DNA of 57,415 nucleotides from Alphaproteobacteria bacterium (GTDB taxonomy: Bacteria > Pseudomonadota > Alphaproteobacteria > UBA9219). The stretch spans positions 1-57,415 of the forward strand of contig JAGWIK010000014.1 in assembly GCA_028866275.1 (NCBI GenBank). The letters are read 5' to 3'. Every line of letters starts with the position of its first letter. Position 1 is the first letter of the stretch. A model generated the notes under the pieces. It was given only the letters and a program-made list of their open reading frames with translations, was not told where the DNA came from and searched no databases. The position numbers and the translations under genes are program-made. Positions 1-57,415 of the stretch are shown in pieces.

Positions 1-457
1 CGACGGCCTGCTTCCATTCAGCACCCGGCGAAACGATGATGGCGTCAGCGGAAACCGCCTGTCCCGCTTCGGCGGATATCTGGTTGCCGCGCCCCAAAAC
101 GCCATTATGCGTCACCAGCCGCGCATCGTCGCCACGGCGGGCGACGATAACATCGTCCGTCGCAACGCCCTCAAAGAAACGGCGATTGCCTTCAGTATCG
201 TCATAGACGCGCGTGACGACCTCGCTGACCTCTCCCCCCGCCATATTTGCCTGCTGCATGCGATGGGCGACCACATGGGCGCAATCGCGAAAAAACCCCG
301 CCCGCATGTCCGGACTCCATCCGCCCCATGACGTCGCCCATTCGACGACGCCTTCTTCGGTTTTTCTGGTCAGGGCATACTGGTTTTTTTCGAAAACCGG
401 GGTGGGCATTTCGTAATGCCGCACGGCCACAGATTCCCTTGCTTTCTCGATCTCCAT
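1..457 (-). CDS. Unknown protein, 3' end cut by window edge
   Basis: An uninterrupted reverse-strand frame runs from an ATG at 457 to the window edge (152 residues seen). It starts MEIEKARESVAVRHYEMPTP and has an AAGGAA ribosome binding site about 8 bases upstream. The visible part is soluble and rich in Val, Asp and Arg, with no signal peptide or membrane segment, and I do not recognise a family. It lies 37 bases after a hairpin-plus-T-run that ends a possible leader RNA, so its expression may be controlled by attenuation. The frame and start are well supported; the function is unknown. Confidence 0.7.
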   Translation of the reverse strand, partial: MEIEKARESVAVRHYEMPTPVFEKNQYALTRKTEEGVVEWATSWGGWSPDMRAGFFRDCAHVVAHRMQQANMAGGEVSEVVTRVYDDTEGNRRFFEGVATDDVIVARRGDDARLVTHNGVLGRGNQISAEAGQAVSADAIIVSPGAEWKQAV

Positions 458-493
458 TTTTTGTTCCTTCTTTGATGTCGGTTAAATTCGGCC

Positions 494-520
494 AATAAAA
501 AAGCCCCTGAGAAGGGGCTG
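494..520 (-). terminator. Rho-independent terminator or attenuator
   Basis: A 7-bp stem (agcccct at 502-508 with aggggct at 513-519, GAGA loop) is followed on the reverse strand by a run of six T. It sits only 37 bases before the ATG at 457, so a transcript from the promoter at 631-659 would have to read through it. That position fits an attenuator better than an ordinary gene-end terminator. Confidence 0.75.
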
Positions 521-624
521 AAACGCGTCGACCGGGACATGCGGCTCTATCTAGCCGCCCCGCGGGCAACGCCATGTAAGAAGGAGATTCCGAGCGGTCT
601 TAAACATTATTACCCTGCCTTTCA
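495..624 (-). ncRNA. Candidate leader RNA (attenuator) or small RNA
   Basis: The unit is bounded by a promoter-like pair (TTGCGC at 654-659, TATTAT at 631-636) and a T-run terminator, giving an RNA of about 130 bases. Inside are an 18-codon ORF with three consecutive Leu codons and a GCGGC/GCCGC hairpin overlapping its stop codon. A GGGGC at 557-561 could pair with GCCCC at 514-518 in the terminator's 5' arm, giving a possible antiterminator. It lacks the conserved features of SRP RNA and tmRNA. It could be an attenuated leader of the downstream gene or a free small RNA. Confidence 0.4.
551..607 (-). CDS. Putative leader peptide with Leu-Leu-Leu
   Basis: An ATG at 607 opens an 18-codon frame reading MFKTARNLLLTWRCPRGG and ending in TAG, preceded by AGGCAGGG. 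The Leu codons are CTC CTT CTT, whereas CTG and TTG dominate in the neighbouring genes. It lies inside a short transcript ending in a terminator just before a structural gene, the layout of amino-acid attenuators such as those of leu and trp operons. Whether it is translated, and whether Leu (or the single Trp) is the sensed residue, is inference. Confidence 0.4.
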   Translation of the reverse strand: MFKTARNLLLTWRCPRGG

Positions 625-630
625 CCGACG

Positions 631-659
631 ATAATAACCACCCCCGAATACAAGCGCAA
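631..659 (-). promoter_or_regulatory. Sigma70-type promoter for the leader RNA
   Basis: Reverse-strand TTGCGC (659-654), a 17-base spacer and TATTAT (636-631). The predicted start is near 624, about 17 bases before the leader ORF. Confidence 0.5.
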
Positions 660-731
660 CAATATTTTTCAAAAATGCCAACCTGCGGCGTTTTATTGCG
701 CAACACCCACAAAAAGCAGAAATTTCGGCAA

Positions 732-762
732 AAGAAAAAGGCCGGTGTCGCCACCGGCCTTG
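732..762 (-). terminator. Terminator of the NYN-domain gene
   Basis: An 8-bp stem GGCCGGTG/CACCGGCC is followed on the reverse strand by CTTTTTC. It begins about 25 bases after the stop codon of the NYN gene. Confidence 0.8.
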
Positions 763-784
763 ATCTGTTTCCCAAAGGTGGCGC

Positions 785-1417
785 TTACGCGACGTCCTGA
801 ATTTCTTCCTGTGTCGCCGCAAGGCTTTGCGCCGCATCCTTCATCGCCTGTTGGGCCACGACGGGTTGCCCCTGCGCGCCGCCGTCGGTGCGGGCGCGCG
901 AGATGTGCGGCATGATGTCCTGCAATTCGATGAAATTATCGGCCTGACGACGCAATTCATCGGCGACCATCGGCGGCGAGGAGCGCATCGTACTGACGAC
1001 GCTGACGCGGACGCCCTTGCGCTGCACCGCTTCGACCAGACGGCGGAAATCGCCGTCGCCCGAGAAAATGATGATATGTTCGACATGATCGCACATTTCC
1101 ATGACGTCGATGGCGAGTTCGATGTCCATATTGCCTTTGATCTTGCGGCGACCGAAAGCATCGGTGAATTCCTTGGTCGGCTTGGTTACCATCGAGTAAC
1201 CATTGTAATCCAGCCAATCGACCAGCGGGCGGATCGGGGAATATTCTTCGTTTTCGATCAGCGCGGTGTAATAGAACGCGCGGACAAGGCGGCCACGACC
1301 GGCGAAGACTTCAAGCAACCGCTTGTAGTCAATATCAAAGCCCAAGCCGCGGGCCGCGGCATACAGGTTCGCGCCATCGATAAACATGGCGGAGCGTTCT
1401 TCTTTGTAAAAAATCAT
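785..1417 (-). CDS. NYN domain-containing protein (LabA/DUF88 family)
   Basis: A 210-residue protein starting MIFYKEERSAMFIDGANLYA. The NYN (PIN-like) nuclease fold shows in the early acidic motif FIDGANLY, in KGNMDIELAID about 80 residues later and in FSGDGDFRRLVEAV. These aspartates are the metal-binding set expected of the family. NYN proteins are thought to act on RNA; the substrate here is unknown. The low-complexity Gln/Ala tail after about residue 170 has no recognised domain. I chose the ATG at 1417 because GAGGAAAG stands before it; a longer GTG-started frame to 1498 has no such site. It is monocistronic, with its own promoter and terminator. Confidence 0.85.
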   Translation of the reverse strand: MIFYKEERSAMFIDGANLYAAARGLGFDIDYKRLLEVFAGRGRLVRAFYYTALIENEEYSPIRPLVDWLDYNGYSMVTKPTKEFTDAFGRRKIKGNMDIELAIDVMEMCDHVEHIIIFSGDGDFRRLVEAVQRKGVRVSVVSTMRSSPPMVADELRRQADNFIELQDIMPHISRARTDGGAQGQPVVAQQAMKDAAQSLAATQEEIQDVA

Positions 1418-1527
1418 ACTTTCCTCATATGCGCAGTGGACCTGCGACTTAACGTATTTAAGGGACTTGACCACCCAGCCCCTCCGCAATATTACCAAAA
1501 AAAGGCAACCGGAGCGGTTCGCTGACT

Positions 1528-1557
1528 GCTATAAATTGTTAAAGGCCGATTGGTCAA
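1528..1557 (-). promoter_or_regulatory. Promoter of the NYN gene
   Basis: Reverse-strand TTGACC (1557-1552), an 18-base spacer and TATAGC (1533-1528). This gives a leader of roughly 100 bases. Confidence 0.45.
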
Positions 1558-1711
1558 CAGGAATCACAACGGTTGTTAATATACCCTAACGCAACCCCTT
1601 GAGCAAGGTTTTCACGAAAGACGGGAAACACGCGAGAAAACCTCGACCTTTACGGAAAATAGGCTAATCTCTGCCGGTCTTTCCCAGCACCCCCGTCATA
1701 AGGACGCATTC

Positions 1712-2770
1712 ATGCCCACCCCGACTAGCCTTGCGCTGCGCTTCTGGCTTTTGCTTTTGGTCGGCGTCGTATTGCTGTTGGGCTTGTTTAAACCTGTTCT
1801 GGCCCCTTTTCTGGCAGGGTTGGCCCTGGCTTATTTCCTTGAACCCCTCGTGTCGCGGCTGGAACGGCGCGGCATGGCCCGTTGGGCCGGGGCGCTGATC
1901 GTATTGTCGAGCTTCATTTTTGCGGCGGCGTTTATCATTATCCTGATCTGGCCCCTGATCAACAGCCAGATCGGCGCGTTATTGAACGCCCTGCCCGATT
2001 ATATCGGCAAAATACGCGAAGAATATCTTCCATCGGCGCAAAGCTGGCTGGCGCGTTTTTCACCCGACGATGTTGATAAAATCCGCGGCGCGGCGACGCA
2101 ATCCGCCGGACAGGTCGCGGGATGGCTTAGCCACGCCCTGCAAAACATCGTGTCGGGCAGCTTTGCCTTCGTCGACGCGCTGGCTTTATCCATTCTGGCC
2201 CCCGTCACCGCGTTTCATGCTTTACGCGACTGGAAAGCCCTGACGAAAACCGTCGATCAACTGATCCCGCGCCACCACTATGCGGTTGTCCGCCAGCAAA
2301 TGGCCGAAATCGACCGCACATTGTCCGGTTTTGTCCGTGGACAGGCCATTGTTTGCCTGATCCTCGGCGCAGTCTACAGCATTGGGCTGGCCATCAACGG
2401 GCTTAAATACGGGGCGACCGTCGGCATCATCGCGGGCGTCCTGACCATCGTGCCTTATGTCGGGACGATCTTTGGCTGGGTCACCAGCGTTCTTCTGGCC
2501 TGCGTGCAATTCGACGGCGATCCGTTGCGCATCGGCGGCGTCATCGCCGTTTTCGCTATCGGGCATTTTTTTGAAGCCTATATCCTGACGCCGCGTTTTG
2601 TCGGCGGTCGCGTGGGCCTGCATCCGATATGGATTCTGTTCGCCCTGATTTCCGGGGTCAAACTGATGGGCTTCGTCGGCGTCTTGATCGCCGTGCCGAC
2701 CGCCGCCGTTCTTGGCGTTCTGGTTCGTTTTGCCGTCGCCCAGTACAAGAACAGCAAACTGTATCAATGA
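1712..2770 (+). CDS. AI-2E family transporter (PerM-like permease)
   Basis: A 352-residue integral membrane protein of the AI-2E/PerM superfamily. It has two N-terminal hydrophobic helices (about residues 9-45), a third (about 58-85), a hydrophilic periplasmic-type segment (about 90-145), then a cluster of four or more helices from about 205 to the end. The C-terminal half carries the family signature region GLKYGATVGIIAGVLTIVPYV and the GGRVGLHPIWILFALI segment. The substrate is not known; family members have been tied to AI-2 export and to Na+/H+ antiport. Its TGA overlaps the ATG of hdaA, so it heads the operon that runs into the folate and queuosine genes. Confidence 0.88.
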   Translation: MPTPTSLALRFWLLLLVGVVLLLGLFKPVLAPFLAGLALAYFLEPLVSRLERRGMARWAGALIVLSSFIFAAAFIIILIWPLINSQIGALLNALPDYIGKIREEYLPSAQSWLARFSPDDVDKIRGAATQSAGQVAGWLSHALQNIVSGSFAFVDALALSILAPVTAFHALRDWKALTKTVDQLIPRHHYAVVRQQMAEIDRTLSGFVRGQAIVCLILGAVYSIGLAINGLKYGATVGIIAGVLTIVPYVGTIFGWVTSVLLACVQFDGDPLRIGGVIAVFAIGHFFEAYILTPRFVGGRVGLHPIWILFALISGVKLMGFVGVLIAVPTAAVLGVLVRFAVAQYKNSKLYQ

Positions 2771-3462
2771 CGACGGCGCGGCAAATTCCTTTGCCCTTGC
2801 CGCACACCACGGCGATGGGCGCGGATGACTATATGGTTACCGCCTGCAACCGCGAGGCCGCGGCATGGATAGAAGCGTGGCCGCAATGGCCCGCGCACGG
2901 GTTAATCGTCACGGGCGGCAGCGGCAGCGGCAAAAGCCATTTGATGCATTTGTGGCTGCATAGAAGCCGCGGGCGCGCCGTGACGCGCGCCGACCTGACG
3001 ACGCGCAACGCCATCGACCTGACCGCCGATGACGCGCCCGTGGCTATTGACGATGCCGATGCTTTGGCCGGCGACGCGGCAGGCGAAGAAGCGTTGTTTC
3101 ATCTGTACAACCGCGTCAAATCATCCGGCCGGTCGATGTTGTTGACAATGAAAACGGGCGCGGGCCAAACGCCGTTTCAATTACCCGATTTGCGTTCGCG
3201 GCTGTTAACATTGCCCGTGGCGGCGCTGGCCGCACCCGACGATGATTTATTGGCCGCGCTGATCGTCAAGCAATTTGCCGACCGTCAGGTCGCACTGGAT
3301 GCCGGCGTCGTGTCTTATTTGGCCGCGCGCACCGCCCGCGATGCCGCAGCCATACGCGATCTTGTCGACAGGCTGGACACCGCCGCGCTGGCCGCAGGCC
3401 GCAAAGTCAGCATCGCACTGGCGCGCACCCTTATCGAAGGACAGGCAACGGAGGAACGATGA
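2767..3462 (+). CDS. hdaA: DnaA-related regulatory inactivator HdaA
   Basis: A 231-residue truncated DnaA-like AAA+ ATPase. It starts MTTARQIPLPLPHTTAMGAD and has a Walker A motif GGSGSGKSHL at about 50-59 and a Walker B-like VAIDDADAL. It lacks the DNA-binding domain IV of DnaA. The N-terminal QIPLPLP is the beta-clamp-binding motif of Hda proteins. With the loaded clamp it stimulates ATP hydrolysis on DnaA and so limits re-initiation of replication. The ATG at 2767 overlaps the permease stop (ATGA); the longer in-frame extension to 2629 lies wholly inside the permease gene and was dropped. Confidence 0.9.
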   Translation: MTTARQIPLPLPHTTAMGADDYMVTACNREAAAWIEAWPQWPAHGLIVTGGSGSGKSHLMHLWLHRSRGRAVTRADLTTRNAIDLTADDAPVAIDDADALAGDAAGEEALFHLYNRVKSSGRSMLLTMKTGAGQTPFQLPDLRSRLLTLPVAALAAPDDDLLAALIVKQFADRQVALDAGVVSYLAARTARDAAAIRDLVDRLDTAALAAGRKVSIALARTLIEGQATEER

Positions 3463-3965
3463 CAGAAACAGCACCCGTTCGCGTTATCCTCGCTTTGGGC
3501 ACCAATATGGGCGACCGGCTGGAAAATCTGCGCGCCGCCATTGCCAGATTGCGGCCTTTTGTCGATATCGAGAAAATTTCGCCCGTTTACGAGACGGCGT
3601 CCGCTTATGTCACGGATCAGCCCGATTTTCTCAATGCCACCCTAACGGGCACAACACATCTTGAGCCTTTGCCGTTGCTGTGGATGGTCAAGGATATGGA
3701 AAGCGATATCGGCCGTGTGCCGACATTCCGTTATGGCCCGCGCGTTATCGATATCGACATCCTGTTTTACGACGAACAAATTGTCGATTTGCCCGAATTG
3801 ACGATCCCCCACCCGCGCATCGCCGAACGCGATTTCGTTCTGTACCCCCTGAATGACATCGCGCCGGATTTGCGGCATCCGCAAAACGGATTGACCATTG
3901 CCGAGATGCTGGCGCGGCTGCCGCGAACATCCCCTGCCCCCGTGCGGCAAAACGAGGCGTTATGA
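3459..3965 (+). CDS. folK: 6-hydroxymethyl-dihydropterin pyrophosphokinase
   Basis: A 168-residue HPPK that transfers pyrophosphate from ATP to 6-hydroxymethyl-7,8-dihydropterin, the step before dihydropteroate synthase. Family landmarks are LALGTNMGDR at the N-terminus, SPVYETAS and the PDFLNA segment, and the catalytic block GPRVIDIDILFYD followed by PHPR. Length is normal. It has a strong GGAGG site, overlaps hdaA by ATGA at its start and overlaps folP by ATGA at its end, so translation is probably coupled through all three genes. Confidence 0.96.
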   Translation: MTETAPVRVILALGTNMGDRLENLRAAIARLRPFVDIEKISPVYETASAYVTDQPDFLNATLTGTTHLEPLPLLWMVKDMESDIGRVPTFRYGPRVIDIDILFYDEQIVDLPELTIPHPRIAERDFVLYPLNDIAPDLRHPQNGLTIAEMLARLPRTSPAPVRQNEAL

Positions 3966-4789
3966 ACACCCCGCGCATCATGGGCATTATTAACGTTACC
4001 CCCGATTCCTTTTCCGGCGATGGCATTTTGCGCGATGATTACGTGACGCAGGCCGTGGCTCGGGCTGAACAGATGGCAGAGGAAGGCGCGACCATTTTGG
4101 ACATTGGCGGGGAAAGCACGCGCCCCGGGGCAATGCCCGTGTCGGCGGATGAAGAAATCCGGCGCGTCGTTCCTGTCATAGCGGCGATCAAATCGCGGCT
4201 GAACCTGCCGCTGTCGATTGACACCTTTAAACCCGAAACCGCCGATGCCGCCTGCCGCGCCGGCGCCGGCATCGTCAACGACATCAACGGATTGTCCGAT
4301 CCCGCCATGCGGCGCGTGGCCGTGCGGCACCGGGCATCGGTTGTTATCATGCACAATCGCGCCAAACCCGATGCCGTGACGCACGATGCCACCGTCGGCG
4401 GACAATATGACGCCGGCGACTATGGCGATATCGCGCAAGATGTCGCCCGCGAATTATCCGTCGCCGCCGAAAACGCGATGCGCGACGGCGTGGCGCGCGA
4501 TAAAATCATCGTCGACCCCGGCATCGGGTTCGGCAAAAGCGTCGCGCAGAATCTGGCGCTTATTGCCCACATCGGCACAGTCAAGGCTTTGGGGTTTCCC
4601 GTCCTGATGGGGGTGTCGCGCAAATCTTTTATCGGCTATGTGATGGGCGCGACAGTCGATGACCGACTGGAAGGCACTGCTGCCGCCGTGACGGCCTGCG
4701 TGTTGAACGGTGCGGATATTTTGCGCGTGCATGACGTGAAATTCATGGCGCGCGTCGCCCGAATGGCGGCGGCGATACGGGATGCGTAA
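3962..4789 (+). CDS. folP: Dihydropteroate synthase
   Basis: A 275-residue TIM-barrel enzyme that condenses dihydropterin pyrophosphate with p-aminobenzoate; this is the sulfonamide target. All loop motifs are present: GIINVTPDSFSGDG, DIGGESTRPGA, SIDTFKPETA, VNDINGL, DPGIGFGKS and GVSRKSFIG. The pairing with folK directly upstream is the usual bacterial arrangement and places both in tetrahydrofolate synthesis. No missing catalytic residues are apparent. Confidence 0.97.
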   Translation: MNTPRIMGIINVTPDSFSGDGILRDDYVTQAVARAEQMAEEGATILDIGGESTRPGAMPVSADEEIRRVVPVIAAIKSRLNLPLSIDTFKPETADAACRAGAGIVNDINGLSDPAMRRVAVRHRASVVIMHNRAKPDAVTHDATVGGQYDAGDYGDIAQDVARELSVAAENAMRDGVARDKIIVDPGIGFGKSVAQNLALIAHIGTVKALGFPVLMGVSRKSFIGYVMGATVDDRLEGTAAAVTACVLNGADILRVHDVKFMARVARMAAAIRDA

Positions 4790-4797
4790 TTGGAAAA

Positions 4798-5838
4798 ATG
4801 AATAATTTGAAAACATCCGATTTTGATTTCGATCTGCCGCAGGATCTGATCGCCCAGCAGGCCGCCGAGCCGCGCGACGCCGCGCGTTTGCTGCGCGTCA
4901 CCCCCGCGGCGACAGCGCATCACCATGTGCGCGACTTGCCCGATTTGCTGCGCGCAGGCGATGTTCTGGTCATGAATGATACGCGCGTGATACCGGCGCG
5001 GCTGTATGGGTGGCGCGGCGCGGTTAAGGTTGAAATCCTGCTGCATAAAAAACAGGGGCTGTCGTCTTGGCTGGCCTTCGCGCGGCCCGGCAAGCGGTTG
5101 CGCGTCGGCGATACCGTTATTTTCGGCAATGATTTTGCCGCCGAAATCGTGGAAAAACACGAAGGCGGCGAAATTCTGCTGCGCTTTAATGTCGAAGATA
5201 CCGCCGTCGTGCCATTCCTGCACCGCTATGGCGAGCCGCCCTTGCCGCCTTATATCAAGCGGGACGCGGGGACAGCCAGATCGGATGTTTCGCGCTATCA
5301 AACCATCTATGCCGCGCGCGACGGCGCGGTTGCCGCCCCCACCGCCGGATTGCATTTCACGCCCGACTTATTGCAACGGCTGTCGGCCAAAGGCGTCGAA
5401 CGCGTGACGGTGACATTGCATGTCGGCGCGGGCACGTTTTTGCCGGTGAAAGTCGACAATATCGCCGACCATGTCATGCACAGCGAATATGGCGAGATAT
5501 CGCCCGAAGCCGCCGGGGCAATCAACAAGGCGAAGCGCGAAGGCCGCCGCATTATCGCGGTGGGCACCACAAGCCTGCGCGTGATCGAAAGCGCGGCGGA
5601 CGAAAACGGCGTTGTGTATCCTTTCGCCGCCGAAACCGCCATTTTCATCACGCCCGGTTATAAATTCCGCGCCATCGACGCGCTGATGACCAATTTCCAT
5701 TTGCCGCAATCGACCTTGTTTATGCTGGTGTCGGCCTTTATGGGATTGGATCGCATGCGCGCGGTTTATGCTTGCGCGATCAAAGAGAAATATCGTTTTT
5801 ATTCTTATGGAGATACGAGCCTTTTGGAGCGTTCATGA
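4798..5838 (+). CDS. queA: S-adenosylmethionine:tRNA ribosyltransferase-isomerase
   Basis: A 346-residue QueA that moves the ribosyl group of SAM onto preQ1 at the tRNA wobble position to make epoxyqueuosine. The N-terminus [13 protein letters not shown], the [13 protein letters not shown] block, [11 protein letters not shown] and the C-terminal [17 protein letters not shown] are all family hallmarks. It starts eight bases after folP. Its stop overlaps the ATG of tgt, so the two queuosine genes are coupled. Confidence 0.97.
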
Positions 5839-6965
5839 CAAAATTCGGTTTTGACATTCTTTCCACCGACAAAAAAGCGCGGCGCGGACGCGTGACCACC
5901 GCGCACGGCACGTTTGAAACGCCGGCTTTTATGGCGACGGCCACCGCCGCCACGATTAAAGCGATGACGCCCGACACCGTGCGCGCCACGGGGGCAGAGC
6001 TTGCCATCTGCAACACCTACCACCTGATGCTGCGCCCTACGGCGGAACGCGTCGCGGCGCTGGGCGGGCTGCATAAATTCATGGACTGGCTCGGCCCGAT
6101 CGTTACTGATTCCGGCGGGTTTCAGGTGATGTCTTTGTCGAAGCTGCGCACATTGAACGAAAACGGCGTCACTTTCCGGTCGCATCTGGATGGCAGCGCG
6201 CACGAACTGACCCCCGAACGGTCGATGCAGATCCAGCATCTGCTGGACAGCAACATCACCATGTGTTTTGACGAATGCACGCCGCATCCGGCCACGCCGG
6301 AACAGGCGGCGCAGTCGATGCGGTTGTCGATGCGCTGGGCCGAACGATGCAAAACCGCGTTCAAACCGCGCGACGGCTATGCCCTGTTCGGCATCAATCA
6401 GGGCAGCATTTATCCCGACCTGCGGCTGGAATCGGCCGAGAAACTGACGGCCCTTAATCCCGAAGGCTATGGCATCGGGGGCTTGGCCGTCGGCGAAGGG
6501 CAGGATTCGATGTTCAAGGTTCTGGACGAAGTCGTGCCCGCGCTGAAGCCGGAAAAACCGCGTTACCTGATGGGCGTCGGGCGGCCCGATGACATCGTCG
6601 GGGCGGTGCTGCGCGGCGTTGATATGTTCGATTGCGTCATGCCGACACGGTCGGGCCGCACGGGGCAAGGTTTTACGCGCCGCGGCACGATCAATATCCG
6701 CAACGCGCGGCATCTGGACGACCCGCGCCCGCTCGACGAACATTGTTCGTGCCTGGCCTGCACGCGATACAGCCGCGCCTATCTGCATCATTTGTTCCGC
6801 GGCGAGGAAATTTTGGGCCCAATGTTGCTGACCGCGCATAATGTGCAGTATTATCAAGACCTGATGCGCGGATTGCGGCAGGCGATTGAAAAGGGCGGTT
6901 TAGACGATTATGCCGCCGCGTTCCATGAAGGCCAGGCCCGCGGCGATATTGAACCGGTAGGATAA
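5835..6965 (+). CDS. tgt: tRNA-guanine transglycosylase
   Basis: A 376-residue TIM-barrel enzyme that exchanges guanine-34 for preQ1 in tRNAs with GUN anticodons, the step before QueA. Motifs visible are [31 protein letters not shown] with the catalytic Asp, [12 protein letters not shown], the second Asp region [13 protein letters not shown], and the zinc site [19 protein letters not shown]. The ATG at 5835 gives the usual start MTKFGFDI and an ATGA overlap with queA; the longer frame back to 5772 lies inside queA and was rejected. Confidence 0.97.
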
Positions 6966-7543
6966 TGCGGAAAATTCTTCTTGCCCCTTGCGTCATGATT
7001 TTAACGTTCGCGGCTTTTGCCAATGCCGCGCGCGCCGATGATGATGCCGGGTCGCATTTGCCCCTGCCTCGTTTCGCCGCGCTGCGCAGCGCCGAGGTAA
7101 ATATGCGCACGGGGCCGGGCACACGTTACCCCATTGAATGGGTTTACACGCGGCGCGGCCTGCCGGTCGAAGTCATTGCCGAATATGATGTGTGGCGACG
7201 CGTGCGCGATTCAGAAGGCGCCGAAGGCTGGATCAACCGCATCGAATTGACCGGCAAGCGCGCCGCGATTGTCACGGGCGATGCGCCCACGGCGCCGCCT
7301 CCTGCCCCCGGCACTGCCGACTCCAACGCCAATGCGACGACACCGGCGAGCGCCCCGCCGACCAAGGATTTGCACGACGACGCCGACGACAGCAGCGCGG
7401 TTGTCGCGCATGTGCAGGCCGGCGCCATCGGCGATTTGATTTCATGCGCGCCGGTATGGTGCAAGCTGAAATTCGGCGACGTCAAAGGCTATATGCGCAA
7501 AAGCGATTTGTGGGGCGCCTATCCGGACGAAAAATTCGACTAA
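6965..7543 (+). CDS. Exported protein with SH3b domains
   Basis: A 192-residue exported protein. A signal peptide (about 1-24, ending ARA before DDD) is followed by a bacterial SH3 domain at about 40-95 (SAEVNMRTGPGTRYPIEWV, then EGWINRIEL). A Pro/Ala/Thr linker follows, then a second, more divergent SH3-like unit (about 145-185) containing CAPVWCKLKFGDVKGYM. Such domains usually bind peptidoglycan or protein peptides in the periplasm. It overlaps tgt by one base (TAATG), so it closes the forward operon, but it has no clear link to queuosine or folate. It converges on the next gene with two bases between the stops. Confidence 0.85.
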   Translation: MRKILLAPCVMILTFAAFANAARADDDAGSHLPLPRFAALRSAEVNMRTGPGTRYPIEWVYTRRGLPVEVIAEYDVWRRVRDSEGAEGWINRIELTGKRAAIVTGDAPTAPPPAPGTADSNANATTPASAPPTKDLHDDADDSSAVVAHVQAGAIGDLISCAPVWCKLKFGDVKGYMRKSDLWGAYPDEKFD

Positions 7544-7545
7544 CT

Positions 7546-7968
7546 CTATTCGCCTTCGTCGGGGTGATAGGCAGTGCAGAGCGCGCCGCCGGTCGGCAAC
7601 GGCATACGCCCCGAACAATTGGTCGGTTCCCATCCGCGCTGGCGCATGCATTCGGTGACAACCAGGCTTGGCTGCTGCAGGCATTCACCCTCTTCGTCCG
7701 GCGTGATGGTCACGCCGGTTTCGACCAGACGTTGTTTGTCAGGCGAAAATTTGACCATCTCGTCGCGTGTGGCATTGGCGGGATAGGTGCCGCAATGGCA
7801 TTGGTTGAGATCGAAAGTCAGCTTGGTTTGCAGCTGATCCTGCGGCATCAGAAGATTGGGTTCGCTGATGGGACGCCAGAATTGGGCGACGGGGGATTCT
7901 TCGCACGCCGTCAATGACGACACGGCAGCAAGGCACAGCAGCGATAAGATTACCAATGGACGGCGCAT
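7546..7968 (-). CDS. Small lipoprotein of unknown function
   Basis: A 140-residue protein with a lipoprotein signal sequence (MRRPLVILSLLCLAAVSSLTAC), lipid-modified Cys at 22. The mature part is soluble and Cys-containing (CHC, CLQQ, CMRQRG, NCSG, CTAY), which suggests periplasmic disulfides. No known domain is recognised. The start at 7968 has AGGGAG upstream; the longer frame to 8079 would bury the signal sequence. It is convergent with the SH3 gene. Confidence 0.75.
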   Translation of the reverse strand: MRRPLVILSLLCLAAVSSLTACEESPVAQFWRPISEPNLLMPQDQLQTKLTFDLNQCHCGTYPANATRDEMVKFSPDKQRLVETGVTITPDEEGECLQQPSLVVTECMRQRGWEPTNCSGRMPLPTGGALCTAYHPDEGE

Positions 7969-8038
7969 GAATGTCTCCCTGAAACGGATGCGCCCCATAA
8001 TTGGCGATTCCGAAGGCAAAATCAATAGTTTATAATTT

Positions 8039-8743
8039 TCATAACAACCCGAGTCCCTTGAAACTGACCGTTTCCGCATGGCCGATGATGATGTGGTCGT
8101 GAACGGTCAGGCCCAGCGGTTTGCAGGCATCGATGATCGCGCGGGTCATCGCGATATCGTCCTTGCTGGGCGTCGGGTCGCCGCTGGGGTGATTATGAAC
8201 CAGCACCAGCGCACCCGCGCCTATATCAAGCGCGCGTTTGACGACTTCACGGGGATAAACGGGCGCGTGGTCGATCGTGCCGCGTTGATGGACTTCCTCC
8301 CCGATCAGGTGATTCTTGCGATCGAGAAACAGCAAGCGGAATTGCTCCACCGTTTCATGCGCCATCGCCATGCGGCAATAATCGACAATACGTTGCCAGT
8401 TGTTTAACAGCGCCCCGCCGACGATGGCTTTTTTCTGGGCGCGCAGGGCAATGGCGCCCGTGACTATCAGGGTCGCCGCCGCCGCGTCGCTCAGCCCGCA
8501 CGCTAGAAGCCGTTCGCGCGGCGCGTGAACCACACTCCACAACCCCTTGAATTCGGACAAAAGTTTTTTTGCCAGCGGTTTGACGTCGCGGCGCGGAATG
8601 GCGGCAAACAGCAGAAGCTCGAGCAGTTCGTAATCCTGCAAGGCATCGCCGCCCGCCGTCAGCAACCGTTCGCGCAACCTCTGGCGATGGCCGTAATAAT
8701 GCGGCTTGGCGGCATCTTCAGGCGCGGCGGCTTCAACGGTCAT
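8039..8743 (-). CDS. radC: RadC family JAMM-domain protein
   Basis: A 234-residue RadC/DUF2466 protein. The N-terminal part has a helix-hairpin-helix-like UPF0758 region (GHRQRLRERLLTAGGDALQDYELLELLLF). The C-terminal MPN+/JAMM domain has the zinc-protease signature HNHPSGDPTPSKDD. Despite the name, a role in DNA repair was not upheld for the family; its function is unsettled. The start at 8743 overlaps the glutamate dehydrogenase stop by ATGA, so the two are co-transcribed. The longer ORF start at 8815 was rejected because it lies inside the upstream gene. Confidence 0.92.
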   Translation of the reverse strand: MTVEAAAPEDAAKPHYYGHRQRLRERLLTAGGDALQDYELLELLLFAAIPRRDVKPLAKKLLSEFKGLWSVVHAPRERLLACGLSDAAAATLIVTGAIALRAQKKAIVGGALLNNWQRIVDYCRMAMAHETVEQFRLLFLDRKNHLIGEEVHQRGTIDHAPVYPREVVKRALDIGAGALVLVHNHPSGDPTPSKDDIAMTRAIIDACKPLGLTVHDHIIIGHAETVSFKGLGLL

Positions 8744-11700
8744 GCCGACAGGGTAGCGAGCCGCGCGTTGGCAAGCAACAACATCGCAAGATCGACGCCG
8801 CCCGTCGCCCGCCATTCGGCCAGCATCGCGTCATAGGGCGTCAACACGGCTGCATATTGTTCCGCCCACGCATCGATTGCGGCCAGAGGATTGGCCTTCC
8901 GCCCCTTGCCCATGCGGGCGGCAAGCTGGGACGTCAGACGACGATGATGCCCGGACAATTCGCCCAAAGCGGCAACGGCGGCGTCGCGTTGCCACGGCGT
9001 TTGGCCCGTCGGCGACACGGTCAATCGCGCCAGCCAGGCCAGATCGAGCCGTTTTTCGAGCCCGAAGAACAAGCCGGCCAAATCGCCCATCGGCATTTTG
9101 ACCTTGCCCGCCAGATCGACCAGATCAATCGCCCCCGCCAGAATGGGGAAACGGGCGACGCGGCGCGCCAGCGATTCGGGCACCCCCTGTTCGCGCCATG
9201 TCGCCACGGTGCGCAGCAGGTAATCTTCCGACGCGGTTCTGTTGGCGCCAAGCCAATCGGCAAGCTGCGCCACCCCCGATCGCCGCGCCCTGATGGCGGC
9301 GTCCAGATGGGTGGGGCCATTTTTATCCGCCATCAACCGACGCATCGCCTGCACCAGCGCAACGCGGACGGTCAGGCTGAGCCGCGCCTGAACGTCGGCC
9401 GGAACCTTGGCGTCCAGGGCTTCAATTTCCGCCCACAACCCCGGCAGGGCAAAAGATTCACGCGCCAACAGATAGGCCCGCACGATGGCGTCGGGTTCCA
9501 CGCGGTCCTGCATCGCCATTGTCAGAACGGCATGAACGCCGGTGCGGTTGATGATGTCATTCGTAACGACCGTCGCCGCGATTTCCCGCCGCAACTGATG
9601 ACGTTCGATGTCCGCGGCATAAGATTCCCGCAACAGCTTGGGGAAATAATCGGCGACATCGCCGCGCAAGGCAGGATCGGCGGGCAAAGACGAATCCAAA
9701 ATATGGGGATACAGCCATATCTTGACATAGGCGAACAACACCGCGAGTTCAGGCCGCGTCAATCCGCGGCCCAGCCGTTGCCGTTCGGCGATTTCCGCAT
9801 CCGACGGCAGAAATTCAACCGCGCGGTTCAGCAGCCCGATTTTTTCCAGTTCCTGAATGCAACGCACATGCATGGGAAAAATTTCGGCGGCGCGCGCTTC
9901 GGCCAGCGACAAAGCCTGCGTCTGCAGATAATTGTCGCGCAACACCAGACGGGCGACGTCCTTCGTCATGCCGGCCAGCACCTTGTTACGCGCGGGAATG
10001 GTCAGTTTTTTCCTGTCCACCGCGCGGCGCAGCAAGACCTTGATATTGACTTCGTGATCCGACGTATCGACCCCGGCCGAATTGTCGATAGCGTCGGTAT
10101 TAAGGCGGCCGCCTTTAAGCGCGTATTCGACGCGTCCGCGCTGGGTCATGCCCAGATTGGCGCCTTCACATACGATTTTAGCGCGCAAATCGCAGCCGTT
10201 GACGCGCAACGCGTCATTGGCGCGGTCGGCGACCGCATCGCCCCCTTCCTCCGACGCTTTGACATAGGTGCCGATGCCGCCGAAATACAGCAATTCGACC
10301 TGCGCTTTCAACATTGCCTGGATCAATTCGGCGGGCGTCAGCGTGTCGGCCGCGATGCCATAGGCTTTTTTCATTTCCGGCGATATTTTTACCGCTTTAT
10401 CGCTGCGCGCGAATATGCCGCCGCCTTTGGAGATCAGCTTGCGATCGTAATCGGCCCAGCTGCTGCGCGGCAGCGCGAACAGTCTTTTGCGTTCGGCGAA
10501 GCTGGCCGCCGCATCGGGCGCCGGATCGCAAAAAACATGGCGATGGTCGAACGCGCCCTGCAACAGAATATGTTCCGACAACAACATGCCGTTGCCGAAT
10601 ACGTCACCCGACATGTCGCCGACGCCGATAACGGTAAAATCTTCCTTTTGCGTGTCTTTGCCGATTTCGCGGAAATGGCGTTTGACGGCCTCCCATGCGC
10701 CGCGCGCGGTGATACCCATCGCTTTATGATCGTAACCCGCGGATCCGCCCGAGGCAAAGGCATCGTCGAGCCAGAAGCCATATTGCTGCGCAATGCCATT
10801 GGCGATATCGGAAAATGTTGCCGTGCCTTTGTCGGCGGCAACGACCAGATAGGGGTCGTCGCCGTCATGGCGCACCACATTGTGCGGCGGCACAATTTTG
10901 CCGTCGGACAGATTGTCGGTGATGTCGAGCAGCCCGCACATCATCACCTTGTAGCAAGCGATACCCTCTGCCTGGAATTTGTCGGCCTCGGCGGGGGGAC
11001 GTTTGACGATAAATCCGCCCTTCGATCCCACGGGGACGATCACGCTGTTTTTGACCATCTGGGCTTTCATCAGCCCCAGAATTTCAGCGCGGAAATCATC
11101 ACGCCGGTCGGACCAGCGAATGCCGCCGCGTGCCACCTTGCCGCCGCGCAGATGCACGGCTTCGACCTGAGGGCTGTAAACAAAAATTTCATACAGCGGT
11201 TTGGGCAAAGGCATGAAATCGACGGCATGGCTGTCGAATTTAATCGATATATAGGATTTCGGCGCGCCGTTTGCGTCCGTCTGGAAAAGATTGGTGCGCA
11301 GCGACGATTGCACAAGATTAAGGTAGCGCCTGATAATGCGGTCGTCTTCGAGCGCAGTGATATCGGCCATTCCCTCGGCGATGCGGGCCTCGATCAAACG
11401 CGCCGCCTCTTCACGCTTGCCTTTGAAGGCCGGGTTGTGGCGCAGGAAAAACAGCGCGTAAATCTGCTGCGCCATCTGGGGATAGGATAAAAATGCCGCA
11501 GCCATCATGTCGTGGCTGTAGGGGATGCGCAATTGACGCAGATAACGGGCAAAAGCGCGCAAGACGGCGACGGCGCGCCATTCCATGCCCACCCGCAGCG
11601 TCAATGCGTTGAACGCATCGCTTTCCGCCTCGCCACACCATACTTTGGCCAGAGATTCCTCAAACGCCGTTTTCACAAGATCGAAGGCGACTAACGACGG

Positions 11701-13560
11701 CAGCGCAGAACGTCCGACAAATTCATGCACATAAATCGGCGCGGCGTCGTCTTTGAACCTGATCTCGTAAGGGCCGCCCATATAGTCGACCTTCATGCCC
11801 ATATTTTCAAGAATGGGCAATGCTTCGGACAGCAACAACGCGTGGCCGGGCTGGAACAGTTTCAGGATCAAACGCCCGTCCTGCGCATCGTGCAAGGTGG
11901 CGACAAAACGCGGCGCGGCGCGCACGCGTTCCAATTCACGGACATCCTGCACCGCGCGGATCGGCGAAATGGAATCCTGATAAGCCTGTGGGAATGCGTC
12001 GCCATAGCGGCGCAGCAGGGCCAGAGCCGAGGCTTCGCCATAGGCGGCAACCAGGCTGTCGCGCAGGCGATCCCCCCAGGTGCGGCACATATCGCGCAGG
12101 TCGTTTTCCAGTTGCGCCGGATCTGGTTTCAGCGAATCCGGCGTCAGATGAATGGTCACGAAAGCGCGCGCCAGCCGCCCGTCATCGATGCGCACATTCC
12201 ACGACTGCGCCTTGCCGGAATAAGCGACTTCGAGAAAATCCTGAATGCGCGCGCGCAAAGCGGAATCGTAACGGTCGCGCGGCACATAGACAAGGCACGT
12301 GACATAACGGCCGAACGGGTCGCGGCGCGTGAACAGCGCGACGCGGGCGCGTTCCTGTAATTGCAAAATGCCGCGCGCATTGGCGTACAGTTCGTCTTCG
12401 TGAATCTGGAACAGCTCGTCATGCGGATAGGTATTCAGGATGTGCATCAGGCTGCGATGGTCGTGGCTTTTGGCCGGAAAACCCATGCGCGCCACGACCT
12501 CGGCGATTTTATGCCGCATAAAAGGTATTTCCGCCGGCATTTGCGTATAGGTTTTCGACGTAAACAGCCCGACGAAAAGTTTTTCGCCGACAATGGTGCC
12601 GTTGTCGTCGAACGTGCGGATGAACACCGCGTCCATCGGCAACACGCGATGCACGCGGGTTACGGCGTTGGTTTTCGTGACGAACAGAACGTGATGCTGG
12701 CGCACATATTTACGCAAGGCCGGACGGCGTTTTTCGTCCAGGTCGCGAAGGCCGCCGAACATGCGCGTTTCATCATCACGCAAAATGCCAAGGCCGCGGC
12801 CCGGGACAATATGAATGGCCGACAGCGTTTCGTCTTTTTGTTCGATATCGATTTCGCGATAGCCAAGGAAGGTAAAATTATCGTCACACAGCCAACGCAA
12901 GAACGCCCGCACTTCACCTATGTCTTCGCCAGCCGCGCTTTTTTTATAGTGCGGGTCGTCGAGCCTGTCGCTGGCCTCGATCATGCGGTCGCGCATCGGC
13001 TGCCAGTCCTCGACCGCGGCCTGTACATCCTTTAACGTGGCGCGCACATCCGCCTCGATACCCATCAATTGGGCGCCTTCAAGACAATGATCGATCTGCA
13101 CATGGATAAAAGATTCAGCGACGCCGTCGGTATCGCCCGGATTGCCAATCCCCAAAACTGCGCCCGTTTTGTCGCGACGGATCATCATAACCGGATGAAT
13201 AACCATGTGCACGGCATAGCCGGCGCGCTGCAACACGCCGGTAACCGACGCGACAAGAAACGGCTTATCGGCGGTCACGATTTCGATCACCGTGTGATCG
13301 ACCGTCCACCCGTCGATGTCGGGCGCGGGATTGAAAACGCGCAGGCAGGTTTCAGACGGCTTGCGCCGCGCCGCCAGGCCCCACATCGACGCGGCGATGC
13401 GCGTGCGCTCCACCGCCGAAAACAGCTTGAGGTCGGAAGCCAGAAGATTGGCGTAAAAAAGCTTTTCAAAATCGCCGGGGGCAGGCGGAAAAGGCTTGGC
13501 GGCCCGAACGATGCCCGAAGATGCTTTAGAACCCTTGGCAGATTTAACGGCACGCGACAT
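8740..13560 (-). CDS. gdhZ: NAD-specific glutamate dehydrogenase, 180-kDa class
   Basis: A 1606-residue enzyme of the large NAD-GDH class that oxidatively deaminates glutamate to 2-oxoglutarate, linking amino-acid catabolism to the TCA cycle. The N-terminal half carries ACT-like regulatory segments (HTVIEIVTADKPFLVASVTG at about 90-110). The catalytic part lies in the C-terminal half, with GGIRWSDRRDDFR, NSVIVPVGSKGGF and VIGVGDMSGDVFGNGML (NAD-binding region). Size matches the 1600-residue family norm. I preferred the ATG at 13560; a GTG at 13569 is also in frame and neither has a strong ribosome binding site. In Caulobacter the homologue GdhZ also affects FtsZ; that is not shown here. Confidence 0.95.
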   Translation of the reverse strand: MSRAVKSAKGSKASSGIVRAAKPFPPAPGDFEKLFYANLLASDLKLFSAVERTRIAASMWGLAARRKPSETCLRVFNPAPDIDGWTVDHTVIEIVTADKPFLVASVTGVLQRAGYAVHMVIHPVMMIRRDKTGAVLGIGNPGDTDGVAESFIHVQIDHCLEGAQLMGIEADVRATLKDVQAAVEDWQPMRDRMIEASDRLDDPHYKKSAAGEDIGEVRAFLRWLCDDNFTFLGYREIDIEQKDETLSAIHIVPGRGLGILRDDETRMFGGLRDLDEKRRPALRKYVRQHHVLFVTKTNAVTRVHRVLPMDAVFIRTFDDNGTIVGEKLFVGLFTSKTYTQMPAEIPFMRHKIAEVVARMGFPAKSHDHRSLMHILNTYPHDELFQIHEDELYANARGILQLQERARVALFTRRDPFGRYVTCLVYVPRDRYDSALRARIQDFLEVAYSGKAQSWNVRIDDGRLARAFVTIHLTPDSLKPDPAQLENDLRDMCRTWGDRLRDSLVAAYGEASALALLRRYGDAFPQAYQDSISPIRAVQDVRELERVRAAPRFVATLHDAQDGRLILKLFQPGHALLLSEALPILENMGMKVDYMGGPYEIRFKDDAAPIYVHEFVGRSALPSLVAFDLVKTAFEESLAKVWCGEAESDAFNALTLRVGMEWRAVAVLRAFARYLRQLRIPYSHDMMAAAFLSYPQMAQQIYALFFLRHNPAFKGKREEAARLIEARIAEGMADITALEDDRIIRRYLNLVQSSLRTNLFQTDANGAPKSYISIKFDSHAVDFMPLPKPLYEIFVYSPQVEAVHLRGGKVARGGIRWSDRRDDFRAEILGLMKAQMVKNSVIVPVGSKGGFIVKRPPAEADKFQAEGIACYKVMMCGLLDITDNLSDGKIVPPHNVVRHDGDDPYLVVAADKGTATFSDIANGIAQQYGFWLDDAFASGGSAGYDHKAMGITARGAWEAVKRHFREIGKDTQKEDFTVIGVGDMSGDVFGNGMLLSEHILLQGAFDHRHVFCDPAPDAAASFAERKRLFALPRSSWADYDRKLISKGGGIFARSDKAVKISPEMKKAYGIAADTLTPAELIQAMLKAQVELLYFGGIGTYVKASEEGGDAVADRANDALRVNGCDLRAKIVCEGANLGMTQRGRVEYALKGGRLNTDAIDNSAGVDTSDHEVNIKVLLRRAVDRKKLTIPARNKVLAGMTKDVARLVLRDNYLQTQALSLAEARAAEIFPMHVRCIQELEKIGLLNRAVEFLPSDAEIAERQRLGRGLTRPELAVLFAYVKIWLYPHILDSSLPADPALRGDVADYFPKLLRESYAADIERHQLRREIAATVVTNDIINRTGVHAVLTMAMQDRVEPDAIVRAYLLARESFALPGLWAEIEALDAKVPADVQARLSLTVRVALVQAMRRLMADKNGPTHLDAAIRARRSGVAQLADWLGANRTASEDYLLRTVATWREQGVPESLARRVARFPILAGAIDLVDLAGKVKMPMGDLAGLFFGLEKRLDLAWLARLTVSPTGQTPWQRDAAVAALGELSGHHRRLTSQLAARMGKGRKANPLAAIDAWAEQYAAVLTPYDAMLAEWRATGGVDLAMLLLANARLATLSA

Positions 13561-13651
13561 AAGACACACTCGCTGGGGATAAGGATGCGAGCAAGCTAAT
13601 GCCCCGACTATGTCAGGTCAACACGAAGGGCATAAAAACGCGGATAAAAAG

Positions 13652-14014
13652 TTATTGCGCTGCGAACGCTTTATCAGGCACGCGGGCAACGGCCACGTCT
13701 TCTTCGACAGGCACAAAGACATCAAGCCCGCACGCCATGAACAAATCACGCGGCTGGCCGGACAAATTGCCGACGCGCAAAGCGCCGCCGACATCCTTCA
13801 TCATGCGCGCCGCGTTCAAAAACAGGCGCGCGCCCGCACCAGTCAGATAGCCCAGCTGAGCGCAATCCAGAATCATATCGCGGGCGCCGCTGGCAATGCA
13901 CAGGCGGACATCTTCCTCAACGTCGGGCGCATTGGCGCCGCTGAGATAACGGTCCATTTCCATGATTTCGGGTTCGGTGACTCGCCAAGCGTCCAGATTT
14001 TCGATTTGCTGCAT
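13652..14014 (-). CDS. STAS-domain protein (anti-sigma antagonist type)
   Basis: A 120-residue single STAS domain starting MQQIENLDAWRVTEPEIMEM. The strand-loop-helix that carries the phosphorylatable residue in SpoIIAA-like proteins reads ILDCAQLGYLTGAGARLFL, with Thr where Ser is usual. STAS proteins typically bind an anti-sigma or switch kinase. No kinase, phosphatase or anti-sigma gene is adjacent, so the partner is unknown. The start at 14014 has AGGA upstream; an extension to 14089 is possible but unsupported. It is divergent from the CobW gene. Confidence 0.75.
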   Translation of the reverse strand: MQQIENLDAWRVTEPEIMEMDRYLSGANAPDVEEDVRLCIASGARDMILDCAQLGYLTGAGARLFLNAARMMKDVGGALRVGNLSGQPRDLFMACGLDVFVPVEEDVAVARVPDKAFAAQ

Positions 14015-14125
14015 GGGATATCCTAAATAATCTTGAATAGTATCATCAATACACAACGACAGATACGCCTTGAAAAGCTGCGGACGCAAGGGTTACTTTA
14101 CTTGCAAAAGCCGGTTTTGTGAAGC

Positions 14126-14153
14126 TTGAATAACACGTTGATATACCTATATA
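14126..14153 (+). promoter_or_regulatory. Promoter of the CobW-family gene
   Basis: TTGAAT (14126-14131), a 16-base spacer and TATATA (14148-14153), 40 bases before the ATG. I could not see a clear Zur palindrome around it. Confidence 0.45.
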
Positions 14154-14193
14154 TACCCCACGATCATTTTATCCCCTTTTTCGCGAGGTTCCC

Positions 14194-15282
14194 ATGGCGC
14201 AAATACCCGTTACCGTTCTGACCGGCTATCTGGGCGCGGGGAAAACCACGCTGCTGAACCGGATCCTGTCCGAACCGCACGGCAAGAAATACGCCGTCAT
14301 CGTTAACGAATATGGCGAGGAAGGCATCGACGGCGCACTGGTCGTCGGCGCCGATGAAGAAGTCTTCGAAATGAATAATGGCTGTATCTGCTGCACCGTG
14401 CGCGGCGATTTGATTCGCGTGATATCCGGCTTGATGAAACGCGCCGGATCGTTCGACGGCATTCTGGTCGAAACCACCGGTTTGGCCGATCCCGGCCCGG
14501 TGGCGCAAACTTTCTTCGCCGACGAAGACATCGCAGCCAAGGCAAAGATCGACAGCATTGTGGCGGTCGTCGATGCCAAGCATCTGCCGTTGCGATTGAA
14601 AGATTCCAAAGAAGCCGAAGAACAAATCGCCTTCGCCGACATTATATTGCTGAATAAAACCGATCTGGTCGGTGCCGACGAACTGGCCGACATCGAACGC
14701 GCCATTCGCAAAATCAATTCCTTCGCCAAAATCGTGCGCACGGTGAAATGCGCCGCACCGCTGGATGAAATTCTGGGTCGTGGCAGTTTTGACATCAATG
14801 AAATTCTGAAACACGAACCCGATTTCCTGAAGCCGGAAACGGAACATAGCCACGACCATCACCACCACGAACATGGCGATCATTGCAGCCATGATTGCGG
14901 CCACGACCACCATCATCACGGCCACAAACATGATCACGAACATGGCCACGAACACGGGCATCACCACCGGAATGAAATCCACGACAGCGAGATTTCAAGC
15001 CTGTCGCTGGTTGGCGATCAACCGCTGGACATGGCCAAATTCGAGTCATGGATGTCCGATCTGCGCGCCAACAAGGGGCAGGATTTGCTGCGATATAAAG
15101 GCATCCTGAATATCGCGGGACAAGACCGCCGCGTGGCGATACAGGGCGTGCATATGATGATGGACGGCGGCAATTTGACGCCATGGCAGGCGGGCGAAGC
15201 GCGCCGCAGCCGGTTGGTGTTCATCGGACGGCATCTGGACGAACAGGCGTTGCGCGACGGCTTCGCGCGTTGCGCGGCGTAA
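14194..15282 (+). CDS. CobW/COG0523 family GTPase with His-rich metal loop
   Basis: A 362-residue G3E GTPase. The P-loop GYLGAGKTTLLNRIL lies at about 11-25, the metal-binding CxCC motif (GCICCTVRGDL) at 63-73 and the base-specificity NKTD around residue 153. A segment at about 218-262 consists largely of His, Asp, Glu and Gly and can bind many zinc or nickel ions. A CobW C-terminal domain follows (LLRYKGILNIAGQDRRVAIQGVH). Members insert or traffic metals (Zn in ZigA/ZNG1, Co in CobW, Fe for nitrile hydratase); the His-rich loop favours zinc, by inference. It starts a forward operon with the HAD, beta-propeller and argE genes. Confidence 0.9.
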   Translation: MAQIPVTVLTGYLGAGKTTLLNRILSEPHGKKYAVIVNEYGEEGIDGALVVGADEEVFEMNNGCICCTVRGDLIRVISGLMKRAGSFDGILVETTGLADPGPVAQTFFADEDIAAKAKIDSIVAVVDAKHLPLRLKDSKEAEEQIAFADIILLNKTDLVGADELADIERAIRKINSFAKIVRTVKCAAPLDEILGRGSFDINEILKHEPDFLKPETEHSHDHHHHEHGDHCSHDCGHDHHHHGHKHDHEHGHEHGHHHRNEIHDSEISSLSLVGDQPLDMAKFESWMSDLRANKGQDLLRYKGILNIAGQDRRVAIQGVHMMMDGGNLTPWQAGEARRSRLVFIGRHLDEQALRDGFARCAA

Positions 15283-15283
15283 T

Positions 15284-15955
15284 ATGTCGTTTTCTCTCGC
15301 TCTGGTCATTTTCGACTGCGACGGCGTGCTGATCGACAGCGAGGGGCTGGCGCATCAGGCTCTGGTTGAAACGTTGCGCGACTATGGCATCGATATGACG
15401 TTGGAAGACGCCTTGAATCGCTATATGGGCGTCAGTTCCGTCGATGAAACCGCGGATATTGAAATGCGTTATAATGTAAAAATGCCCGCGGATTATCTGG
15501 ACAAAAAGGGGATGCGCCGCCACGCTTTATATGAAAAAGCCCTGAAAGCCACACCGGGAATTTTTGACATGATCGACGCGCTGCCATGGAAAAAATGCGT
15601 GGCATCAAGCACAAAACCGGAAGGGTTGCGCCATTCATTGGGTCTGACGGGATTGTGGGGCAAGCTCGCCCCGCATATTTTCAGCGCGTCACAAGTCGAA
15701 CGCGGCAAACCCGCGCCGGATTTGTTTTTGTTCGCGGCGGCGCAAATGAACACTGCGCCCGAACATTGCCTTGTCATCGAAGACAGTCCCGCGGGCGTTC
15801 AGGCCGCGCGCGCCGCCCATATGCGTGTTTGGGGTTTTACCGGCGGCAGCCATTGCCCGCCCGGCCACGGCGACAGGCTGTTGCAGGACGGCGCCGAAAA
15901 AGTTTTTGCGCGCATGGATGATCTGGCGCGCGCCCTGTTGCCGGAGGCCGCATGA
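15284..15955 (+). CDS. HAD-superfamily hydrolase, phosphoglycolate/beta-PGM type
   Basis: A 223-residue HAD subfamily IA phosphatase. Motif I is FDCDGVLIDSE at about 9-19, the cap helices follow, motif II is ASSTKPEG, and motifs III/IV are KPAPDLFLFAAA and CLVIEDSPAGVQAA. All catalytic Asp, Ser/Thr and Lys positions appear intact. The substrate cannot be told from sequence. It starts one base after the CobW gene and its stop overlaps the next start by ATGA. Confidence 0.9.
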   Translation: MSFSLALVIFDCDGVLIDSEGLAHQALVETLRDYGIDMTLEDALNRYMGVSSVDETADIEMRYNVKMPADYLDKKGMRRHALYEKALKATPGIFDMIDALPWKKCVASSTKPEGLRHSLGLTGLWGKLAPHIFSASQVERGKPAPDLFLFAAAQMNTAPEHCLVIEDSPAGVQAARAAHMRVWGFTGGSHCPPGHGDRLLQDGAEKVFARMDDLARALLPEAA

Positions 15956-16998
15956 CAAACGCCATTCACCGCCGCTGGACGTTCGACACGCCGGTTTTAT
16001 CGCTGGCCGTCAATCGCAATGGCGATTGGGTCGCAGCAGCCATGGCCGACGGGTCGGCGCGATTGTTCGATGCGCAGGATGCCGCCGCCGAGCCAAAAGC
16101 CTTGCACCTGCATGACGGCATTTCGCTATGCCTGCGTCCCGATGCCGACGTCCACGCATTTTTATCGAGCGGCGACGACAGCAAAACCGTTATCATCGAC
16201 CCCGTTCCCGGCACGGCCACCGTCATCGCCGACAGGAAGAATGCTTGGATCGATCACGTCGCGGGGGCGGTCGACGGCAAGCATCGCGCCTTCAGCGCAG
16301 GAAAAAAACTGACGGTACTGGACGATGCCGGACAGGAAAAATTCACGACAACCCTGCCCAGCAGCGCGGGCGGGCTTGTCTTCAGCCCCAACGGCAAACG
16401 ATTGGCCGTCAGCCATTATAACGGCGTGTCGCTGTATTGGATGAATGCCAAGGATGCGACGCCCGCAAAATTGGAATGGAAAGGTTCGCACCTTGACGTC
16501 ATCTGGACGCCCGACGGCAAGGCTTTGCTGACCAGCCTGCAGGAAAACGCGCTGCATGGCTGGCAATTAAGCGATAACAAAGAAATGCGCATGCAGGGCT
16601 ATGCCGCCAAAGTGCGGTCGATGGCGTTTTCCGCGCGTGGCAAATATCTGGTGACGTCGGGCGCGGAGCAAATCATCTGCTGGCCTTTTTCCGGCGGCGG
16701 GCCGTGGGGCAAGCCGCCCTTGACGCTGGGCGGCACGGATAACAGGCTGGTCACACAGGTCGCCCCGCACCCCAAAGACGACATGATCGCGGCAGGATAT
16801 AATGACGGCATGGTCGTTCTGGCGCCACTGGACGGGCGTATGGAAATCATGATCGCACCGCCTGTTTCCGCCGCCAATGCCCCCGTGACGGGCCTTGTCT
16901 GGAACCGCGACGGCGACGCCTTGTATGCCGCAACCGAATCCGGCACAGTCATGCTGTTCACGATCGAAAGCGTCAGGAAAGCCGTTGTCCAAAGCTAA
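15952..16998 (+). CDS. WD40-type beta-propeller protein
   Basis: A 348-residue protein built of repeated beta-propeller blades. Blade-like units recur about every 40-45 residues (for example VLSLAVNRNGDWVAAAMADGSA, KVRSMAFSARGKYLVTSGAE and VTGLVWNRDGDALYAATESG). There is no signal peptide and no enzyme motif, so it is probably a cytoplasmic scaffold. It is embedded in the operon (ATGA overlap upstream, 14-base overlap with argE downstream), but its partner is unknown. Confidence 0.85.
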   Translation: MTNAIHRRWTFDTPVLSLAVNRNGDWVAAAMADGSARLFDAQDAAAEPKALHLHDGISLCLRPDADVHAFLSSGDDSKTVIIDPVPGTATVIADRKNAWIDHVAGAVDGKHRAFSAGKKLTVLDDAGQEKFTTTLPSSAGGLVFSPNGKRLAVSHYNGVSLYWMNAKDATPAKLEWKGSHLDVIWTPDGKALLTSLQENALHGWQLSDNKEMRMQGYAAKVRSMAFSARGKYLVTSGAEQIICWPFSGGGPWGKPPLTLGGTDNRLVTQVAPHPKDDMIAAGYNDGMVVLAPLDGRMEIMIAPPVSAANAPVTGLVWNRDGDALYAATESGTVMLFTIESVRKAVVQS

Positions 16999-18154
16999 GC
17001 CTCTCAACGCAGAACAAATCCTCGCCAAGCTTGTCGCGTTCGACACGGTGTCGCGCAACCCGAACCGCGCCTGCATCGACTTCATCCGCGATTATCTCGA
17101 CGAATTCGACGTCAAAAGCGACATCGTCGCCAGCGGCGACGGCGCGAAAGCCTGTTTGTGGGCGACGATCGGGAACAGCGACCAACCCGGCATCGCGCTG
17201 GCGGGGCACACCGATGTCGTGCCGGTCGACGGGCAAAACTGGACGTCGGATCCTTTTACCCTGACCGAACGCGACGGCAAATTATACGCGCGCGGCGCGG
17301 CCGACATGAAAGGATTCATCGCCTGCGCGCTGGCTTTCGTGCCGGAATTCCTTGCCGCCAATACTGGCGGCAGTTTCCATCTGGCGTTCACCTCCGACGA
17401 AGAAACCGACATGTCGGGCGCGATGCGTTTGACCGATTATCTGGCGGCGCGCAACATCAAACCGGCATGGACATGGATCGGCGAACCGACCGGACTTTCC
17501 ATCGTCAATCAACATAAAGGCGTTGCGGCGTTCAGCACGCGCATCACCGGCGTTTCCGGCCATTCCGGCCAGCCGGCCAAGGGATTGAATGCGATTTCGC
17601 TGGGTGCGCGCCTGATGAATATCATCGAAGACGCCGCGCGCGCGCGACAGGAAAACCCTTTTTCGCCGTCGCGTTTCGACCCGCCCTATACCACCTTCAA
17701 TCTCGGCATCATTCAGGGCGGCACGGCGGAAAATATCATCGCCGAACATTGCGAAATACTGTGGCAGGTGCGCGCCCATCCTGGCGAAACAGCAGCCGCC
17801 ATTGCCGCCGATATCGACCGGCAGGCGCGCGAAAGCTTTGCGCCGTCCTTTGCCGCCTTTGCCCCCCATGCGGGCATGGAAACCTGCACCTGTTTTGATA
17901 TTCCGCCTTTCACGCCGACGCCCGACAGTCCGGCGGAAAAAACCCTGAAGCGCGTGCTGAAATGCGACGAAACCCATGCGGTTGGATTCGGCACCGAAGC
18001 CGGCATTTTCCAGAAACTGGGGGCGGCGGCCATCATCTGCGGCCCCGGATTCATCGAACAGGCACATCAACCCGATGAATTTATTGATAAAACACAGATT
18101 GCGGCATGCGTTGACTTGATGCGCGCGGTTCTTCTATCCTCACCCGCCATTTGA
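16985..18154 (+). CDS. argE: Acetylornithine deacetylase
   Basis: A 389-residue M20 metallopeptidase-family enzyme that releases ornithine from N-acetylornithine in arginine synthesis. Dizinc-site motifs are GHTDVVPVDGQNWTSDPF, ARGAADMKGF and TSDEETDMSGA. The C-terminal FGTEAGIFQKLG and CGPGFIEQAHQPDEFI favour ArgE over DapE. I chose a TTG start at 16985, preceded by AGGAAAG and giving the usual length; the ATG at 16895 would overlap the propeller gene by 104 bases. DapE-type activity remains a less likely alternative. Confidence 0.88.
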   Translation: MSKAKPLNAEQILAKLVAFDTVSRNPNRACIDFIRDYLDEFDVKSDIVASGDGAKACLWATIGNSDQPGIALAGHTDVVPVDGQNWTSDPFTLTERDGKLYARGAADMKGFIACALAFVPEFLAANTGGSFHLAFTSDEETDMSGAMRLTDYLAARNIKPAWTWIGEPTGLSIVNQHKGVAAFSTRITGVSGHSGQPAKGLNAISLGARLMNIIEDAARARQENPFSPSRFDPPYTTFNLGIIQGGTAENIIAEHCEILWQVRAHPGETAAAIAADIDRQARESFAPSFAAFAPHAGMETCTCFDIPPFTPTPDSPAEKTLKRVLKCDETHAVGFGTEAGIFQKLGAAAIICGPGFIEQAHQPDEFIDKTQIAACVDLMRAVLLSSPAI

Positions 18155-18172
18155 ATATTAAAAGGAATCCGC

Positions 18173-18601
18173 ATGACCACCGTCACCGTTCCGCAAAATT
18201 ACAAACCCACGGAAAAAGAAAAATATATGAACCCGGTGATGCTGGAATATTTCCGGCACAAGCTTCAGGCGTGGAAGGCCGAGATCGTGCGCGAAGCCGA
18301 TGTCACGCTGCAAGAATTGCAAGACGAAGGCGGCATGCAGGAACCCGACATCGCGGACCGCGCCAGCGCCGAAACCGAAGTGGCACTGGAACTGCGCACG
18401 CGCGACCGCCAACGCAAACTGATCAGCAAAATCGACGAAGCGCTGGAACGCATCGAACGCAACGAATACGGTTATTGCGAGGAAACCGGCGACCCCATCG
18501 GCATCAAGCGTTTGGAAGCGCGCCCCATCGCGACATTGACCGTCGAAGCGCAGGAACGCCACGAACGCAAAGAACGCACGCAACGCGACGAACGCGAATA
18601 A
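18173..18601 (+). CDS. dksA: RNA polymerase-binding protein DksA
   Basis: A 142-residue DksA/TraR protein that enters the RNA polymerase secondary channel and, with ppGpp, adjusts rRNA and amino-acid promoters. The coiled-coil runs from about 25 to 95 with the tip DIADRASAETE. The zinc-finger region reads YGYCEETGDPIGIKRLEARP and keeps only one of the four canonical cysteines, a known trend in alphaproteobacterial DksA. A strong AAGGA site precedes the ATG. The overlapping ORF at 18151-18627 in another frame is a shadow. Confidence 0.93.
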   Translation: MTTVTVPQNYKPTEKEKYMNPVMLEYFRHKLQAWKAEIVREADVTLQELQDEGGMQEPDIADRASAETEVALELRTRDRQRKLISKIDEALERIERNEYGYCEETGDPIGIKRLEARPIATLTVEAQERHERKERTQRDERE

Positions 18602-18623
18602 CGTCCCAAGGGAGTGACGGAGC

Positions 18624-19184
18624 ATGAAAAAATTTCTTGCTGCCGCAATTCTTGCCGCCGCTTTAAACCCGGCCGCCGCCCATGCCCAAGGCGCGGCGCC
18701 GGGCCTTTATGCCGTCGGCGATATCATCCTTGAACCTGCGCGTTTTCCCGACCCCAAGGCGGCCAATAGCTGCGGCCTTTCCAATGACGGCATCGTCGAT
18801 GCCTTGACCAAAGCCTTTGCCGGTACGCAAATCCCCGTCACCGTGGCGGCGATTGCCCGCCCGCCACAAATGGGCGTGGCCCGCATCGATTTGATCCCCG
18901 AAATTTATACCCATGTCGGGGACAGCCTGAACTGCGTATCGTTCGTGTCACTGTCGGCGGAAAGCCCGGCCAATGTCACCATACCGCCCGTCGCGACACC
19001 GCGCGGCATTACCGCGCTTTATTGGCAGCAAAGCACGATGGTCGCCAGCGACCAGACCAACCACGCGCAAACCGTCAACGACGTTCTGCAAAAAATGGCC
19101 GCGCAATTCACGCAAGAATATCGCGTCGCCCAACCGCCGGTTTTACCCACCGTTGCGCCGTCCATACCCGCCATCGCCAAATGA
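18624..19184 (+). CDS. Exported protein of unknown function
   Basis: A 186-residue protein with a clear signal peptide (MKKFLAAAILAAALNPAAAHA, cleavage before QG). The mature part (GLYAVGDIILEPARFPDPK) has two cysteines, at about 50 and 98, that could form a disulfide, and an Ala/Pro-rich tail. No known family is recognised. It sits between dksA (GGAG site, 22-base gap) and rluD (ATGA overlap), so it is transcribed with rluD. Confidence 0.75.
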   Translation: MKKFLAAAILAAALNPAAAHAQGAAPGLYAVGDIILEPARFPDPKAANSCGLSNDGIVDALTKAFAGTQIPVTVAAIARPPQMGVARIDLIPEIYTHVGDSLNCVSFVSLSAESPANVTIPPVATPRGITALYWQQSTMVASDQTNHAQTVNDVLQKMAAQFTQEYRVAQPPVLPTVAPSIPAIAK

Positions 19185-20146
19185 CCGCGGACATACGCGC
19201 GATCAACATCACCGAACCATGGGCGGGTCAGCGGCTTGATAAAGCGTTGGCCGCGCTGGCCGTTACGTATGACGTGCCGTTGTCGCGCGCGCGGTTGCAG
19301 GCGTTAATGGGCGCGGGACATATCACAATCGATGGGGTTCCTGTAACCGACGCCAGCCGCAAAACCAAGCTTGGCGAAACGTACCGCATAGCCTTGCCCC
19401 CGCCGGAAAAAGCCGAACCCGAAGCGCAAGCCATCGCCCTGAACATCGTGTTTGAAGACAAAGACGTTATCGTCATCGACAAACCGCCGGGGCTTGTCGT
19501 CCACCCTGCCCCGGGTAATCCCGACAATACACTCGTCAACGCGCTTTTGGCCCATTGCGGCAACAGCCTGTCGGGCATCGGCGGCGTCGCGCGTCCCGGC
19601 ATCGTGCACCGCCTGGACAAAGACACCAGCGGCTTGATGGTCGTGGCAAAAACCGACGCGGCGCATCAAAAATTATCGGCGCAGTTTGCGGACCGAAGCC
19701 TAAGCCGCACCTATCAGGCCGTGGTGTGGGGTGTGCCGGTGCAACCGTCGGGCAGCATCGACGCCCCGATAGGCCGCAGCATGAAAGACCGAAAGAAAAT
19801 GGCCGTCACAGCCAAGGGTCGCGAAGCCTTGACGCACTATAAAGTGATCGAGAACTATACCGTGGCGTCGCTGGTCGAATGCAAGCTTGCCACAGGGCGC
19901 ACGCACCAGATCCGCGTCCATATGGCGCATCTGAAACATCCCGTGGTGGGCGACGCCGCCTATGGCGGGCGGACGGTACGCGCCAAAAACGCCGATATGC
20001 TGGTTAAATTTCCGCGTCAGGCCTTGCATGCCGTAGGCTTGCAATTCATTCATCCGCGCAGCGGCAAGATTGTAAAATTCGCATCGAAATTGCCGGAGGA
20101 TATAGCGGCGCTGATCAAAAAAATGCGCGCAGCCGGCTTCAGCTGA
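19181..20146 (+). CDS. rluD: Ribosomal large-subunit pseudouridine synthase D
   Basis: A 321-residue RluD-family enzyme that makes pseudouridines in helix 69 of 23S rRNA. The S4 RNA-binding domain is at about 15-75 (RLDKALAALAVTYDVPLSRARLQ, shown in part). The catalytic motif is HRLDKDTSGLMVVAKT with the active-site Asp, and GRTHQIRVHMAHLKHPVVGD follows. The ATG at 19181 overlaps the previous stop; the in-frame extension to 19022 lies inside the upstream gene. RluD next to rpoH is a common alphaproteobacterial arrangement. Confidence 0.94.
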   Translation: MTADIRAINITEPWAGQRLDKALAALAVTYDVPLSRARLQALMGAGHITIDGVPVTDASRKTKLGETYRIALPPPEKAEPEAQAIALNIVFEDKDVIVIDKPPGLVVHPAPGNPDNTLVNALLAHCGNSLSGIGGVARPGIVHRLDKDTSGLMVVAKTDAAHQKLSAQFADRSLSRTYQAVVWGVPVQPSGSIDAPIGRSMKDRKKMAVTAKGREALTHYKVIENYTVASLVECKLATGRTHQIRVHMAHLKHPVVGDAAYGGRTVRAKNADMLVKFPRQALHAVGLQFIHPRSGKIVKFASKLPEDIAALIKKMRAAGFS

Positions 20147-20711
20147 CGGCTTTTTCGATCCGCCGGTCGGGCACCAGCCACATCAGCGCGACGGCAGCAT
20201 AGATCGCCAGAGCCAGATGGGGCGAGACGATGGCAGACCCTGCCGCCGAAGCATAAAGAAACGGCGATATCCTGCCTTTGATATCGCGGCCTATCGCCTT
20301 GGCCAGCGCCGAGGCCGCACCCTGCGCGCAGATAATCGCACTTTGTAAAATATAATAAGCGATAGCCGCCATCAGCAGCACGACGCCGTAAAGCGCGACA
20401 GGCGCGGCAGCATGATGATGATGCCACATCCACGCCGTGGTGAACGGAATGAGCGACAGCCAGAACAGCAAATGCATATTGGCCCACAAGATCCCGCCAT
20501 TGACGCGCGCGACCATATGCAACATGTGGTGATGATTGTTCCAGTATATCGCGACATAAACAAAACTCAGCACATAGCTGAGAAGCTCAGGAACGATGTC
20601 CAGCATGCCGGACCAGTCAGCCGTTTCCGGCGGCTTGAGCTCCAACACCATAATGGTGATGATAATGGCGATGACGCCGTCGCTGAAAGCCGCGAGCCGT
20701 TCTTTTTCCAT
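20139..20711 (-). CDS. TMEM175-family potassium channel-like membrane protein
   Basis: A 190-residue protein with about six membrane helices, beginning MEKERLAAFSDGVIAIIITI. The FSDGVIAI motif on helix 1 is the TMEM175 signature: its hydrophobic residues form the pore constriction in bacterial and lysosomal homologues. Helix 2 follows after a periplasmic segment (PELLSYVLSFVYVAIYWNNH), then a His-rich loop (WMWHHHH). Prokaryotic members form tetrameric, weakly K+-selective channels. The 3' end overlaps rluD by 8 bases (convergent). It follows rpoH by 7 bases and is probably co-transcribed with it. Confidence 0.85.
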   Translation of the reverse strand: MEKERLAAFSDGVIAIIITIMVLELKPPETADWSGMLDIVPELLSYVLSFVYVAIYWNNHHHMLHMVARVNGGILWANMHLLFWLSLIPFTTAWMWHHHHAAAPVALYGVVLLMAAIAYYILQSAIICAQGAASALAKAIGRDIKGRISPFLYASAAGSAIVSPHLALAIYAAVALMWLVPDRRIEKAVS

Positions 20712-20718
20712 GGATCCC

Positions 20719-21618
20719 CTATGGCGGTGACAATAAGCCTTCGCGTTCGGCCGCCAATTTTATATTATGCTGGAGTTTTTCAAAGGCGCGCACTTCGATC
20801 TGGCGCACCCTTTCGCGGCTGACGCCGAATTTCTGCGACAAATCTTCCAGCGTCGCGGGGTTTTCAGACAAGCGCCGCGCCACGATGATGTCGCGTTCCC
20901 GCGGTTGTAGCCCTTCCATCGCCGTCGCCAGCAATTTCTGGCGGCCCGACAATTCTTCGCGCGCGCCCATGCGGATATCTGCCGGTTCGGCCGTGTCGAC
21001 CAGCCAGTCCTGCCATTCGCCGTCGCCTTCGCCGTCGCGCGACAAAGGCGCGTTGAGCGATTGATCGCCGCCGGTCAGGCGACGGTTCATATTCACGACT
21101 TCTTCTTCGGCGACATCCAGACGTTGCGCGATTTCGTGAACCTGTTCTTGCGACAAATCGCCGTCGTCGATGGCTTTCATTTCGCCCTTCAGGCGGCGCA
21201 GATTGAAAAACAACTTTTTCTGCGCGGCCGTCGTGCCGATTTTGACCAAAGACCAGGAATGCAGGATATATTCCTGTATCGCGGCGCGGATCCACCACAT
21301 GGCATAGGTCGACAGGCGGAACCCGCGGTCGGGGTCGAAACGCTTGACCGCCTGCATCATGCCGATATTGCCTTCGGCGATCAGGTCGGACAAAGGCAGA
21401 CCATAGCCGCGATAGCCCATGGCGATTTTAGCGACAAGGCGCAAATGGCTGGTCACAAGCTTGTGCGCGGCTTGCAGATCGCCGTGCTCTTTCCACGATT
21501 TGGCGAGCATATATTCTTCATTGGCTTCCAGCACCGGGAATTTGCGGATATCGCGCAAATAGACGGCGAGATTGCCTTCGCCACGCAGGGCGGGGAGATT
21601 GGCTATCGGTGCGCTCAT
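20719..21618 (-). CDS. rpoH: Heat-shock sigma factor sigma-32
   Basis: A 299-residue group-2/3 sigma factor. Region 2 runs LVTSHLRLVAKIAMGYRGYG, DLIAEGNIGMMQAVKRFDP and YAMWWIRAAIQEYIL. The RpoH-specific box QKKLFFNLRRLK follows. Region 4 has the helix-turn-helix TLEDLSQKFGVSRERVRQIE. It directs transcription of chaperone and protease genes. Its upstream region faces the phosphohexomutase gene. The RpoH box separates it from RpoD and RpoS. Confidence 0.96.
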   Translation of the reverse strand: MSAPIANLPALRGEGNLAVYLRDIRKFPVLEANEEYMLAKSWKEHGDLQAAHKLVTSHLRLVAKIAMGYRGYGLPLSDLIAEGNIGMMQAVKRFDPDRGFRLSTYAMWWIRAAIQEYILHSWSLVKIGTTAAQKKLFFNLRRLKGEMKAIDDGDLSQEQVHEIAQRLDVAEEEVVNMNRRLTGGDQSLNAPLSRDGEGDGEWQDWLVDTAEPADIRMGAREELSGRQKLLATAMEGLQPRERDIIVARRLSENPATLEDLSQKFGVSRERVRQIEVRAFEKLQHNIKLAAEREGLLSPP

Positions 21619-21758
21619 GCGGCCTCTTTATGGCATATTTCTGCCGGAAAATGAAAATAGAAAGACTTTATGGCGTGAAAAAGACGCAATTAGACTTTTA
21701 ACTCCCTCTCCGACGCCCTATATGGGATAAAATCCACTAAAAAACAAAGGGAATCCTG

Positions 21759-23153
21759 ATGCCGCACACATTCGACCCCACCATTATCCGCGAATATGAC
21801 ATCCGTGGCATTGTCGGCAATACGTTGCATGAAAAAGACGCGCTGGCATTAGGCAAGGCGTTCGGGTCTATGGTCATCCGCGCGGGCGGCAGCCATATCG
21901 TGGTGGGGTATGACGGACGCACCCATTCACCCGCTTTCGAGGCGGCTTTGATCGAAGGCCTGTTGTCCACCGGCGCGCGCGTCGAACGTGTCGGGCTGGG
22001 CCCCACGCCGATGTTGTATTTCGCCGCCGCGCATTTAAAAGCCGACGCCGGCATTATGGTCACGGGTTCGCACAACCCGTCTGACCAAAACGGGTTCAAG
22101 ATGCTGATGGCCAAACATCTGATCGGCGGCGGGCCGATTTACGGCGCGGCGATCAAAAAACTGGCCGAAATGGCGGCAACAGATGATTACGTCGCAGGTT
22201 CGGGCGATGTGTCGTCAACCGATATTCGTGAAATCTATGTCGACAGGTTGTTGCAGGACTATCAGGGCAAAGAACCGCTGAATATCGTGTGGGATTGTGG
22301 CAACGGCGCGGGTGGCGAAATCGTGTCGATGCTGACCAAAAAACTGCCGGGCACGCATACGCTTCTGTTCGCCGATATCGACGGGCGTTTTCCCAATCAT
22401 CACCCCGACCCGACCGAGGCGCATAATCTGATCGATTTGCAAAAAGCCGTCGCCGAGCATAAAGCCGATCTGGGTATCGCCTTCGACGGCGATGCCGACC
22501 GCATCGGCGCTGTCGACGGCATGGGCCGCATTGTCGCGGGCGACCAATTGCTGGCGATTTATGCCGGCGAAGTTTTAAAAACCCATCCGGGCGCGACCAT
22601 CATCGCCGACGTCAAAGCATCACAAGTATTATTCGACCGCATCGCCGCGCTGGGCGGCAAACCGGTGATGGGCAAAACGGGCCATTCCCTGATCAAGGTC
22701 AAAATGGCGGAAACAAAATCGCCGCTGGCCGGGGAAATGAGCGGCCATATCTTTTTTGCCGACAAATATTACGGTTTTGACGACGCCATATATTCCGCGG
22801 TGCGGCTGGTGTCGTTGCTCAGCGCATCCGGCAAATCGCTGGCCGCTTGGCGCGACGACCTGCCGCAAACCATCAACACGCCGGAATTGCGGTTTCCGGT
22901 CGACGAAGCGCGCAAATTCATCGTGGTCGATGAAGTCAAAGCGCGTTTGCAGAAATCGGGCGCGGCGGTTGACGACACCGACGGCGTGCGCGTGAAGACG
23001 GGCGACGGATGGTGGTTGCTGCGCGCGTCAAATACGCAAGCCGTTCTGGTCGCACGCGCGGAATCGCAAAACGCCGAAGGACTCGCGCGGCTGCAAAAAC
23101 AATTGGGCGATCAGCTGTCGGCCAGCGGATTAGATTTGCCCAAGGCCGGATAA
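21759..23153 (+). CDS. Phosphomannomutase/phosphoglucomutase
   Basis: A 464-residue alpha-D-phosphohexomutase. The four family loops are visible: the phosphoserine loop [13 protein letters not shown] (Ser about 104), the metal-binding [11 protein letters not shown] (about 243-253), the sugar-binding GEMSGHIFF and the phosphate-binding region near the C-terminus ([14 protein letters not shown]). It interconverts 1- and 6-phosphates of mannose and glucose for surface polysaccharides. A GGGAATCCTG precedes the ATG. It has its own transcription unit, divergent from rpoH. Confidence 0.93.
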
Positions 23154-23218
23154 AGTCCTCGGGTTGCACAAAACGCCGCGCTTTGTCATAACTCTCCTGT
23201 ACAATTAAGGAGAGTGTG

Positions 23219-23884
23219 TTGCTGGAAGAAATGGGCGTTTTGTACCGCGGGGCGATTTTGGGTCTGGTGATCGCCGCGCCGGTTGGCCCTGTGGGGTTGC
23301 TGTGCATCCGTCGCACGTTGCAAAAAGGGCTGATTATCGGTTATGCGACCGGCTTCGGCGCCGCCATCGCCGATGCCATTTTCGGCGCGATTGCGGTGAT
23401 GGGGATCGGTGTCATCACCGATTTCATTCATCACTATGAAGCAACCATCCGCATCGTCGGCGGCCTGATCGTTCTGGTGACCGCGTGGCATACCTGGCAC
23501 GATCGTCCAAAACCGCCCCATTCATTTGAAATTGTTGAAAAAGTTCTGGTGATGGCCGATACCCGTGTGGTGTGGGAAACATTGCGCGCGATGATCAGCG
23601 GCTTTGCCATTACCATCGCCAACCCATTGACTTTATTCGGCACATTGGCCGTCGTCGCGACTTTCGGCGATGTCAGCGCCAAACTTGACACCGTTTTGAT
23701 GATCGGGGGAATTTTTGCAGGTTCGGCGGTGTGGTGGGCCGTATTGTCGGGCGGCATCAGCCTGTTGCGCGGCCATTGCAACGAAGACCGCATCTTAACG
23801 ATCAACAGGATTACGGCGGTGGCGTTGGCCATTTTGGCCCTGTGGGCCGTGGCCAGCGGCATTCACGGCTATTTACCCCGGTAA
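23219..23884 (+). CDS. LysE/RhtB family amino-acid exporter
   Basis: A 221-residue inner-membrane protein with about six helices. It starts near GAILGLVIAAPVGPVGLLCI, the LysE-family N-terminal signature that includes the conserved PVGP. Later helices include FAITIANPLTLFGTLAVVA and a C-terminal helix (ITAVALAILALWAVASGI). The exported substrate is unknown. AAGGAG at 23207-23212 points to the TTG at 23219; a GTG at 23216 and an ATG at 23231 are also in frame, so the start is uncertain by a few residues. Confidence 0.85.
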   Translation: MLEEMGVLYRGAILGLVIAAPVGPVGLLCIRRTLQKGLIIGYATGFGAAIADAIFGAIAVMGIGVITDFIHHYEATIRIVGGLIVLVTAWHTWHDRPKPPHSFEIVEKVLVMADTRVVWETLRAMISGFAITIANPLTLFGTLAVVATFGDVSAKLDTVLMIGGIFAGSAVWWAVLSGGISLLRGHCNEDRILTINRITAVALAILALWAVASGIHGYLPR

Positions 23885-23960
23885 AAGCCGATAAAGATTG
23901 ACGAAAGCGTTACAAACCCTTAACCCTGCGCCCGAACCTTTTTTTGCAGCGCAGGAAAAC

Positions 23961-25775
23961 ATGAATTTACGCAATATCGCCATTATCGCCCACGTTGACC
24001 ACGGCAAGACCACCTTGGTCGACCAGATGCTCAAGCAATCCGGCACGTTCCGCGAAAACCAGCAAGTCGCCGAACGCGCGATGGACAGCAATGATCTGGA
24101 ACGCGAACGCGGCATTACCATTCTGGCGAAATGCACGTCGATTATCCGCAACGATATGCGCTTCAACATCGTCGATACCCCCGGCCACGCCGATTTCGGC
24201 GGCGAAGTCGAACGCATTCTGTCAATGGTCGACGGCGTGGTGTTGCTGTGCGACGCCGCCGAAGGCCCCCTGCCCCAAACCAAATTCGTGGTGTCCAAAG
24301 CTTTGGCGCAAGGATTGCGCCCCATCGTGGTCATCAATAAAGTCGACCGTTCCGACGCGCGCCCGCATCAGGTGCATGACGAAGTGTTCGACCTGTTCGC
24401 CGCGCTGGACGCGACCGAAGAACAGCTCGACTTCCCCACATTATTCGCCTCGGGCCGCAACGGCTGGGCGGTGGAAAAAATGGGCGACGAACCCAAGGAT
24501 TTGTCCCCCTTATTCGACCTGATCGTCCGCCATGTGCCGGCGCCCAAGGTCAACAAGGATGCGCCCTTTACCATGCTGGCGACCATTCTGGAAGCCAACC
24601 CGTTTCTGGGCCGCTTGCTGACGGGCCGCGTGCAGACCGGCACGGTTAAAACCAATATGTCGATCAAGGCCATGACCCGCGACGGGCAGACCATCGAACA
24701 GGGACGCGTCACCAAAATCCTGTCTTTCCGCGGATTGGAACGCGTGCCGGTTGACGAAGCGCAAGCAGGCGACATTGTTATTATCGCGGGCCTGACCAAG
24801 GCAACCGTGGCCGATACGTTGTGCGACGTCGCAGTGACCGAAGCGTTGCAGGCCAAGCCCATCGACCCGCCGACCATCGGCATGACTTTCGCCGTCAACG
24901 ACTCGCCGCTGGCGGGAACCGAAGGCGACAAGGTCACCAGCCGCATGATCCGCGACCGCTTGCTGCGCGAAGCCGAAAGCAACGTCGCCATCCGCGTCAC
25001 GGAAACCCAGGGCGCCGACGCGTATGAAGTCGCGGGCCGCGGCGAATTGCAATTGGGCATTTTGATCGAAAATATGCGCCGCGAAGGGTTCGAACTGTCG
25101 ATCAGCCGCCCGCGCGTTCTGTACCAGACCGTGGACGGCCAGCGTCATGAACCGATCGAAGAAGTCGTCATCGACGTCGACGAACAATATTCGGGAACCG
25201 TCGTCAACAAAATGTCGGAACGCAAGGCGGAAATGACCGACATGCGCCCGTCGGGCGGCGGCAAAATTCGCCTGACCTTTCTGGCTCCCTCGCGCGGCCT
25301 GATCGGCTATTTCAGCGAATTCCTGTCCGACACGCGCGGCACGGGGTTGATGAACCGCCTGTTCCACAGCTATGCCCCATATAAAGGCCCGATTGCGGCG
25401 CGCCGCACGGGCGTTCTGATCGCCAACGGCGCGGGCGAAGCCGTTGCCTATGCCATGTGGAAGCTGGAAGACCGCGGGCCGATGCTGATATCGCCCGGCG
25501 CCAAAGTCTATGAAGGCATGATTGTCGGCGAACATTCCAAGAGCAACGATCTGGACGTCAATGTGTTGGAAGGCAAGAAGCTGACCAACATTCGCACGAC
25601 ATCGAAAGACGAAGCCGTGCGCCTGACCCCGCCGATGCTGATGACGCTGGAAAAAGCGTTGGCCTATATCGCCGACGACGAGCTGGTCGAAGTCACGCCG
25701 CAGAATATCCGCCTGCGCAAACGCTACCTCGACCCCAATATGCGCAAACGCATGGCCAAGCAGGCCGAGGCTTAA
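23961..25775 (+). CDS. typA: Translational GTPase TypA/BipA
   Basis: A 604-residue ribosome-associated GTPase. The G domain starts MNLRNIAIIAHVDHGKTTLV (G1), continues with RGITI (G2), DTPGHADFG (G3) and NKVDR (G4), followed by domain II and EF-G-like domains III and V, and ends with the TypA-specific C-terminal domain. It acts in 50S subunit assembly and stress adaptation. The ATG at 23961 has AGGAAAAC upstream and gives the typical length; the frame back to 23898 adds an unconserved leader. A strong terminator follows. Confidence 0.97.
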   Translation: MNLRNIAIIAHVDHGKTTLVDQMLKQSGTFRENQQVAERAMDSNDLERERGITILAKCTSIIRNDMRFNIVDTPGHADFGGEVERILSMVDGVVLLCDAAEGPLPQTKFVVSKALAQGLRPIVVINKVDRSDARPHQVHDEVFDLFAALDATEEQLDFPTLFASGRNGWAVEKMGDEPKDLSPLFDLIVRHVPAPKVNKDAPFTMLATILEANPFLGRLLTGRVQTGTVKTNMSIKAMTRDGQTIEQGRVTKILSFRGLERVPVDEAQAGDIVIIAGLTKATVADTLCDVAVTEALQAKPIDPPTIGMTFAVNDSPLAGTEGDKVTSRMIRDRLLREAESNVAIRVTETQGADAYEVAGRGELQLGILIENMRREGFELSISRPRVLYQTVDGQRHEPIEEVVIDVDEQYSGTVVNKMSERKAEMTDMRPSGGGKIRLTFLAPSRGLIGYFSEFLSDTRGTGLMNRLFHSYAPYKGPIAARRTGVLIANGAGEAVAYAMWKLEDRGPMLISPGAKVYEGMIVGEHSKSNDLDVNVLEGKKLTNIRTTSKDEAVRLTPPMLMTLEKALAYIADDELVEVTPQNIRLRKRYLDPNMRKRMAKQAEA

Positions 25776-25817
25776 GCTTCCCGATTTTGTCCTCCCCTGC
25801 ACAAGGAGGATGAAAAG

Positions 25818-25857
25818 AGGGCGTTATTTCCGCAAGGGAATAACGCCCTTATTTTTT
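25818..25857 (+). terminator. Bidirectional terminator between typA and pheT
   Basis: A long stem AGGGCGTTATT/AATAACGCCCT has TTATTTTTT on the forward side and CTCTTTTC on the reverse side. It can end both typA and the convergent pheT transcript. Confidence 0.85.
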
Positions 25858-25882
25858 CGGCGATAAAACCCGGATAATGCGT

Positions 25883-28285
25883 TTACCCGCGCAATGTCGC
25901 GCCTGTCACCTTGGCGACCGACGCCGCGATTTTGGCGGCGATCGCGTCGATTTCGGCATCGGTCAGGCTTTTATCCGCCGGTTGCAATGTCACGCTAACG
26001 GCAATCGATTTTTTGCCGGCTTCGACCTTGTCGCCTTGGTAAACGTCAAACACGCTGACGTCACGGATCAGGTTTTTATCGGCATCGCGCACGGCCTTGA
26101 TCAATTTCGCCGCTGTGATATCGCGCCCGACGACAAAGGCGAAGTCGCGCGATACCGGTTGTAACGCGTCGAGTTTCAGTAAAGGCTTGGCCGTACCTGT
26201 GGCGCGCGCGGCGGGGATATTCGCCATAAAGATTTCACACCCGGCCATCGGCCCCGCAGCATCGCACGCCGCCAGAACAGACGGGTGAATCTCGCCGAAA
26301 AAGGCCAGCACCGTCGGGCCAAGGCGCAGGCTGCCCGAACGGCCCGGATGATACCAAGCGGGGGCATCGGCGGTGATTTGCAAACTGGCCACCGGCGCGC
26401 CCGCCGCCGCCAGCGCGGCCAAAGCGTCCGCCTTGGCGTCATAGGCGTCGACGGCGCGAACGGGTTGCGCCCAGTGGCGCGGCGTCGCGCCCGCACGCAA
26501 TGCGGTGGCGATCATGCTTTGTCCTTCGGGCGTTTGATCGCGGAACACGGGGCCGATTTCAAACAAGGCGGCCTCGGCGAAACCGCGATCGGCATTGCGT
26601 TTGGCGGCCTGGATTAAATTGCCCAGAATCGACGGGCGCATGACGTCCAGATCGCTGCTGATCGGGTTGACGAGACGCAACGCATCCGCCACACCGCCGA
26701 AACAGGCGGCGATCGTGCCCGGCATGAACGACCAGGTCACAGCCTCCATCAACCCTTGCGATGCCAGCGCGCGCCGCGCCGCCGTCAAACGATAATCCGC
26801 CGCATCAATGGCCGAGGCCGTTACCGCCTGTGGACGCTGCAGCGACACGGCGGGAATATATTCGTATCCTTTGACGCGGATAATTTCTTCGACCAGATCA
26901 GCGTCTCCTTCGATATCGGGCCGCCAGCTGGGCGCAATCACCGACAATTTGCCGTCCTTGTGCCGGACATCGAAACCCAATGTCGTCAGGATTTTTTCCT
27001 GTTCGCCGGCGGCGACATCGACGCCGGTATGTTTCAGGCACTTACCGATTTCAAGCGCAATAGGGCGTTCGACAACAGGCGCTTGCCCCGCAATGACCAG
27101 CTCGCCCACCACCGTTTCCGGCGTGCCGCACAGGTCGAGAATAAACTTGGTCGCCACTTCCGCGCCCAATTGCGTGAATAACGGGTCGACGCCGCGTTCG
27201 AACCGATAGCGCGCGTCGGACGAGATTTGCAACGCGCGCCCGGTTAATGCCGTACGCACGGGGTCGAAATAGGCCGCTTCGATAAACACGTCCACGGTGG
27301 CGTTGTCGCATGAACTGCCGGCACCGCCCATAATGCCGCCGAGGCTCAGCACGCCGGTATCGTCGCCGATCACCGTCATGCCTTTTTCCATTATGTATTT
27401 TTTCCCGTTCAACGCGTCGAATGTTTCGCCGCCCTGCGCGGGCCGCACCCACAAATCGCCCTTGATCTTGTTCGCGTCAAAAACATGCAGAGGACGCATG
27501 CAATCGACGGTCAGATAATTGGTAATATCGACCAAAGCCGAAATGGGCCGCAACCCGACGGCGCGCAATTGTTTTTGCATCCATTCCGGGCTGGGGCGAT
27601 TTTTGACGTTGCGGATTAAACGCCCGACGAAATGCGGACAGGATTTGTCACCGGCGGGGAAATCCAGCGCGACCTTGATGCGCGCGGGCTCTACAGCTTT
27701 TACCGGCGACGCGTCGATTGTTTTCAGCGCGCCCATGCCGGCGGCGGCCAGATCGCGCGCGATGCCGTGCACGCCTGCGCAGTCGGGCCGGTTTGGCGTC
27801 AGGTTGATTTCAATCACGGGATCATCGTACCCGGCATAGGATGCGAAAGACGCGCCAACAGGCGCATCGGCAGGCAATTCGATGATGCCGTCATGATCGT
27901 CGCCGAGGCCGAGTTCCCGGGCCGAACACATCATGCCTTGCGATTCCACATCGCGGATGACGCCTTTTTTCAACACTTCCCCCGTAGCGGGGATGACGTC
28001 GCCGGGACGGGCCAGCACGACTTTGATACCGCCGCGCGCGTTCGGCGCGCCGCACACGACTTGCAGTTTTTCACGACCGGTATCGACGGTGCAGACGCGC
28101 AACCGGTCGGCATTGGGATGCTGAACCGCCTCGACCAGATGCGCGACGATAAAGGGCGCCAGTTTTTCGCCAGGATCTTCGACGCCTTCGACTTCGAGAC
28201 CCAGCGCGGTGAGTTTGGCGCAGATATCGGTCAATGACACGGAAGTGTCGAGATGCTGTTTCAGCCAGGAGAAGGTGAATTTCAT
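25883..28285 (-). CDS. pheT: Phenylalanyl-tRNA synthetase beta subunit
   Basis: An 800-residue beta subunit of the heterotetrameric PheRS. It starts MKFTFSWLKQHLDTSVSLTD. The EMAP-like tRNA-binding domain lies at about 40-150 (VGASFASYAG nearby). The B3/B4 editing domain, the B5 domain and the catalytic-core-like domain follow, with a C-terminal anticodon-binding FDX-ACB domain (LQPVSRDFAFVVGRDITAAK). Length is standard. It is the last gene of the pheS - small membrane gene - pheT unit. Confidence 0.97.
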   Translation of the reverse strand: MKFTFSWLKQHLDTSVSLTDICAKLTALGLEVEGVEDPGEKLAPFIVAHLVEAVQHPNADRLRVCTVDTGREKLQVVCGAPNARGGIKVVLARPGDVIPATGEVLKKGVIRDVESQGMMCSARELGLGDDHDGIIELPADAPVGASFASYAGYDDPVIEINLTPNRPDCAGVHGIARDLAAAGMGALKTIDASPVKAVEPARIKVALDFPAGDKSCPHFVGRLIRNVKNRPSPEWMQKQLRAVGLRPISALVDITNYLTVDCMRPLHVFDANKIKGDLWVRPAQGGETFDALNGKKYIMEKGMTVIGDDTGVLSLGGIMGGAGSSCDNATVDVFIEAAYFDPVRTALTGRALQISSDARYRFERGVDPLFTQLGAEVATKFILDLCGTPETVVGELVIAGQAPVVERPIALEIGKCLKHTGVDVAAGEQEKILTTLGFDVRHKDGKLSVIAPSWRPDIEGDADLVEEIIRVKGYEYIPAVSLQRPQAVTASAIDAADYRLTAARRALASQGLMEAVTWSFMPGTIAACFGGVADALRLVNPISSDLDVMRPSILGNLIQAAKRNADRGFAEAALFEIGPVFRDQTPEGQSMIATALRAGATPRHWAQPVRAVDAYDAKADALAALAAAGAPVASLQITADAPAWYHPGRSGSLRLGPTVLAFFGEIHPSVLAACDAAGPMAGCEIFMANIPAARATGTAKPLLKLDALQPVSRDFAFVVGRDITAAKLIKAVRDADKNLIRDVSVFDVYQGDKVEAGKKSIAVSVTLQPADKSLTDAEIDAIAAKIAASVAKVTGATLRG

Positions 28286-28303
28286 GATGGATACTCTGGA
28301 CTA

Positions 28304-28582
28304 TTATTCAGGGTTGGCGGCGGCGCGGAACGAATCCGCCGCTTTGTTGAGGATGAAACGCAAAGCCGACATCATGGCGTTGAGCCCTTTGTGCGCGCCG
28401 TTCGGCCCGATGAAATAAAAAACCGGAAACACCAGATTGACGAGCATCGTAAAAGGCGGCGGCACCAGAAGACATATCAGCAAAAGACCGATAACCGGCA
28501 ACAACGCGCCGGCCGCCGCGACGCCAATCGCCAGCCAGACGCAGCCCATCGTAACGCCGAATATCGCGCGCACCCATTGCAT
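28304..28582 (-). CDS. Small membrane protein between pheS and pheT
   Basis: A 92-residue protein with two or three hydrophobic helices (MQWVRAIFGVTMGCVWLAIG onward; second around ALLPVIGLLLICLLVPPP; third around LVNLVFPVFYFIG). It begins one base after the pheS stop and ends 18 bases before the pheT ATG, so it is translated within the pheST transcript. No family is recognised. The hydrophobic pattern and tight packing support a real gene. Confidence 0.65.
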   Translation of the reverse strand: MQWVRAIFGVTMGCVWLAIGVAAAGALLPVIGLLLICLLVPPPFTMLVNLVFPVFYFIGPNGAHKGLNAMMSALRFILNKAADSFRAAANPE

Positions 28583-28583
28583 G

Positions 28584-29714
28584 TCACCCCTTCAACGCGG
28601 GATTAGGGATGTCCAGAGGCACAAAGCCGTAATGTTTCAGCCATCGCAGATCGGCGTCAAAAAAGGTGCGCAGATCGGGAATGCCGTATTTCAACATCGC
28701 CATGCGTTCGATACCCATGCCAAAAGCGAAGCCCTGATACGCATCGGGATCGAGGCCGCAGTTGCGCAGCACATTGGGATGCACCATGCCGCAACCGCCG
28801 ATTTCCAGCCAGTCGCCGTAATTGCCCAGTTTCAATTCCCCCTTGCCGCCCTTGGGGCGTTTGCAGCCGATATCGATTTCGGCGCTGGGTTCGGTGAAAG
28901 GAAAATAAGACGGGCGAAAACGGATAGGCAAATCGTCGATGCCGAAAAAGGCGCGCATGAAGTCGAGCAAGCAACCCTTTAAATGGCCCATATGGGTCGA
29001 TTGATCGATAACCAGCCCTTCGATCTGATGAAACATCGGCGTGTGCGTCATGTCGTAATCGCAGCGATAGGTGCGGCCCGGCGCGATAATGCGGATCGGC
29101 GGTTTTTGCGCCTTCATCGTGCGAATTTGCACCGGCGAGGTTTGCGTGCGCAGAACCATTTTATCGCCGCCCGCCTGCGCCGACCCGGGCAGAAAGAACG
29201 TCGCCTGCATGTCGCGCGCGGGATGCGACGACGGCAGGTTCAATGCTTCGAAATTGTAATATTCGCTTTCGATATCCGGCCCTTTGGCGACCGAAAAACC
29301 CATGCTGGCGAAAATCGTCACCAGTTCGTCAATGGTTTGCGAGATCGGATGCACGCGCCCGTCATTGGCCGCGGGGCGCGGGGCCAGCGTGACGTCGATG
29401 CTTTCCCGCGCCAGTTTTTCCGCCAGCGCGGTATCGGCCAGAATTTTATGCCGCGCATCGATCGCCGCCGCGATTTCATCCTTCAGCACGTTCAACGCCG
29501 CGCCGCGATTTTTTCGTTCATCGGGCGGCAATGAGCCCAGCGTTTTCATCATGTCGGTGATACGGCCTTTTTTACCCAAAGCCGACACGCGAATATCGTC
29601 AAGCGCGGCAATGCTGTCCGCAGCGGCCACGGCGGCGGCGAATTCGGTTTTCAACGCGTCGAGATCGCCGCTTGATATCGGAGTATTTTCAACAGGACGT
29701 GCTGCCTCTGCCAT
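28584..29714 (-). CDS. pheS: Phenylalanyl-tRNA synthetase alpha subunit
   Basis: A 376-residue catalytic alpha subunit. An N-terminal coiled-coil covers about 15-100. The class II core has motif 1 near HPISQTIDELVTIFASMGF and the substrate region GPDIESEYYNFEALN, motif 2 (LRTQTSPVQIRTM, then GRTYRCD) and motif 3 at the C-terminus (FGMGIERMAMLKYGI). The N-terminus carries about 14 extra residues before the conserved helix. A promoter lies about 100 bases upstream (29815-29842), so pheST need not depend on the rpmI-rplT promoter. Confidence 0.97.
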   Translation of the reverse strand: MAEAARPVENTPISSGDLDALKTEFAAAVAAADSIAALDDIRVSALGKKGRITDMMKTLGSLPPDERKNRGAALNVLKDEIAAAIDARHKILADTALAEKLARESIDVTLAPRPAANDGRVHPISQTIDELVTIFASMGFSVAKGPDIESEYYNFEALNLPSSHPARDMQATFFLPGSAQAGGDKMVLRTQTSPVQIRTMKAQKPPIRIIAPGRTYRCDYDMTHTPMFHQIEGLVIDQSTHMGHLKGCLLDFMRAFFGIDDLPIRFRPSYFPFTEPSAEIDIGCKRPKGGKGELKLGNYGDWLEIGGCGMVHPNVLRNCGLDPDAYQGFAFGMGIERMAMLKYGIPDLRTFFDADLRWLKHYGFVPLDIPNPALKG

Positions 29715-29792
29715 CGGTCATTCCTTAACATTAACACTGGCACTTGCCGGTTTGGCACTCTATCATCGCGCCCGTGGCGGCGAAAGTATGGT

Positions 29793-29820
29793 TTGTCATT
29801 TTTTTGCCCGTTTTTACATA
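29793..29820 (+). promoter_or_regulatory. Forward promoter of the ferritin-like gene
   Basis: TTGTCA (29793-29798), a 16-base spacer and TACATA (29815-29820), 34 bases before the ATG at 29854. The -10 hexamer is shared with the opposite-strand pheS promoter. Confidence 0.45.
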
Positions 29821-29842
29821 GATTATGCGTCAATTCAGTCAA
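29815..29842 (-). promoter_or_regulatory. Reverse promoter of pheS
   Basis: Reverse-strand TTGACT (29842-29837), a 16-base spacer and TATGTA (29820-29815). This gives a leader of about 90 bases before pheS. The -10 is the complement of the forward promoter's -10. Confidence 0.5.
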
Positions 29843-29853
29843 CAGGTCAGATC

Positions 29854-30690
29854 ATGCAAAGAACACTCCACCCATGGACTATCGACACCCTGCCCTGGGG
29901 CGCGTTCGACGCCGAAACGGTTAACCCGGATTTGTTGAAAATCGTCAAGGCGGCGGCTTTGGTCGAATATAATGCCGGCGATTACGCCAGCTATCTGTGC
30001 AATGTTTTTGCCGATGACGCGGCGTTCTGCCACGATGTGAAAGCATGGGCGCGCGAAGAAACGCAGCACGGCGCGGCCTTGGGCGCGTGGGCGATGCGGG
30101 CCGACCCGTCTTTCGATTTCGAAAATGCCGCCGCGCGTTACCGCGCCGGATATCGCATCAATGTCGACGCGGCGGCGTCAATCCGCGGGTCGAAAAGCGG
30201 CGAATTGATCGCGCGCTGTATCGTGGAAACGGGGACAAGTTCCTATTACACTGCTTTGGGCGACGCCAGCGACGAACCGGTTTTAAAGGCCCTGTGCCGC
30301 CATATCGCTGCCGACGAATTGCGCCATTACAAGCTGTTTTTCAGCCACCTGAAACGATACAACGACCGCGACGGCCTAACCCGGTTACAGAAGTTAAAAA
30401 TCGGACTGGGCCGCGTGCAGGAATCCGAAGACGACGAATTGGCCTATGCCTATTACATCGCCAACGCGCCCGCAGGCGCGGCCTATGACCGGCTGCCTTA
30501 CACAATGGCCTATATGGCGCGGGCTTATCCCCTATACCGGCCCGACAATATCGAACGCATTGTCGCGATGGTTTTCCGCGCGTGCGGCATTACCTTGTCG
30601 AGCTTTACGCGCACGCTGATCAAACATGCGGCCGCGCTGGCGATGAAAATAAAAATGCGGCAAGCACGCATGCTTGCCGCATCTATATAA
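29854..30690 (+). CDS. Diiron ferritin-like protein (acyl-ACP desaturase fold)
   Basis: A 278-residue, mostly helical protein with a full set of diiron ligands: Glu38 (ALVEYNAGDY), Glu69-x-x-His72 (EETQH), Glu115 (IVETGTSSYY) and Glu145-x-x-His148 (DELRHYKLF). The E...ExxH...E...ExxH spacing fits ferritin-like oxidases and the soluble acyl-ACP desaturase fold. The actual substrate is unknown. The ATG at 29854 is chosen because everything upstream is antisense to pheS. Its last codons overlap the rplT terminator hairpin. It stands between rplT and pheS in opposite orientation. Confidence 0.8.
   Translation: MQRTLHPWTIDTLPWGAFDAETVNPDLLKIVKAAALVEYNAGDYASYLCNVFADDAAFCHDVKAWAREETQHGAALGAWAMRADPSFDFENAAARYRAGYRINVDAAASIRGSKSGELIARCIVETGTSSYYTALGDASDEPVLKALCRHIAADELRHYKLFFSHLKRYNDRDGLTRLQKLKIGLGRVQESEDDELAYAYYIANAPAGAAYDRLPYTMAYMARAYPLYRPDNIERIVAMVFRACGITLSSFTRTLIKHAAALAMKIKMRQARMLAASI
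30650..30682 (-). terminator. rplT terminator inside the 3' end of the convergent gene
   Basis: An 11-bp stem (tgcggcaagca at 30656-30666, tgcttgccgca at 30671-30681) with loop CGCA is followed on the reverse strand by TTTTTATTTT. It ends rpmI-rplT and at the same time codes for the last residues (RQARMLAAS) of the ferritin-like protein. Confidence 0.8.
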
Positions 30691-30708
30691 CTTAATCGGT
30701 GAAAAGCC

Positions 30709-31068
30709 TTACGCCTTCAGCGCGGCCTGCGCCTGATCGACCAAGGCCTTGAACGCCGCCGGTTCTTCGGCGGCGAGGTTCGACAGCGTTTTGCGGTCGA
30801 GTTCAATGCCCGCACGCTTTAATCCGTTGATGAACCGCGCATAGGTCAGGCCGTGTTCGCGCACGCCCGCATTGATGCGTTGAATCCACAAGGCGCGGAA
30901 TTCGCCCTTTTTCGCGCGACGATCGCGATAGGCGTAACGCAACGCCTTTTCGACTTTTTCAATCGCGACGCGGAAATTGGTGCTGGCGCGACCGCGATAG
31001 CCTTTGCCGAGTTGAACGACTTCTTTATGACGGGCGTGGGTGGTTACGCCTCTTTTGACACGTGCCAT
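30709..31068 (-). CDS. rplT: 50S ribosomal protein L20
   Basis: A 119-residue L20, starting [20 protein letters not shown], with the conserved [19 protein letters not shown] and [18 protein letters not shown]. It binds 23S rRNA early in 50S assembly. It lies 12 bases after rpmI, as in the usual infC-rpmI-rplT unit, but infC is not next to it here. Confidence 0.98.
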
Positions 31069-31080
31069 GACGAGGCTCCT

Positions 31081-31281
31081 TTACGCGTTACGCAGAAAAT
31101 GGCGGATGATGTTATCGCCGTCGGTTTTGAACAGAATCAGCCCTTGGCGCGAGGTGCGCTTGGTGTTCTGTGAACGGTGACGCATAAAGTGGCGGCGATG
31201 AGCGGCGCCGCATTTGACTTTGCCGTTGCCAGTGACGCGAAAGCGCTTCTTGGCCCCGCTGTGGGTCTTGAGTTTGGGCAT
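31081..31281 (-). CDS. rpmI: 50S ribosomal protein L35
   Basis: A 66-residue L35 ([20 protein letters not shown], then [14 protein letters not shown]) with an AAAGGA site. It is the first gene of the rpmI-rplT unit, with a promoter about 70 bases upstream. Confidence 0.98.
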
Positions 31282-31348
31282 TTGAGTATCCTTTATTAAT
31301 CGTTAGTGCGGCCGGGCATGCCATAGGCCAGCGGCGCGCGAGGCGGTC

Positions 31349-31377
31349 TTGATAGCGATTGCCCCCTGCGAAAGCAA
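31349..31377 (-). promoter_or_regulatory. Promoter of rpmI-rplT
   Basis: Reverse-strand TTGCTT (31377-31372), a 17-base spacer and TATCAA (31354-31349). The leader of about 60 bases could carry L20 autoregulation, but I do not see a clear pseudoknot. Confidence 0.4.
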
Positions 31378-31400
31378 GCCTTTTTCGATATTAACACTGA

Positions 31401-32192
31401 TTAAAGCCGCCACCCTTCATGAATCACCGCAATTCCGCCGGTTAAGTTCGTCCATTTGGCGCGTTCCAGCCCCGCTTTTTCCATGCGCGCAGCCAATTGG
31501 GCCTGCGGGGGGAATTTCAGGATGCTTTCGGCCAGATATTGGTAGGCATTGCGGTCTTTAGCCACGAATTGCCCCAAAACCGGCAATACATTCAGGCAGT
31601 AGGTTTCATAAAGCGGCTTCAGTGCAGGCGTCACGCCGGGGCTGAATTCCATACAGAAAAACCGCCCGCCGGGGCGCAAAACCCGTGCGGCTTCACGCAA
31701 AGCCTGATCGATATGCGTGACATTGCGCAACCCGAACGCAATCGAATAGGTGTCGACGCTGCGGTCGGGGAAAGGCAAGGCTTCGGCATTGCCTGTCACC
31801 CATGTCAGGCCAGACATCACACCGTGATCGATCGCCTTGGCTTTGCCCGCCGCCAGCATCGCGGGGTTAATGTCGCAAATGATGATATTGGCCCGACCCG
31901 CCGTGCGCCGGTAACACCTCAACGCGATATCGCCCGTGCCGCCCGCGACGTCGAGCAAAGTCTGGCCCGGCTTCGGATTCATCTTGCGCACCAGCGTGTC
32001 TTTCCACAGCCGGTGCAGGCCGCCCGACATCAGATCGTTCATCACATCGTAATTGCCCGCCACCGATGCGAAAACATCGCGCACCAGCCCGGCTTTTTCA
32101 TCCGGATTGACGCGACGAAACCCGAACCATTCGGCTTCGGGGTTGGCGGCAGGCGTTTTTCTTTTGGAGGCAGGCACGGTTATTCTTCCCAT
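31401..32192 (-). CDS. ubiE: Demethylmenaquinone/2-polyprenyl-6-methoxybenzoquinol methylase
   Basis: A 263-residue UbiE C-methyltransferase of ubiquinone (and menaquinone) synthesis. SAM-binding motif I is LLDVAGGTGDIALR. UbiE signatures are ASVAGNYDVMNDLMSGGLHR and IAFGLRNVTH, with LKPLYETYCLNVLPVLG near the C-terminus. Its start overlaps the lysA stop by 13 bases. A GTG at 32177 with GGAAGAA upstream is a plausible alternative start that would remove five residues and the overlap. Confidence 0.95.
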   Translation of the reverse strand: MGRITVPASKRKTPAANPEAEWFGFRRVNPDEKAGLVRDVFASVAGNYDVMNDLMSGGLHRLWKDTLVRKMNPKPGQTLLDVAGGTGDIALRCYRRTAGRANIIICDINPAMLAAGKAKAIDHGVMSGLTWVTGNAEALPFPDRSVDTYSIAFGLRNVTHIDQALREAARVLRPGGRFFCMEFSPGVTPALKPLYETYCLNVLPVLGQFVAKDRNAYQYLAESILKFPPQAQLAARMEKAGLERAKWTNLTGGIAVIHEGWRL

Positions 32193-33418
32193 CCGATTTG
32201 CTCGGCAACCGAAATGCGTTTGCGAATGACACGGAACGTGTCGCCCGACACCATGACTTCGGGGATCAAGGGCCGCCCGTTATAGGTCGACGCCATCGCC
32301 GCGCCATAGGCTCCGGCCTGCAAAATGGCGACCAGATCACCCTGCCCGACGCCGGGCAACAAATAGAATTCACCAAACAAATCGGACGTTTCGCATACCG
32401 GGCCGACGACATCAGCGGGTTGCGCATCGTCTGCACATTCACGCACCGGCCAGATCGAATGACGCGCTTCGTACATCGCGGGGCGGATCAAATCATTCAT
32501 GCCCGCGTCCAGAATTAAAAACCGCTTGGCTGTTCCTTGCTTGTCATACATCACCTGCGTCAACAACACACCGGCATCGCCGACCAGACGCCGCCCGGGT
32601 TCGAACGCCAGTTCGCACCCCAGATTGCCGACCGTAGCATGCACGACAGCGGCATAGTCGCCAAACGGCGCCTGGGTCTGGCCGTCATAGGGAATGCCCA
32701 CGCCGCCGCCCAGATCGAGCCGCGACAGGTCGAAGCCCTGTTCACGCCAGTCGCGCACCATGTCGGCAAGTTTGCCATAGGCTTCACGGAAATTATTGTA
32801 GTCGAATAAATGCGATCCGATATGAACCTGAAAACCTTTCAGGTCGAGCCCGGGCAGGGTTTTGGCCAGCCCCATCGCCTCGGGCAATTGGGTCGAGTCG
32901 ATGCCGAATTTCGTGCCCATCTCGCCGGTTGAAATTTTGTAATGCGTGTGCGCGGCGACATTGGGATTGACGCGCAAGGCCAGCGGCGCACGCAGCCCCA
33001 GCGACGCCGCAACCTCGCCGATCACCCGCATTTCGGGAATGGATTCGGCATTAATCTGATGAATGCCCGCCTTCAACGCCATCGTAATTTCGGCGCGCGT
33101 TTTGGCGACGCCGGAGAAAACGATTTTGTCCGGCGCGACACCCGCATGCAGCGCGCGTTCAAGTTCGCCCGCCGACGTGACGTCGGCCCCCGCGCCGCAC
33201 GACGCCAGCGCGCGGATAACCGCGACATTGGGGCATGCCTTGACGGCATAACACACCATGGCGTTCAACGAGGCAAAAGGTTCGGCAAAAGCGCGGTAAT
33301 TGTCGCGCAGCCTTGTTTCGGAATAAACATAACAAGGCGTGCCAACCTGTTCGGCAATAACAGGCAAGGCAATATTGTCGGCACATAAAATGCCGCCACG
33401 ATAAGTGAACGCGTTCAT
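32180..33418 (-). CDS. lysA: Diaminopimelate decarboxylase
   Basis: A 412-residue PLP enzyme, the last step of lysine synthesis. The PLP lysine is in MVCYAVKACPN. The glycine-rich phosphate-binding region is LDLGGGVGIPYDG, and the C-terminal barrel has CETSDLFGE with the catalytic Cys and GAYGAAMASTYNGRP. Its ATG overlaps the upstream lipoprotein stop (ATGA). A small lipoprotein before lysA is a frequent arrangement in alphaproteobacteria. Confidence 0.97.
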   Translation of the reverse strand: MNAFTYRGGILCADNIALPVIAEQVGTPCYVYSETRLRDNYRAFAEPFASLNAMVCYAVKACPNVAVIRALASCGAGADVTSAGELERALHAGVAPDKIVFSGVAKTRAEITMALKAGIHQINAESIPEMRVIGEVAASLGLRAPLALRVNPNVAAHTHYKISTGEMGTKFGIDSTQLPEAMGLAKTLPGLDLKGFQVHIGSHLFDYNNFREAYGKLADMVRDWREQGFDLSRLDLGGGVGIPYDGQTQAPFGDYAAVVHATVGNLGCELAFEPGRRLVGDAGVLLTQVMYDKQGTAKRFLILDAGMNDLIRPAMYEARHSIWPVRECADDAQPADVVGPVCETSDLFGEFYLLPGVGQGDLVAILQAGAYGAAMASTYNGRPLIPEVMVSGDTFRVIRKRISVAEQIGWEE

Positions 33419-33561
33419 TGATTGTCGTCAGGATTGGGGTAAGCGCGGGGGAAAGAGGATTCAACATCGCCGGGCGGATCGACATGCGGCGGCTTCTTAC
33501 CGCAAGCGGAAACGGACATGATGCTTAAAAACATCATGCCCGTTAAAACCGTTTTCCTGAA
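33415..33561 (-). CDS. Small lipoprotein upstream of lysA (LptM-like)
   Basis: A short protein whose C-terminal part reads ACGKKPPHVDPPGDVESSFP after a hydrophobic run ending SVSAC. With a TTG start at 33561 the signal is MFRKTVLTGMMFLSIMSVSA and lipidated Cys at 21, an ideal lipoprotein leader; an ATG at 33537 gives a shorter leader lacking the basic residues. The mature chain is only about 28 residues, Pro-rich, like the LptM/YifL lipoproteins that help mature the LPS translocon and often precede lysA. The family link rests on size and context. Confidence 0.65.
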   Translation of the reverse strand, partial: FRKTVLTGMMFLSIMSVSACGKKPPHVDPPGDVESSFPRAYPNPDDNQ

Positions 33562-33574
33562 CAAAATCCGGAAA

Positions 33575-34036
33575 TCAGGCCGCGTGGCTGCGGCTCTTGA
33601 CGATGCAACGCAGCTCATCCAGACCTTCATTCATGCGGGTGTTGACGGTTTCCAGAGCCTGATTGTTGCACTTGGCAACGGTTTCGGCAATGTCGCGCAC
33701 ATTGGCGAGGCATTTTTCAACCGCAACCTTGCCCGCTTCCGCCTGACGGATGACTTTGTCTTCCGGCGTCGGGCACGACATGATCGCATTGACGGTCTGC
33801 GAGGCTTCTTCCATCATCTGGCGAACAGCTTCGCCCTGACGACGCCACAGCGACTGGAAGCTTTCGCTCACAGCCTGGCTGAGCGCGGTGCAGGCTTCGA
33901 TATTCTTGCGCTGCGCCGTCAGAAAGGCTTCCGTGTTGAATTGGGGCATGGGGAATTCTCCCGTAAACTTCGAAACATCGAACAGCTTGGTCATGTCAGC
34001 TTCAAAGAATGGATTGGTAAAGGGCTTCGACATCAT
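33575..34036 (-). CDS. Phasin family protein
   Basis: A 153-residue amphipathic helical protein (FNTEAFLTAQRKNIEACTAL, then QSLWRRQGEAVRQMMEEASQ) that matches the phasin_2 pattern. Phasins coat polyhydroxyalkanoate granules. No PHA synthase or depolymerase gene is in the window, so the link to storage granules is from the family only. It lies just upstream of the small lipoprotein gene with no terminator visible between. Confidence 0.82.
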   Translation of the reverse strand: MMSKPFTNPFFEADMTKLFDVSKFTGEFPMPQFNTEAFLTAQRKNIEACTALSQAVSESFQSLWRRQGEAVRQMMEEASQTVNAIMSCPTPEDKVIRQAEAGKVAVEKCLANVRDIAETVAKCNNQALETVNTRMNEGLDELRCIVKSRSHAA

Positions 34037-34183
34037 GCCTCCCTGGCGCTAAGGATGATGAAAGGCAAAAACCGGATGGCAAGCCCTCCATTAAGGTTAA
34101 TTAATATCCCACCCGCACGCTTTTGTCACGTTTTTTTTACGCTGAATACAAACGCATAACTTACAAGGAGTTATGCCGCGGCA

Positions 34184-34218
34184 GAAAAAATGCCGCGTTC
34201 CTTGCGAAACGCGGCATT
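34184..34218 (-). terminator. Terminator of the bactofilin gene
   Basis: A 10-bp stem ATGCCGCGTT/AACGCGGCAT is followed on the reverse strand by a run of T and lies about 25 bases after the bactofilin stop. Confidence 0.85.
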
Positions 34219-34240
34219 CATATTGTTCGATGAAAACCGA

Positions 34241-34837
34241 TTACGCGGTTTTGCGTTCTTCGGCAGATTCTTCTTCGTCAAGCAGCGAGGTGAATTTCGA
34301 CGCGCTCTTGAAACCACCGGGGCCGGTTGACGCTTGCGCGCCACCGCCGGTGACCTGCAATTCGCCGATGATCTGGCCGCCTGCATTGATTTCCAATTCG
34401 CCGTATTTGACCATACCGCTGATGCGGCCGGTCGAACGCACGGTCAAACGGCCATGGACGATAAGCTGGCCATCATAACGGCCGGCGATGTCGGCGTTTT
34501 CGATTTCGACGCTGCCGCGGAACTGGCCGGATTCATTGATTTCGATCAGCTTGCCGTCCGTGACTTTGGCTTCGACCTTGCCGGCGACGACAAGAATGTC
34601 GCACGAGGTGATTTCGCCCGAAACCGACAGGCCTTCGCCGACCACAAGCTTGCGGCCCGAATCGGGGCCCGCCGAGGAGCGACGACCGACTTCGGGAAGG
34701 CGGCGACCGGCGCTGGCCGGCGACGCGGCGCGCGGCAGGCTGGGGGCTTGCGCGGAACCGACGGCGGGGGCCGCTGTTTCATCAATCATCGTGGCGTCTG
34801 CAGATTCGTTCTTTTTGTCGCGCGCGGGTCCGAACAT
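34241..34837 (-). CDS. Bactofilin-family cytoskeletal protein
   Basis: A 198-residue protein starting MFGPARDKKNESADATMIDE. A disordered, Ala/Pro/Ser-rich N-terminus (about 1-75) precedes the bactofilin beta-helix (about 78-175). Its repeated rungs include LVVGEGLSVSGEITSCDILV, EINESGQFRGSVEIENADIA and YGELEINAGGQIIGELQVTG. A short acidic tail follows. Bactofilins polymerise without nucleotide and place cell-wall enzymes. The ATG at 34837 has CCGGAGGAAAA upstream; the 51-base extension was rejected. Confidence 0.9.
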   Translation of the reverse strand: MFGPARDKKNESADATMIDETAAPAVGSAQAPSLPRAASPASAGRRLPEVGRRSSAGPDSGRKLVVGEGLSVSGEITSCDILVVAGKVEAKVTDGKLIEINESGQFRGSVEIENADIAGRYDGQLIVHGRLTVRSTGRISGMVKYGELEINAGGQIIGELQVTGGGAQASTGPGGFKSASKFTSLLDEEESAEERKTA

Positions 34838-35012
34838 TCGTTTTTCCTCCGGAATGAAAAGCGTCAAGTGAGGTCGAAGAGTTAACACATCCTTAACCCG
34901 GGAATCAAGGAAATGATTCTTTCATCCACAACTTCTTTTTTGCTTTTTAGTCCATTGATTATAAGCGATAAAATTCAACTTCATCCTTCACATCATCATA
35001 CGGATTTCAATC

Positions 35013-36005
35013 ATGCGCGACGCCCCCCGTTACGACCTTTACGCTATCGGCAACGCTCTGGTCGATATCCTGATCCCGGTCGATGACACCTTTATCCAGA
35101 CCAACGAACTGGCCAAAGGGACGATGGCATTGGCCGATGCCGCGCGGTCGCGCACCCTTTATGAACGAGCCGGCGCGGCGGCGGAAATGGCGTCGGGCGG
35201 ATCGGCCGCCAATACGCTGGCGGGGTTTGCGTCGCTGGGTGGCGGCGCGGGGCGTTGCGCCTTTGCGGGAAAAATCGGCCGCGACCAGTTTGGCGAAGCC
35301 TTTGCCCATGATTTGCGCGCGCAGAATATTCACTTTGCCGGATCGCCCCTGCCCGGCCTGCCCACCGGACATTGCCTGAGTTTTGTCACGCCGGACGCCC
35401 AACGCACAATGGTGACCCATCTGGGCGCGGCGGGAGAGTTTTCGACCGCCGATATCGATGCCGATATCGTGCGGCAATCAGCCGCCATCTATCTGGAAGG
35501 ATATATGTTCGCCACGCCTGCGACGAAGCAATCCTTTCACAAGGCGTCGCAAATCGCCCATCAGGCCGGACGCAAGGTCGCGCTGACTTTGTCGGATATC
35601 TTTTGCGTGCGCGGCCATCGTGAAGATTTTGCCGCGCTGATCCGTGACGAGGTTGATATCCTGTTCGCCAACGAACATGAATTGATGGAATTGTACCGGG
35701 CGGAAAATCTGGAATCCGCCATTGCCGCCGCCCGCGCCCATGTCGATATTGCCGTGACGACGCGCAGCGAAAAAGGCGCTGTGATCGCCGCAAGCGATCA
35801 GATGATCGCGACGCCTGCGCATCCGCCCACATCATTGGTCGACAGCACCGGCGCCGGCGATTTGTATGCGGCAGGTTTTTTGTTCGGCCTGTCGCAAGGC
35901 AAGGATTTCGCCACATGCGCGCATATCGGCGCCGTAGCCGCCGCCGAAGTCATTAGCCATTACGGCGCGCGCCCGCTGATTCCATTGTCGGAACTCGTTA
36001 AATAA
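35013..36005 (+). CDS. PfkB-family kinase (adenosine kinase-like)
   Basis: A 330-residue ribokinase-fold kinase. The N-terminal substrate region includes YAIGNALVDILIPVD and GGSAANTLAGFASLGG; the C-terminal PfkB signature with the catalytic Asp is DSTGAGDLYAAGFLFG. The overall pattern is closest to the alphaproteobacterial adenosine-kinase-like group, but sugar kinases share these motifs. It is a single gene divergent from the bactofilin gene. Confidence 0.88.
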   Translation: MRDAPRYDLYAIGNALVDILIPVDDTFIQTNELAKGTMALADAARSRTLYERAGAAAEMASGGSAANTLAGFASLGGGAGRCAFAGKIGRDQFGEAFAHDLRAQNIHFAGSPLPGLPTGHCLSFVTPDAQRTMVTHLGAAGEFSTADIDADIVRQSAAIYLEGYMFATPATKQSFHKASQIAHQAGRKVALTLSDIFCVRGHREDFAALIRDEVDILFANEHELMELYRAENLESAIAAARAHVDIAVTTRSEKGAVIAASDQMIATPAHPPTSLVDSTGAGDLYAAGFLFGLSQGKDFATCAHIGAVAAAEVISHYGARPLIPLSELVK

Positions 36006-36011
36006 AACAAA

Positions 36012-36650
36012 TCACCATTTCAGAACGCGCCGCCCCAGCCAGAAACCGCCGAAGCTTATGCCAAGCATCGGCAGATAGTGCCAGACCACAACATGGGCGA
36101 TGTTGTCGGTCGGCTCCGACAAACGCAGGATCAACGCGCCAACGGCAAAAGCGCACAATGCGCACAGCATGCCAGCCAAGCCGGGCGCGACCGTGGCCAT
36201 GCGGCGCAACCGCACGAACAGCAAGGCGGCGGGCAATAGCGACAATCCGCTGATGCACAGCAGGCAATGAACGCCCGCCATCGACACATGCATCGGTTGG
36301 CCGGGGCGCAGCGCCTCTGCCGCAAGCACCAGTATAAAGACCGCGCCCGACGCCGTTACCGCACGCATAACGCGCGGTTTTTGATAACGATCGGGATAGC
36401 CCAGCAGGATCGCGGCATAGACCGAAGACAAAACAAGCAAAATCAGGCTGGCGATTTCACCGTCGAACAAAGGCTGTGCGAGCGCGGCGGCAATATCGGG
36501 ACGCACGGAACGAAAGCCCGTCGCGAAAATCAGCGCGATATAGACGGCAAGCGCGGCCACGCAACCCGCGAACAGGCGATAGGCGCAGGCGCCGCGCGTT
36601 GGCGTGATTTTGCCCGACAAATCGGCGATGAGGGCTTCAGTGTCTTTCAT
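36012..36650 (-). CDS. nrsF: Membrane anti-sigma factor NrsF (DUF1109)
   Basis: A 212-residue protein with about six membrane helices and a short cytoplasmic N-terminus (MKDTEALIADLSGKITPTRG), the DUF1109/NrsF layout. NrsF holds the ECF factor SigF at the membrane until a signal (chromate, cadmium or copper in Caulobacter studies) releases it. Conserved-looking cysteines occur in the helix HCLLCISGLSLLPAALL. It overlaps sigF by ATGA, the usual sigma/anti-sigma coupling. Confidence 0.85.
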   Translation of the reverse strand: MKDTEALIADLSGKITPTRGACAYRLFAGCVAALAVYIALIFATGFRSVRPDIAAALAQPLFDGEIASLILLVLSSVYAAILLGYPDRYQKPRVMRAVTASGAVFILVLAAEALRPGQPMHVSMAGVHCLLCISGLSLLPAALLFVRLRRMATVAPGLAGMLCALCAFAVGALILRLSEPTDNIAHVVVWHYLPMLGISFGGFWLGRRVLKW

Positions 36651-37189
36651 ATGTCTTCCAGTTTTCGGCGCAATATCTTATAGGCGCGATGCGCGGCGAC
36701 CTTGACCGCGTTTTCCTTCATCCCCAACCGTGCCGCGGCTTCACGCGCCGTATAACCGTCGACATGCATCAGGCGGATAATATCGGCCTGTTTCGGCGGC
36801 AAAGCCTTCAAACTCTCGAACAGGTATTCGTATGCAGAGCCATTTTCGGTTACAGGCGCCGCAACTTTATTTTCGATTTCGGCCAGATCAACCGGATGGC
36901 GCAACCGGTCGGCATAGGCGCGGCGCCAATATTCGGCGACGCGGAAACGCGCAATCGCCAGAATCCACGGTTTATAGGGCCGGTTGCCGTCGTAGGTATG
37001 TCGCGCTTTGTGCAGGGATATCAATATTTCCTGCAAAACATCTTCGGCGTCGTGACCCGACCCCAGCCATTTGCGCAAATAGGGCCGCAGCATCAAAGCG
37101 GTGTCGCGCAGCAGCGCGGCATAAGCCGTCGCATCGCCCTGCTGCGCCTGTTGCATCAATTGTTCAAATGTAAGGTCGGATTCGGCCAT
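36647..37189 (-). CDS. sigF: ECF sigma factor, SigF type
   Basis: A 180-residue ECF sigma factor with only regions 2 and 4. Region 2 is at about 20-90 (AEDVLQEILISLHKARHTYD, then PWILAIARFRVAEYWRR). Region 4 is at about 125-175 (LPPKQADIIRLMHVDGYTAR, then EAAARLGMKENAVKVAAHRA). With NrsF next to it, it fits the Caulobacter SigF group. The ATG at 37189 is taken; the long frame back to 37684 is antisense to msrB. It faces the msrB-msrA-dipZ genes, which carry a SigF-like promoter. Confidence 0.9.
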   Translation of the reverse strand: MAESDLTFEQLMQQAQQGDATAYAALLRDTALMLRPYLRKWLGSGHDAEDVLQEILISLHKARHTYDGNRPYKPWILAIARFRVAEYWRRAYADRLRHPVDLAEIENKVAAPVTENGSAYEYLFESLKALPPKQADIIRLMHVDGYTAREAAARLGMKENAVKVAAHRAYKILRRKLEDI

Positions 37190-37220
37190 GTCTTTGATAT
37201 AGCACGGCCTGTTTTTTCGT

Positions 37221-37246
37221 GTAACCTTTTCCCGGCCAGTCGCGAA
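37221..37246 (+). promoter_or_regulatory. SigF-type ECF promoter of msrB-msrA-dipZ
   Basis: GTAACC (37221-37226), a 16-base spacer and CGAA (37243-37246). This matches the GTAACC-N16-CGAA pattern described for Caulobacter SigF. The start would be near 37252, about 25 bases before the msrB ATG. Confidence 0.7.
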
Positions 37247-37276
37247 CAGGATAATGAAACAACCGCAGAGGCCGAC

Positions 37277-37768
37277 ATGCACCGCCGCCATATGCTTAAA
37301 CTGACCGGAACCGTTCTTGGCATCGCCGCACTGCCGGGATTGATACGCGCGACGCCCGCATGGGCCGAAACGGTAACACCCATCACCCGAACCGATGAGG
37401 AGTGGAAGAAAATGCTGACCCCCGAACAATATGACGTGCTGCGTTGCGAAGGCACGGAACGGCCATTTACCAGCCCGTTGCTGAACGAGCATCGCAAAGG
37501 CGTATTCGCCTGCGCCGGATGCGGGTTGGAACTGTTCAATTCCGACACCAAATATGACAGCGGCACGGGTTGGCCGAGTTTCTTTGCCGCCATTCCCGAT
37601 CATGTCGGCACGAAAGCCGACCATAAATTGTTGATGGAACGCACGGAATATCATTGCGCGCGTTGCGGCGGGCATCAGGGGCATATTTTCCCCGACGGGC
37701 CAAAGCCAACGGGGTTGCGCTACTGCAACAACGGGGTCGCGTTGAAATTTGTTCCGAAAGAAGGATGA
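37277..37768 (+). CDS. msrB: Exported peptide-methionine (R)-S-oxide reductase
   Basis: A 163-residue MsrB. It begins with a Tat-like signal (MHRRHMLKLTGTVLGIAALP, cleavage probably after AWA at about 33). The zinc site is two CxxC pairs (CAGC and CARC). The catalytic Cys lies in LRYCNNGVALKF. It reduces methionine-R-sulfoxide in proteins; the signal places it in the periplasm. The ATG at 37277 is taken; the long frame to 36689 is antisense to sigF. It overlaps msrA or nearly so. Confidence 0.93.
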   Translation: MHRRHMLKLTGTVLGIAALPGLIRATPAWAETVTPITRTDEEWKKMLTPEQYDVLRCEGTERPFTSPLLNEHRKGVFACAGCGLELFNSDTKYDSGTGWPSFFAAIPDHVGTKADHKLLMERTEYHCARCGGHQGHIFPDGPKPTGLRYCNNGVALKFVPKEG

Positions 37769-37770
37769 AC

Positions 37771-38454
37771 ATGTCGTTCAACAAGAAAGGAAGCATCATG
37801 GCCAAAATTTTCGGCATGATACCGGTCGCCACGCTGGCCTGCGGCATTGCCACGGCATGTGCCGAACCGTTGCCCGCCCCGACGCATGACGACCAATTGG
37901 CGGCGGCGGGCGCGCCGGCGCAGAATATCGTGCTGGCCGGCGGATGTTTCTGGGGCGTGCAGGCGGTGTTTCAACATGTAAAAGGCGTGACCAAGGCCGT
38001 GTCGGGCTATGCCGGCGGGGATGCGGCCACCGCGCATTATGCCATGGTCAGCACCGGTATGACCGGTCACGCCGAGTCGGTGCAGGTGACCTATGACCCC
38101 GCGACAATCACGCTGGGGCAAATTCTGCGTGTGTATTTTTCTGTGGCCCATGATCCCACCGAATTGGACAGGCAAGGCCCCGACCACGGCACGCAATACC
38201 GGTCGGAAATTTTCTATGAAACACCGGATCAGCAGAAAATCGCCGCGGCGTATATCGCGCAATTGCAGCAGGCAAAGATTTTCAACGCGCCCATCGTCAC
38301 GAAACTGAAACCGTTGCGCGGTTTTTATGCGGCGGAAGATTATCACCAGAATTACGCGCGGCTGCATCCCGATAATCCCTATATCGCGATCAACGATTTG
38401 CCCAAAGTGGCAGCCCTGGCCAAATTGTATCCCGACCTGTATGTGACGCCATGA
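37771..38454 (+). CDS. msrA: Exported peptide-methionine (S)-S-oxide reductase
   Basis: A 227-residue MsrA with an N-terminal hydrophobic export signal (KIFGMIPVATLACGIATACA). The catalytic motif is VLAGGCFWGVQAVF; the HDPTELDRQGPDHGTQYRSE region and the GFYAAEDYHQNY segment are typical. It repairs methionine-S-sulfoxide. An AAGGA site five bases before 37771 favours that ATG; ATGs at 37765 and 37798 are alternatives. With MsrB it covers both sulfoxide isomers in the same compartment. Confidence 0.93.
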   Translation: MSFNKKGSIMAKIFGMIPVATLACGIATACAEPLPAPTHDDQLAAAGAPAQNIVLAGGCFWGVQAVFQHVKGVTKAVSGYAGGDAATAHYAMVSTGMTGHAESVQVTYDPATITLGQILRVYFSVAHDPTELDRQGPDHGTQYRSEIFYETPDQQKIAAAYIAQLQQAKIFNAPIVTKLKPLRGFYAAEDYHQNYARLHPDNPYIAINDLPKVAALAKLYPDLYVTP

Positions 38455-40145
38455 ACGCCGATATTTTGAACGCCGCGCTGGCTTTTGCCGAGGGTGTTGG
38501 CCTTGTGCTGTCGCCCTGCATTCTGCCCATTCTGCCGATCATGCTGGCGGCGTCGCTGGATGGCGGAAAAAAACGGCCATTGGGCATTATTGCCGGCTTT
38601 ATCATTGCCTTTACCGGCTTTGCCTTGTTGTCGCGCCAGATACTGGGCGCGCTGCATGCCGACCCGCAGATCGTGCGCAATGCGGCGTTGGCTTTTCTGA
38701 TGCTGTTCGGCGTCGTGATGTTGTCGCAAAAATTGTCCGACAAATTAATCGGCGCAACGCAGGGATTGGCCAATGCGGGGCAGAGCCTTACGGCGCGGTG
38801 GGACAAATCGAACGGGTTTTGGGGTGGCACAGCGGTCGGCGCGTTGATCGGGTTGATCTGGACGCCCTGCGCCGGCCCGATTATGGCCGCCGCCGTCGTG
38901 CAGATTATCGAAGCCAAAACCAGCGGCCAAGCCGTGACGACCGTTATCATGTTCGCCATCGGCGCAGGGCTGCCGATGCTGGCCATCGCGCTGGCAGGAC
39001 GGCAGATCATGAGCCGGTTTTCTTTCCTGAAAACCCATAGCCATGCGGTGCGGCGCGCGCTGGGGATTATTATTATTGCCGCCGCTTTATTCATTTACAG
39101 CGGGGCGGATGTGCGTTTGCTGGCGTCATCCCCCGCCATGCCGGCCGCGACCACGGCCCAGAATAAAAATAATGCGGATGGGAAGCTGGAAAATCCCCTG
39201 CCGCAGCCCTACCCCGCGCCCGCAATCGCGCCGGGCCAATGGTTCAATTCGCCGCCGCTGCGTATCGCCGATTTGCGCGGCAAAGTCGTGTTGGTGGATT
39301 TCTGGACTTATTCCTGCATCAATTGCGTGCGCACTTTGCCCTATATCGAAGCGTGGAACGAAAAATATCGCGACAAGGGCCTGGTTATTATCGGCATTCA
39401 TTCGCCGGAATTCGCGTTTGAAAAAGACCCGGTCAATGTGCAGGCGGCCCTGACCAAAGACGGTATTACCTACCCCGTCGTGCTGGACAATGATTTGCAA
39501 AGCTGGAGCAATTTTAACAACGAATATTGGCCCGCGCATTATCTGATCGATAAAAACGGCCGCGTTGTTTACACCCATTTCGGCGAAGGCGATTACGGTG
39601 TCACCGAACATAATATCCGCGTGTTGCTGGGGCTTGATACCGCAAAGGGAGCAATTTCAACGCCCGCGCTATCGTCGATGGATATGGATCATGCAAATGC
39701 ACCGCGCACGCCGGAAACCTATCTGGGTTCGAACCGCGCCGAACGCTATGCCGGAACGCCTGCCTTGCAGCCCGATGCCGTGACCGCCTATGCCATGCCT
39801 GCATCATTGCCTGTGAACAACTGGGCGCTGAGCGGTTCGTGGAAAGTCGAAGGGCAAAAAATAACCGCGACGCAGGCTCATGCGGCATTACGCCTGCATT
39901 TCCACGCGCGGCATGTTTTTCTGGTTATGGGCACAGACGGCGGCAAGCCGGTGCGCGCATCCATAATGCTGGACGGCGCGCCGATCGGCTCAAGCGCGGG
40001 CAAGGATGTCAAAAATGGTGTCGTCACCGTGGGCAATCACGCGCTTTATGAGCTTGTCAGTCTTGATGCCGACAGAGACGGTCAAATAGACATCACCGCC
40101 GCCGCACCGGGATTGGAACTTTACGCTTTCACCTTTGGCGGTTGA
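38451..40145 (+). CDS. dipZ: DipZ: CcdA-type membrane domain fused to thioredoxin domain
   Basis: A 564-residue, three-part protein. Residues 1-230 form a CcdA/DsbD-beta-like membrane domain with the two redox Cys in SPCILPILPIM and TPCAGPIMAAA. Residues about 265-400 are a TlpA-like thioredoxin domain with SCINCVRTLPY (CxxC). Residues about 420-564 are a beta-rich C-terminal domain seen in DipZ proteins. It carries electrons from the cytoplasm to periplasmic targets. Its ATG overlaps msrA by ATGA, so it is the probable electron source for MsrA/MsrB. Confidence 0.92.
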   Translation: MNADILNAALAFAEGVGLVLSPCILPILPIMLAASLDGGKKRPLGIIAGFIIAFTGFALLSRQILGALHADPQIVRNAALAFLMLFGVVMLSQKLSDKLIGATQGLANAGQSLTARWDKSNGFWGGTAVGALIGLIWTPCAGPIMAAAVVQIIEAKTSGQAVTTVIMFAIGAGLPMLAIALAGRQIMSRFSFLKTHSHAVRRALGIIIIAAALFIYSGADVRLLASSPAMPAATTAQNKNNADGKLENPLPQPYPAPAIAPGQWFNSPPLRIADLRGKVVLVDFWTYSCINCVRTLPYIEAWNEKYRDKGLVIIGIHSPEFAFEKDPVNVQAALTKDGITYPVVLDNDLQSWSNFNNEYWPAHYLIDKNGRVVYTHFGEGDYGVTEHNIRVLLGLDTAKGAISTPALSSMDMDHANAPRTPETYLGSNRAERYAGTPALQPDAVTAYAMPASLPVNNWALSGSWKVEGQKITATQAHAALRLHFHARHVFLVMGTDGGKPVRASIMLDGAPIGSSAGKDVKNGVVTVGNHALYELVSLDADRDGQIDITAAAPGLELYAFTFGG

Positions 40146-40256
40146 AGAATGGCCGACGCATATGTAAAATAAAACCGTCCCACCTTTTCGGCGCGGCCAT
40201 AACGACCGTGCCAAATACCGGCAATCCTGCCGCCACCCCCTGAAATGGAGAACCAC

Positions 40257-40565
40257 ATGAAGAAAATCCTGACCCTGGCCGTTCTGTCCCTCACGCTGTG
40301 CAGCGGTGCGGCTTTCGCCGACGACAGCATGGGAACGATGATGCCGTCGATGTCCGACATGACCAAAAGCGCGACCAGCACGGCTACCGATACCGGCACC
40401 GCGATGAAACAAGGCATGATGGACAAGGCCGCCGCTGCCAAGCAGGGCGCGATGGACAAGGTCACCGGCAAAATCACATCCGCCAAAAACAAGGCAAGCG
40501 ACAAAACCAACAAAACGATCGATGACGCAACATCACGCGCCAATGCGATGATGATGGGTAAATAA
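40257..40565 (+). CDS. Small exported helical, LEA-like protein
   Basis: A 102-residue protein with a signal peptide (MKKILTLAVLSLTLCSGAAF, cleavage near AFA-DD). The mature part is low-complexity and helical, with Lys/Ala/Met/Thr-rich repeats (AMKQGMMDKAAAAKQGAMDK, then VTGKITSAKNKASDKTNKTI) resembling LEA or hydrophilin proteins. GGAG lies six bases before the ATG. It lies 111 bases after dipZ; I see no SigF-like promoter of its own. It lacks the cysteines of copper-storing bufferins. Confidence 0.75.
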   Translation: MKKILTLAVLSLTLCSGAAFADDSMGTMMPSMSDMTKSATSTATDTGTAMKQGMMDKAAAAKQGAMDKVTGKITSAKNKASDKTNKTIDDATSRANAMMMGK

Positions 40566-40584
40566 AACAGGTAATAAAACAGGT
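40561..40584 (+). repeat. Two tandem 12-bp repeats after a stop codon
   Basis: AATAAAACAGGT is repeated twice back-to-back; the first copy contains the TAA of the small exported protein. Confidence 0.9.
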
Positions 40585-40594
40585 AATGTTCTGG

Positions 40595-40633
40595 AATCCC
40601 GGATAGCGCGCAAGCGCGATCCGGGATTTTCTT
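40595..40633 (+). terminator. Terminator after the small exported protein
   Basis: A 10-bp stem AATCCCGGAT/ATCCGGGATT with an inner CGCG/CGCG stem is followed by TTTTCTTT. Confidence 0.85.
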
Positions 40634-40689
40634 TGCCGCAATACCGCCGTCGAACCCCGGTCACGACCCGATGGCAGCCCGCGCGGTTT

Positions 40690-42036
40690 TCATGCCGCCC
40701 GCCCCGCCAGCAACGAACGCACGCGTTGTTCGCCGATGCGCGGCAACAGATATTTCATTTCCGGCCCGTGATCATGCGCGGTTAACGCCAACCGCAACGG
40801 CATGAACAAATCACGGCCTTTGCGTCCGGTCTGCGCCTTGATCGTCTCGGTCCATGCGTGCCACGTATCGTCGTTCCACAGGCCCGGGGGCAGCATGTCC
40901 GCCGCCTGCGTCAAAAACGCGGGGTCCTGCACCACCGGCGTTACCGGCCCCGTCGCCACCCGCCACCATTGGCGAATATCGGACAGCACGGCGATATTGG
41001 CGCGCGCCACGGTCCAGAAATTTTCATCGACATCGCCCAACCCCATCGCCGCCAGCCGGTCGCGCACGGCATCGAACGGCGTAATATGCAGAATCTTGGC
41101 GTTCAGCGTCTTTAATTCATCCAGATCGAATTTCGGCGTCGCGTGGGAAATCTTGCCGACATCAAAACCCGCCGCCAGTTCATCCAGACTTAAACACGGC
41201 CCGATCGCATCCGACGTCCCCAGCCGCGCCAGAAGCGCATTGACGGCCATCGCTTCGATTTCCATGTCGTCGCGCATGCTGGCAATCGACAGCGTGCCCA
41301 GACGCTTGCTCATTTCAATGCCGTTGGCGCTGACGATCAGGGGAAAATGCGCGAACGCGGGGTGCGGCGCGTCCGTGACCGCCTGCCATATCTGAATCTG
41401 CACGGCGGTATTGGTGACATGGTCTTCGCCGCGAATGATATGCGTCGTGCCGTCATCGACATCGTCGACCACGGAACAAAAAGTATAAAGCGGCACGCCG
41501 TCTTCGCGCACCAGAACCGGGTCGGACAGCGACGAGGCCGGAAAGCTTTTCCGCCCCTGCACCATATCGTCCCACACCACATCGGTGTGGTTCAGTTTAA
41601 ACCGCCAATGCGGTTTGCGCCCTTGCGATTCCAAATTCCTGCGTTCTTCGTCGCTGAGTTTCAACGCGGCGCGATCATAGACCGGCGGCAGACCGCGGCC
41701 CAGCTGGGTCTTGCGCTTCAGATCCAGCTCGGCCTGCGTTTCATAGCACGCATAGGCGCGGCCCGATTGTTTCAAGGACTCCAGCGCGGCCGCATAACGC
41801 GGCAACCGGTCGGACTGGCGGCCGAAAGTGCTCCATGTCAGACCCAGCCATGTCAGATCGCGCTTGATGGCATCGGCAAATTCCTGCGTCGACCGCACGC
41901 TGTCGGTGTCGTCAAGACGCAGCATAAAGCCGCCGCCATTTCTGCGGGCGAATAAAAAGTTAAAAAGGGCCGACCGGATATTGCCGATATGCAAAAGCCC
42001 GGTGGGCGAGGGCGCGAAGCGAACATGAACAGTCAT
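40690..42036 (-). CDS. gltX: Glutamyl-tRNA synthetase
   Basis: A 448-residue class I synthetase. The HIGH-like motif is in SPTGLLHIGNIRSALFNFLF, and the KMSKS-like motif in NGIEMSKRLGTL. The catalytic core has CYETQAELDLKRKTQLGRG and HIIRGEDHVTNTAVQIQIW. The C-terminal helical anticodon-binding half is divergent. Alphaproteobacteria often carry two GltX paralogues, one charging tRNA-Gln; which this is cannot be told. The promoter region is shared with the three-gene cluster. Confidence 0.95.
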   Translation of the reverse strand: MTVHVRFAPSPTGLLHIGNIRSALFNFLFARRNGGGFMLRLDDTDSVRSTQEFADAIKRDLTWLGLTWSTFGRQSDRLPRYAAALESLKQSGRAYACYETQAELDLKRKTQLGRGLPPVYDRAALKLSDEERRNLESQGRKPHWRFKLNHTDVVWDDMVQGRKSFPASSLSDPVLVREDGVPLYTFCSVVDDVDDGTTHIIRGEDHVTNTAVQIQIWQAVTDAPHPAFAHFPLIVSANGIEMSKRLGTLSIASMRDDMEIEAMAVNALLARLGTSDAIGPCLSLDELAAGFDVGKISHATPKFDLDELKTLNAKILHITPFDAVRDRLAAMGLGDVDENFWTVARANIAVLSDIRQWWRVATGPVTPVVQDPAFLTQAADMLPPGLWNDDTWHAWTETIKAQTGRKGRDLFMPLRLALTAHDHGPEMKYLLPRIGEQRVRSLLAGRAA

Positions 42037-42119
42037 AGCCTTGTTTTAGCAGGATTTTTTACGAAGCCAATGGGTAAATCGTCAAATCCCGCGAAACGAT
42101 TATGAAAGTGATTCATGTC

Positions 42120-42147
42120 TTTTCAGACGGGCAGCTTACGTTATAGT
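42120..42147 (+). promoter_or_regulatory. Candidate promoter of the three-gene cluster
   Basis: TTTTCA (42120-42125), a 16-base spacer and TATAGT (42142-42147). The leader would be about 120 bases. The -35 is weak; the rest of the 239-base gltX/cluster interval shows no other clear signal. Confidence 0.35.
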
Positions 42148-42275
42148 GGGTAACGGGATCTCGATACGCGGCAATGACACAGGTAAATCGTCGAGCAAAC
42201 CAAGAAAATTCATATTAAGATAAACTCACATTGAACCGGTGCCCTTATCCGGTCTTTTGCAAAGCGGTCGTATTG

Positions 42276-42779
42276 ATGAGTAATATTATTTGCGTTCATA
42301 CGGGTTATGGCACTCTTTACAAACGCGCTGCCGCCCTGTTGCCGGACCTGCATTACAGCGGGTCCCGGTCCATCACCGACACAAGGCCGGAATGCGCCCT
42401 TGATACCTATCACGCGCACCGCGGGTGCGATCTTGTTGTCTTTGTCGTGCAATCATCTCTTTTGTTTCCATCCGATATAACAGCGCTGCAGGACGGGCAA
42501 CTGAGCGGACAATTAAGCCGCCTGACCGGCAATTTGTCGGTGCCCGTTCTAGTGCTGCATGACGGCACGGAAATAAGTCGGCAATATTCGGAAAATCTTT
42601 TTGAAAAACGCGGCCTGTACCTTCTCGGATGCCTTCCCGTCGACGAGATCGACCTCGAGATAGCCGCTTCCATCCGCGATACGACAAGACAATGGGCGGA
42701 AACGCGCGCACGCGAACCGGCACCGGTCGTGAACTTTGCCGCCTATCGGCAACAACGCGCCCTGACTTTTGCGCGATAA
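42276..42779 (+). CDS. Unknown protein, first of a three-gene paralogue cluster
   Basis: A 167-residue soluble protein starting MSNIICVHTGYGTLYKRAAA. The order is a first strand, a central hydrophobic strand (GCDLVVFVVQSS), a further strand (LSVPVLVLHDGTE), a strand plus Pro (RGLYLLGCLPVDEID), a helix with Trp (LEIAASIRDTTRQWAETRAR), and a tail APVVNFAAYRQQRA. This looks like a Rossmann-like alpha/beta fold. The tail and the D-x(2-5)-A helix recur in the next two genes. No catalytic motif is recognised. The ATG at 42276 is chosen; a TTG at 42231 is possible. Confidence 0.7.
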   Translation: MSNIICVHTGYGTLYKRAAALLPDLHYSGSRSITDTRPECALDTYHAHRGCDLVVFVVQSSLLFPSDITALQDGQLSGQLSRLTGNLSVPVLVLHDGTEISRQYSENLFEKRGLYLLGCLPVDEIDLEIAASIRDTTRQWAETRAREPAPVVNFAAYRQQRALTFAR

Positions 42780-42817
42780 CATGATGAAGAAATATAAAAT
42801 ATAAAAGGAATTTAAAT

Positions 42818-43417
42818 ATGCCGCCATTTTTCTTGGGTATTTACCACGACAATGATCGATTGTCTTTTGAACGCGCGGTGCGTGTCATGTCGCTTATCAA
42901 CGCGACATTTTCCAAAAATCTGGGGGGCGATCGTTTCATGCCTCAATGTATTGCCGTGGATAGAACGGCACGGCTGTATGATACGACCAAGCATATACCT
43001 CATTTCGACGCCGTCCTGATGGCATCCCAATGTTTGTGGGATGCCCATATTCCCTCCTTCATCCCTCCGCAATATCAACGGCTGATTCCCGCTTTGATCG
43101 TCAGCTACAGCGCCGCGGAAAACGTTGAAAACGAAAGAGACGCGATCGAACAAACAATGCCCCGCAGCATCGTCCTCACCCCCCAGACTTCGGTGATGGA
43201 TATCGCCCGTTACTGCGCCGTTATTCAGGAATGGCGGGAAGACTGGGACACGCTGCGCCAGCAAATGCCGCCATTGCCCACGACAATGCCGAGCGCTATC
43301 AGAAATTACCGCATGCGTCGCACGCCTGATACGACTCCCGCGCCGGTAATCGACATCCGTGTCTTACGCGAGCGCAGAGCGGCTCAACATAGAACCGATG
43401 GGCTCAACAACGGCTAG
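42818..43417 (+). CDS. Unknown protein, second of the paralogue cluster
   Basis: A 199-residue soluble protein starting MPPFFLGIYHDNDRLSFERA. It follows the same layout as its neighbours: first strand, HFDAVLMASQCLWDAHIP, LIPALIVSYSAAEN, SIVLTPQTSVMDIARYCAVI, a Trp-rich helix end (QEWREDWDTLRQQM), then a Pro-rich linker and a tail APVIDIRVLRERRAAQ. The tail closely resembles that of the first protein. No family is recognised. An AAAAGGAA site precedes the ATG; the gap to the first gene is 38 bases. Confidence 0.7.
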   Translation: MPPFFLGIYHDNDRLSFERAVRVMSLINATFSKNLGGDRFMPQCIAVDRTARLYDTTKHIPHFDAVLMASQCLWDAHIPSFIPPQYQRLIPALIVSYSAAENVENERDAIEQTMPRSIVLTPQTSVMDIARYCAVIQEWREDWDTLRQQMPPLPTTMPSAIRNYRMRRTPDTTPAPVIDIRVLRERRAAQHRTDGLNNG

Positions 43418-43428
43418 AAGAAAACGCC

Positions 43429-43965
43429 ATGAAAACCCTCGTTGTTTACGACCACAGTGACAATGTCAAAGCGCAGATGGCCTTCGCGGAAAGGAAGGTG
43501 GTCGGGTTCGTCAAAATTCTTGGCGAAAATCGTATAGCCGGACTGGCGCTTTCCGCCGCCCCTGATGCCAGACGGTATATCGAATCCACCCTGCCATTGT
43601 TCGACTGTCTGATCGCCGCCGCGCCGGATGCCGCCGAAAAAGGTTATTTCATCGGGTTTCGCACTCTGGGTTGTGGCATTCCCATCATCGCCATGCCGAC
43701 GCCGGGGCAATGTGCCGCGCTACGCAGCCAGTTCGCCGGCGCAATCAGAAATCGCCTGTTCACCGGCTTTCCCGAATATGTCGCAACAGACGTTCTCGAC
43801 GTAGCCCGCGAATGGTCGCTGGAACGTCAGGAAATGTTCCGGCGCCACATATCGACGGGCAAGCTCGCGATTCTGGCGTCAGATTACGCCCCCGGACGCC
43901 ATATGCCCGCCCGTCCCGACGATACGCGCGGCGAGGTTCTGCCTTTTACGCCGCAGCCTCGTTAA
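43429..43965 (+). CDS. Unknown protein, third of the paralogue cluster
   Basis: A 178-residue soluble protein starting MKTLVVYDHSDNVKAQMAFA. The shared layout is FDCLIAAAPDAAEKGYFIGF, CGIPIIAMPTPGQCAALRSQ, LFTGFPEYVATDVLDVAREW and an Arg-rich helix. A shorter tail (RGEVLPFTPQPR) keeps the hydrophobic pattern but not the RxxRA of the first two. No family is recognised. It starts 11 bases after the second gene and ends 70 bases before uvrB. Confidence 0.7.
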   Translation: MKTLVVYDHSDNVKAQMAFAERKVVGFVKILGENRIAGLALSAAPDARRYIESTLPLFDCLIAAAPDAAEKGYFIGFRTLGCGIPIIAMPTPGQCAALRSQFAGAIRNRLFTGFPEYVATDVLDVAREWSLERQEMFRRHISTGKLAILASDYAPGRHMPARPDDTRGEVLPFTPQPR

Positions 43966-43983
43966 TATTCACCCCTATTCGGT

Positions 43984-44001
43984 AAGTTCCGCAAAGAACT
44001 T
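43984..44001. promoter_or_regulatory. Palindrome upstream of uvrB, possible operator
   Basis: AAGTTC-CGCAAA-GAACTT is a perfect 6-bp inverted repeat with a 6-base spacer, 34 bases before the uvrB ATG. Alphaproteobacterial LexA usually binds GTTC-N7-GTTC direct repeats, so this is not a standard LexA box, but SOS control of uvrB makes it worth listing. Confidence 0.35.
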
Positions 44002-44035
44002 CCATACGACCTGATCGCGGTTTATATTCCGCCCC

Positions 44036-46141
44036 ATGACTTTCCCCATTTTCGCCGATGTTGCGCACCCTGTTTTTCGCCCCGAAGCCGGCAAGAAATT
44101 CGACCTTGTGTCCGATTACCGCCCCGCGGGCGATCAGCCGCAAGCCATCGCCGAGCTGACGCAACGGCTGGCGGCGGGCGACCGCGATCAGGTTTTGCTG
44201 GGCGTCACGGGGTCGGGCAAAACATTTACCGTCGCCCATACCATCCAAACGTTGCAACGCCCTACCCTTATCCTTGCGCCCAACAAAACGCTGGCGGCGC
44301 AGTTATACGGCGAAATGAAATCGTTCTTTCCCAACAACGCCGTCGAATATTTCGTCAGCTATTACGATTATTACCAGCCCGAAGCCTATGTCGCGCGCAC
44401 CGACACCTATATCGAAAAAGAATCGATGATCAACGAACAGATCGACCGCATGCGCCACGCCGCGACGCGGTCGTTACTGGAACGCGACGATGTCATCATC
44501 GTGGCGTCGGTGTCGTGCATTTACGGCATCGGGTCGGTCGAAACCTACCAGACCATGACTTTGGGATTGGCCAAAGGGCAGGAAATAGGCCGCCAGACCT
44601 TGTTGTCGTCATTGGTCGAATTGCAATATAAACGCAACGATATCGGTTTCGGCCGCGGCGATTTCCGCGTCAAAGGCGACACCGTCGAAATTTTCCCCGC
44701 GCATTTGGAAAGCACGGCGTGGCGCATCATCATGTTCGGCGACGATATCGAACGCATCGTCGAAATCGACCCGTTGACCGGCGAAAAAGGCGACGAATTC
44801 GACGCCGTCAAATTATACGCCAACAGCCATTATGTGACGCCGAAACCGACGCTGGCGCAGGCGGCGGAACAGATCAAAATCGACCTGAAGGCGCAATGCG
44901 CCGCGTTTCTGGCCGAAGGCAAATTGCTGGAAGAACAGCGGCTGCGCGAACGCACCACCTTCGACCTTGAAATGATGGCGGCGACGGGGTCGTGCGCGGG
45001 CATCGAAAATTATTCGCGTTACCTGACAGGGCGCGCGCCCGGCGAACCGCCGCCGACCCTGTTCGAATATCTGCCGCCGAATGCGATGCTGTTCGTCGAC
45101 GAAAGCCACGTTATGGTGCCGCAATTGAACGGCATGGCGCGCGGCGACGCGGCGCGCAAGACGACGCTATCGCAATATGGTTTCCGCCTGCCGTCCTGCG
45201 CCGACAATCGCCCGTTGAAATTCGAGGAATGGGACAAAATGCGCCCGCAATCGGTGTTCGTGTCGGCGACGCCGGGCGATTGGGAACTGAATCAAACCGG
45301 CGGCGTTTTCACCGAACAGGTCGTGCGCCCCACGGGGTTGATCGACCCGCCCGTTATCATCCGCCCCACCGAAAAACAGGTCGACGATCTGCTGGACGAA
45401 GTGCGGCAGGTGGTGGCCAAAGGCATGCGCGTCCTTGTCACGACATTGACCAAGAAAATGGCCGAAGCCCTGACCGAATATATGGGCGATGCCGGAATCA
45501 AGGTGCGGTACATCCATTCCGACGTCGACACGCTGGAACGCATCGAAATCATCCGCGATTTGCGTCTGGGCGTTTACGACGTGCTGATCGGCATTAATCT
45601 GTTGCGCGAAGGGCTGGACATCCCCGAATGCGGGCTTGTCGCCATTCTCGACGCCGACAAGGAAGGATATCTGCGGTCGCGCACATCTCTTATTCAAACG
45701 ATAGGCCGCGCCGCGCGCAATGCCGAAGGCCGCGCCATTTTGTACGCCGACCGTATGACGGGCAGCATGAAAGCCGCCATCGAGGAAACCGACCGCCGCC
45801 GCGAAAAACAACAGATTTATAACGCCGCGCACGGCATCACGCCGGAAACGGTCAAAAAATCCATCGGCGATATTTTGTCGTCCGTGTATGAACGCGATCA
45901 TCTGACCGTCAAGGCAGGGCTGGCCGACGACGTCACCCTGTCCGGCAAGAACCTGCAAACGCATATCCGCGATCTGGAAAAACGCATGAAACAGGCGGCG
46001 TCCGATCTGGAATTCGAGGAAGCCGCGCGCCTGCGCGACGAAATCAAGCGTCTGGAAAATACCGAACTGGGCATCGAAGGCCCGGCAGGCCCCGTGTCGG
46101 GATTGCAAAAAACAAAATCACGCGGCAAGAAACGTCGGTGA
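44036..46141 (+). CDS. uvrB: Excinuclease ABC subunit B
   Basis: A 701-residue UvrB of nucleotide-excision repair. The Walker A motif GVTGSGKT is at about 56-63. The damage-probing beta-hairpin is in [20 protein letters not shown]. Helicase motifs include [12 protein letters not shown] and the C-terminal RecA-like lobe ([13 protein letters not shown]). The C-terminal UVR domain ([20 protein letters not shown]) binds UvrC. The start [20 protein letters not shown] is accepted. It precedes galE by 35 bases. Confidence 0.98.
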
Positions 46142-46176
46142 TTGTTCTGCCCCGCATCCAGTGATACAACCATCCC

Positions 46177-47241
46177 ATGTCTTCTCTCCCCATCCTCGTT
46201 TCCGGCGGTGCCGGTTATATCGGCAGCCATGCCGCCTTTGCCCTGAAACAGGAAGGGTATGAACCCGTCGTCATCGACAATCTGTCGACCGGCAACGCGT
46301 GGGCGGCATCGTTCGGCGCGTTTGAGGAAGGCGATATCGGCGATGCCGATTTCGTGCGCGATGTCTGCGACCGCTATAAACCCGCCGCCGCCATGCATTT
46401 CGCCGCTTTTATCGAAGTCGGCGAGTCGGTGCAGAATCCGGCCAAATATTTCGACAACAACCGCGACAAGGCGGCGCGCTTTTTCAAAACGCTCAACGGC
46501 TGCGGCGTCAGGAAAATCGTCTTTTCCAGCACCGCCGCCGTATATGGCGAAGTCAAGAATCCGGCCCCGATTTCCGAATTGCAGCTGACCCGGCCTATTA
46601 ATCCTTACGGCCAGTCGAAACTGGAAGCCGAAGCCTATCTGCGCATGATGGATGCCGCGGGCACGCGCTCGGCGAGCTTGCGTTATTTCAATGTCGCGGG
46701 CGCGGCATCGGCGCAGGCGCAGATCGGCGAAGCGCATATGCCGGAATCGCATCTTATCCCGCGCCTGATCCTGCCGCTGATTCAAACGCCGCCCGACATT
46801 CTGGCCGCGCTCGGCCTTGCCAACGGCTTTACCATTTACGGCAACGATTATCCCACTCCCGACGGCACGGCGATCCGCGATTATATCCATGTCATGGATC
46901 TGGCTGCCGCGCACATCCGCGCGTTGGATTATCTGTTGAAAGGCGGCGAAACGTCGGTGTTCAATCTTGGCAGTGGCAAAGGCTTTTCGGTCGCCGAGAT
47001 TGTCGAGGCTGCGCGGCGCGTCCTGAACAAACCGACATTCGCGCCGCCCGCGGCCCCGCGCCGCGACGGCGATCCCGCCATTTTGATCGCCAGCAGCGAA
47101 AAAGCCGCGAAAATTCTGGGCTGGAAACCGACCCACAGCCTGACAGACATCATCCGCGACGCCGTCAATTGGCATTGTTCGCCGCGGTATCGCGACGCCA
47201 TACAGGCCAAGCTTGGAAAAACCGGACGCCGTGCGGTATAA
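46177..47241 (+). CDS. galE: UDP-glucose 4-epimerase
   Basis: A 354-residue extended SDR epimerase. The NAD-binding motif is [14 protein letters not shown] at about 8-21. The catalytic Ser/Tyr/Lys set is in SSTAAVYGE and [11 protein letters not shown], followed by LRYFNVAGA. The C-terminal substrate region includes [20 protein letters not shown]. It supplies UDP-galactose (or GalNAc) for surface glycans, fitting with the phosphohexomutase gene elsewhere in the window. Confidence 0.95.
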
Positions 47242-47248
47242 TCGCGGC

Positions 47249-47608
47249 ATGAAGATTCTGCCGCCTTTCCGCGCTTCCGCCGCCGACAACGACAATGACG
47301 CCGACACGTTGTCGCCGCATGGCAATGTCGCAGTCAAAACGCGTCCCGCCACGAAAAAACCGTCGATGTATAAAGTGTTCATGCTGAACGACGATTATAC
47401 GCCGATGGATTTCGTCGTGCAGGTTCTGGAAACCATCTTCAACAAAACCCGCGAAGACGCGATGCGCATTATGCTTGAAGTCCATCAAAGCGGGTTGGCG
47501 CTGTGCGGCGTCTTTACTTTTGAAGTCGCGGAAACCAAGGTCGCGCAAACCCTTGCCGCCGCCCGCGCCGCGCAGCACCCGCTGCAATGCACGATGGAAA
47601 AAGAATAA
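47249..47608 (+). CDS. clpS: ATP-dependent Clp protease adaptor ClpS
   Basis: A 119-residue adaptor that hands N-degron substrates to ClpA. An N-terminal flexible extension (about 1-45) precedes the core [20 protein letters not shown], whose Asn-Asp and Met form the N-end residue pocket. [20 protein letters not shown] follows. The ATG at 47249 is chosen; the earlier ATG at 47213 overlaps galE. The usual downstream partner clpA is not present; a reverse-strand gene starts instead. Confidence 0.93.
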
Positions 47609-47800
47609 TCAAAAATCGCTGACCCGGCCTTTGCGTTCCCAATCGCCATAGCGCGTGGGTTCGGGGCCTGCCGGCCCGCCGATTTCCTCGGCTTTTTCCA
47701 CAGCGCTTCCTCCGGTCCCGGGCACAGCCGATCCGGCAGGCTTCGGCGTATCCGCGGGGACAGGTTCTTGCGTTTTTTCAGTATCGGCTTTCATAAACAT
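47609..47800 (-). CDS. DUF1674 protein (SDH assembly factor 4 family)
   Basis: A 63-residue protein: a Pro/Ala-rich, disordered N-terminus and the invariant DUF1674 tail [19 protein letters not shown]. The eukaryotic member SDHAF4/Sdh8 helps assemble the flavinated succinate dehydrogenase subunit. No sdh gene is in view. The ATG at 47800 has AAGGGG about 7 bases upstream. It is convergent with clpS, the stops touching. Confidence 0.88.
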
Positions 47801-47875
47801 TCATTAACCCCTTATTCATTTAAAGCCAATAGTTTGGTATCATATGCCGTCCTGCCATTAACCTTTTTATTTCAT

Positions 47876-48526
47876 ATGCTCCGCATCGCTCCTTCCATCC
47901 TGTCCGCCGATTTTGCCAAACTGGGCGAAGAAATCCGCGCCGTCGACGCCGCGGGCGCGGATTACATCCATATCGACGTCATGGACGGGCATTTCGTGCC
48001 CAACCTGACGATAGGCCCGGCGGTCGTCAAATCGCTACGCCCGCACAGCGCCAAACCTTTCGACGTGCATTTGATGATATCACCCGTCGATGGCTTTATC
48101 CGCGATTTCGCCGAAGCCGGGGCCGATATCATCACCGTGCATCCGGAGGCGGGGCCGCATCTGCATCGTACCCTGCAATTGATCAAATCCTGCGGTAAAA
48201 AGGCCGGCGTTGCCCTGAACCCCGCTACGCCCGTGGATGCCATTGACCACATCATCGGCGATGTCGATCTGATCCTTGTCATGTCCGTCAATCCCGGTTT
48301 CGGCGGTCAGGCCTTTATCGCGTCGCAACTCGACAAAATCCGCATGCTGCGGCAACGTATCGACGCGTCGGGCCGCACCATCGATCTGGAAGTCGACGGC
48401 GGCATCAATCCCGACACCGCCAAACAGGCAATCGCGGCCGGCGCCGACGTTCTGGTCGCGGGCAGCGCCGTGTTCAAAGGCGGCGCGGCGCAATACACAT
48501 CAAACATCGCGGCATTGCGTGGATGA
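47876..48526 (+). CDS. rpe: Ribulose-phosphate 3-epimerase
   Basis: A 216-residue TIM-barrel enzyme interconverting ribulose-5-P and xylulose-5-P. The N-terminus reads [20 protein letters not shown]. Catalytic and metal motifs are [42 protein letters not shown] and [12 protein letters not shown]. The ATG at 47876 is the family start; the 36-residue extension was rejected. It overlaps the heparinase-like gene by 4 bases. Confidence 0.97.
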
Positions 48527-50121
48527 CGCAGACGGCAAAAATCATCGATAAAATGCGGCGCGGCGTGCAGAACGTCGCCTATGGCAACCCGCTGTATCAA
48601 AAAATTCTTGCCTCCGGCGACGCACCGACAAAGCTCCATTTCACGCCGTCGGATTTATGGCCCGGCGACGCGCAGGCGGGTATGGGCATTCTGTCGGCGC
48701 AGGCTTCCATGTTCGATCATGACGGCCCCGCGCCCAGCACCGCGATGCGCCACGCCGCGCGCACCCTGCGTAACCTGCGCGCCGTCGGCACAGACGCCGC
48801 ACGAACGGCCAGCATTAAATTGATCGACGGCTGGATACGCACCTTCGACAGCTGGCACGAAACCGAATGGGCCCCCGGCGTGCTGGGCGCGCGTATCGCG
48901 GCATGGATCGGTTTTTACGACTTTTACGCCCCCGAAGCGCTGCCTGACTTTACCCCGCGCCTTGCCGCCAGCCTGCATCGCCAATGGAAGCATCTGGCAC
49001 GCACGGTGCCGCCGTCGCTGACCGGTATTGAAGGCATCAACGCCGTGCGCGGATTGATTTACGGCGGGCTTAACTTCCCCGACGGCGACAAGGCGTTGGG
49101 ACTCGCCTGCGATTTATTGCAACGGCAAATCGCCGCCGAAATATTGCCCGATGGCGGCCATATATCCCGCAACCCGTCGGCGCAATTACACATGCTGCGG
49201 CATCTGGTCGATATTCGCGCCGTGTTCGAATTGGCCAATATCCGCCTGCCTGAATCCATCGGCATGGCGCTGGGGGCCATGATTCCGGCATTGAAATTAT
49301 TTCGCCACGGCGATGGCGGGCTGGCTCTGTTTCACGGCGCGAATGAGGAAACGCCGCTTCTGATCGATGCCGTTTTGACGCAGGCCAGCACACGCGGCCG
49401 CGTACTGCGCCGCCTGACCGACGCCGGATATGAAAGATTAACCGCGGGGCGCAGCGCGTTGATCGTCGATACCGCCGCCCCGCCGCCGCGCGCATATGGC
49501 CGCGACGGCCATGCCGGCTTGCACAGTTTTGAATTCAGCAGCGGCCGTGAACGGATCATCGTCAATTGTGGCGGCGCGCCGGAAGGCGGGAACGGCGCAT
49601 GGCGCGCGGCCTGCGCCGCGACCGCCGCGCATTCAACGATCACTGTCGCCGACACTAACGCCTGCGACGTCGGCGACGATGGCGGCATCACCGGTACAGC
49701 GCGCGCATCGGCGCAGCGTTTCGAAGAAGGCGGCATGCACGGCATCGAAATGACGCATGACGGATACATGCACCGTTTCGGCCTGCTGCATCATCGTATT
49801 TTGCGCCTGTCGAGCGACGGCGAAACGCTGGCGGGTCGCGACATTCTGCAAGGCCGCGACGGCCGTGCTTTTGCGCTGCGCTGGCATTTGCATCCGGGCG
49901 TACAGGCGTCGTTGTCGCAGGGCGAACAAACCGTGTTGCTGCGCACCGCGTCGGGCGCGGGCTGGCGCCTGCGTGTCGAAGGCAGGCCTGTTGTTATAGA
50001 ATCCAGCATTTATTGCGGCGGCCCGACCCCGCGACGCACCGTGCAAATCAAAACAACAGGGATGACCGGCGTAGGCGATACTGTCGTGACCTGGAGCCTG
50101 TCGCGCGAACGCAAAGGGTAA
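48523..50121 (+). CDS. Heparinase II/III-like protein
   Basis: A 532-residue protein matching the alphaproteobacterial heparinase II/III-like group. An N-terminal helical toroid (about 60-290, with [20 protein letters not shown]) is followed by an anti-parallel beta-sandwich (about 310-530, with [20 protein letters not shown] and [20 protein letters not shown]). Members are polysaccharide lyases; the true substrate is unknown. No signal peptide is visible. It overlaps rpe by 4 bases (ATGA) and lies 2 bases before the 2OG oxygenase gene. Confidence 0.85.
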
Positions 50122-50123
50122 AC

Positions 50124-51230
50124 ATGTCCGCCGTCATTAAACTGAATGACCCCGCACCGTGGTTCGACGCTTTCACCATCACCAGCGCGCAGATCAGCCT
50201 GAGCGTCAAGGCCGGCCGCTGGATCGCTTTGTGCTTCCTCGGCGCCTTCAACGACCCTGCTGTCGTTTATACGCTTGCCGAATTGCTGGGCGAAGGCAAG
50301 TTATTCGACGATGACCACATGAATTTCCTTGGCGTGCTGACTGAACCGCCGCAAAACGCCGCGCAGCTCGCCGCCGCCAGCCATAAGGCTTTGGGATTTA
50401 TTGTCGACTATGACAGCGCCCTGACGCGGTTATATGACACGGAAAAACGCCCGCGTCTTGTCATTCTTGACCCTCTTTTACGTTTTTATGCCAACTTCCC
50501 CATCGGCGCAGACGGGGAAAACCCCGCCATGCTGCGCCAATTCCTGCGCGACTTGCCGCCCGTTGACGATTATGCGGGCGTGCCGCTGACCGCGCCAGCC
50601 CTGATCGTGCCGCGCGTGTTCGAACCGGCATTTTGCGCGCAGCTGATCGATTTATATGAACAAGATGGCGGCACGGAATCCGGCTTCATGCTCGACGAAG
50701 GCGGCAAAACAAAAACCGTTATCCATCGCGACCTGAAATCGCGCAAGGACTTCATCGTCGGCGATCCGGTCGTGCGCGACGCCATGCGGCACCGTATCGC
50801 CACCCGCCTCGCGCCCTGCATCGAACGGTTTTTCCAATATCGTCCGACGCGCATGGACCGCCGCATCGTGTCCTGCTATGCCGCCGAAGACGGCGGGCAT
50901 TTTTATCGCCACCGCGACAATGTCAATGCCGCGGCGCGCCACAGACGCTTTGCCGTCAGCATCAACCTGAACGGCGATTACGAAGGCTGTGAATTGATAT
51001 TTCCCGAATTCGGTCGTCGCCGCTATGCCGCCCCGCCCGGCGGCGCGATTGTGTTTTCGACGGGCGCATTGCATCAGGTTCTGCCCATCACGCGCGGCAA
51101 ACGTTACGCCTTTGTTCCGTTCTTATACGGCGAAAACGAAGCGCGCCAACGGCTGGCCAACAACGCTTTATTGCAGGAAGGCGAACTGGTTTATACCGGC
51201 GAAGACGATAAATTATTTCCCGACGTGTAA
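50124..51230 (+). CDS. Redoxin-like/2OG-Fe(II) oxygenase fusion protein
   Basis: A 368-residue two-domain protein. Residues about 5-145 resemble a peroxiredoxin-type thioredoxin fold (PAPWFDAFTITSAQISLSVK, then RWIALCFLGAFNDP) but without the peroxidatic Cys. Residues about 155-340 are a 2-oxoglutarate/Fe(II) oxygenase: His263-x-Asp265 (FYRHRDN), His317 (GALHQVLP) and Arg327 (RGKRYAF). It probably hydroxylates a protein or small molecule; the substrate is unknown. The 3' end overlaps the convergent FkbH-type gene by 40 bases. The ATG at 50124 is chosen; the earlier frame lies in the heparinase gene. Confidence 0.82.
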   Translation: MSAVIKLNDPAPWFDAFTITSAQISLSVKAGRWIALCFLGAFNDPAVVYTLAELLGEGKLFDDDHMNFLGVLTEPPQNAAQLAAASHKALGFIVDYDSALTRLYDTEKRPRLVILDPLLRFYANFPIGADGENPAMLRQFLRDLPPVDDYAGVPLTAPALIVPRVFEPAFCAQLIDLYEQDGGTESGFMLDEGGKTKTVIHRDLKSRKDFIVGDPVVRDAMRHRIATRLAPCIERFFQYRPTRMDRRIVSCYAAEDGGHFYRHRDNVNAAARHRRFAVSINLNGDYEGCELIFPEFGRRRYAAPPGGAIVFSTGALHQVLPITRGKRYAFVPFLYGENEARQRLANNALLQEGELVYTGEDDKLFPDV

Positions 51231-53341
51231 AGCCATGCGCCGTCTTTCAACACGAATCCATGATCGCGATAAATATTGCGCACCGGCACGTTGCGCGCGG
51301 TTTCGACGATCCGCGCCGCCACCGCGCCCGCCCCCAAGGCCTGCATCATATGCCGCATAAATTGATGTTCGATACCCATACCCAGCACGCGGCAACTTAA
51401 AACCAACCCGGTTATTTCACGACTTTCAACAACCGCCGCGCCGACAAGACCGTGATCGCCGAATTTGTCCGCAACATGCAACGTGAACACTTGCGACGCG
51501 GTACCGGCCGCCAGCCGCCGCAAATCCGCGGCCGAAAAAATCTTTCCCGTGGCATTAAATTGCGTGGTGCGGCGAAACAATTCCTCGACCCGCGCGCAAA
51601 TGCCAGCATCATGGCCATCCAAAGCGGCAAAATTTATTTTGATGTCCAGCGACGCGATATAGGCATTGTCGTCATCCATCGCGGCGCGGACTTTCTGTCG
51701 CCCCAGCTGCGCTTTCACAAGATGCGTGCGATTCCCCGATTCTGCCGTTACCTGCGTCACCTGCAAACGCGGATCGGTCAACAACCGATGGCGTAAATCG
51801 AACAAATTGTCGCCCCATATATCGACATTCGGCATGAATGCCTTCACACGGTCGCGTTCGACAGGATTGTCATCAATGAACAAGAACGCGTCGTCGGCAA
51901 AGCCAAGTTCATCGGCGATGGAGCGTATATTCGCGGGCTTGTCGTCCCAATTGATGCGACAAGTTACAAAATCGTCAAGCGTCAGCAGCCTGTCGCGCGG
52001 ATAGCCATCGGGATATTTCCATAAATCGCGCACCACCGCTTCGTCGTTCTTGCTGACGCAGGCCAGAACGATGCCGCGTTTTTTCAGACACAACAAAGCC
52101 TCATGCAGCCCGACATAAAGCCCGATATAGGAAAACAACCCGCTGATCGACGCATCCCATGCGAAAGGCGCGCCCGTTTCCGCCAGTACCCCCGGCCACA
52201 ACGTATTGTCCAAATCGACAATCACGCATTTTTTGCGCCCCCAGCCCAGAACGCCGGCCAACATGTCGACATGCGCGCGCGCCATCGCAGCCTCGCGCGC
52301 ATAAGGGTCGGGGCCCGTCAATCGCGCCAACCCTTCCATATCGGGCATTTGGTTATGCACCGCCGCTTTTTCGCTGTCGGGCCGCTGCAACATCCACGCC
52401 GCCGCCCCCATATGGGCAAAATCGACCAGCCAGTCATCGATCATCGGCATCACGCCCGCCTGCGCCAATATGGCGGGCGTATCGACAACGTAAATATCGG
52501 CAAAATCCGCTGCCAATTCTGCCAACGCCAGATTGGCGCGGCGGAACCGATTACGGTGGCTGTCCGGCCCGCGGTCGGCCAGCCCCAACGGTTGCACCGT
52601 CGGTTCGGGCAGCGCATCAATGAAAATAGGTGCCACCGTGTGCGCGCGAAGGCCGCGCAGAATATGCCGCGCCTGTTCGATATACAGCGCATGGGCTTCC
52701 TGCCCCGCTTCCGGATCACGCATCAGAAAATACCGCGCGTTCAAGGCACCGACGAACAGGGCGGCAGGTTGGCGTTCCGCGGCAAACGCGAAATCATCGA
52801 CCGATGTCGCGGCGACACGCAAATCGACGCCGCGCGATGCCGCTTCGCGGCGCAAGAAATCACCCTCCATATGCATGTCACAATCGCCGAACAGGGCAAT
52901 ATCGACGCGCGGCGCGTCGGAGGCCAGTTCATCAAAACCGCGTGCGGCTTGCGCCGCCCAATAAGCGCCGCCGCCTTCTTTATTGTCGCGGCGGTAACGA
53001 TCAAGCAGCGCGCCCGGATCGCGCCCATAGGTCGCGCCGAGCTTTTCCGCCATCGCGGCTTGTTCTTCCTCCGGACTTTTATCGGTCAGGAACCCATTGT
53101 CGGTCAGGGTTTTTATGAAAGCCGCCAACGCGGGCTCATCATGCGGCACCAGTTCCTTCAAATCGGCATAGGCGGCTGGCATTTCGCGGGGTTCCGCAAA
53201 ATACGCCATCACGCGATCGACTTCGGCGTCCACTTTCAAGCGCAACTGGCTGATGGCGTGCAACAACAAGGTGCTGTTTGTCGCAACCCTGATGCGGTGC
53301 GTAAAAATTGACTGACGCAGATATGCAGGCATGATCGGCAT
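51191..53341 (-). CDS. FkbH-type HAD-IIIC / GNAT enzyme
   Basis: A 716-residue multidomain protein. Residues about 10-90 form a small winged-helix-like unit. Residues about 145-345 form an SGNH-like region (VDIALFGDCDMHMEGDFLRR, then DWLVDFAHMG). The HAD-IIIC core is CVIVDLDNTLWPGVLAE (Asp376, Asp378), ACVSKNDEAVVRDLW and LFIDDNPVERDRVK. A C-terminal GNAT-like domain follows (HGLVGAAVVESREITGLVLS). FkbH-like proteins activate glyceryl or similar acyl units for carrier proteins. No PKS or acyl-carrier gene is near, so the acceptor is unknown. Domain borders are approximate. Confidence 0.85.
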   Translation of the reverse strand: MPIMPAYLRQSIFTHRIRVATNSTLLLHAISQLRLKVDAEVDRVMAYFAEPREMPAAYADLKELVPHDEPALAAFIKTLTDNGFLTDKSPEEEQAAMAEKLGATYGRDPGALLDRYRRDNKEGGGAYWAAQAARGFDELASDAPRVDIALFGDCDMHMEGDFLRREAASRGVDLRVAATSVDDFAFAAERQPAALFVGALNARYFLMRDPEAGQEAHALYIEQARHILRGLRAHTVAPIFIDALPEPTVQPLGLADRGPDSHRNRFRRANLALAELAADFADIYVVDTPAILAQAGVMPMIDDWLVDFAHMGAAAWMLQRPDSEKAAVHNQMPDMEGLARLTGPDPYAREAAMARAHVDMLAGVLGWGRKKCVIVDLDNTLWPGVLAETGAPFAWDASISGLFSYIGLYVGLHEALLCLKKRGIVLACVSKNDEAVVRDLWKYPDGYPRDRLLTLDDFVTCRINWDDKPANIRSIADELGFADDAFLFIDDNPVERDRVKAFMPNVDIWGDNLFDLRHRLLTDPRLQVTQVTAESGNRTHLVKAQLGRQKVRAAMDDDNAYIASLDIKINFAALDGHDAGICARVEELFRRTTQFNATGKIFSAADLRRLAAGTASQVFTLHVADKFGDHGLVGAAVVESREITGLVLSCRVLGMGIEHQFMRHMMQALGAGAVAARIVETARNVPVRNIYRDHGFVLKDGAWLYTSGNNLSSSPV

Positions 53342-53389
53342 AGTGCAGTTGCCCTCTTGTGTACGTCAATCCCCTACAGAACGACCCAA

Positions 53390-53423
53390 GAAAAACGCGG
53401 CGCGTTTTTCAATGCGCCGCGTT
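53390..53423 (-). terminator. Terminator of the small Gly/Pro-rich exported gene
   Basis: A 10-bp stem AACGCGGCGC/GCGCCGCGTT is followed on the reverse strand by TTTTTCTT, 20 bases after the stop. Confidence 0.85.
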
Positions 53424-53443
53424 CCTCGATAACCAAAACGTCT

Positions 53444-53809
53444 TTATTGCTGACCGCCTTCAGGGGGGCCACCTTGAGGCCCGCCTTGCGGGCCGCTTTC
53501 ATGCCCACCGAAACCGCCGCCATGCCGCATCGGCATACAAGCACGCAACGCCTTGTGATCGGTCGCAGCCTGCACGCAGGCTATTCTTTTCTGCACGTCG
53601 GCCAGATGTTCATTCATGTGTTGCAAAATTTCGGCTTTGCGCTGGTCGAAATTCTTGCCGTCATGCATCCCGCCATTCATGCCACCCATCGCCGGCGGCG
53701 GCGGCGCGCCGCCTGGCGCTCCGTTCCCGTCAGGCGATTCCTGGGCCAAAGCCGCAGATGTTCCCATCACGGCCAATAAAGCCGCCACCAACAACGCACG
53801 TTTTTTCAT
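53444..53809 (-). CDS. Small Gly/Pro/Met-rich exported protein
   Basis: A 121-residue protein with a signal peptide (MKKRALLVAALLAVMGTSAA, cleavage after LAQ or ALA). The mature part has a Gly/Pro/Met-rich N-region, a helical middle (RKAEILQHMNEHLADVQKRI) with two cysteines (IACVQA, RACMPM) and a Gly/Gln-rich tail. The layout is like small periplasmic CpxP/Spy-like or metal-response proteins, but similarity is too weak to assign. An inverted repeat lies just upstream of its start, and a good terminator follows. Confidence 0.75.
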   Translation of the reverse strand: MKKRALLVAALLAVMGTSAALAQESPDGNGAPGGAPPPPAMGGMNGGMHDGKNFDQRKAEILQHMNEHLADVQKRIACVQAATDHKALRACMPMRHGGGFGGHESGPQGGPQGGPPEGGQQ

Positions 53810-53831
53810 GATTGTCTCCCCCGAGGATGAT

Positions 53832-53851
53832 CACGTCGAGATTTCGACGTG
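53832..53851. promoter_or_regulatory. 8-bp inverted repeat upstream of exported-protein gene
   Basis: CACGTCGA-GATT-TCGACGTG is a perfect 8-bp palindrome with a 4-base loop, 22 bases upstream of the reverse-strand start at 53809. It could be an operator or a 5'-UTR hairpin. Confidence 0.4.
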
Positions 53852-53890
53852 CCCCGCTTGTACAGACAAAATATTAATTTTTGGTAATAA

Positions 53891-54233
53891 CTCAGAAAGA
53901 CGTGTCTTCTGCAACGGCGGGCCATCAAGCCCTATTCGCCCAAGTTTTTCGAAAACTATGCCCAATTTCCCCATATCGATGGTCGCGCCAATTACAACAA
54001 TGTTCACCAGTTTCTTGAAAAAAGATCCTTCAATAGTTTTTGTCCAAAATCTCTTTCACACGCGGTTTTTTGGGCTTCGCGTGCCCCTATTAAGCATCTT
54101 CAGCCTCTTCGCGTTGTTGACGCCTATGCGACCAGATTCAGCTTTCCTTTTGGCCACAGATGGCGAAAAATTGGCATTTCTTATCTGGACATGACTGATT
54201 TACTTGAATATAAGCACTCTTCCTCACGAATAT
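53891..54233 (+). pseudogene. Possible gene remnant ending in tRNA-Phe
   Basis: A forward frame with no start codon stays open for about 114 codons (and on into the tRNA) after two TAA stops at 53885-53890. The translation is protein-like and charged, for example SPKFFENYAQFPHIDGRANY and FSFPFGHRWRKIGISYLDMT. Lack of a start and ribosome site, low GC and an end inside the tRNA suggest a decayed gene fragment. It might instead be chance; no family is recognised. Confidence 0.3.
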
Positions 54234-54309
54234 GCCTGGGTAGCTCAGTTGGTAGAGCAGGGGACTGAAAATCCCCGTGTCGGCGGTTCAATTCCGTCCC
54301 CAGGCACCA
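54234..54309 (+). tRNA. tRNA-Phe (GAA)
   Basis: A full cloverleaf of 76 bases: acceptor GCCTGGG/CCCAGGC, D-arm GCTC/GAGC, anticodon stem GGGGA/TCCCC with loop CTGAAAA (anticodon GAA), T-arm GGCGG/CCGTC with TTCAATT, and an encoded CCA. Confidence 0.97.
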
Positions 54310-54359
54310 TTTACCTATCCAGCGCGGCTGAAATGTCACTTCGCCCGCGGCAAGGCAGA

Positions 54360-55262
54360 TCACCCCGCCACAATCGGCGCGGCTTCATTCACTATCCCCG
54401 CCTCGCACCACCAATCAGGGTTGGCCGCGCGCAATTGCGCGGCTGCGGCGCCGGCGCTGGCGGCATCGGCATAAATGCCGAAGCAGGTCGCCCCGCTGCC
54501 CGACATGCGCGCCAGCAAACACCCTGGCGTAGCGGCAATCGCCGTGACGATATCGCCAATCTCTGGCATCAATCGGCATGCGGGGGCATAGAGATCGTTA
54601 CTGCGCAATTTCAGGGCATCCGCCAATTCCGGCACACCGGCAGGTGTAGACGATAAATGCGACAAAGGCGAAAAGGCATCGCCGCCGCGACGATATTCCT
54701 GATAGACCGCGGGCGTAGGCAATCCTTTGTTGGGGTTAACCAGAACGATATCCGCACGCGGCAGGCGCGGCGCGGGCATCGTGCCCGATGCGGTCATATA
54801 CACATTATTATCAGTGTTCAGGCACACCGGTACATCCTGTCCATGTAAAGCGGCGGCCTTTTCGATGCGCGGGTCATCCGGCGGTAATTGCCAGTAACGC
54901 GCCAGCGCGCGCAACGCCGCCGCCGCATCGCTCGACCCGCCGCCGATGCCGGAAGCCACAGGCAGGTTCTTGGTCAAAGTCAGCGCAACATCCAGATCGC
55001 GCCCGACCAGGGCCGCCAGCGACCGCGCCGCCTTGACCGCCAGATTGCCTTCGACATCTTCATGCGCCAAGGCGGCGGCCTGAGGCCCGATCACGGCAAA
55101 GGAAAATGCCGACGCCGGCTTCAAGATAATTTCATCCCCCACCGACGCAAAGGCCACGAGGCTGTCCAGATCATGATACCCGTCGCCCCGCCGTCCGGTG
55201 ACGTGCAAATAAAGGTTAAGCTTGGCGGGCGCGAATTCGCGAATGGTTTGGGCGTCTTTCAT
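54360..55262 (-). CDS. ispE: 4-diphosphocytidyl-2-C-methyl-D-erythritol kinase
   Basis: A 300-residue GHMP kinase, fourth step of the MEP isoprenoid pathway. The N-terminus FAPAKLNLYLHVTGRRGDGY is typical. The ATP-binding glycine loop is LPVASGIGGGSSDAAAALRA. The C-terminal motif ARMSGSGATCFGIYADAA is present. The ATG at 55262 gives the usual length; an 18-residue extension was rejected. It is divergent from the sensor kinase. Confidence 0.95.
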   Translation of the reverse strand: MKDAQTIREFAPAKLNLYLHVTGRRGDGYHDLDSLVAFASVGDEIILKPASAFSFAVIGPQAAALAHEDVEGNLAVKAARSLAALVGRDLDVALTLTKNLPVASGIGGGSSDAAAALRALARYWQLPPDDPRIEKAAALHGQDVPVCLNTDNNVYMTASGTMPAPRLPRADIVLVNPNKGLPTPAVYQEYRRGGDAFSPLSHLSSTPAGVPELADALKLRSNDLYAPACRLMPEIGDIVTAIAATPGCLLARMSGSGATCFGIYADAASAGAAAAQLRAANPDWWCEAGIVNEAAPIVAG

Positions 55263-55337
55263 GGGCCGGCAATGTAACCATTTTAACGATAAAAACAACC
55301 TTTCAACGCGCGGCAAGGCTGGGTAACATGGCGCGTG

Positions 55338-56693
55338 ATGATGCCAGCCCCCTTACCGCCCCTGCCCCCGCGCCGCATGCCGTTGGCTTTGCGTATCAAG
55401 CGCGCCTTACCGCGCAGCCTGTTCGGGCGCACTTTGCTGATTTTCGTCGTGCCGACTTTTATCATGCTGGCTGCCGCGACTTATGTGTTTTTCGACCGCC
55501 ATTGGTACACGGTGACCCAGCGTATGACGCATGCGCTGGCCGGCGACAGCGCGTTTATCGTCGAATTGCTGCAAAACAGCGGCAATGCGCAAAGCACGGC
55601 GGCGGTCACGCGGCTGGCCAACGACAAAATGGACCTGACGGTGACTTTCGCCCCCGGCCAGATTTTGCCCGACCAGAAACCGTTGCACGGCCCTATCGCC
55701 TATATGTTGCGGCGCGAACTCAACAAAACCCTGTCGAATCCCTTCGTGCTCGATATGAGCTATGCGCCGGAAACCATCGAAATTCAGGTCGGCGTGCCCG
55801 AAGGCGTGTACAAAATTCTGTCGCCCGAACGGCGCGTTTACACCCCCACCACGCAAGTGTTTATCTTATGGCTGACGGGCAGTTCGATTTTGCTGACGAC
55901 CGTCGCGCTTTTGATCATGCGCAACCAGATCCGCCCCATTCGCCGCATGGCCGACGCGGCCGAGGCCATCGGCAAAGGCCGCGACGTGCCATGGTTCAAG
56001 ATCGAAGGCTCGTCGGAAATCCGGCAGGCGGGCGCGGCGTTGATGGTCATGCGCGACCGGTTGACGCGTCAGATCGCGCAACGCACCACGATGCTGGCGG
56101 GCGTGTCGCATGATTTACGCACGCCCTTGACGCGCATGAAATTGCAGATCGCCCTGATGGCGCCCAATGCCGACACCGAAGAATTGTCGCGCGACATCAC
56201 GGATATGGAGGAAATGCTGGACGCCTATCTGGCCTTTGCGCGCGGCGATGAAGCCGAAGCGGCTGTCCCCGTCGATCTGGGCATGCTGCTGGGCGAAATC
56301 GTCGCGGCCGCACGGCGGCAGAAACCCCATGTCGCGTTCGACGCGCCCGCCGGCATGTCGGTTATCATGCGCCGCAACGCCATGAAACGTTGTCTGACAA
56401 ATCTGGTCGGTAACGCCTTGCGTTATGGCAGCCGCACCGATATTCGCGTTTCCGCGGCCGACCACAACGTGACCATTACCGTCGATGATGACGGCCCCGG
56501 TATCGACGCGGCGCGACGCGAAGATATGTTCCGCCCCTTCACCCGCATGGAGGAATCGCGCAACCCGACGACGGGCGGCGTGGGGCTGGGCCTGACGATC
56601 GCGCGCGATATCGCCCGCGCCCATGGCGGCGACGTTATTCTGGAAGACAGCCCGTTGGGCGGTCTGCGCGCGCGGGTGTGGTTGCCGGTTTAG
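55338..56693 (+). CDS. EnvZ-like sensor histidine kinase
   Basis: A 451-residue membrane kinase. TM1 is at about 30-50 (LLIFVVPTFIMLAAATYVFF), a periplasmic domain follows (about 50-175), then TM2 at about 178-198 and a HAMP linker. The HisKA motif is SHDLRTPLTRMK with the phosphorylated His near 258. The catalytic domain has NLVGNALRYGS (N box), DDDGPGID (G1) and GGVGLGLTIARDI (G2). The family is EnvZ/osmolarity-type. No response regulator is adjacent in this window. An ATG at 55338 is chosen; the GTG at 55335 and ATG at 55341 are alternatives. Confidence 0.9.
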   Translation: MMPAPLPPLPPRRMPLALRIKRALPRSLFGRTLLIFVVPTFIMLAAATYVFFDRHWYTVTQRMTHALAGDSAFIVELLQNSGNAQSTAAVTRLANDKMDLTVTFAPGQILPDQKPLHGPIAYMLRRELNKTLSNPFVLDMSYAPETIEIQVGVPEGVYKILSPERRVYTPTTQVFILWLTGSSILLTTVALLIMRNQIRPIRRMADAAEAIGKGRDVPWFKIEGSSEIRQAGAALMVMRDRLTRQIAQRTTMLAGVSHDLRTPLTRMKLQIALMAPNADTEELSRDITDMEEMLDAYLAFARGDEAEAAVPVDLGMLLGEIVAAARRQKPHVAFDAPAGMSVIMRRNAMKRCLTNLVGNALRYGSRTDIRVSAADHNVTITVDDDGPGIDAARREDMFRPFTRMEESRNPTTGGVGLGLTIARDIARAHGGDVILEDSPLGGLRARVWLPV

Positions 56694-56711
56694 CGGCCAG
56701 ATATCAGATAC

Positions 56712-56742
56712 AAAAAAACCTCCGCATCTTGCGATGCGGAGG
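56712..56742 (-). terminator. Terminator of the reverse-strand coiled-coil gene
   Basis: A 10-bp stem CCTCCGCATC/GATGCGGAGG with TTGC loop is followed on the reverse strand by seven T. It ends the gene at 56768; its forward side (CTTTATG) is weak. Confidence 0.88.
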
Positions 56743-56767
56743 CTTTATGCGTGGTAACTGGTAAATA

Positions 56768-57415
56768 TCAGCCGATTTTCTTCAGATTGTCTTCGGCCTG
56801 TTGCTGCAAAGTGCGATTGACGGCATCGGTCAACCCGTCGCCGGTCAGTTCCAGCTGAACCAGAATCTGGCGCAGCGTCGACATCAGGTCGTCGCCCTGC
56901 ATTTTCAGCGAAGCGCGCATGCGGTCGGCGCGTTGCTGCATGTCGTCGATGCTCTTGTTCATCGACTGCACCTGCGTGTGTGCGTCGCTCACGCCCTTCG
57001 ACAGCGATTGCGTCTGGTCGCTATAGATCTGGTTGATGCCGCGCATGATGCCAGCCGCCGTTTGCGCGCCGGTGGCCATATTATTCATATGCGCCTGCAC
57101 CGCATTGACGACATCGTCGAGCTTCTGAATGGCGTTCTGGCTGACATCGCCCGACATCTGGCGGGTGGATTCAAGTTTTTCCGCCACCATACCCAGCATC
57201 GCCAGCATATTCTGCAATTGCCCCAACGCATCGCCTTCCTGCTTCTTGATGCCGGTGCCGGCATCGGCCATACGCGACAGCATCGCCTGCATCTGGGCGT
57301 CGAACCCGTCGAGCAGTTTGCCGACTTCCTCGGTCGCCGCCTGCATCTTGCGCGTACGCGCATCGATTTGCGCCATGGCTTCGCCGCTGGTTTGATCGAA
57401 CCGTTGGCCGACGCG
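56768..57415 (-). CDS. Coiled-coil protein, N-terminal part cut by window edge
   Basis: A reverse-strand frame stays open from its stop at 56768 to the window edge (215 residues seen). An internal ATG at 57376 is present, but the upstream residues (RVGQRFDQTSGEA) continue the same helical pattern, so the true start probably lies outside. The sequence is almost wholly helical with heptad-like repeats (VSQNAIQKLDDVVNAVQAHM, then DQTQSLSKGVSDAHTQVQSM), like apolipoprotein/MCP-type coiled coils. No enzymatic motif is visible. It may be the C-terminal part of a membrane or scaffold protein. Confidence 0.7.
   Translation of the reverse strand, partial: RVGQRFDQTSGEAMAQIDARTRKMQAATEEVGKLLDGFDAQMQAMLSRMADAGTGIKKQEGDALGQLQNMLAMLGMVAEKLESTRQMSGDVSQNAIQKLDDVVNAVQAHMNNMATGAQTAAGIMRGINQIYSDQTQSLSKGVSDAHTQVQSMNKSIDDMQQRADRMRASLKMQGDDLMSTLRQILVQLELTGDGLTDAVNRTLQQQAEDNLKKIG

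Follow-up and report, generated by a model that had tools for sequence, protein, structure and literature searches.

The question raised by this locus is what three adjacent small genes of no familiar kind are doing between gltX and uvrB of an alphaproteobacterium, and how they came to lie there. The window, that is, the whole stretch of DNA that was analysed, comprises 57,415 nucleotides and is one entire contig of a 2.19 Mb draft genome. The original prediction saw in the three products diverged copies of one fold, two of them with nearly the same tail, and proposed a multisubunit complex or a small system whose tail docks to a partner. The open reading frames named there, with their coordinates and lengths, the quoted peptide segments and the gltX and uvrB flanks are all present in the sequence (Table 1). 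The trio is oriented toward uvrB and away from gltX; the spacers between the coding regions are 38 bp (genes 1 and 2) and 11 bp (genes 2 and 3), and 70 bp separate the stop of gene 3 from uvrB.

Table 1 The trio and its borders in the window, and the gap genes of other genomes
Feature	Positions	Strand	Remarks
gltX (glutamyl-tRNA synthetase)	40690..42036	-	left border of the gap; name from the earlier prediction and the sequence
Gene 1 (P0001)	42276..42779	+	167 aa; orphan, alpha/beta-type; possible longer start, TTG at 42231
Gene 1 C-terminal tail, APVVNFAAYRQQRA	42720..42761	+	used in the tail-pair test; pattern V-V-N-F-x-x-Y-R at 42726
Gene 2 (P0002)	42818..43417	+	199 aa; orphan; strands 1 to 3 align collinearly with gene 3
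Gene 2 C-terminal tail, APVIDIRVLRERRAAQ	43340..43387	+	used in the tail-pair test and in the whole-genome pattern search
Gene 3 (P0003)	43429..43965	+	178 aa; orphan; without the tail common to genes 1 and 2
uvrB	44036..46141	+	right border of the gap; same direction as the trio
Filled gltX-uvrB gaps in relatives			G017: P0006, P0007; G019: P0008; G004: P0009, P0010; G028: P0011; G027: P0012
Receiver loci in tsf-pyrH gaps of relatives			G014: L102; G019: L106; G021: L097

All three frames are intact, and each has its lowest G+C content at codon position 2 (0.46, 0.45 and 0.48). The codon usage of the trio is atypical compared with the longer genes of the genome. Per-codon coding scores are −0.001, 0.05 and 0.131 for genes 1, 2 and 3, to be read against the genome's genes of more than 200 aa, for which the 1% quantile is 0.011, the 5% quantile 0.094 and the median 0.31. 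Since the score of gene 1 falls below the 1% quantile, this gene was omitted by the simple gene caller used in the analysis. An antisense frame inside gene 3 scores 0.134, versus 0.131 for gene 3 itself. Promoter-like sites (4 versus 2.6 in shuffled sequence) and terminator-like sites (5 versus 3.1) are near the shuffled number, and the search for repeats at the locus was uninformative.

Searches of Pfam, NCBIfam, PHROGs, PADLOC and PDB sequences returned nothing above noise for the trio, in line with the original statement that no family is recognisable; the best noise-level matches were to BldD-like_C in Pfam (E 0.15, P0002), in PHROGs (E 0.2, P0003) and in the PDB (E 1.3, P0003). A known anti-phage defence system was considered and rejected, with no PADLOC model at E ≤ 1 for any of the three genes. 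Relatives were equally elusive: P0001 had none in 32 other genomes of the order, including nine from its own genus, and P0003 found only itself in 33 genomes of the order, apart from one spurious weak match with an internal stop. P0002 had none in 385 genomes of the class, its own counted, a sample that leaves out some genomes of the order as it was drawn from the class; six weak matches were judged to be chance. On reading, the seven weak matches (six of P0002, one of P0003) were frames with stops, low-complexity, very short or antisense, and one of them (L024) is a 797-codon frame of a different nature. Another of the seven, L026, was discarded as chance because it runs antisense to a receiver. 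Contig scans with a single protein, which detect close relatives only, gave none in viral contigs (P0001, P0002), genome contigs (P0003, P0010), plasmids (P0001) or phages (P0003).

The near-identical tails of products 1 and 2, a feature of the original prediction, turned out to be beyond chance. The best ungapped 15-mer match between them scores 41 (BLOSUM62), and a score of at least 41 is reached by 6 of 85,491 tail pairs, this pair included. The test comprised 414 tails of 45 residues, from the trio and from 411 predicted proteins drawn from the window plus 400 kb of the same genome. The tail of product 3 is different, again as predicted, and scores 9 and 20 against the other two (71,895 and 8,697 of the 85,491 pairs as good). 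A search of the whole-genome DNA for the tail pattern gave 29 matches, versus 23 for the reversed pattern as control. Of the 29, 8 fall no more than 25 residues from the point where an open frame ends. Two of these are products 1 and 2; the remaining six belong to frames of 281, 189, 45, 23, 11 and 10 codons, which look antisense or too short by eye. By this judgement, the pattern stands near the C terminus of a credible gene in products 1 and 2 only. A 48-codon frame on the minus strand of another contig of the genome (L138:1383-1529; G000:C45), which is close to a response regulator gene, starts with MNVVDMAAYREA and resembles the tail motif of gene 1, but at its N terminus.

Comparison of the bodies gave a less uniform result. 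Products 2 and 3 are collinear over about 65 residues, LGIYHDNDR...FDAVLMAS of the former pairing with LVVYDHSDN...FDCLIAAA of the latter. Against a background of 95 other proteins of similar length from the same genome, which form 4,465 pairs, their similarity is equalled by 1.7% of the pairs in local alignment with BLOSUM62 and by 2.5% with BLOSUM45, whether local or global, and the local values are unchanged after removal of the tails. Shuffled sequences did as well in 8 of 300 cases in local alignment, in 3 of 300 with global BLOSUM45 and in 68 of 300 with global BLOSUM62. The corresponding share of background pairs is 3.0–10.9% with tails and 13.6–45% without tails for products 1 and 2, and 16.7–24% for products 1 and 3; pairwise BLASTP among the trio gave nothing useful (best E 0.078, for products 2 and 3). 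The proposed common body is thus probably correct for products 2 and 3, and the body of product 1 has no significant link to either. Judged by this similarity, genes 2 and 3 are probably homologous and probably arose by duplication. That all three are diverged copies of one fold is plausible, since genes 2 and 3 are probably homologous, products 1 and 2 have a tail in common and the order of elements looks alike by eye. Single-sequence AlphaFold, run with no alignment, yielded poor models of products 1 and 3 (pLDDT 40.1 and 36.4), and Foldseek with these poor models gave no match at E ≤ 0.001.

Inspection of the same gap in relatives revealed that its contents change from genome to genome. Among 32 genomes of the order, all have a match to gltX and 26 to uvrB, and in 15 of the 26 the two genes are divergent neighbours separated by at most 2.0 kb. 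Because the gap is shorter than 400 bp in 8 of these 15, the ancestral gap was probably near empty. It is 0.6–2 kb long and filled in 7 of the 15, among them the genome of the window with its three genes; in the relatives, the most credible frames were picked by eye (Table 1). All gap genes run toward uvrB except that of G014, which we take to be glutamate 5-kinase-like. In a Pfam scan of seven gap proteins, P0008 is a receiver (PF00072, E 3e-7; 31.0 bits, just over the cut-off of 30.2), and P0006, P0007, P0009, P0010 and P0012 are without family. P0007 is an orphan as well, found in 1 of 32 genomes, its own. P0006 occupies the place of gene 1 and has a similar strand-4 segment (LPILVLYEG versus VPVLVLHDG); its similarity to gene 1 is equalled by 1.4% (BLOSUM62), 6.2% (BLOSUM45) and 24% (global) of background pairs. 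The gltX-uvrB gap is therefore a variable site in related genomes. The set of three was seen in no other genome searched and the contents of the gap differ by species, which speaks against the conserved triplet, or multisubunit complex, of the original prediction; an always-together set was dropped in view of the searches with P0001, P0002 and P0003 and of the gap contents of relatives.

Two of the filled gaps deserve mention in their own right. P0011 of G028, a 309-codon frame (L008:383-1312), matches Tad4, a Type I Thoeris inhibitor (PF25186, E 4e-7; 30.7 bits versus a cut-off of 25), and this in a chromosomal housekeeping gap. P0009 and P0010 of G004 (L009:200-1549) are arranged in tandem, are homologous to each other (phmmer 7e-6) and give a faint receiver signal.

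A second housekeeping gap, between tsf and pyrH, also contains receivers. In the genome of the window (G000:C28:21616-22778; locus L077:1616-2778), two tandem small genes lie there in antisense; the first is a receiver (E 5.8e-5, just below the Pfam cut-off) and the second has no family. Of the other genomes, 29 had a tsf match; the stretch downstream of tsf was taken from 20 of them, and pyrH was found in 15 of these 20. Stand-alone receiver-type genes were found in the gap of 4 of 16 genomes (that of the window, G014, G019 and G021); frames in these four gaps were picked by eye and then scored, and the remaining 12 were inspected by eye alone. The copies from G000, G014 and G019 are interrelated (E 3e-14 to 1e-7). 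The G021 protein is of double length, with mutually homologous halves (E 1e-8 to 3e-8). A receiver profile barely recognises the second G000 copy (0.4 bits) and the N-terminal half of the G021 protein (−1.2 bits); the C-terminal half does slightly better (6.3 bits). Small receivers and decaying copies thus occupy a housekeeping gap in this genus, and receivers standing beside barely recognised copies provide the decay series that a model of receiver decay needs. Other contents of the tsf-pyrH gap include, in G002 (L112, a reverse-complemented stretch), two tandem minus-strand frames of 146 and 135 codons whose N-terminal halves are alike by eye and have no receiver look, and, in G023 (L103), a 247-codon frame that is pentapeptide-repeat-like, a name taken from its repeat pattern.

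Do the trio proteins belong to such a series? By eye, each body shows, in receiver order, a strand 1, a D-x-[VL]-[VLI] strand, a strand with Pro at its start, and a final strand that leads into a long helix. In receivers, the corresponding middle strand reads D-L-V-L-L-D. The strand-3 ends of the trio are DLVVFV, DAVLMA and DCLIAA, with V, A and A at the phospho-Asp position, as read by eye on the translations and not from a reliable alignment. Read in the same way, the trio has no acidic pair after strand 1 and no Lys before the Pro of the last strand; gene 2 has a Ser after strand 4 (PALIVSYS).

The profile searches did not single out the trio. None of the three matched PF00072 at E ≤ 10 in the Pfam scan, and they were absent at E ≤ 10 from the scan of their own genome. 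With a receiver profile derived from 28 receivers of the window's genome, the best domains scored −3.1, −1.4 and −3.3 bits, and 70, 10 and 68 of 200 shuffled sequences scored as high. Of 184 small proteins examined, 139 gave a score, and among these the trio ranked 94, 36 and 103. Of the proteins from the gaps of relatives, P0010, P0007 and P0009 were equalled by 1, 3 and 4 of 200 shuffles, and P0006 gave no score; the values of P0007 (2.0 bits) and P0010 (3.9 bits) are faint and close to those of P0012 (2.6 bits) and of an unrelated protein (2.3 bits). Masking the catalytic columns of the profile brought no gain for the trio, and profiles made from gap receivers scored it no better. The minor pseudo-receiver families listed in a recent perspective (PMC12632262) were not matched by the trio in the Pfam scan at E ≤ 10 either. 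As no profile test is in favour and the structural test failed, we do not file the trio as receivers. Judged from the gap context, receiver ancestry is nevertheless likely and the best single guess.

For the tail, a concrete comparison is offered by SspB. In alphaproteobacteria, the tail of SspB docks on the N-domain of ClpX. SspB was found in 18 of 19 genomes searched, that of the window counted, and is encoded on contig C14 in the genome of the window (PF04386), where it ends in GEIISLDKFRKK. In all 18 genomes the C terminus reads [VI]I[SR]LDxFRKK plus 0–8 residues and follows a variable linker, and a conserved end after a variable linker has the look of a docking peptide. The tails VVNFAAYR of gene 1 and VIDIRVLR of gene 2 place their hydrophobic residues and Arg at the same intervals, so that the likeness consists in a C-terminal peptide [VI][VI]x[LFI]xx[FYL]R that follows a region of variable sequence. 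The differences are equally clear: SspB stops at FRKK plus 0–8 residues, whereas the two tails extend 9 and 15 residues past the motif; they are without the S-L-D core; and no body of the SspB type (PF04386) was matched in the trio in the Pfam scan. When the 414 tails were scanned (BLOSUM62) with the SspB 12-mer, P0001 was 24th and P0002 27th, and with the 8-mer they were 12th and 28th, a weak likeness given 0.04–0.10 chance matches expected per tail; the tail of gene 3 ranked 133rd and 354th. The rarity of a looser regular expression for the tail is circular, because the expression was written after these tails had been seen. Since the tail resembles the conserved SspB C terminus of these genomes, ClpX is a concrete candidate partner; that the tails of genes 1 and 2 really dock there is, on this resemblance, rather unlikely. 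The peptide of Escherichia coli SspB competes for the zinc-binding domain of ClpX (PMC7226468).

It is tempting to speculate that the trio encodes fast-diverging, small stand-alone proteins with degenerate receiver-like bodies that bind partners, and that the tail common to products 1 and 2 is directed to ClpX. We prefer this explanation tentatively and regard it as quite possible rather than probable. At least genes 2 and 3 would have originated by duplication. The bodies would be degenerate receiver-like (beta-alpha)5 domains from which the phosphotransfer residues have disappeared; instead of being phosphorylated at Asp, they would act by binding other proteins, as some characterised bacterial pseudo-receivers do through protein contacts (PMC12632262). 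The peptide V[VI]x[FI]xx[YL]R near the C terminus of products 1 and 2 would have the ClpX N-domain as its most likely partner, which would make these products candidate ClpXP adaptors or adaptor-like substrates.

The strongest competitor does away with receivers altogether: the three genes could be unrelated or partly related lineage-specific orphans in a variable insertion site, some of which may have been imported from mobile elements. We doubt this, and still count it as a real possibility. The lack of any profile or sequence link between the trio and receivers is what would be expected, the codon usage is atypical, and the gaps of relatives hold different genes, the Tad4 match P0011 included. 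Against three unrelated insertions stand, however, the tail that product 1 has in common with product 2 and the collinear alignment of product 2 with product 3; a receiver is also present at this site in one relative, and others lie in the tsf-pyrH gap. As for an import, neither of the two proteins tried had a relative where it was sought, P0001 in plasmids and P0003 in phages.

Three subunits of one complex that dock to a common partner by their tail, as first envisaged, would account for the tandem arrangement on one strand, the short spacers and the tail common to two of the products. This is quite improbable: the set was found in no other genome searched, the filled gaps of relatives carry one or two genes with other sequences, and gene 3 is without the tail. 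Highly improbable is a locus of genes in decay, in which gene 1 is possibly no gene at all. The atypical codon usage and the weak coding scores, that of gene 1 above all, point in this direction, and purifying selection is not measurable because no homolog was found. Against it stand the three intact frames, the G+C minimum at codon position 2 in all of them and the retention of the same tail in genes 1 and 2. Altogether, the trio represents orphan genes, probably partly paralogous, in a variable housekeeping gap. It is less of a conserved system than originally hoped and its setting is more interesting; on present evidence it is an orphan gene set in an interesting context and not a demonstrated system.

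The activation and inactivation of bacterial pseudo-receivers have been called a mystery in a 2025 perspective (PMC12632262). A lineage that repeatedly places receivers and degenerate copies in the same gaps would offer a natural series from phospho-switch to binding protein, and docking of the tail on ClpX, if true, would illustrate the origin of new protease adaptors. One may go further and suppose that the housekeeping gaps of this order harbour a fast-changing stock of stand-alone proteins derived from receivers, some of which shed the phosphotransfer chemistry, gained an SspB-like C-terminal peptide and became species-specific ClpXP adaptors. Regulated proteolysis would then be rewired from species to species. 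This extension is most probably wrong.

How does the preferred reading, degenerate receiver-like binding proteins with a ClpX-directed tail on two of them, compare with known systems? The trio resembles receivers and pseudo-receivers in the order and spacing of strands and helices, as seen by eye, and by the receiver in the same gap of one relative; it differs from receivers in having no profile match and in the positions of the catalytic Asp, Thr/Ser and Lys, which are not conserved by eye. CpdR is a receiver-type protein, and CpdR and RssB share with the proposal made here the combination of such a protein with ClpX. CpdR has been listed among the ClpXP adaptors (PMC8119881), and RssB, an atypical response regulator, docks on the zinc-binding domain of ClpX; it does so by an internal site and not by its C terminus (PMC7226468), unlike the docking proposed for the tails of genes 1 and 2. 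A further comparison is offered by Osp of Rhodobacter sphaeroides, a single-domain response regulator that inhibits CckA (PMC9430884). The likeness lies in the mode: a stand-alone receiver-type protein that acts by direct binding, as the products of the trio are proposed to do.
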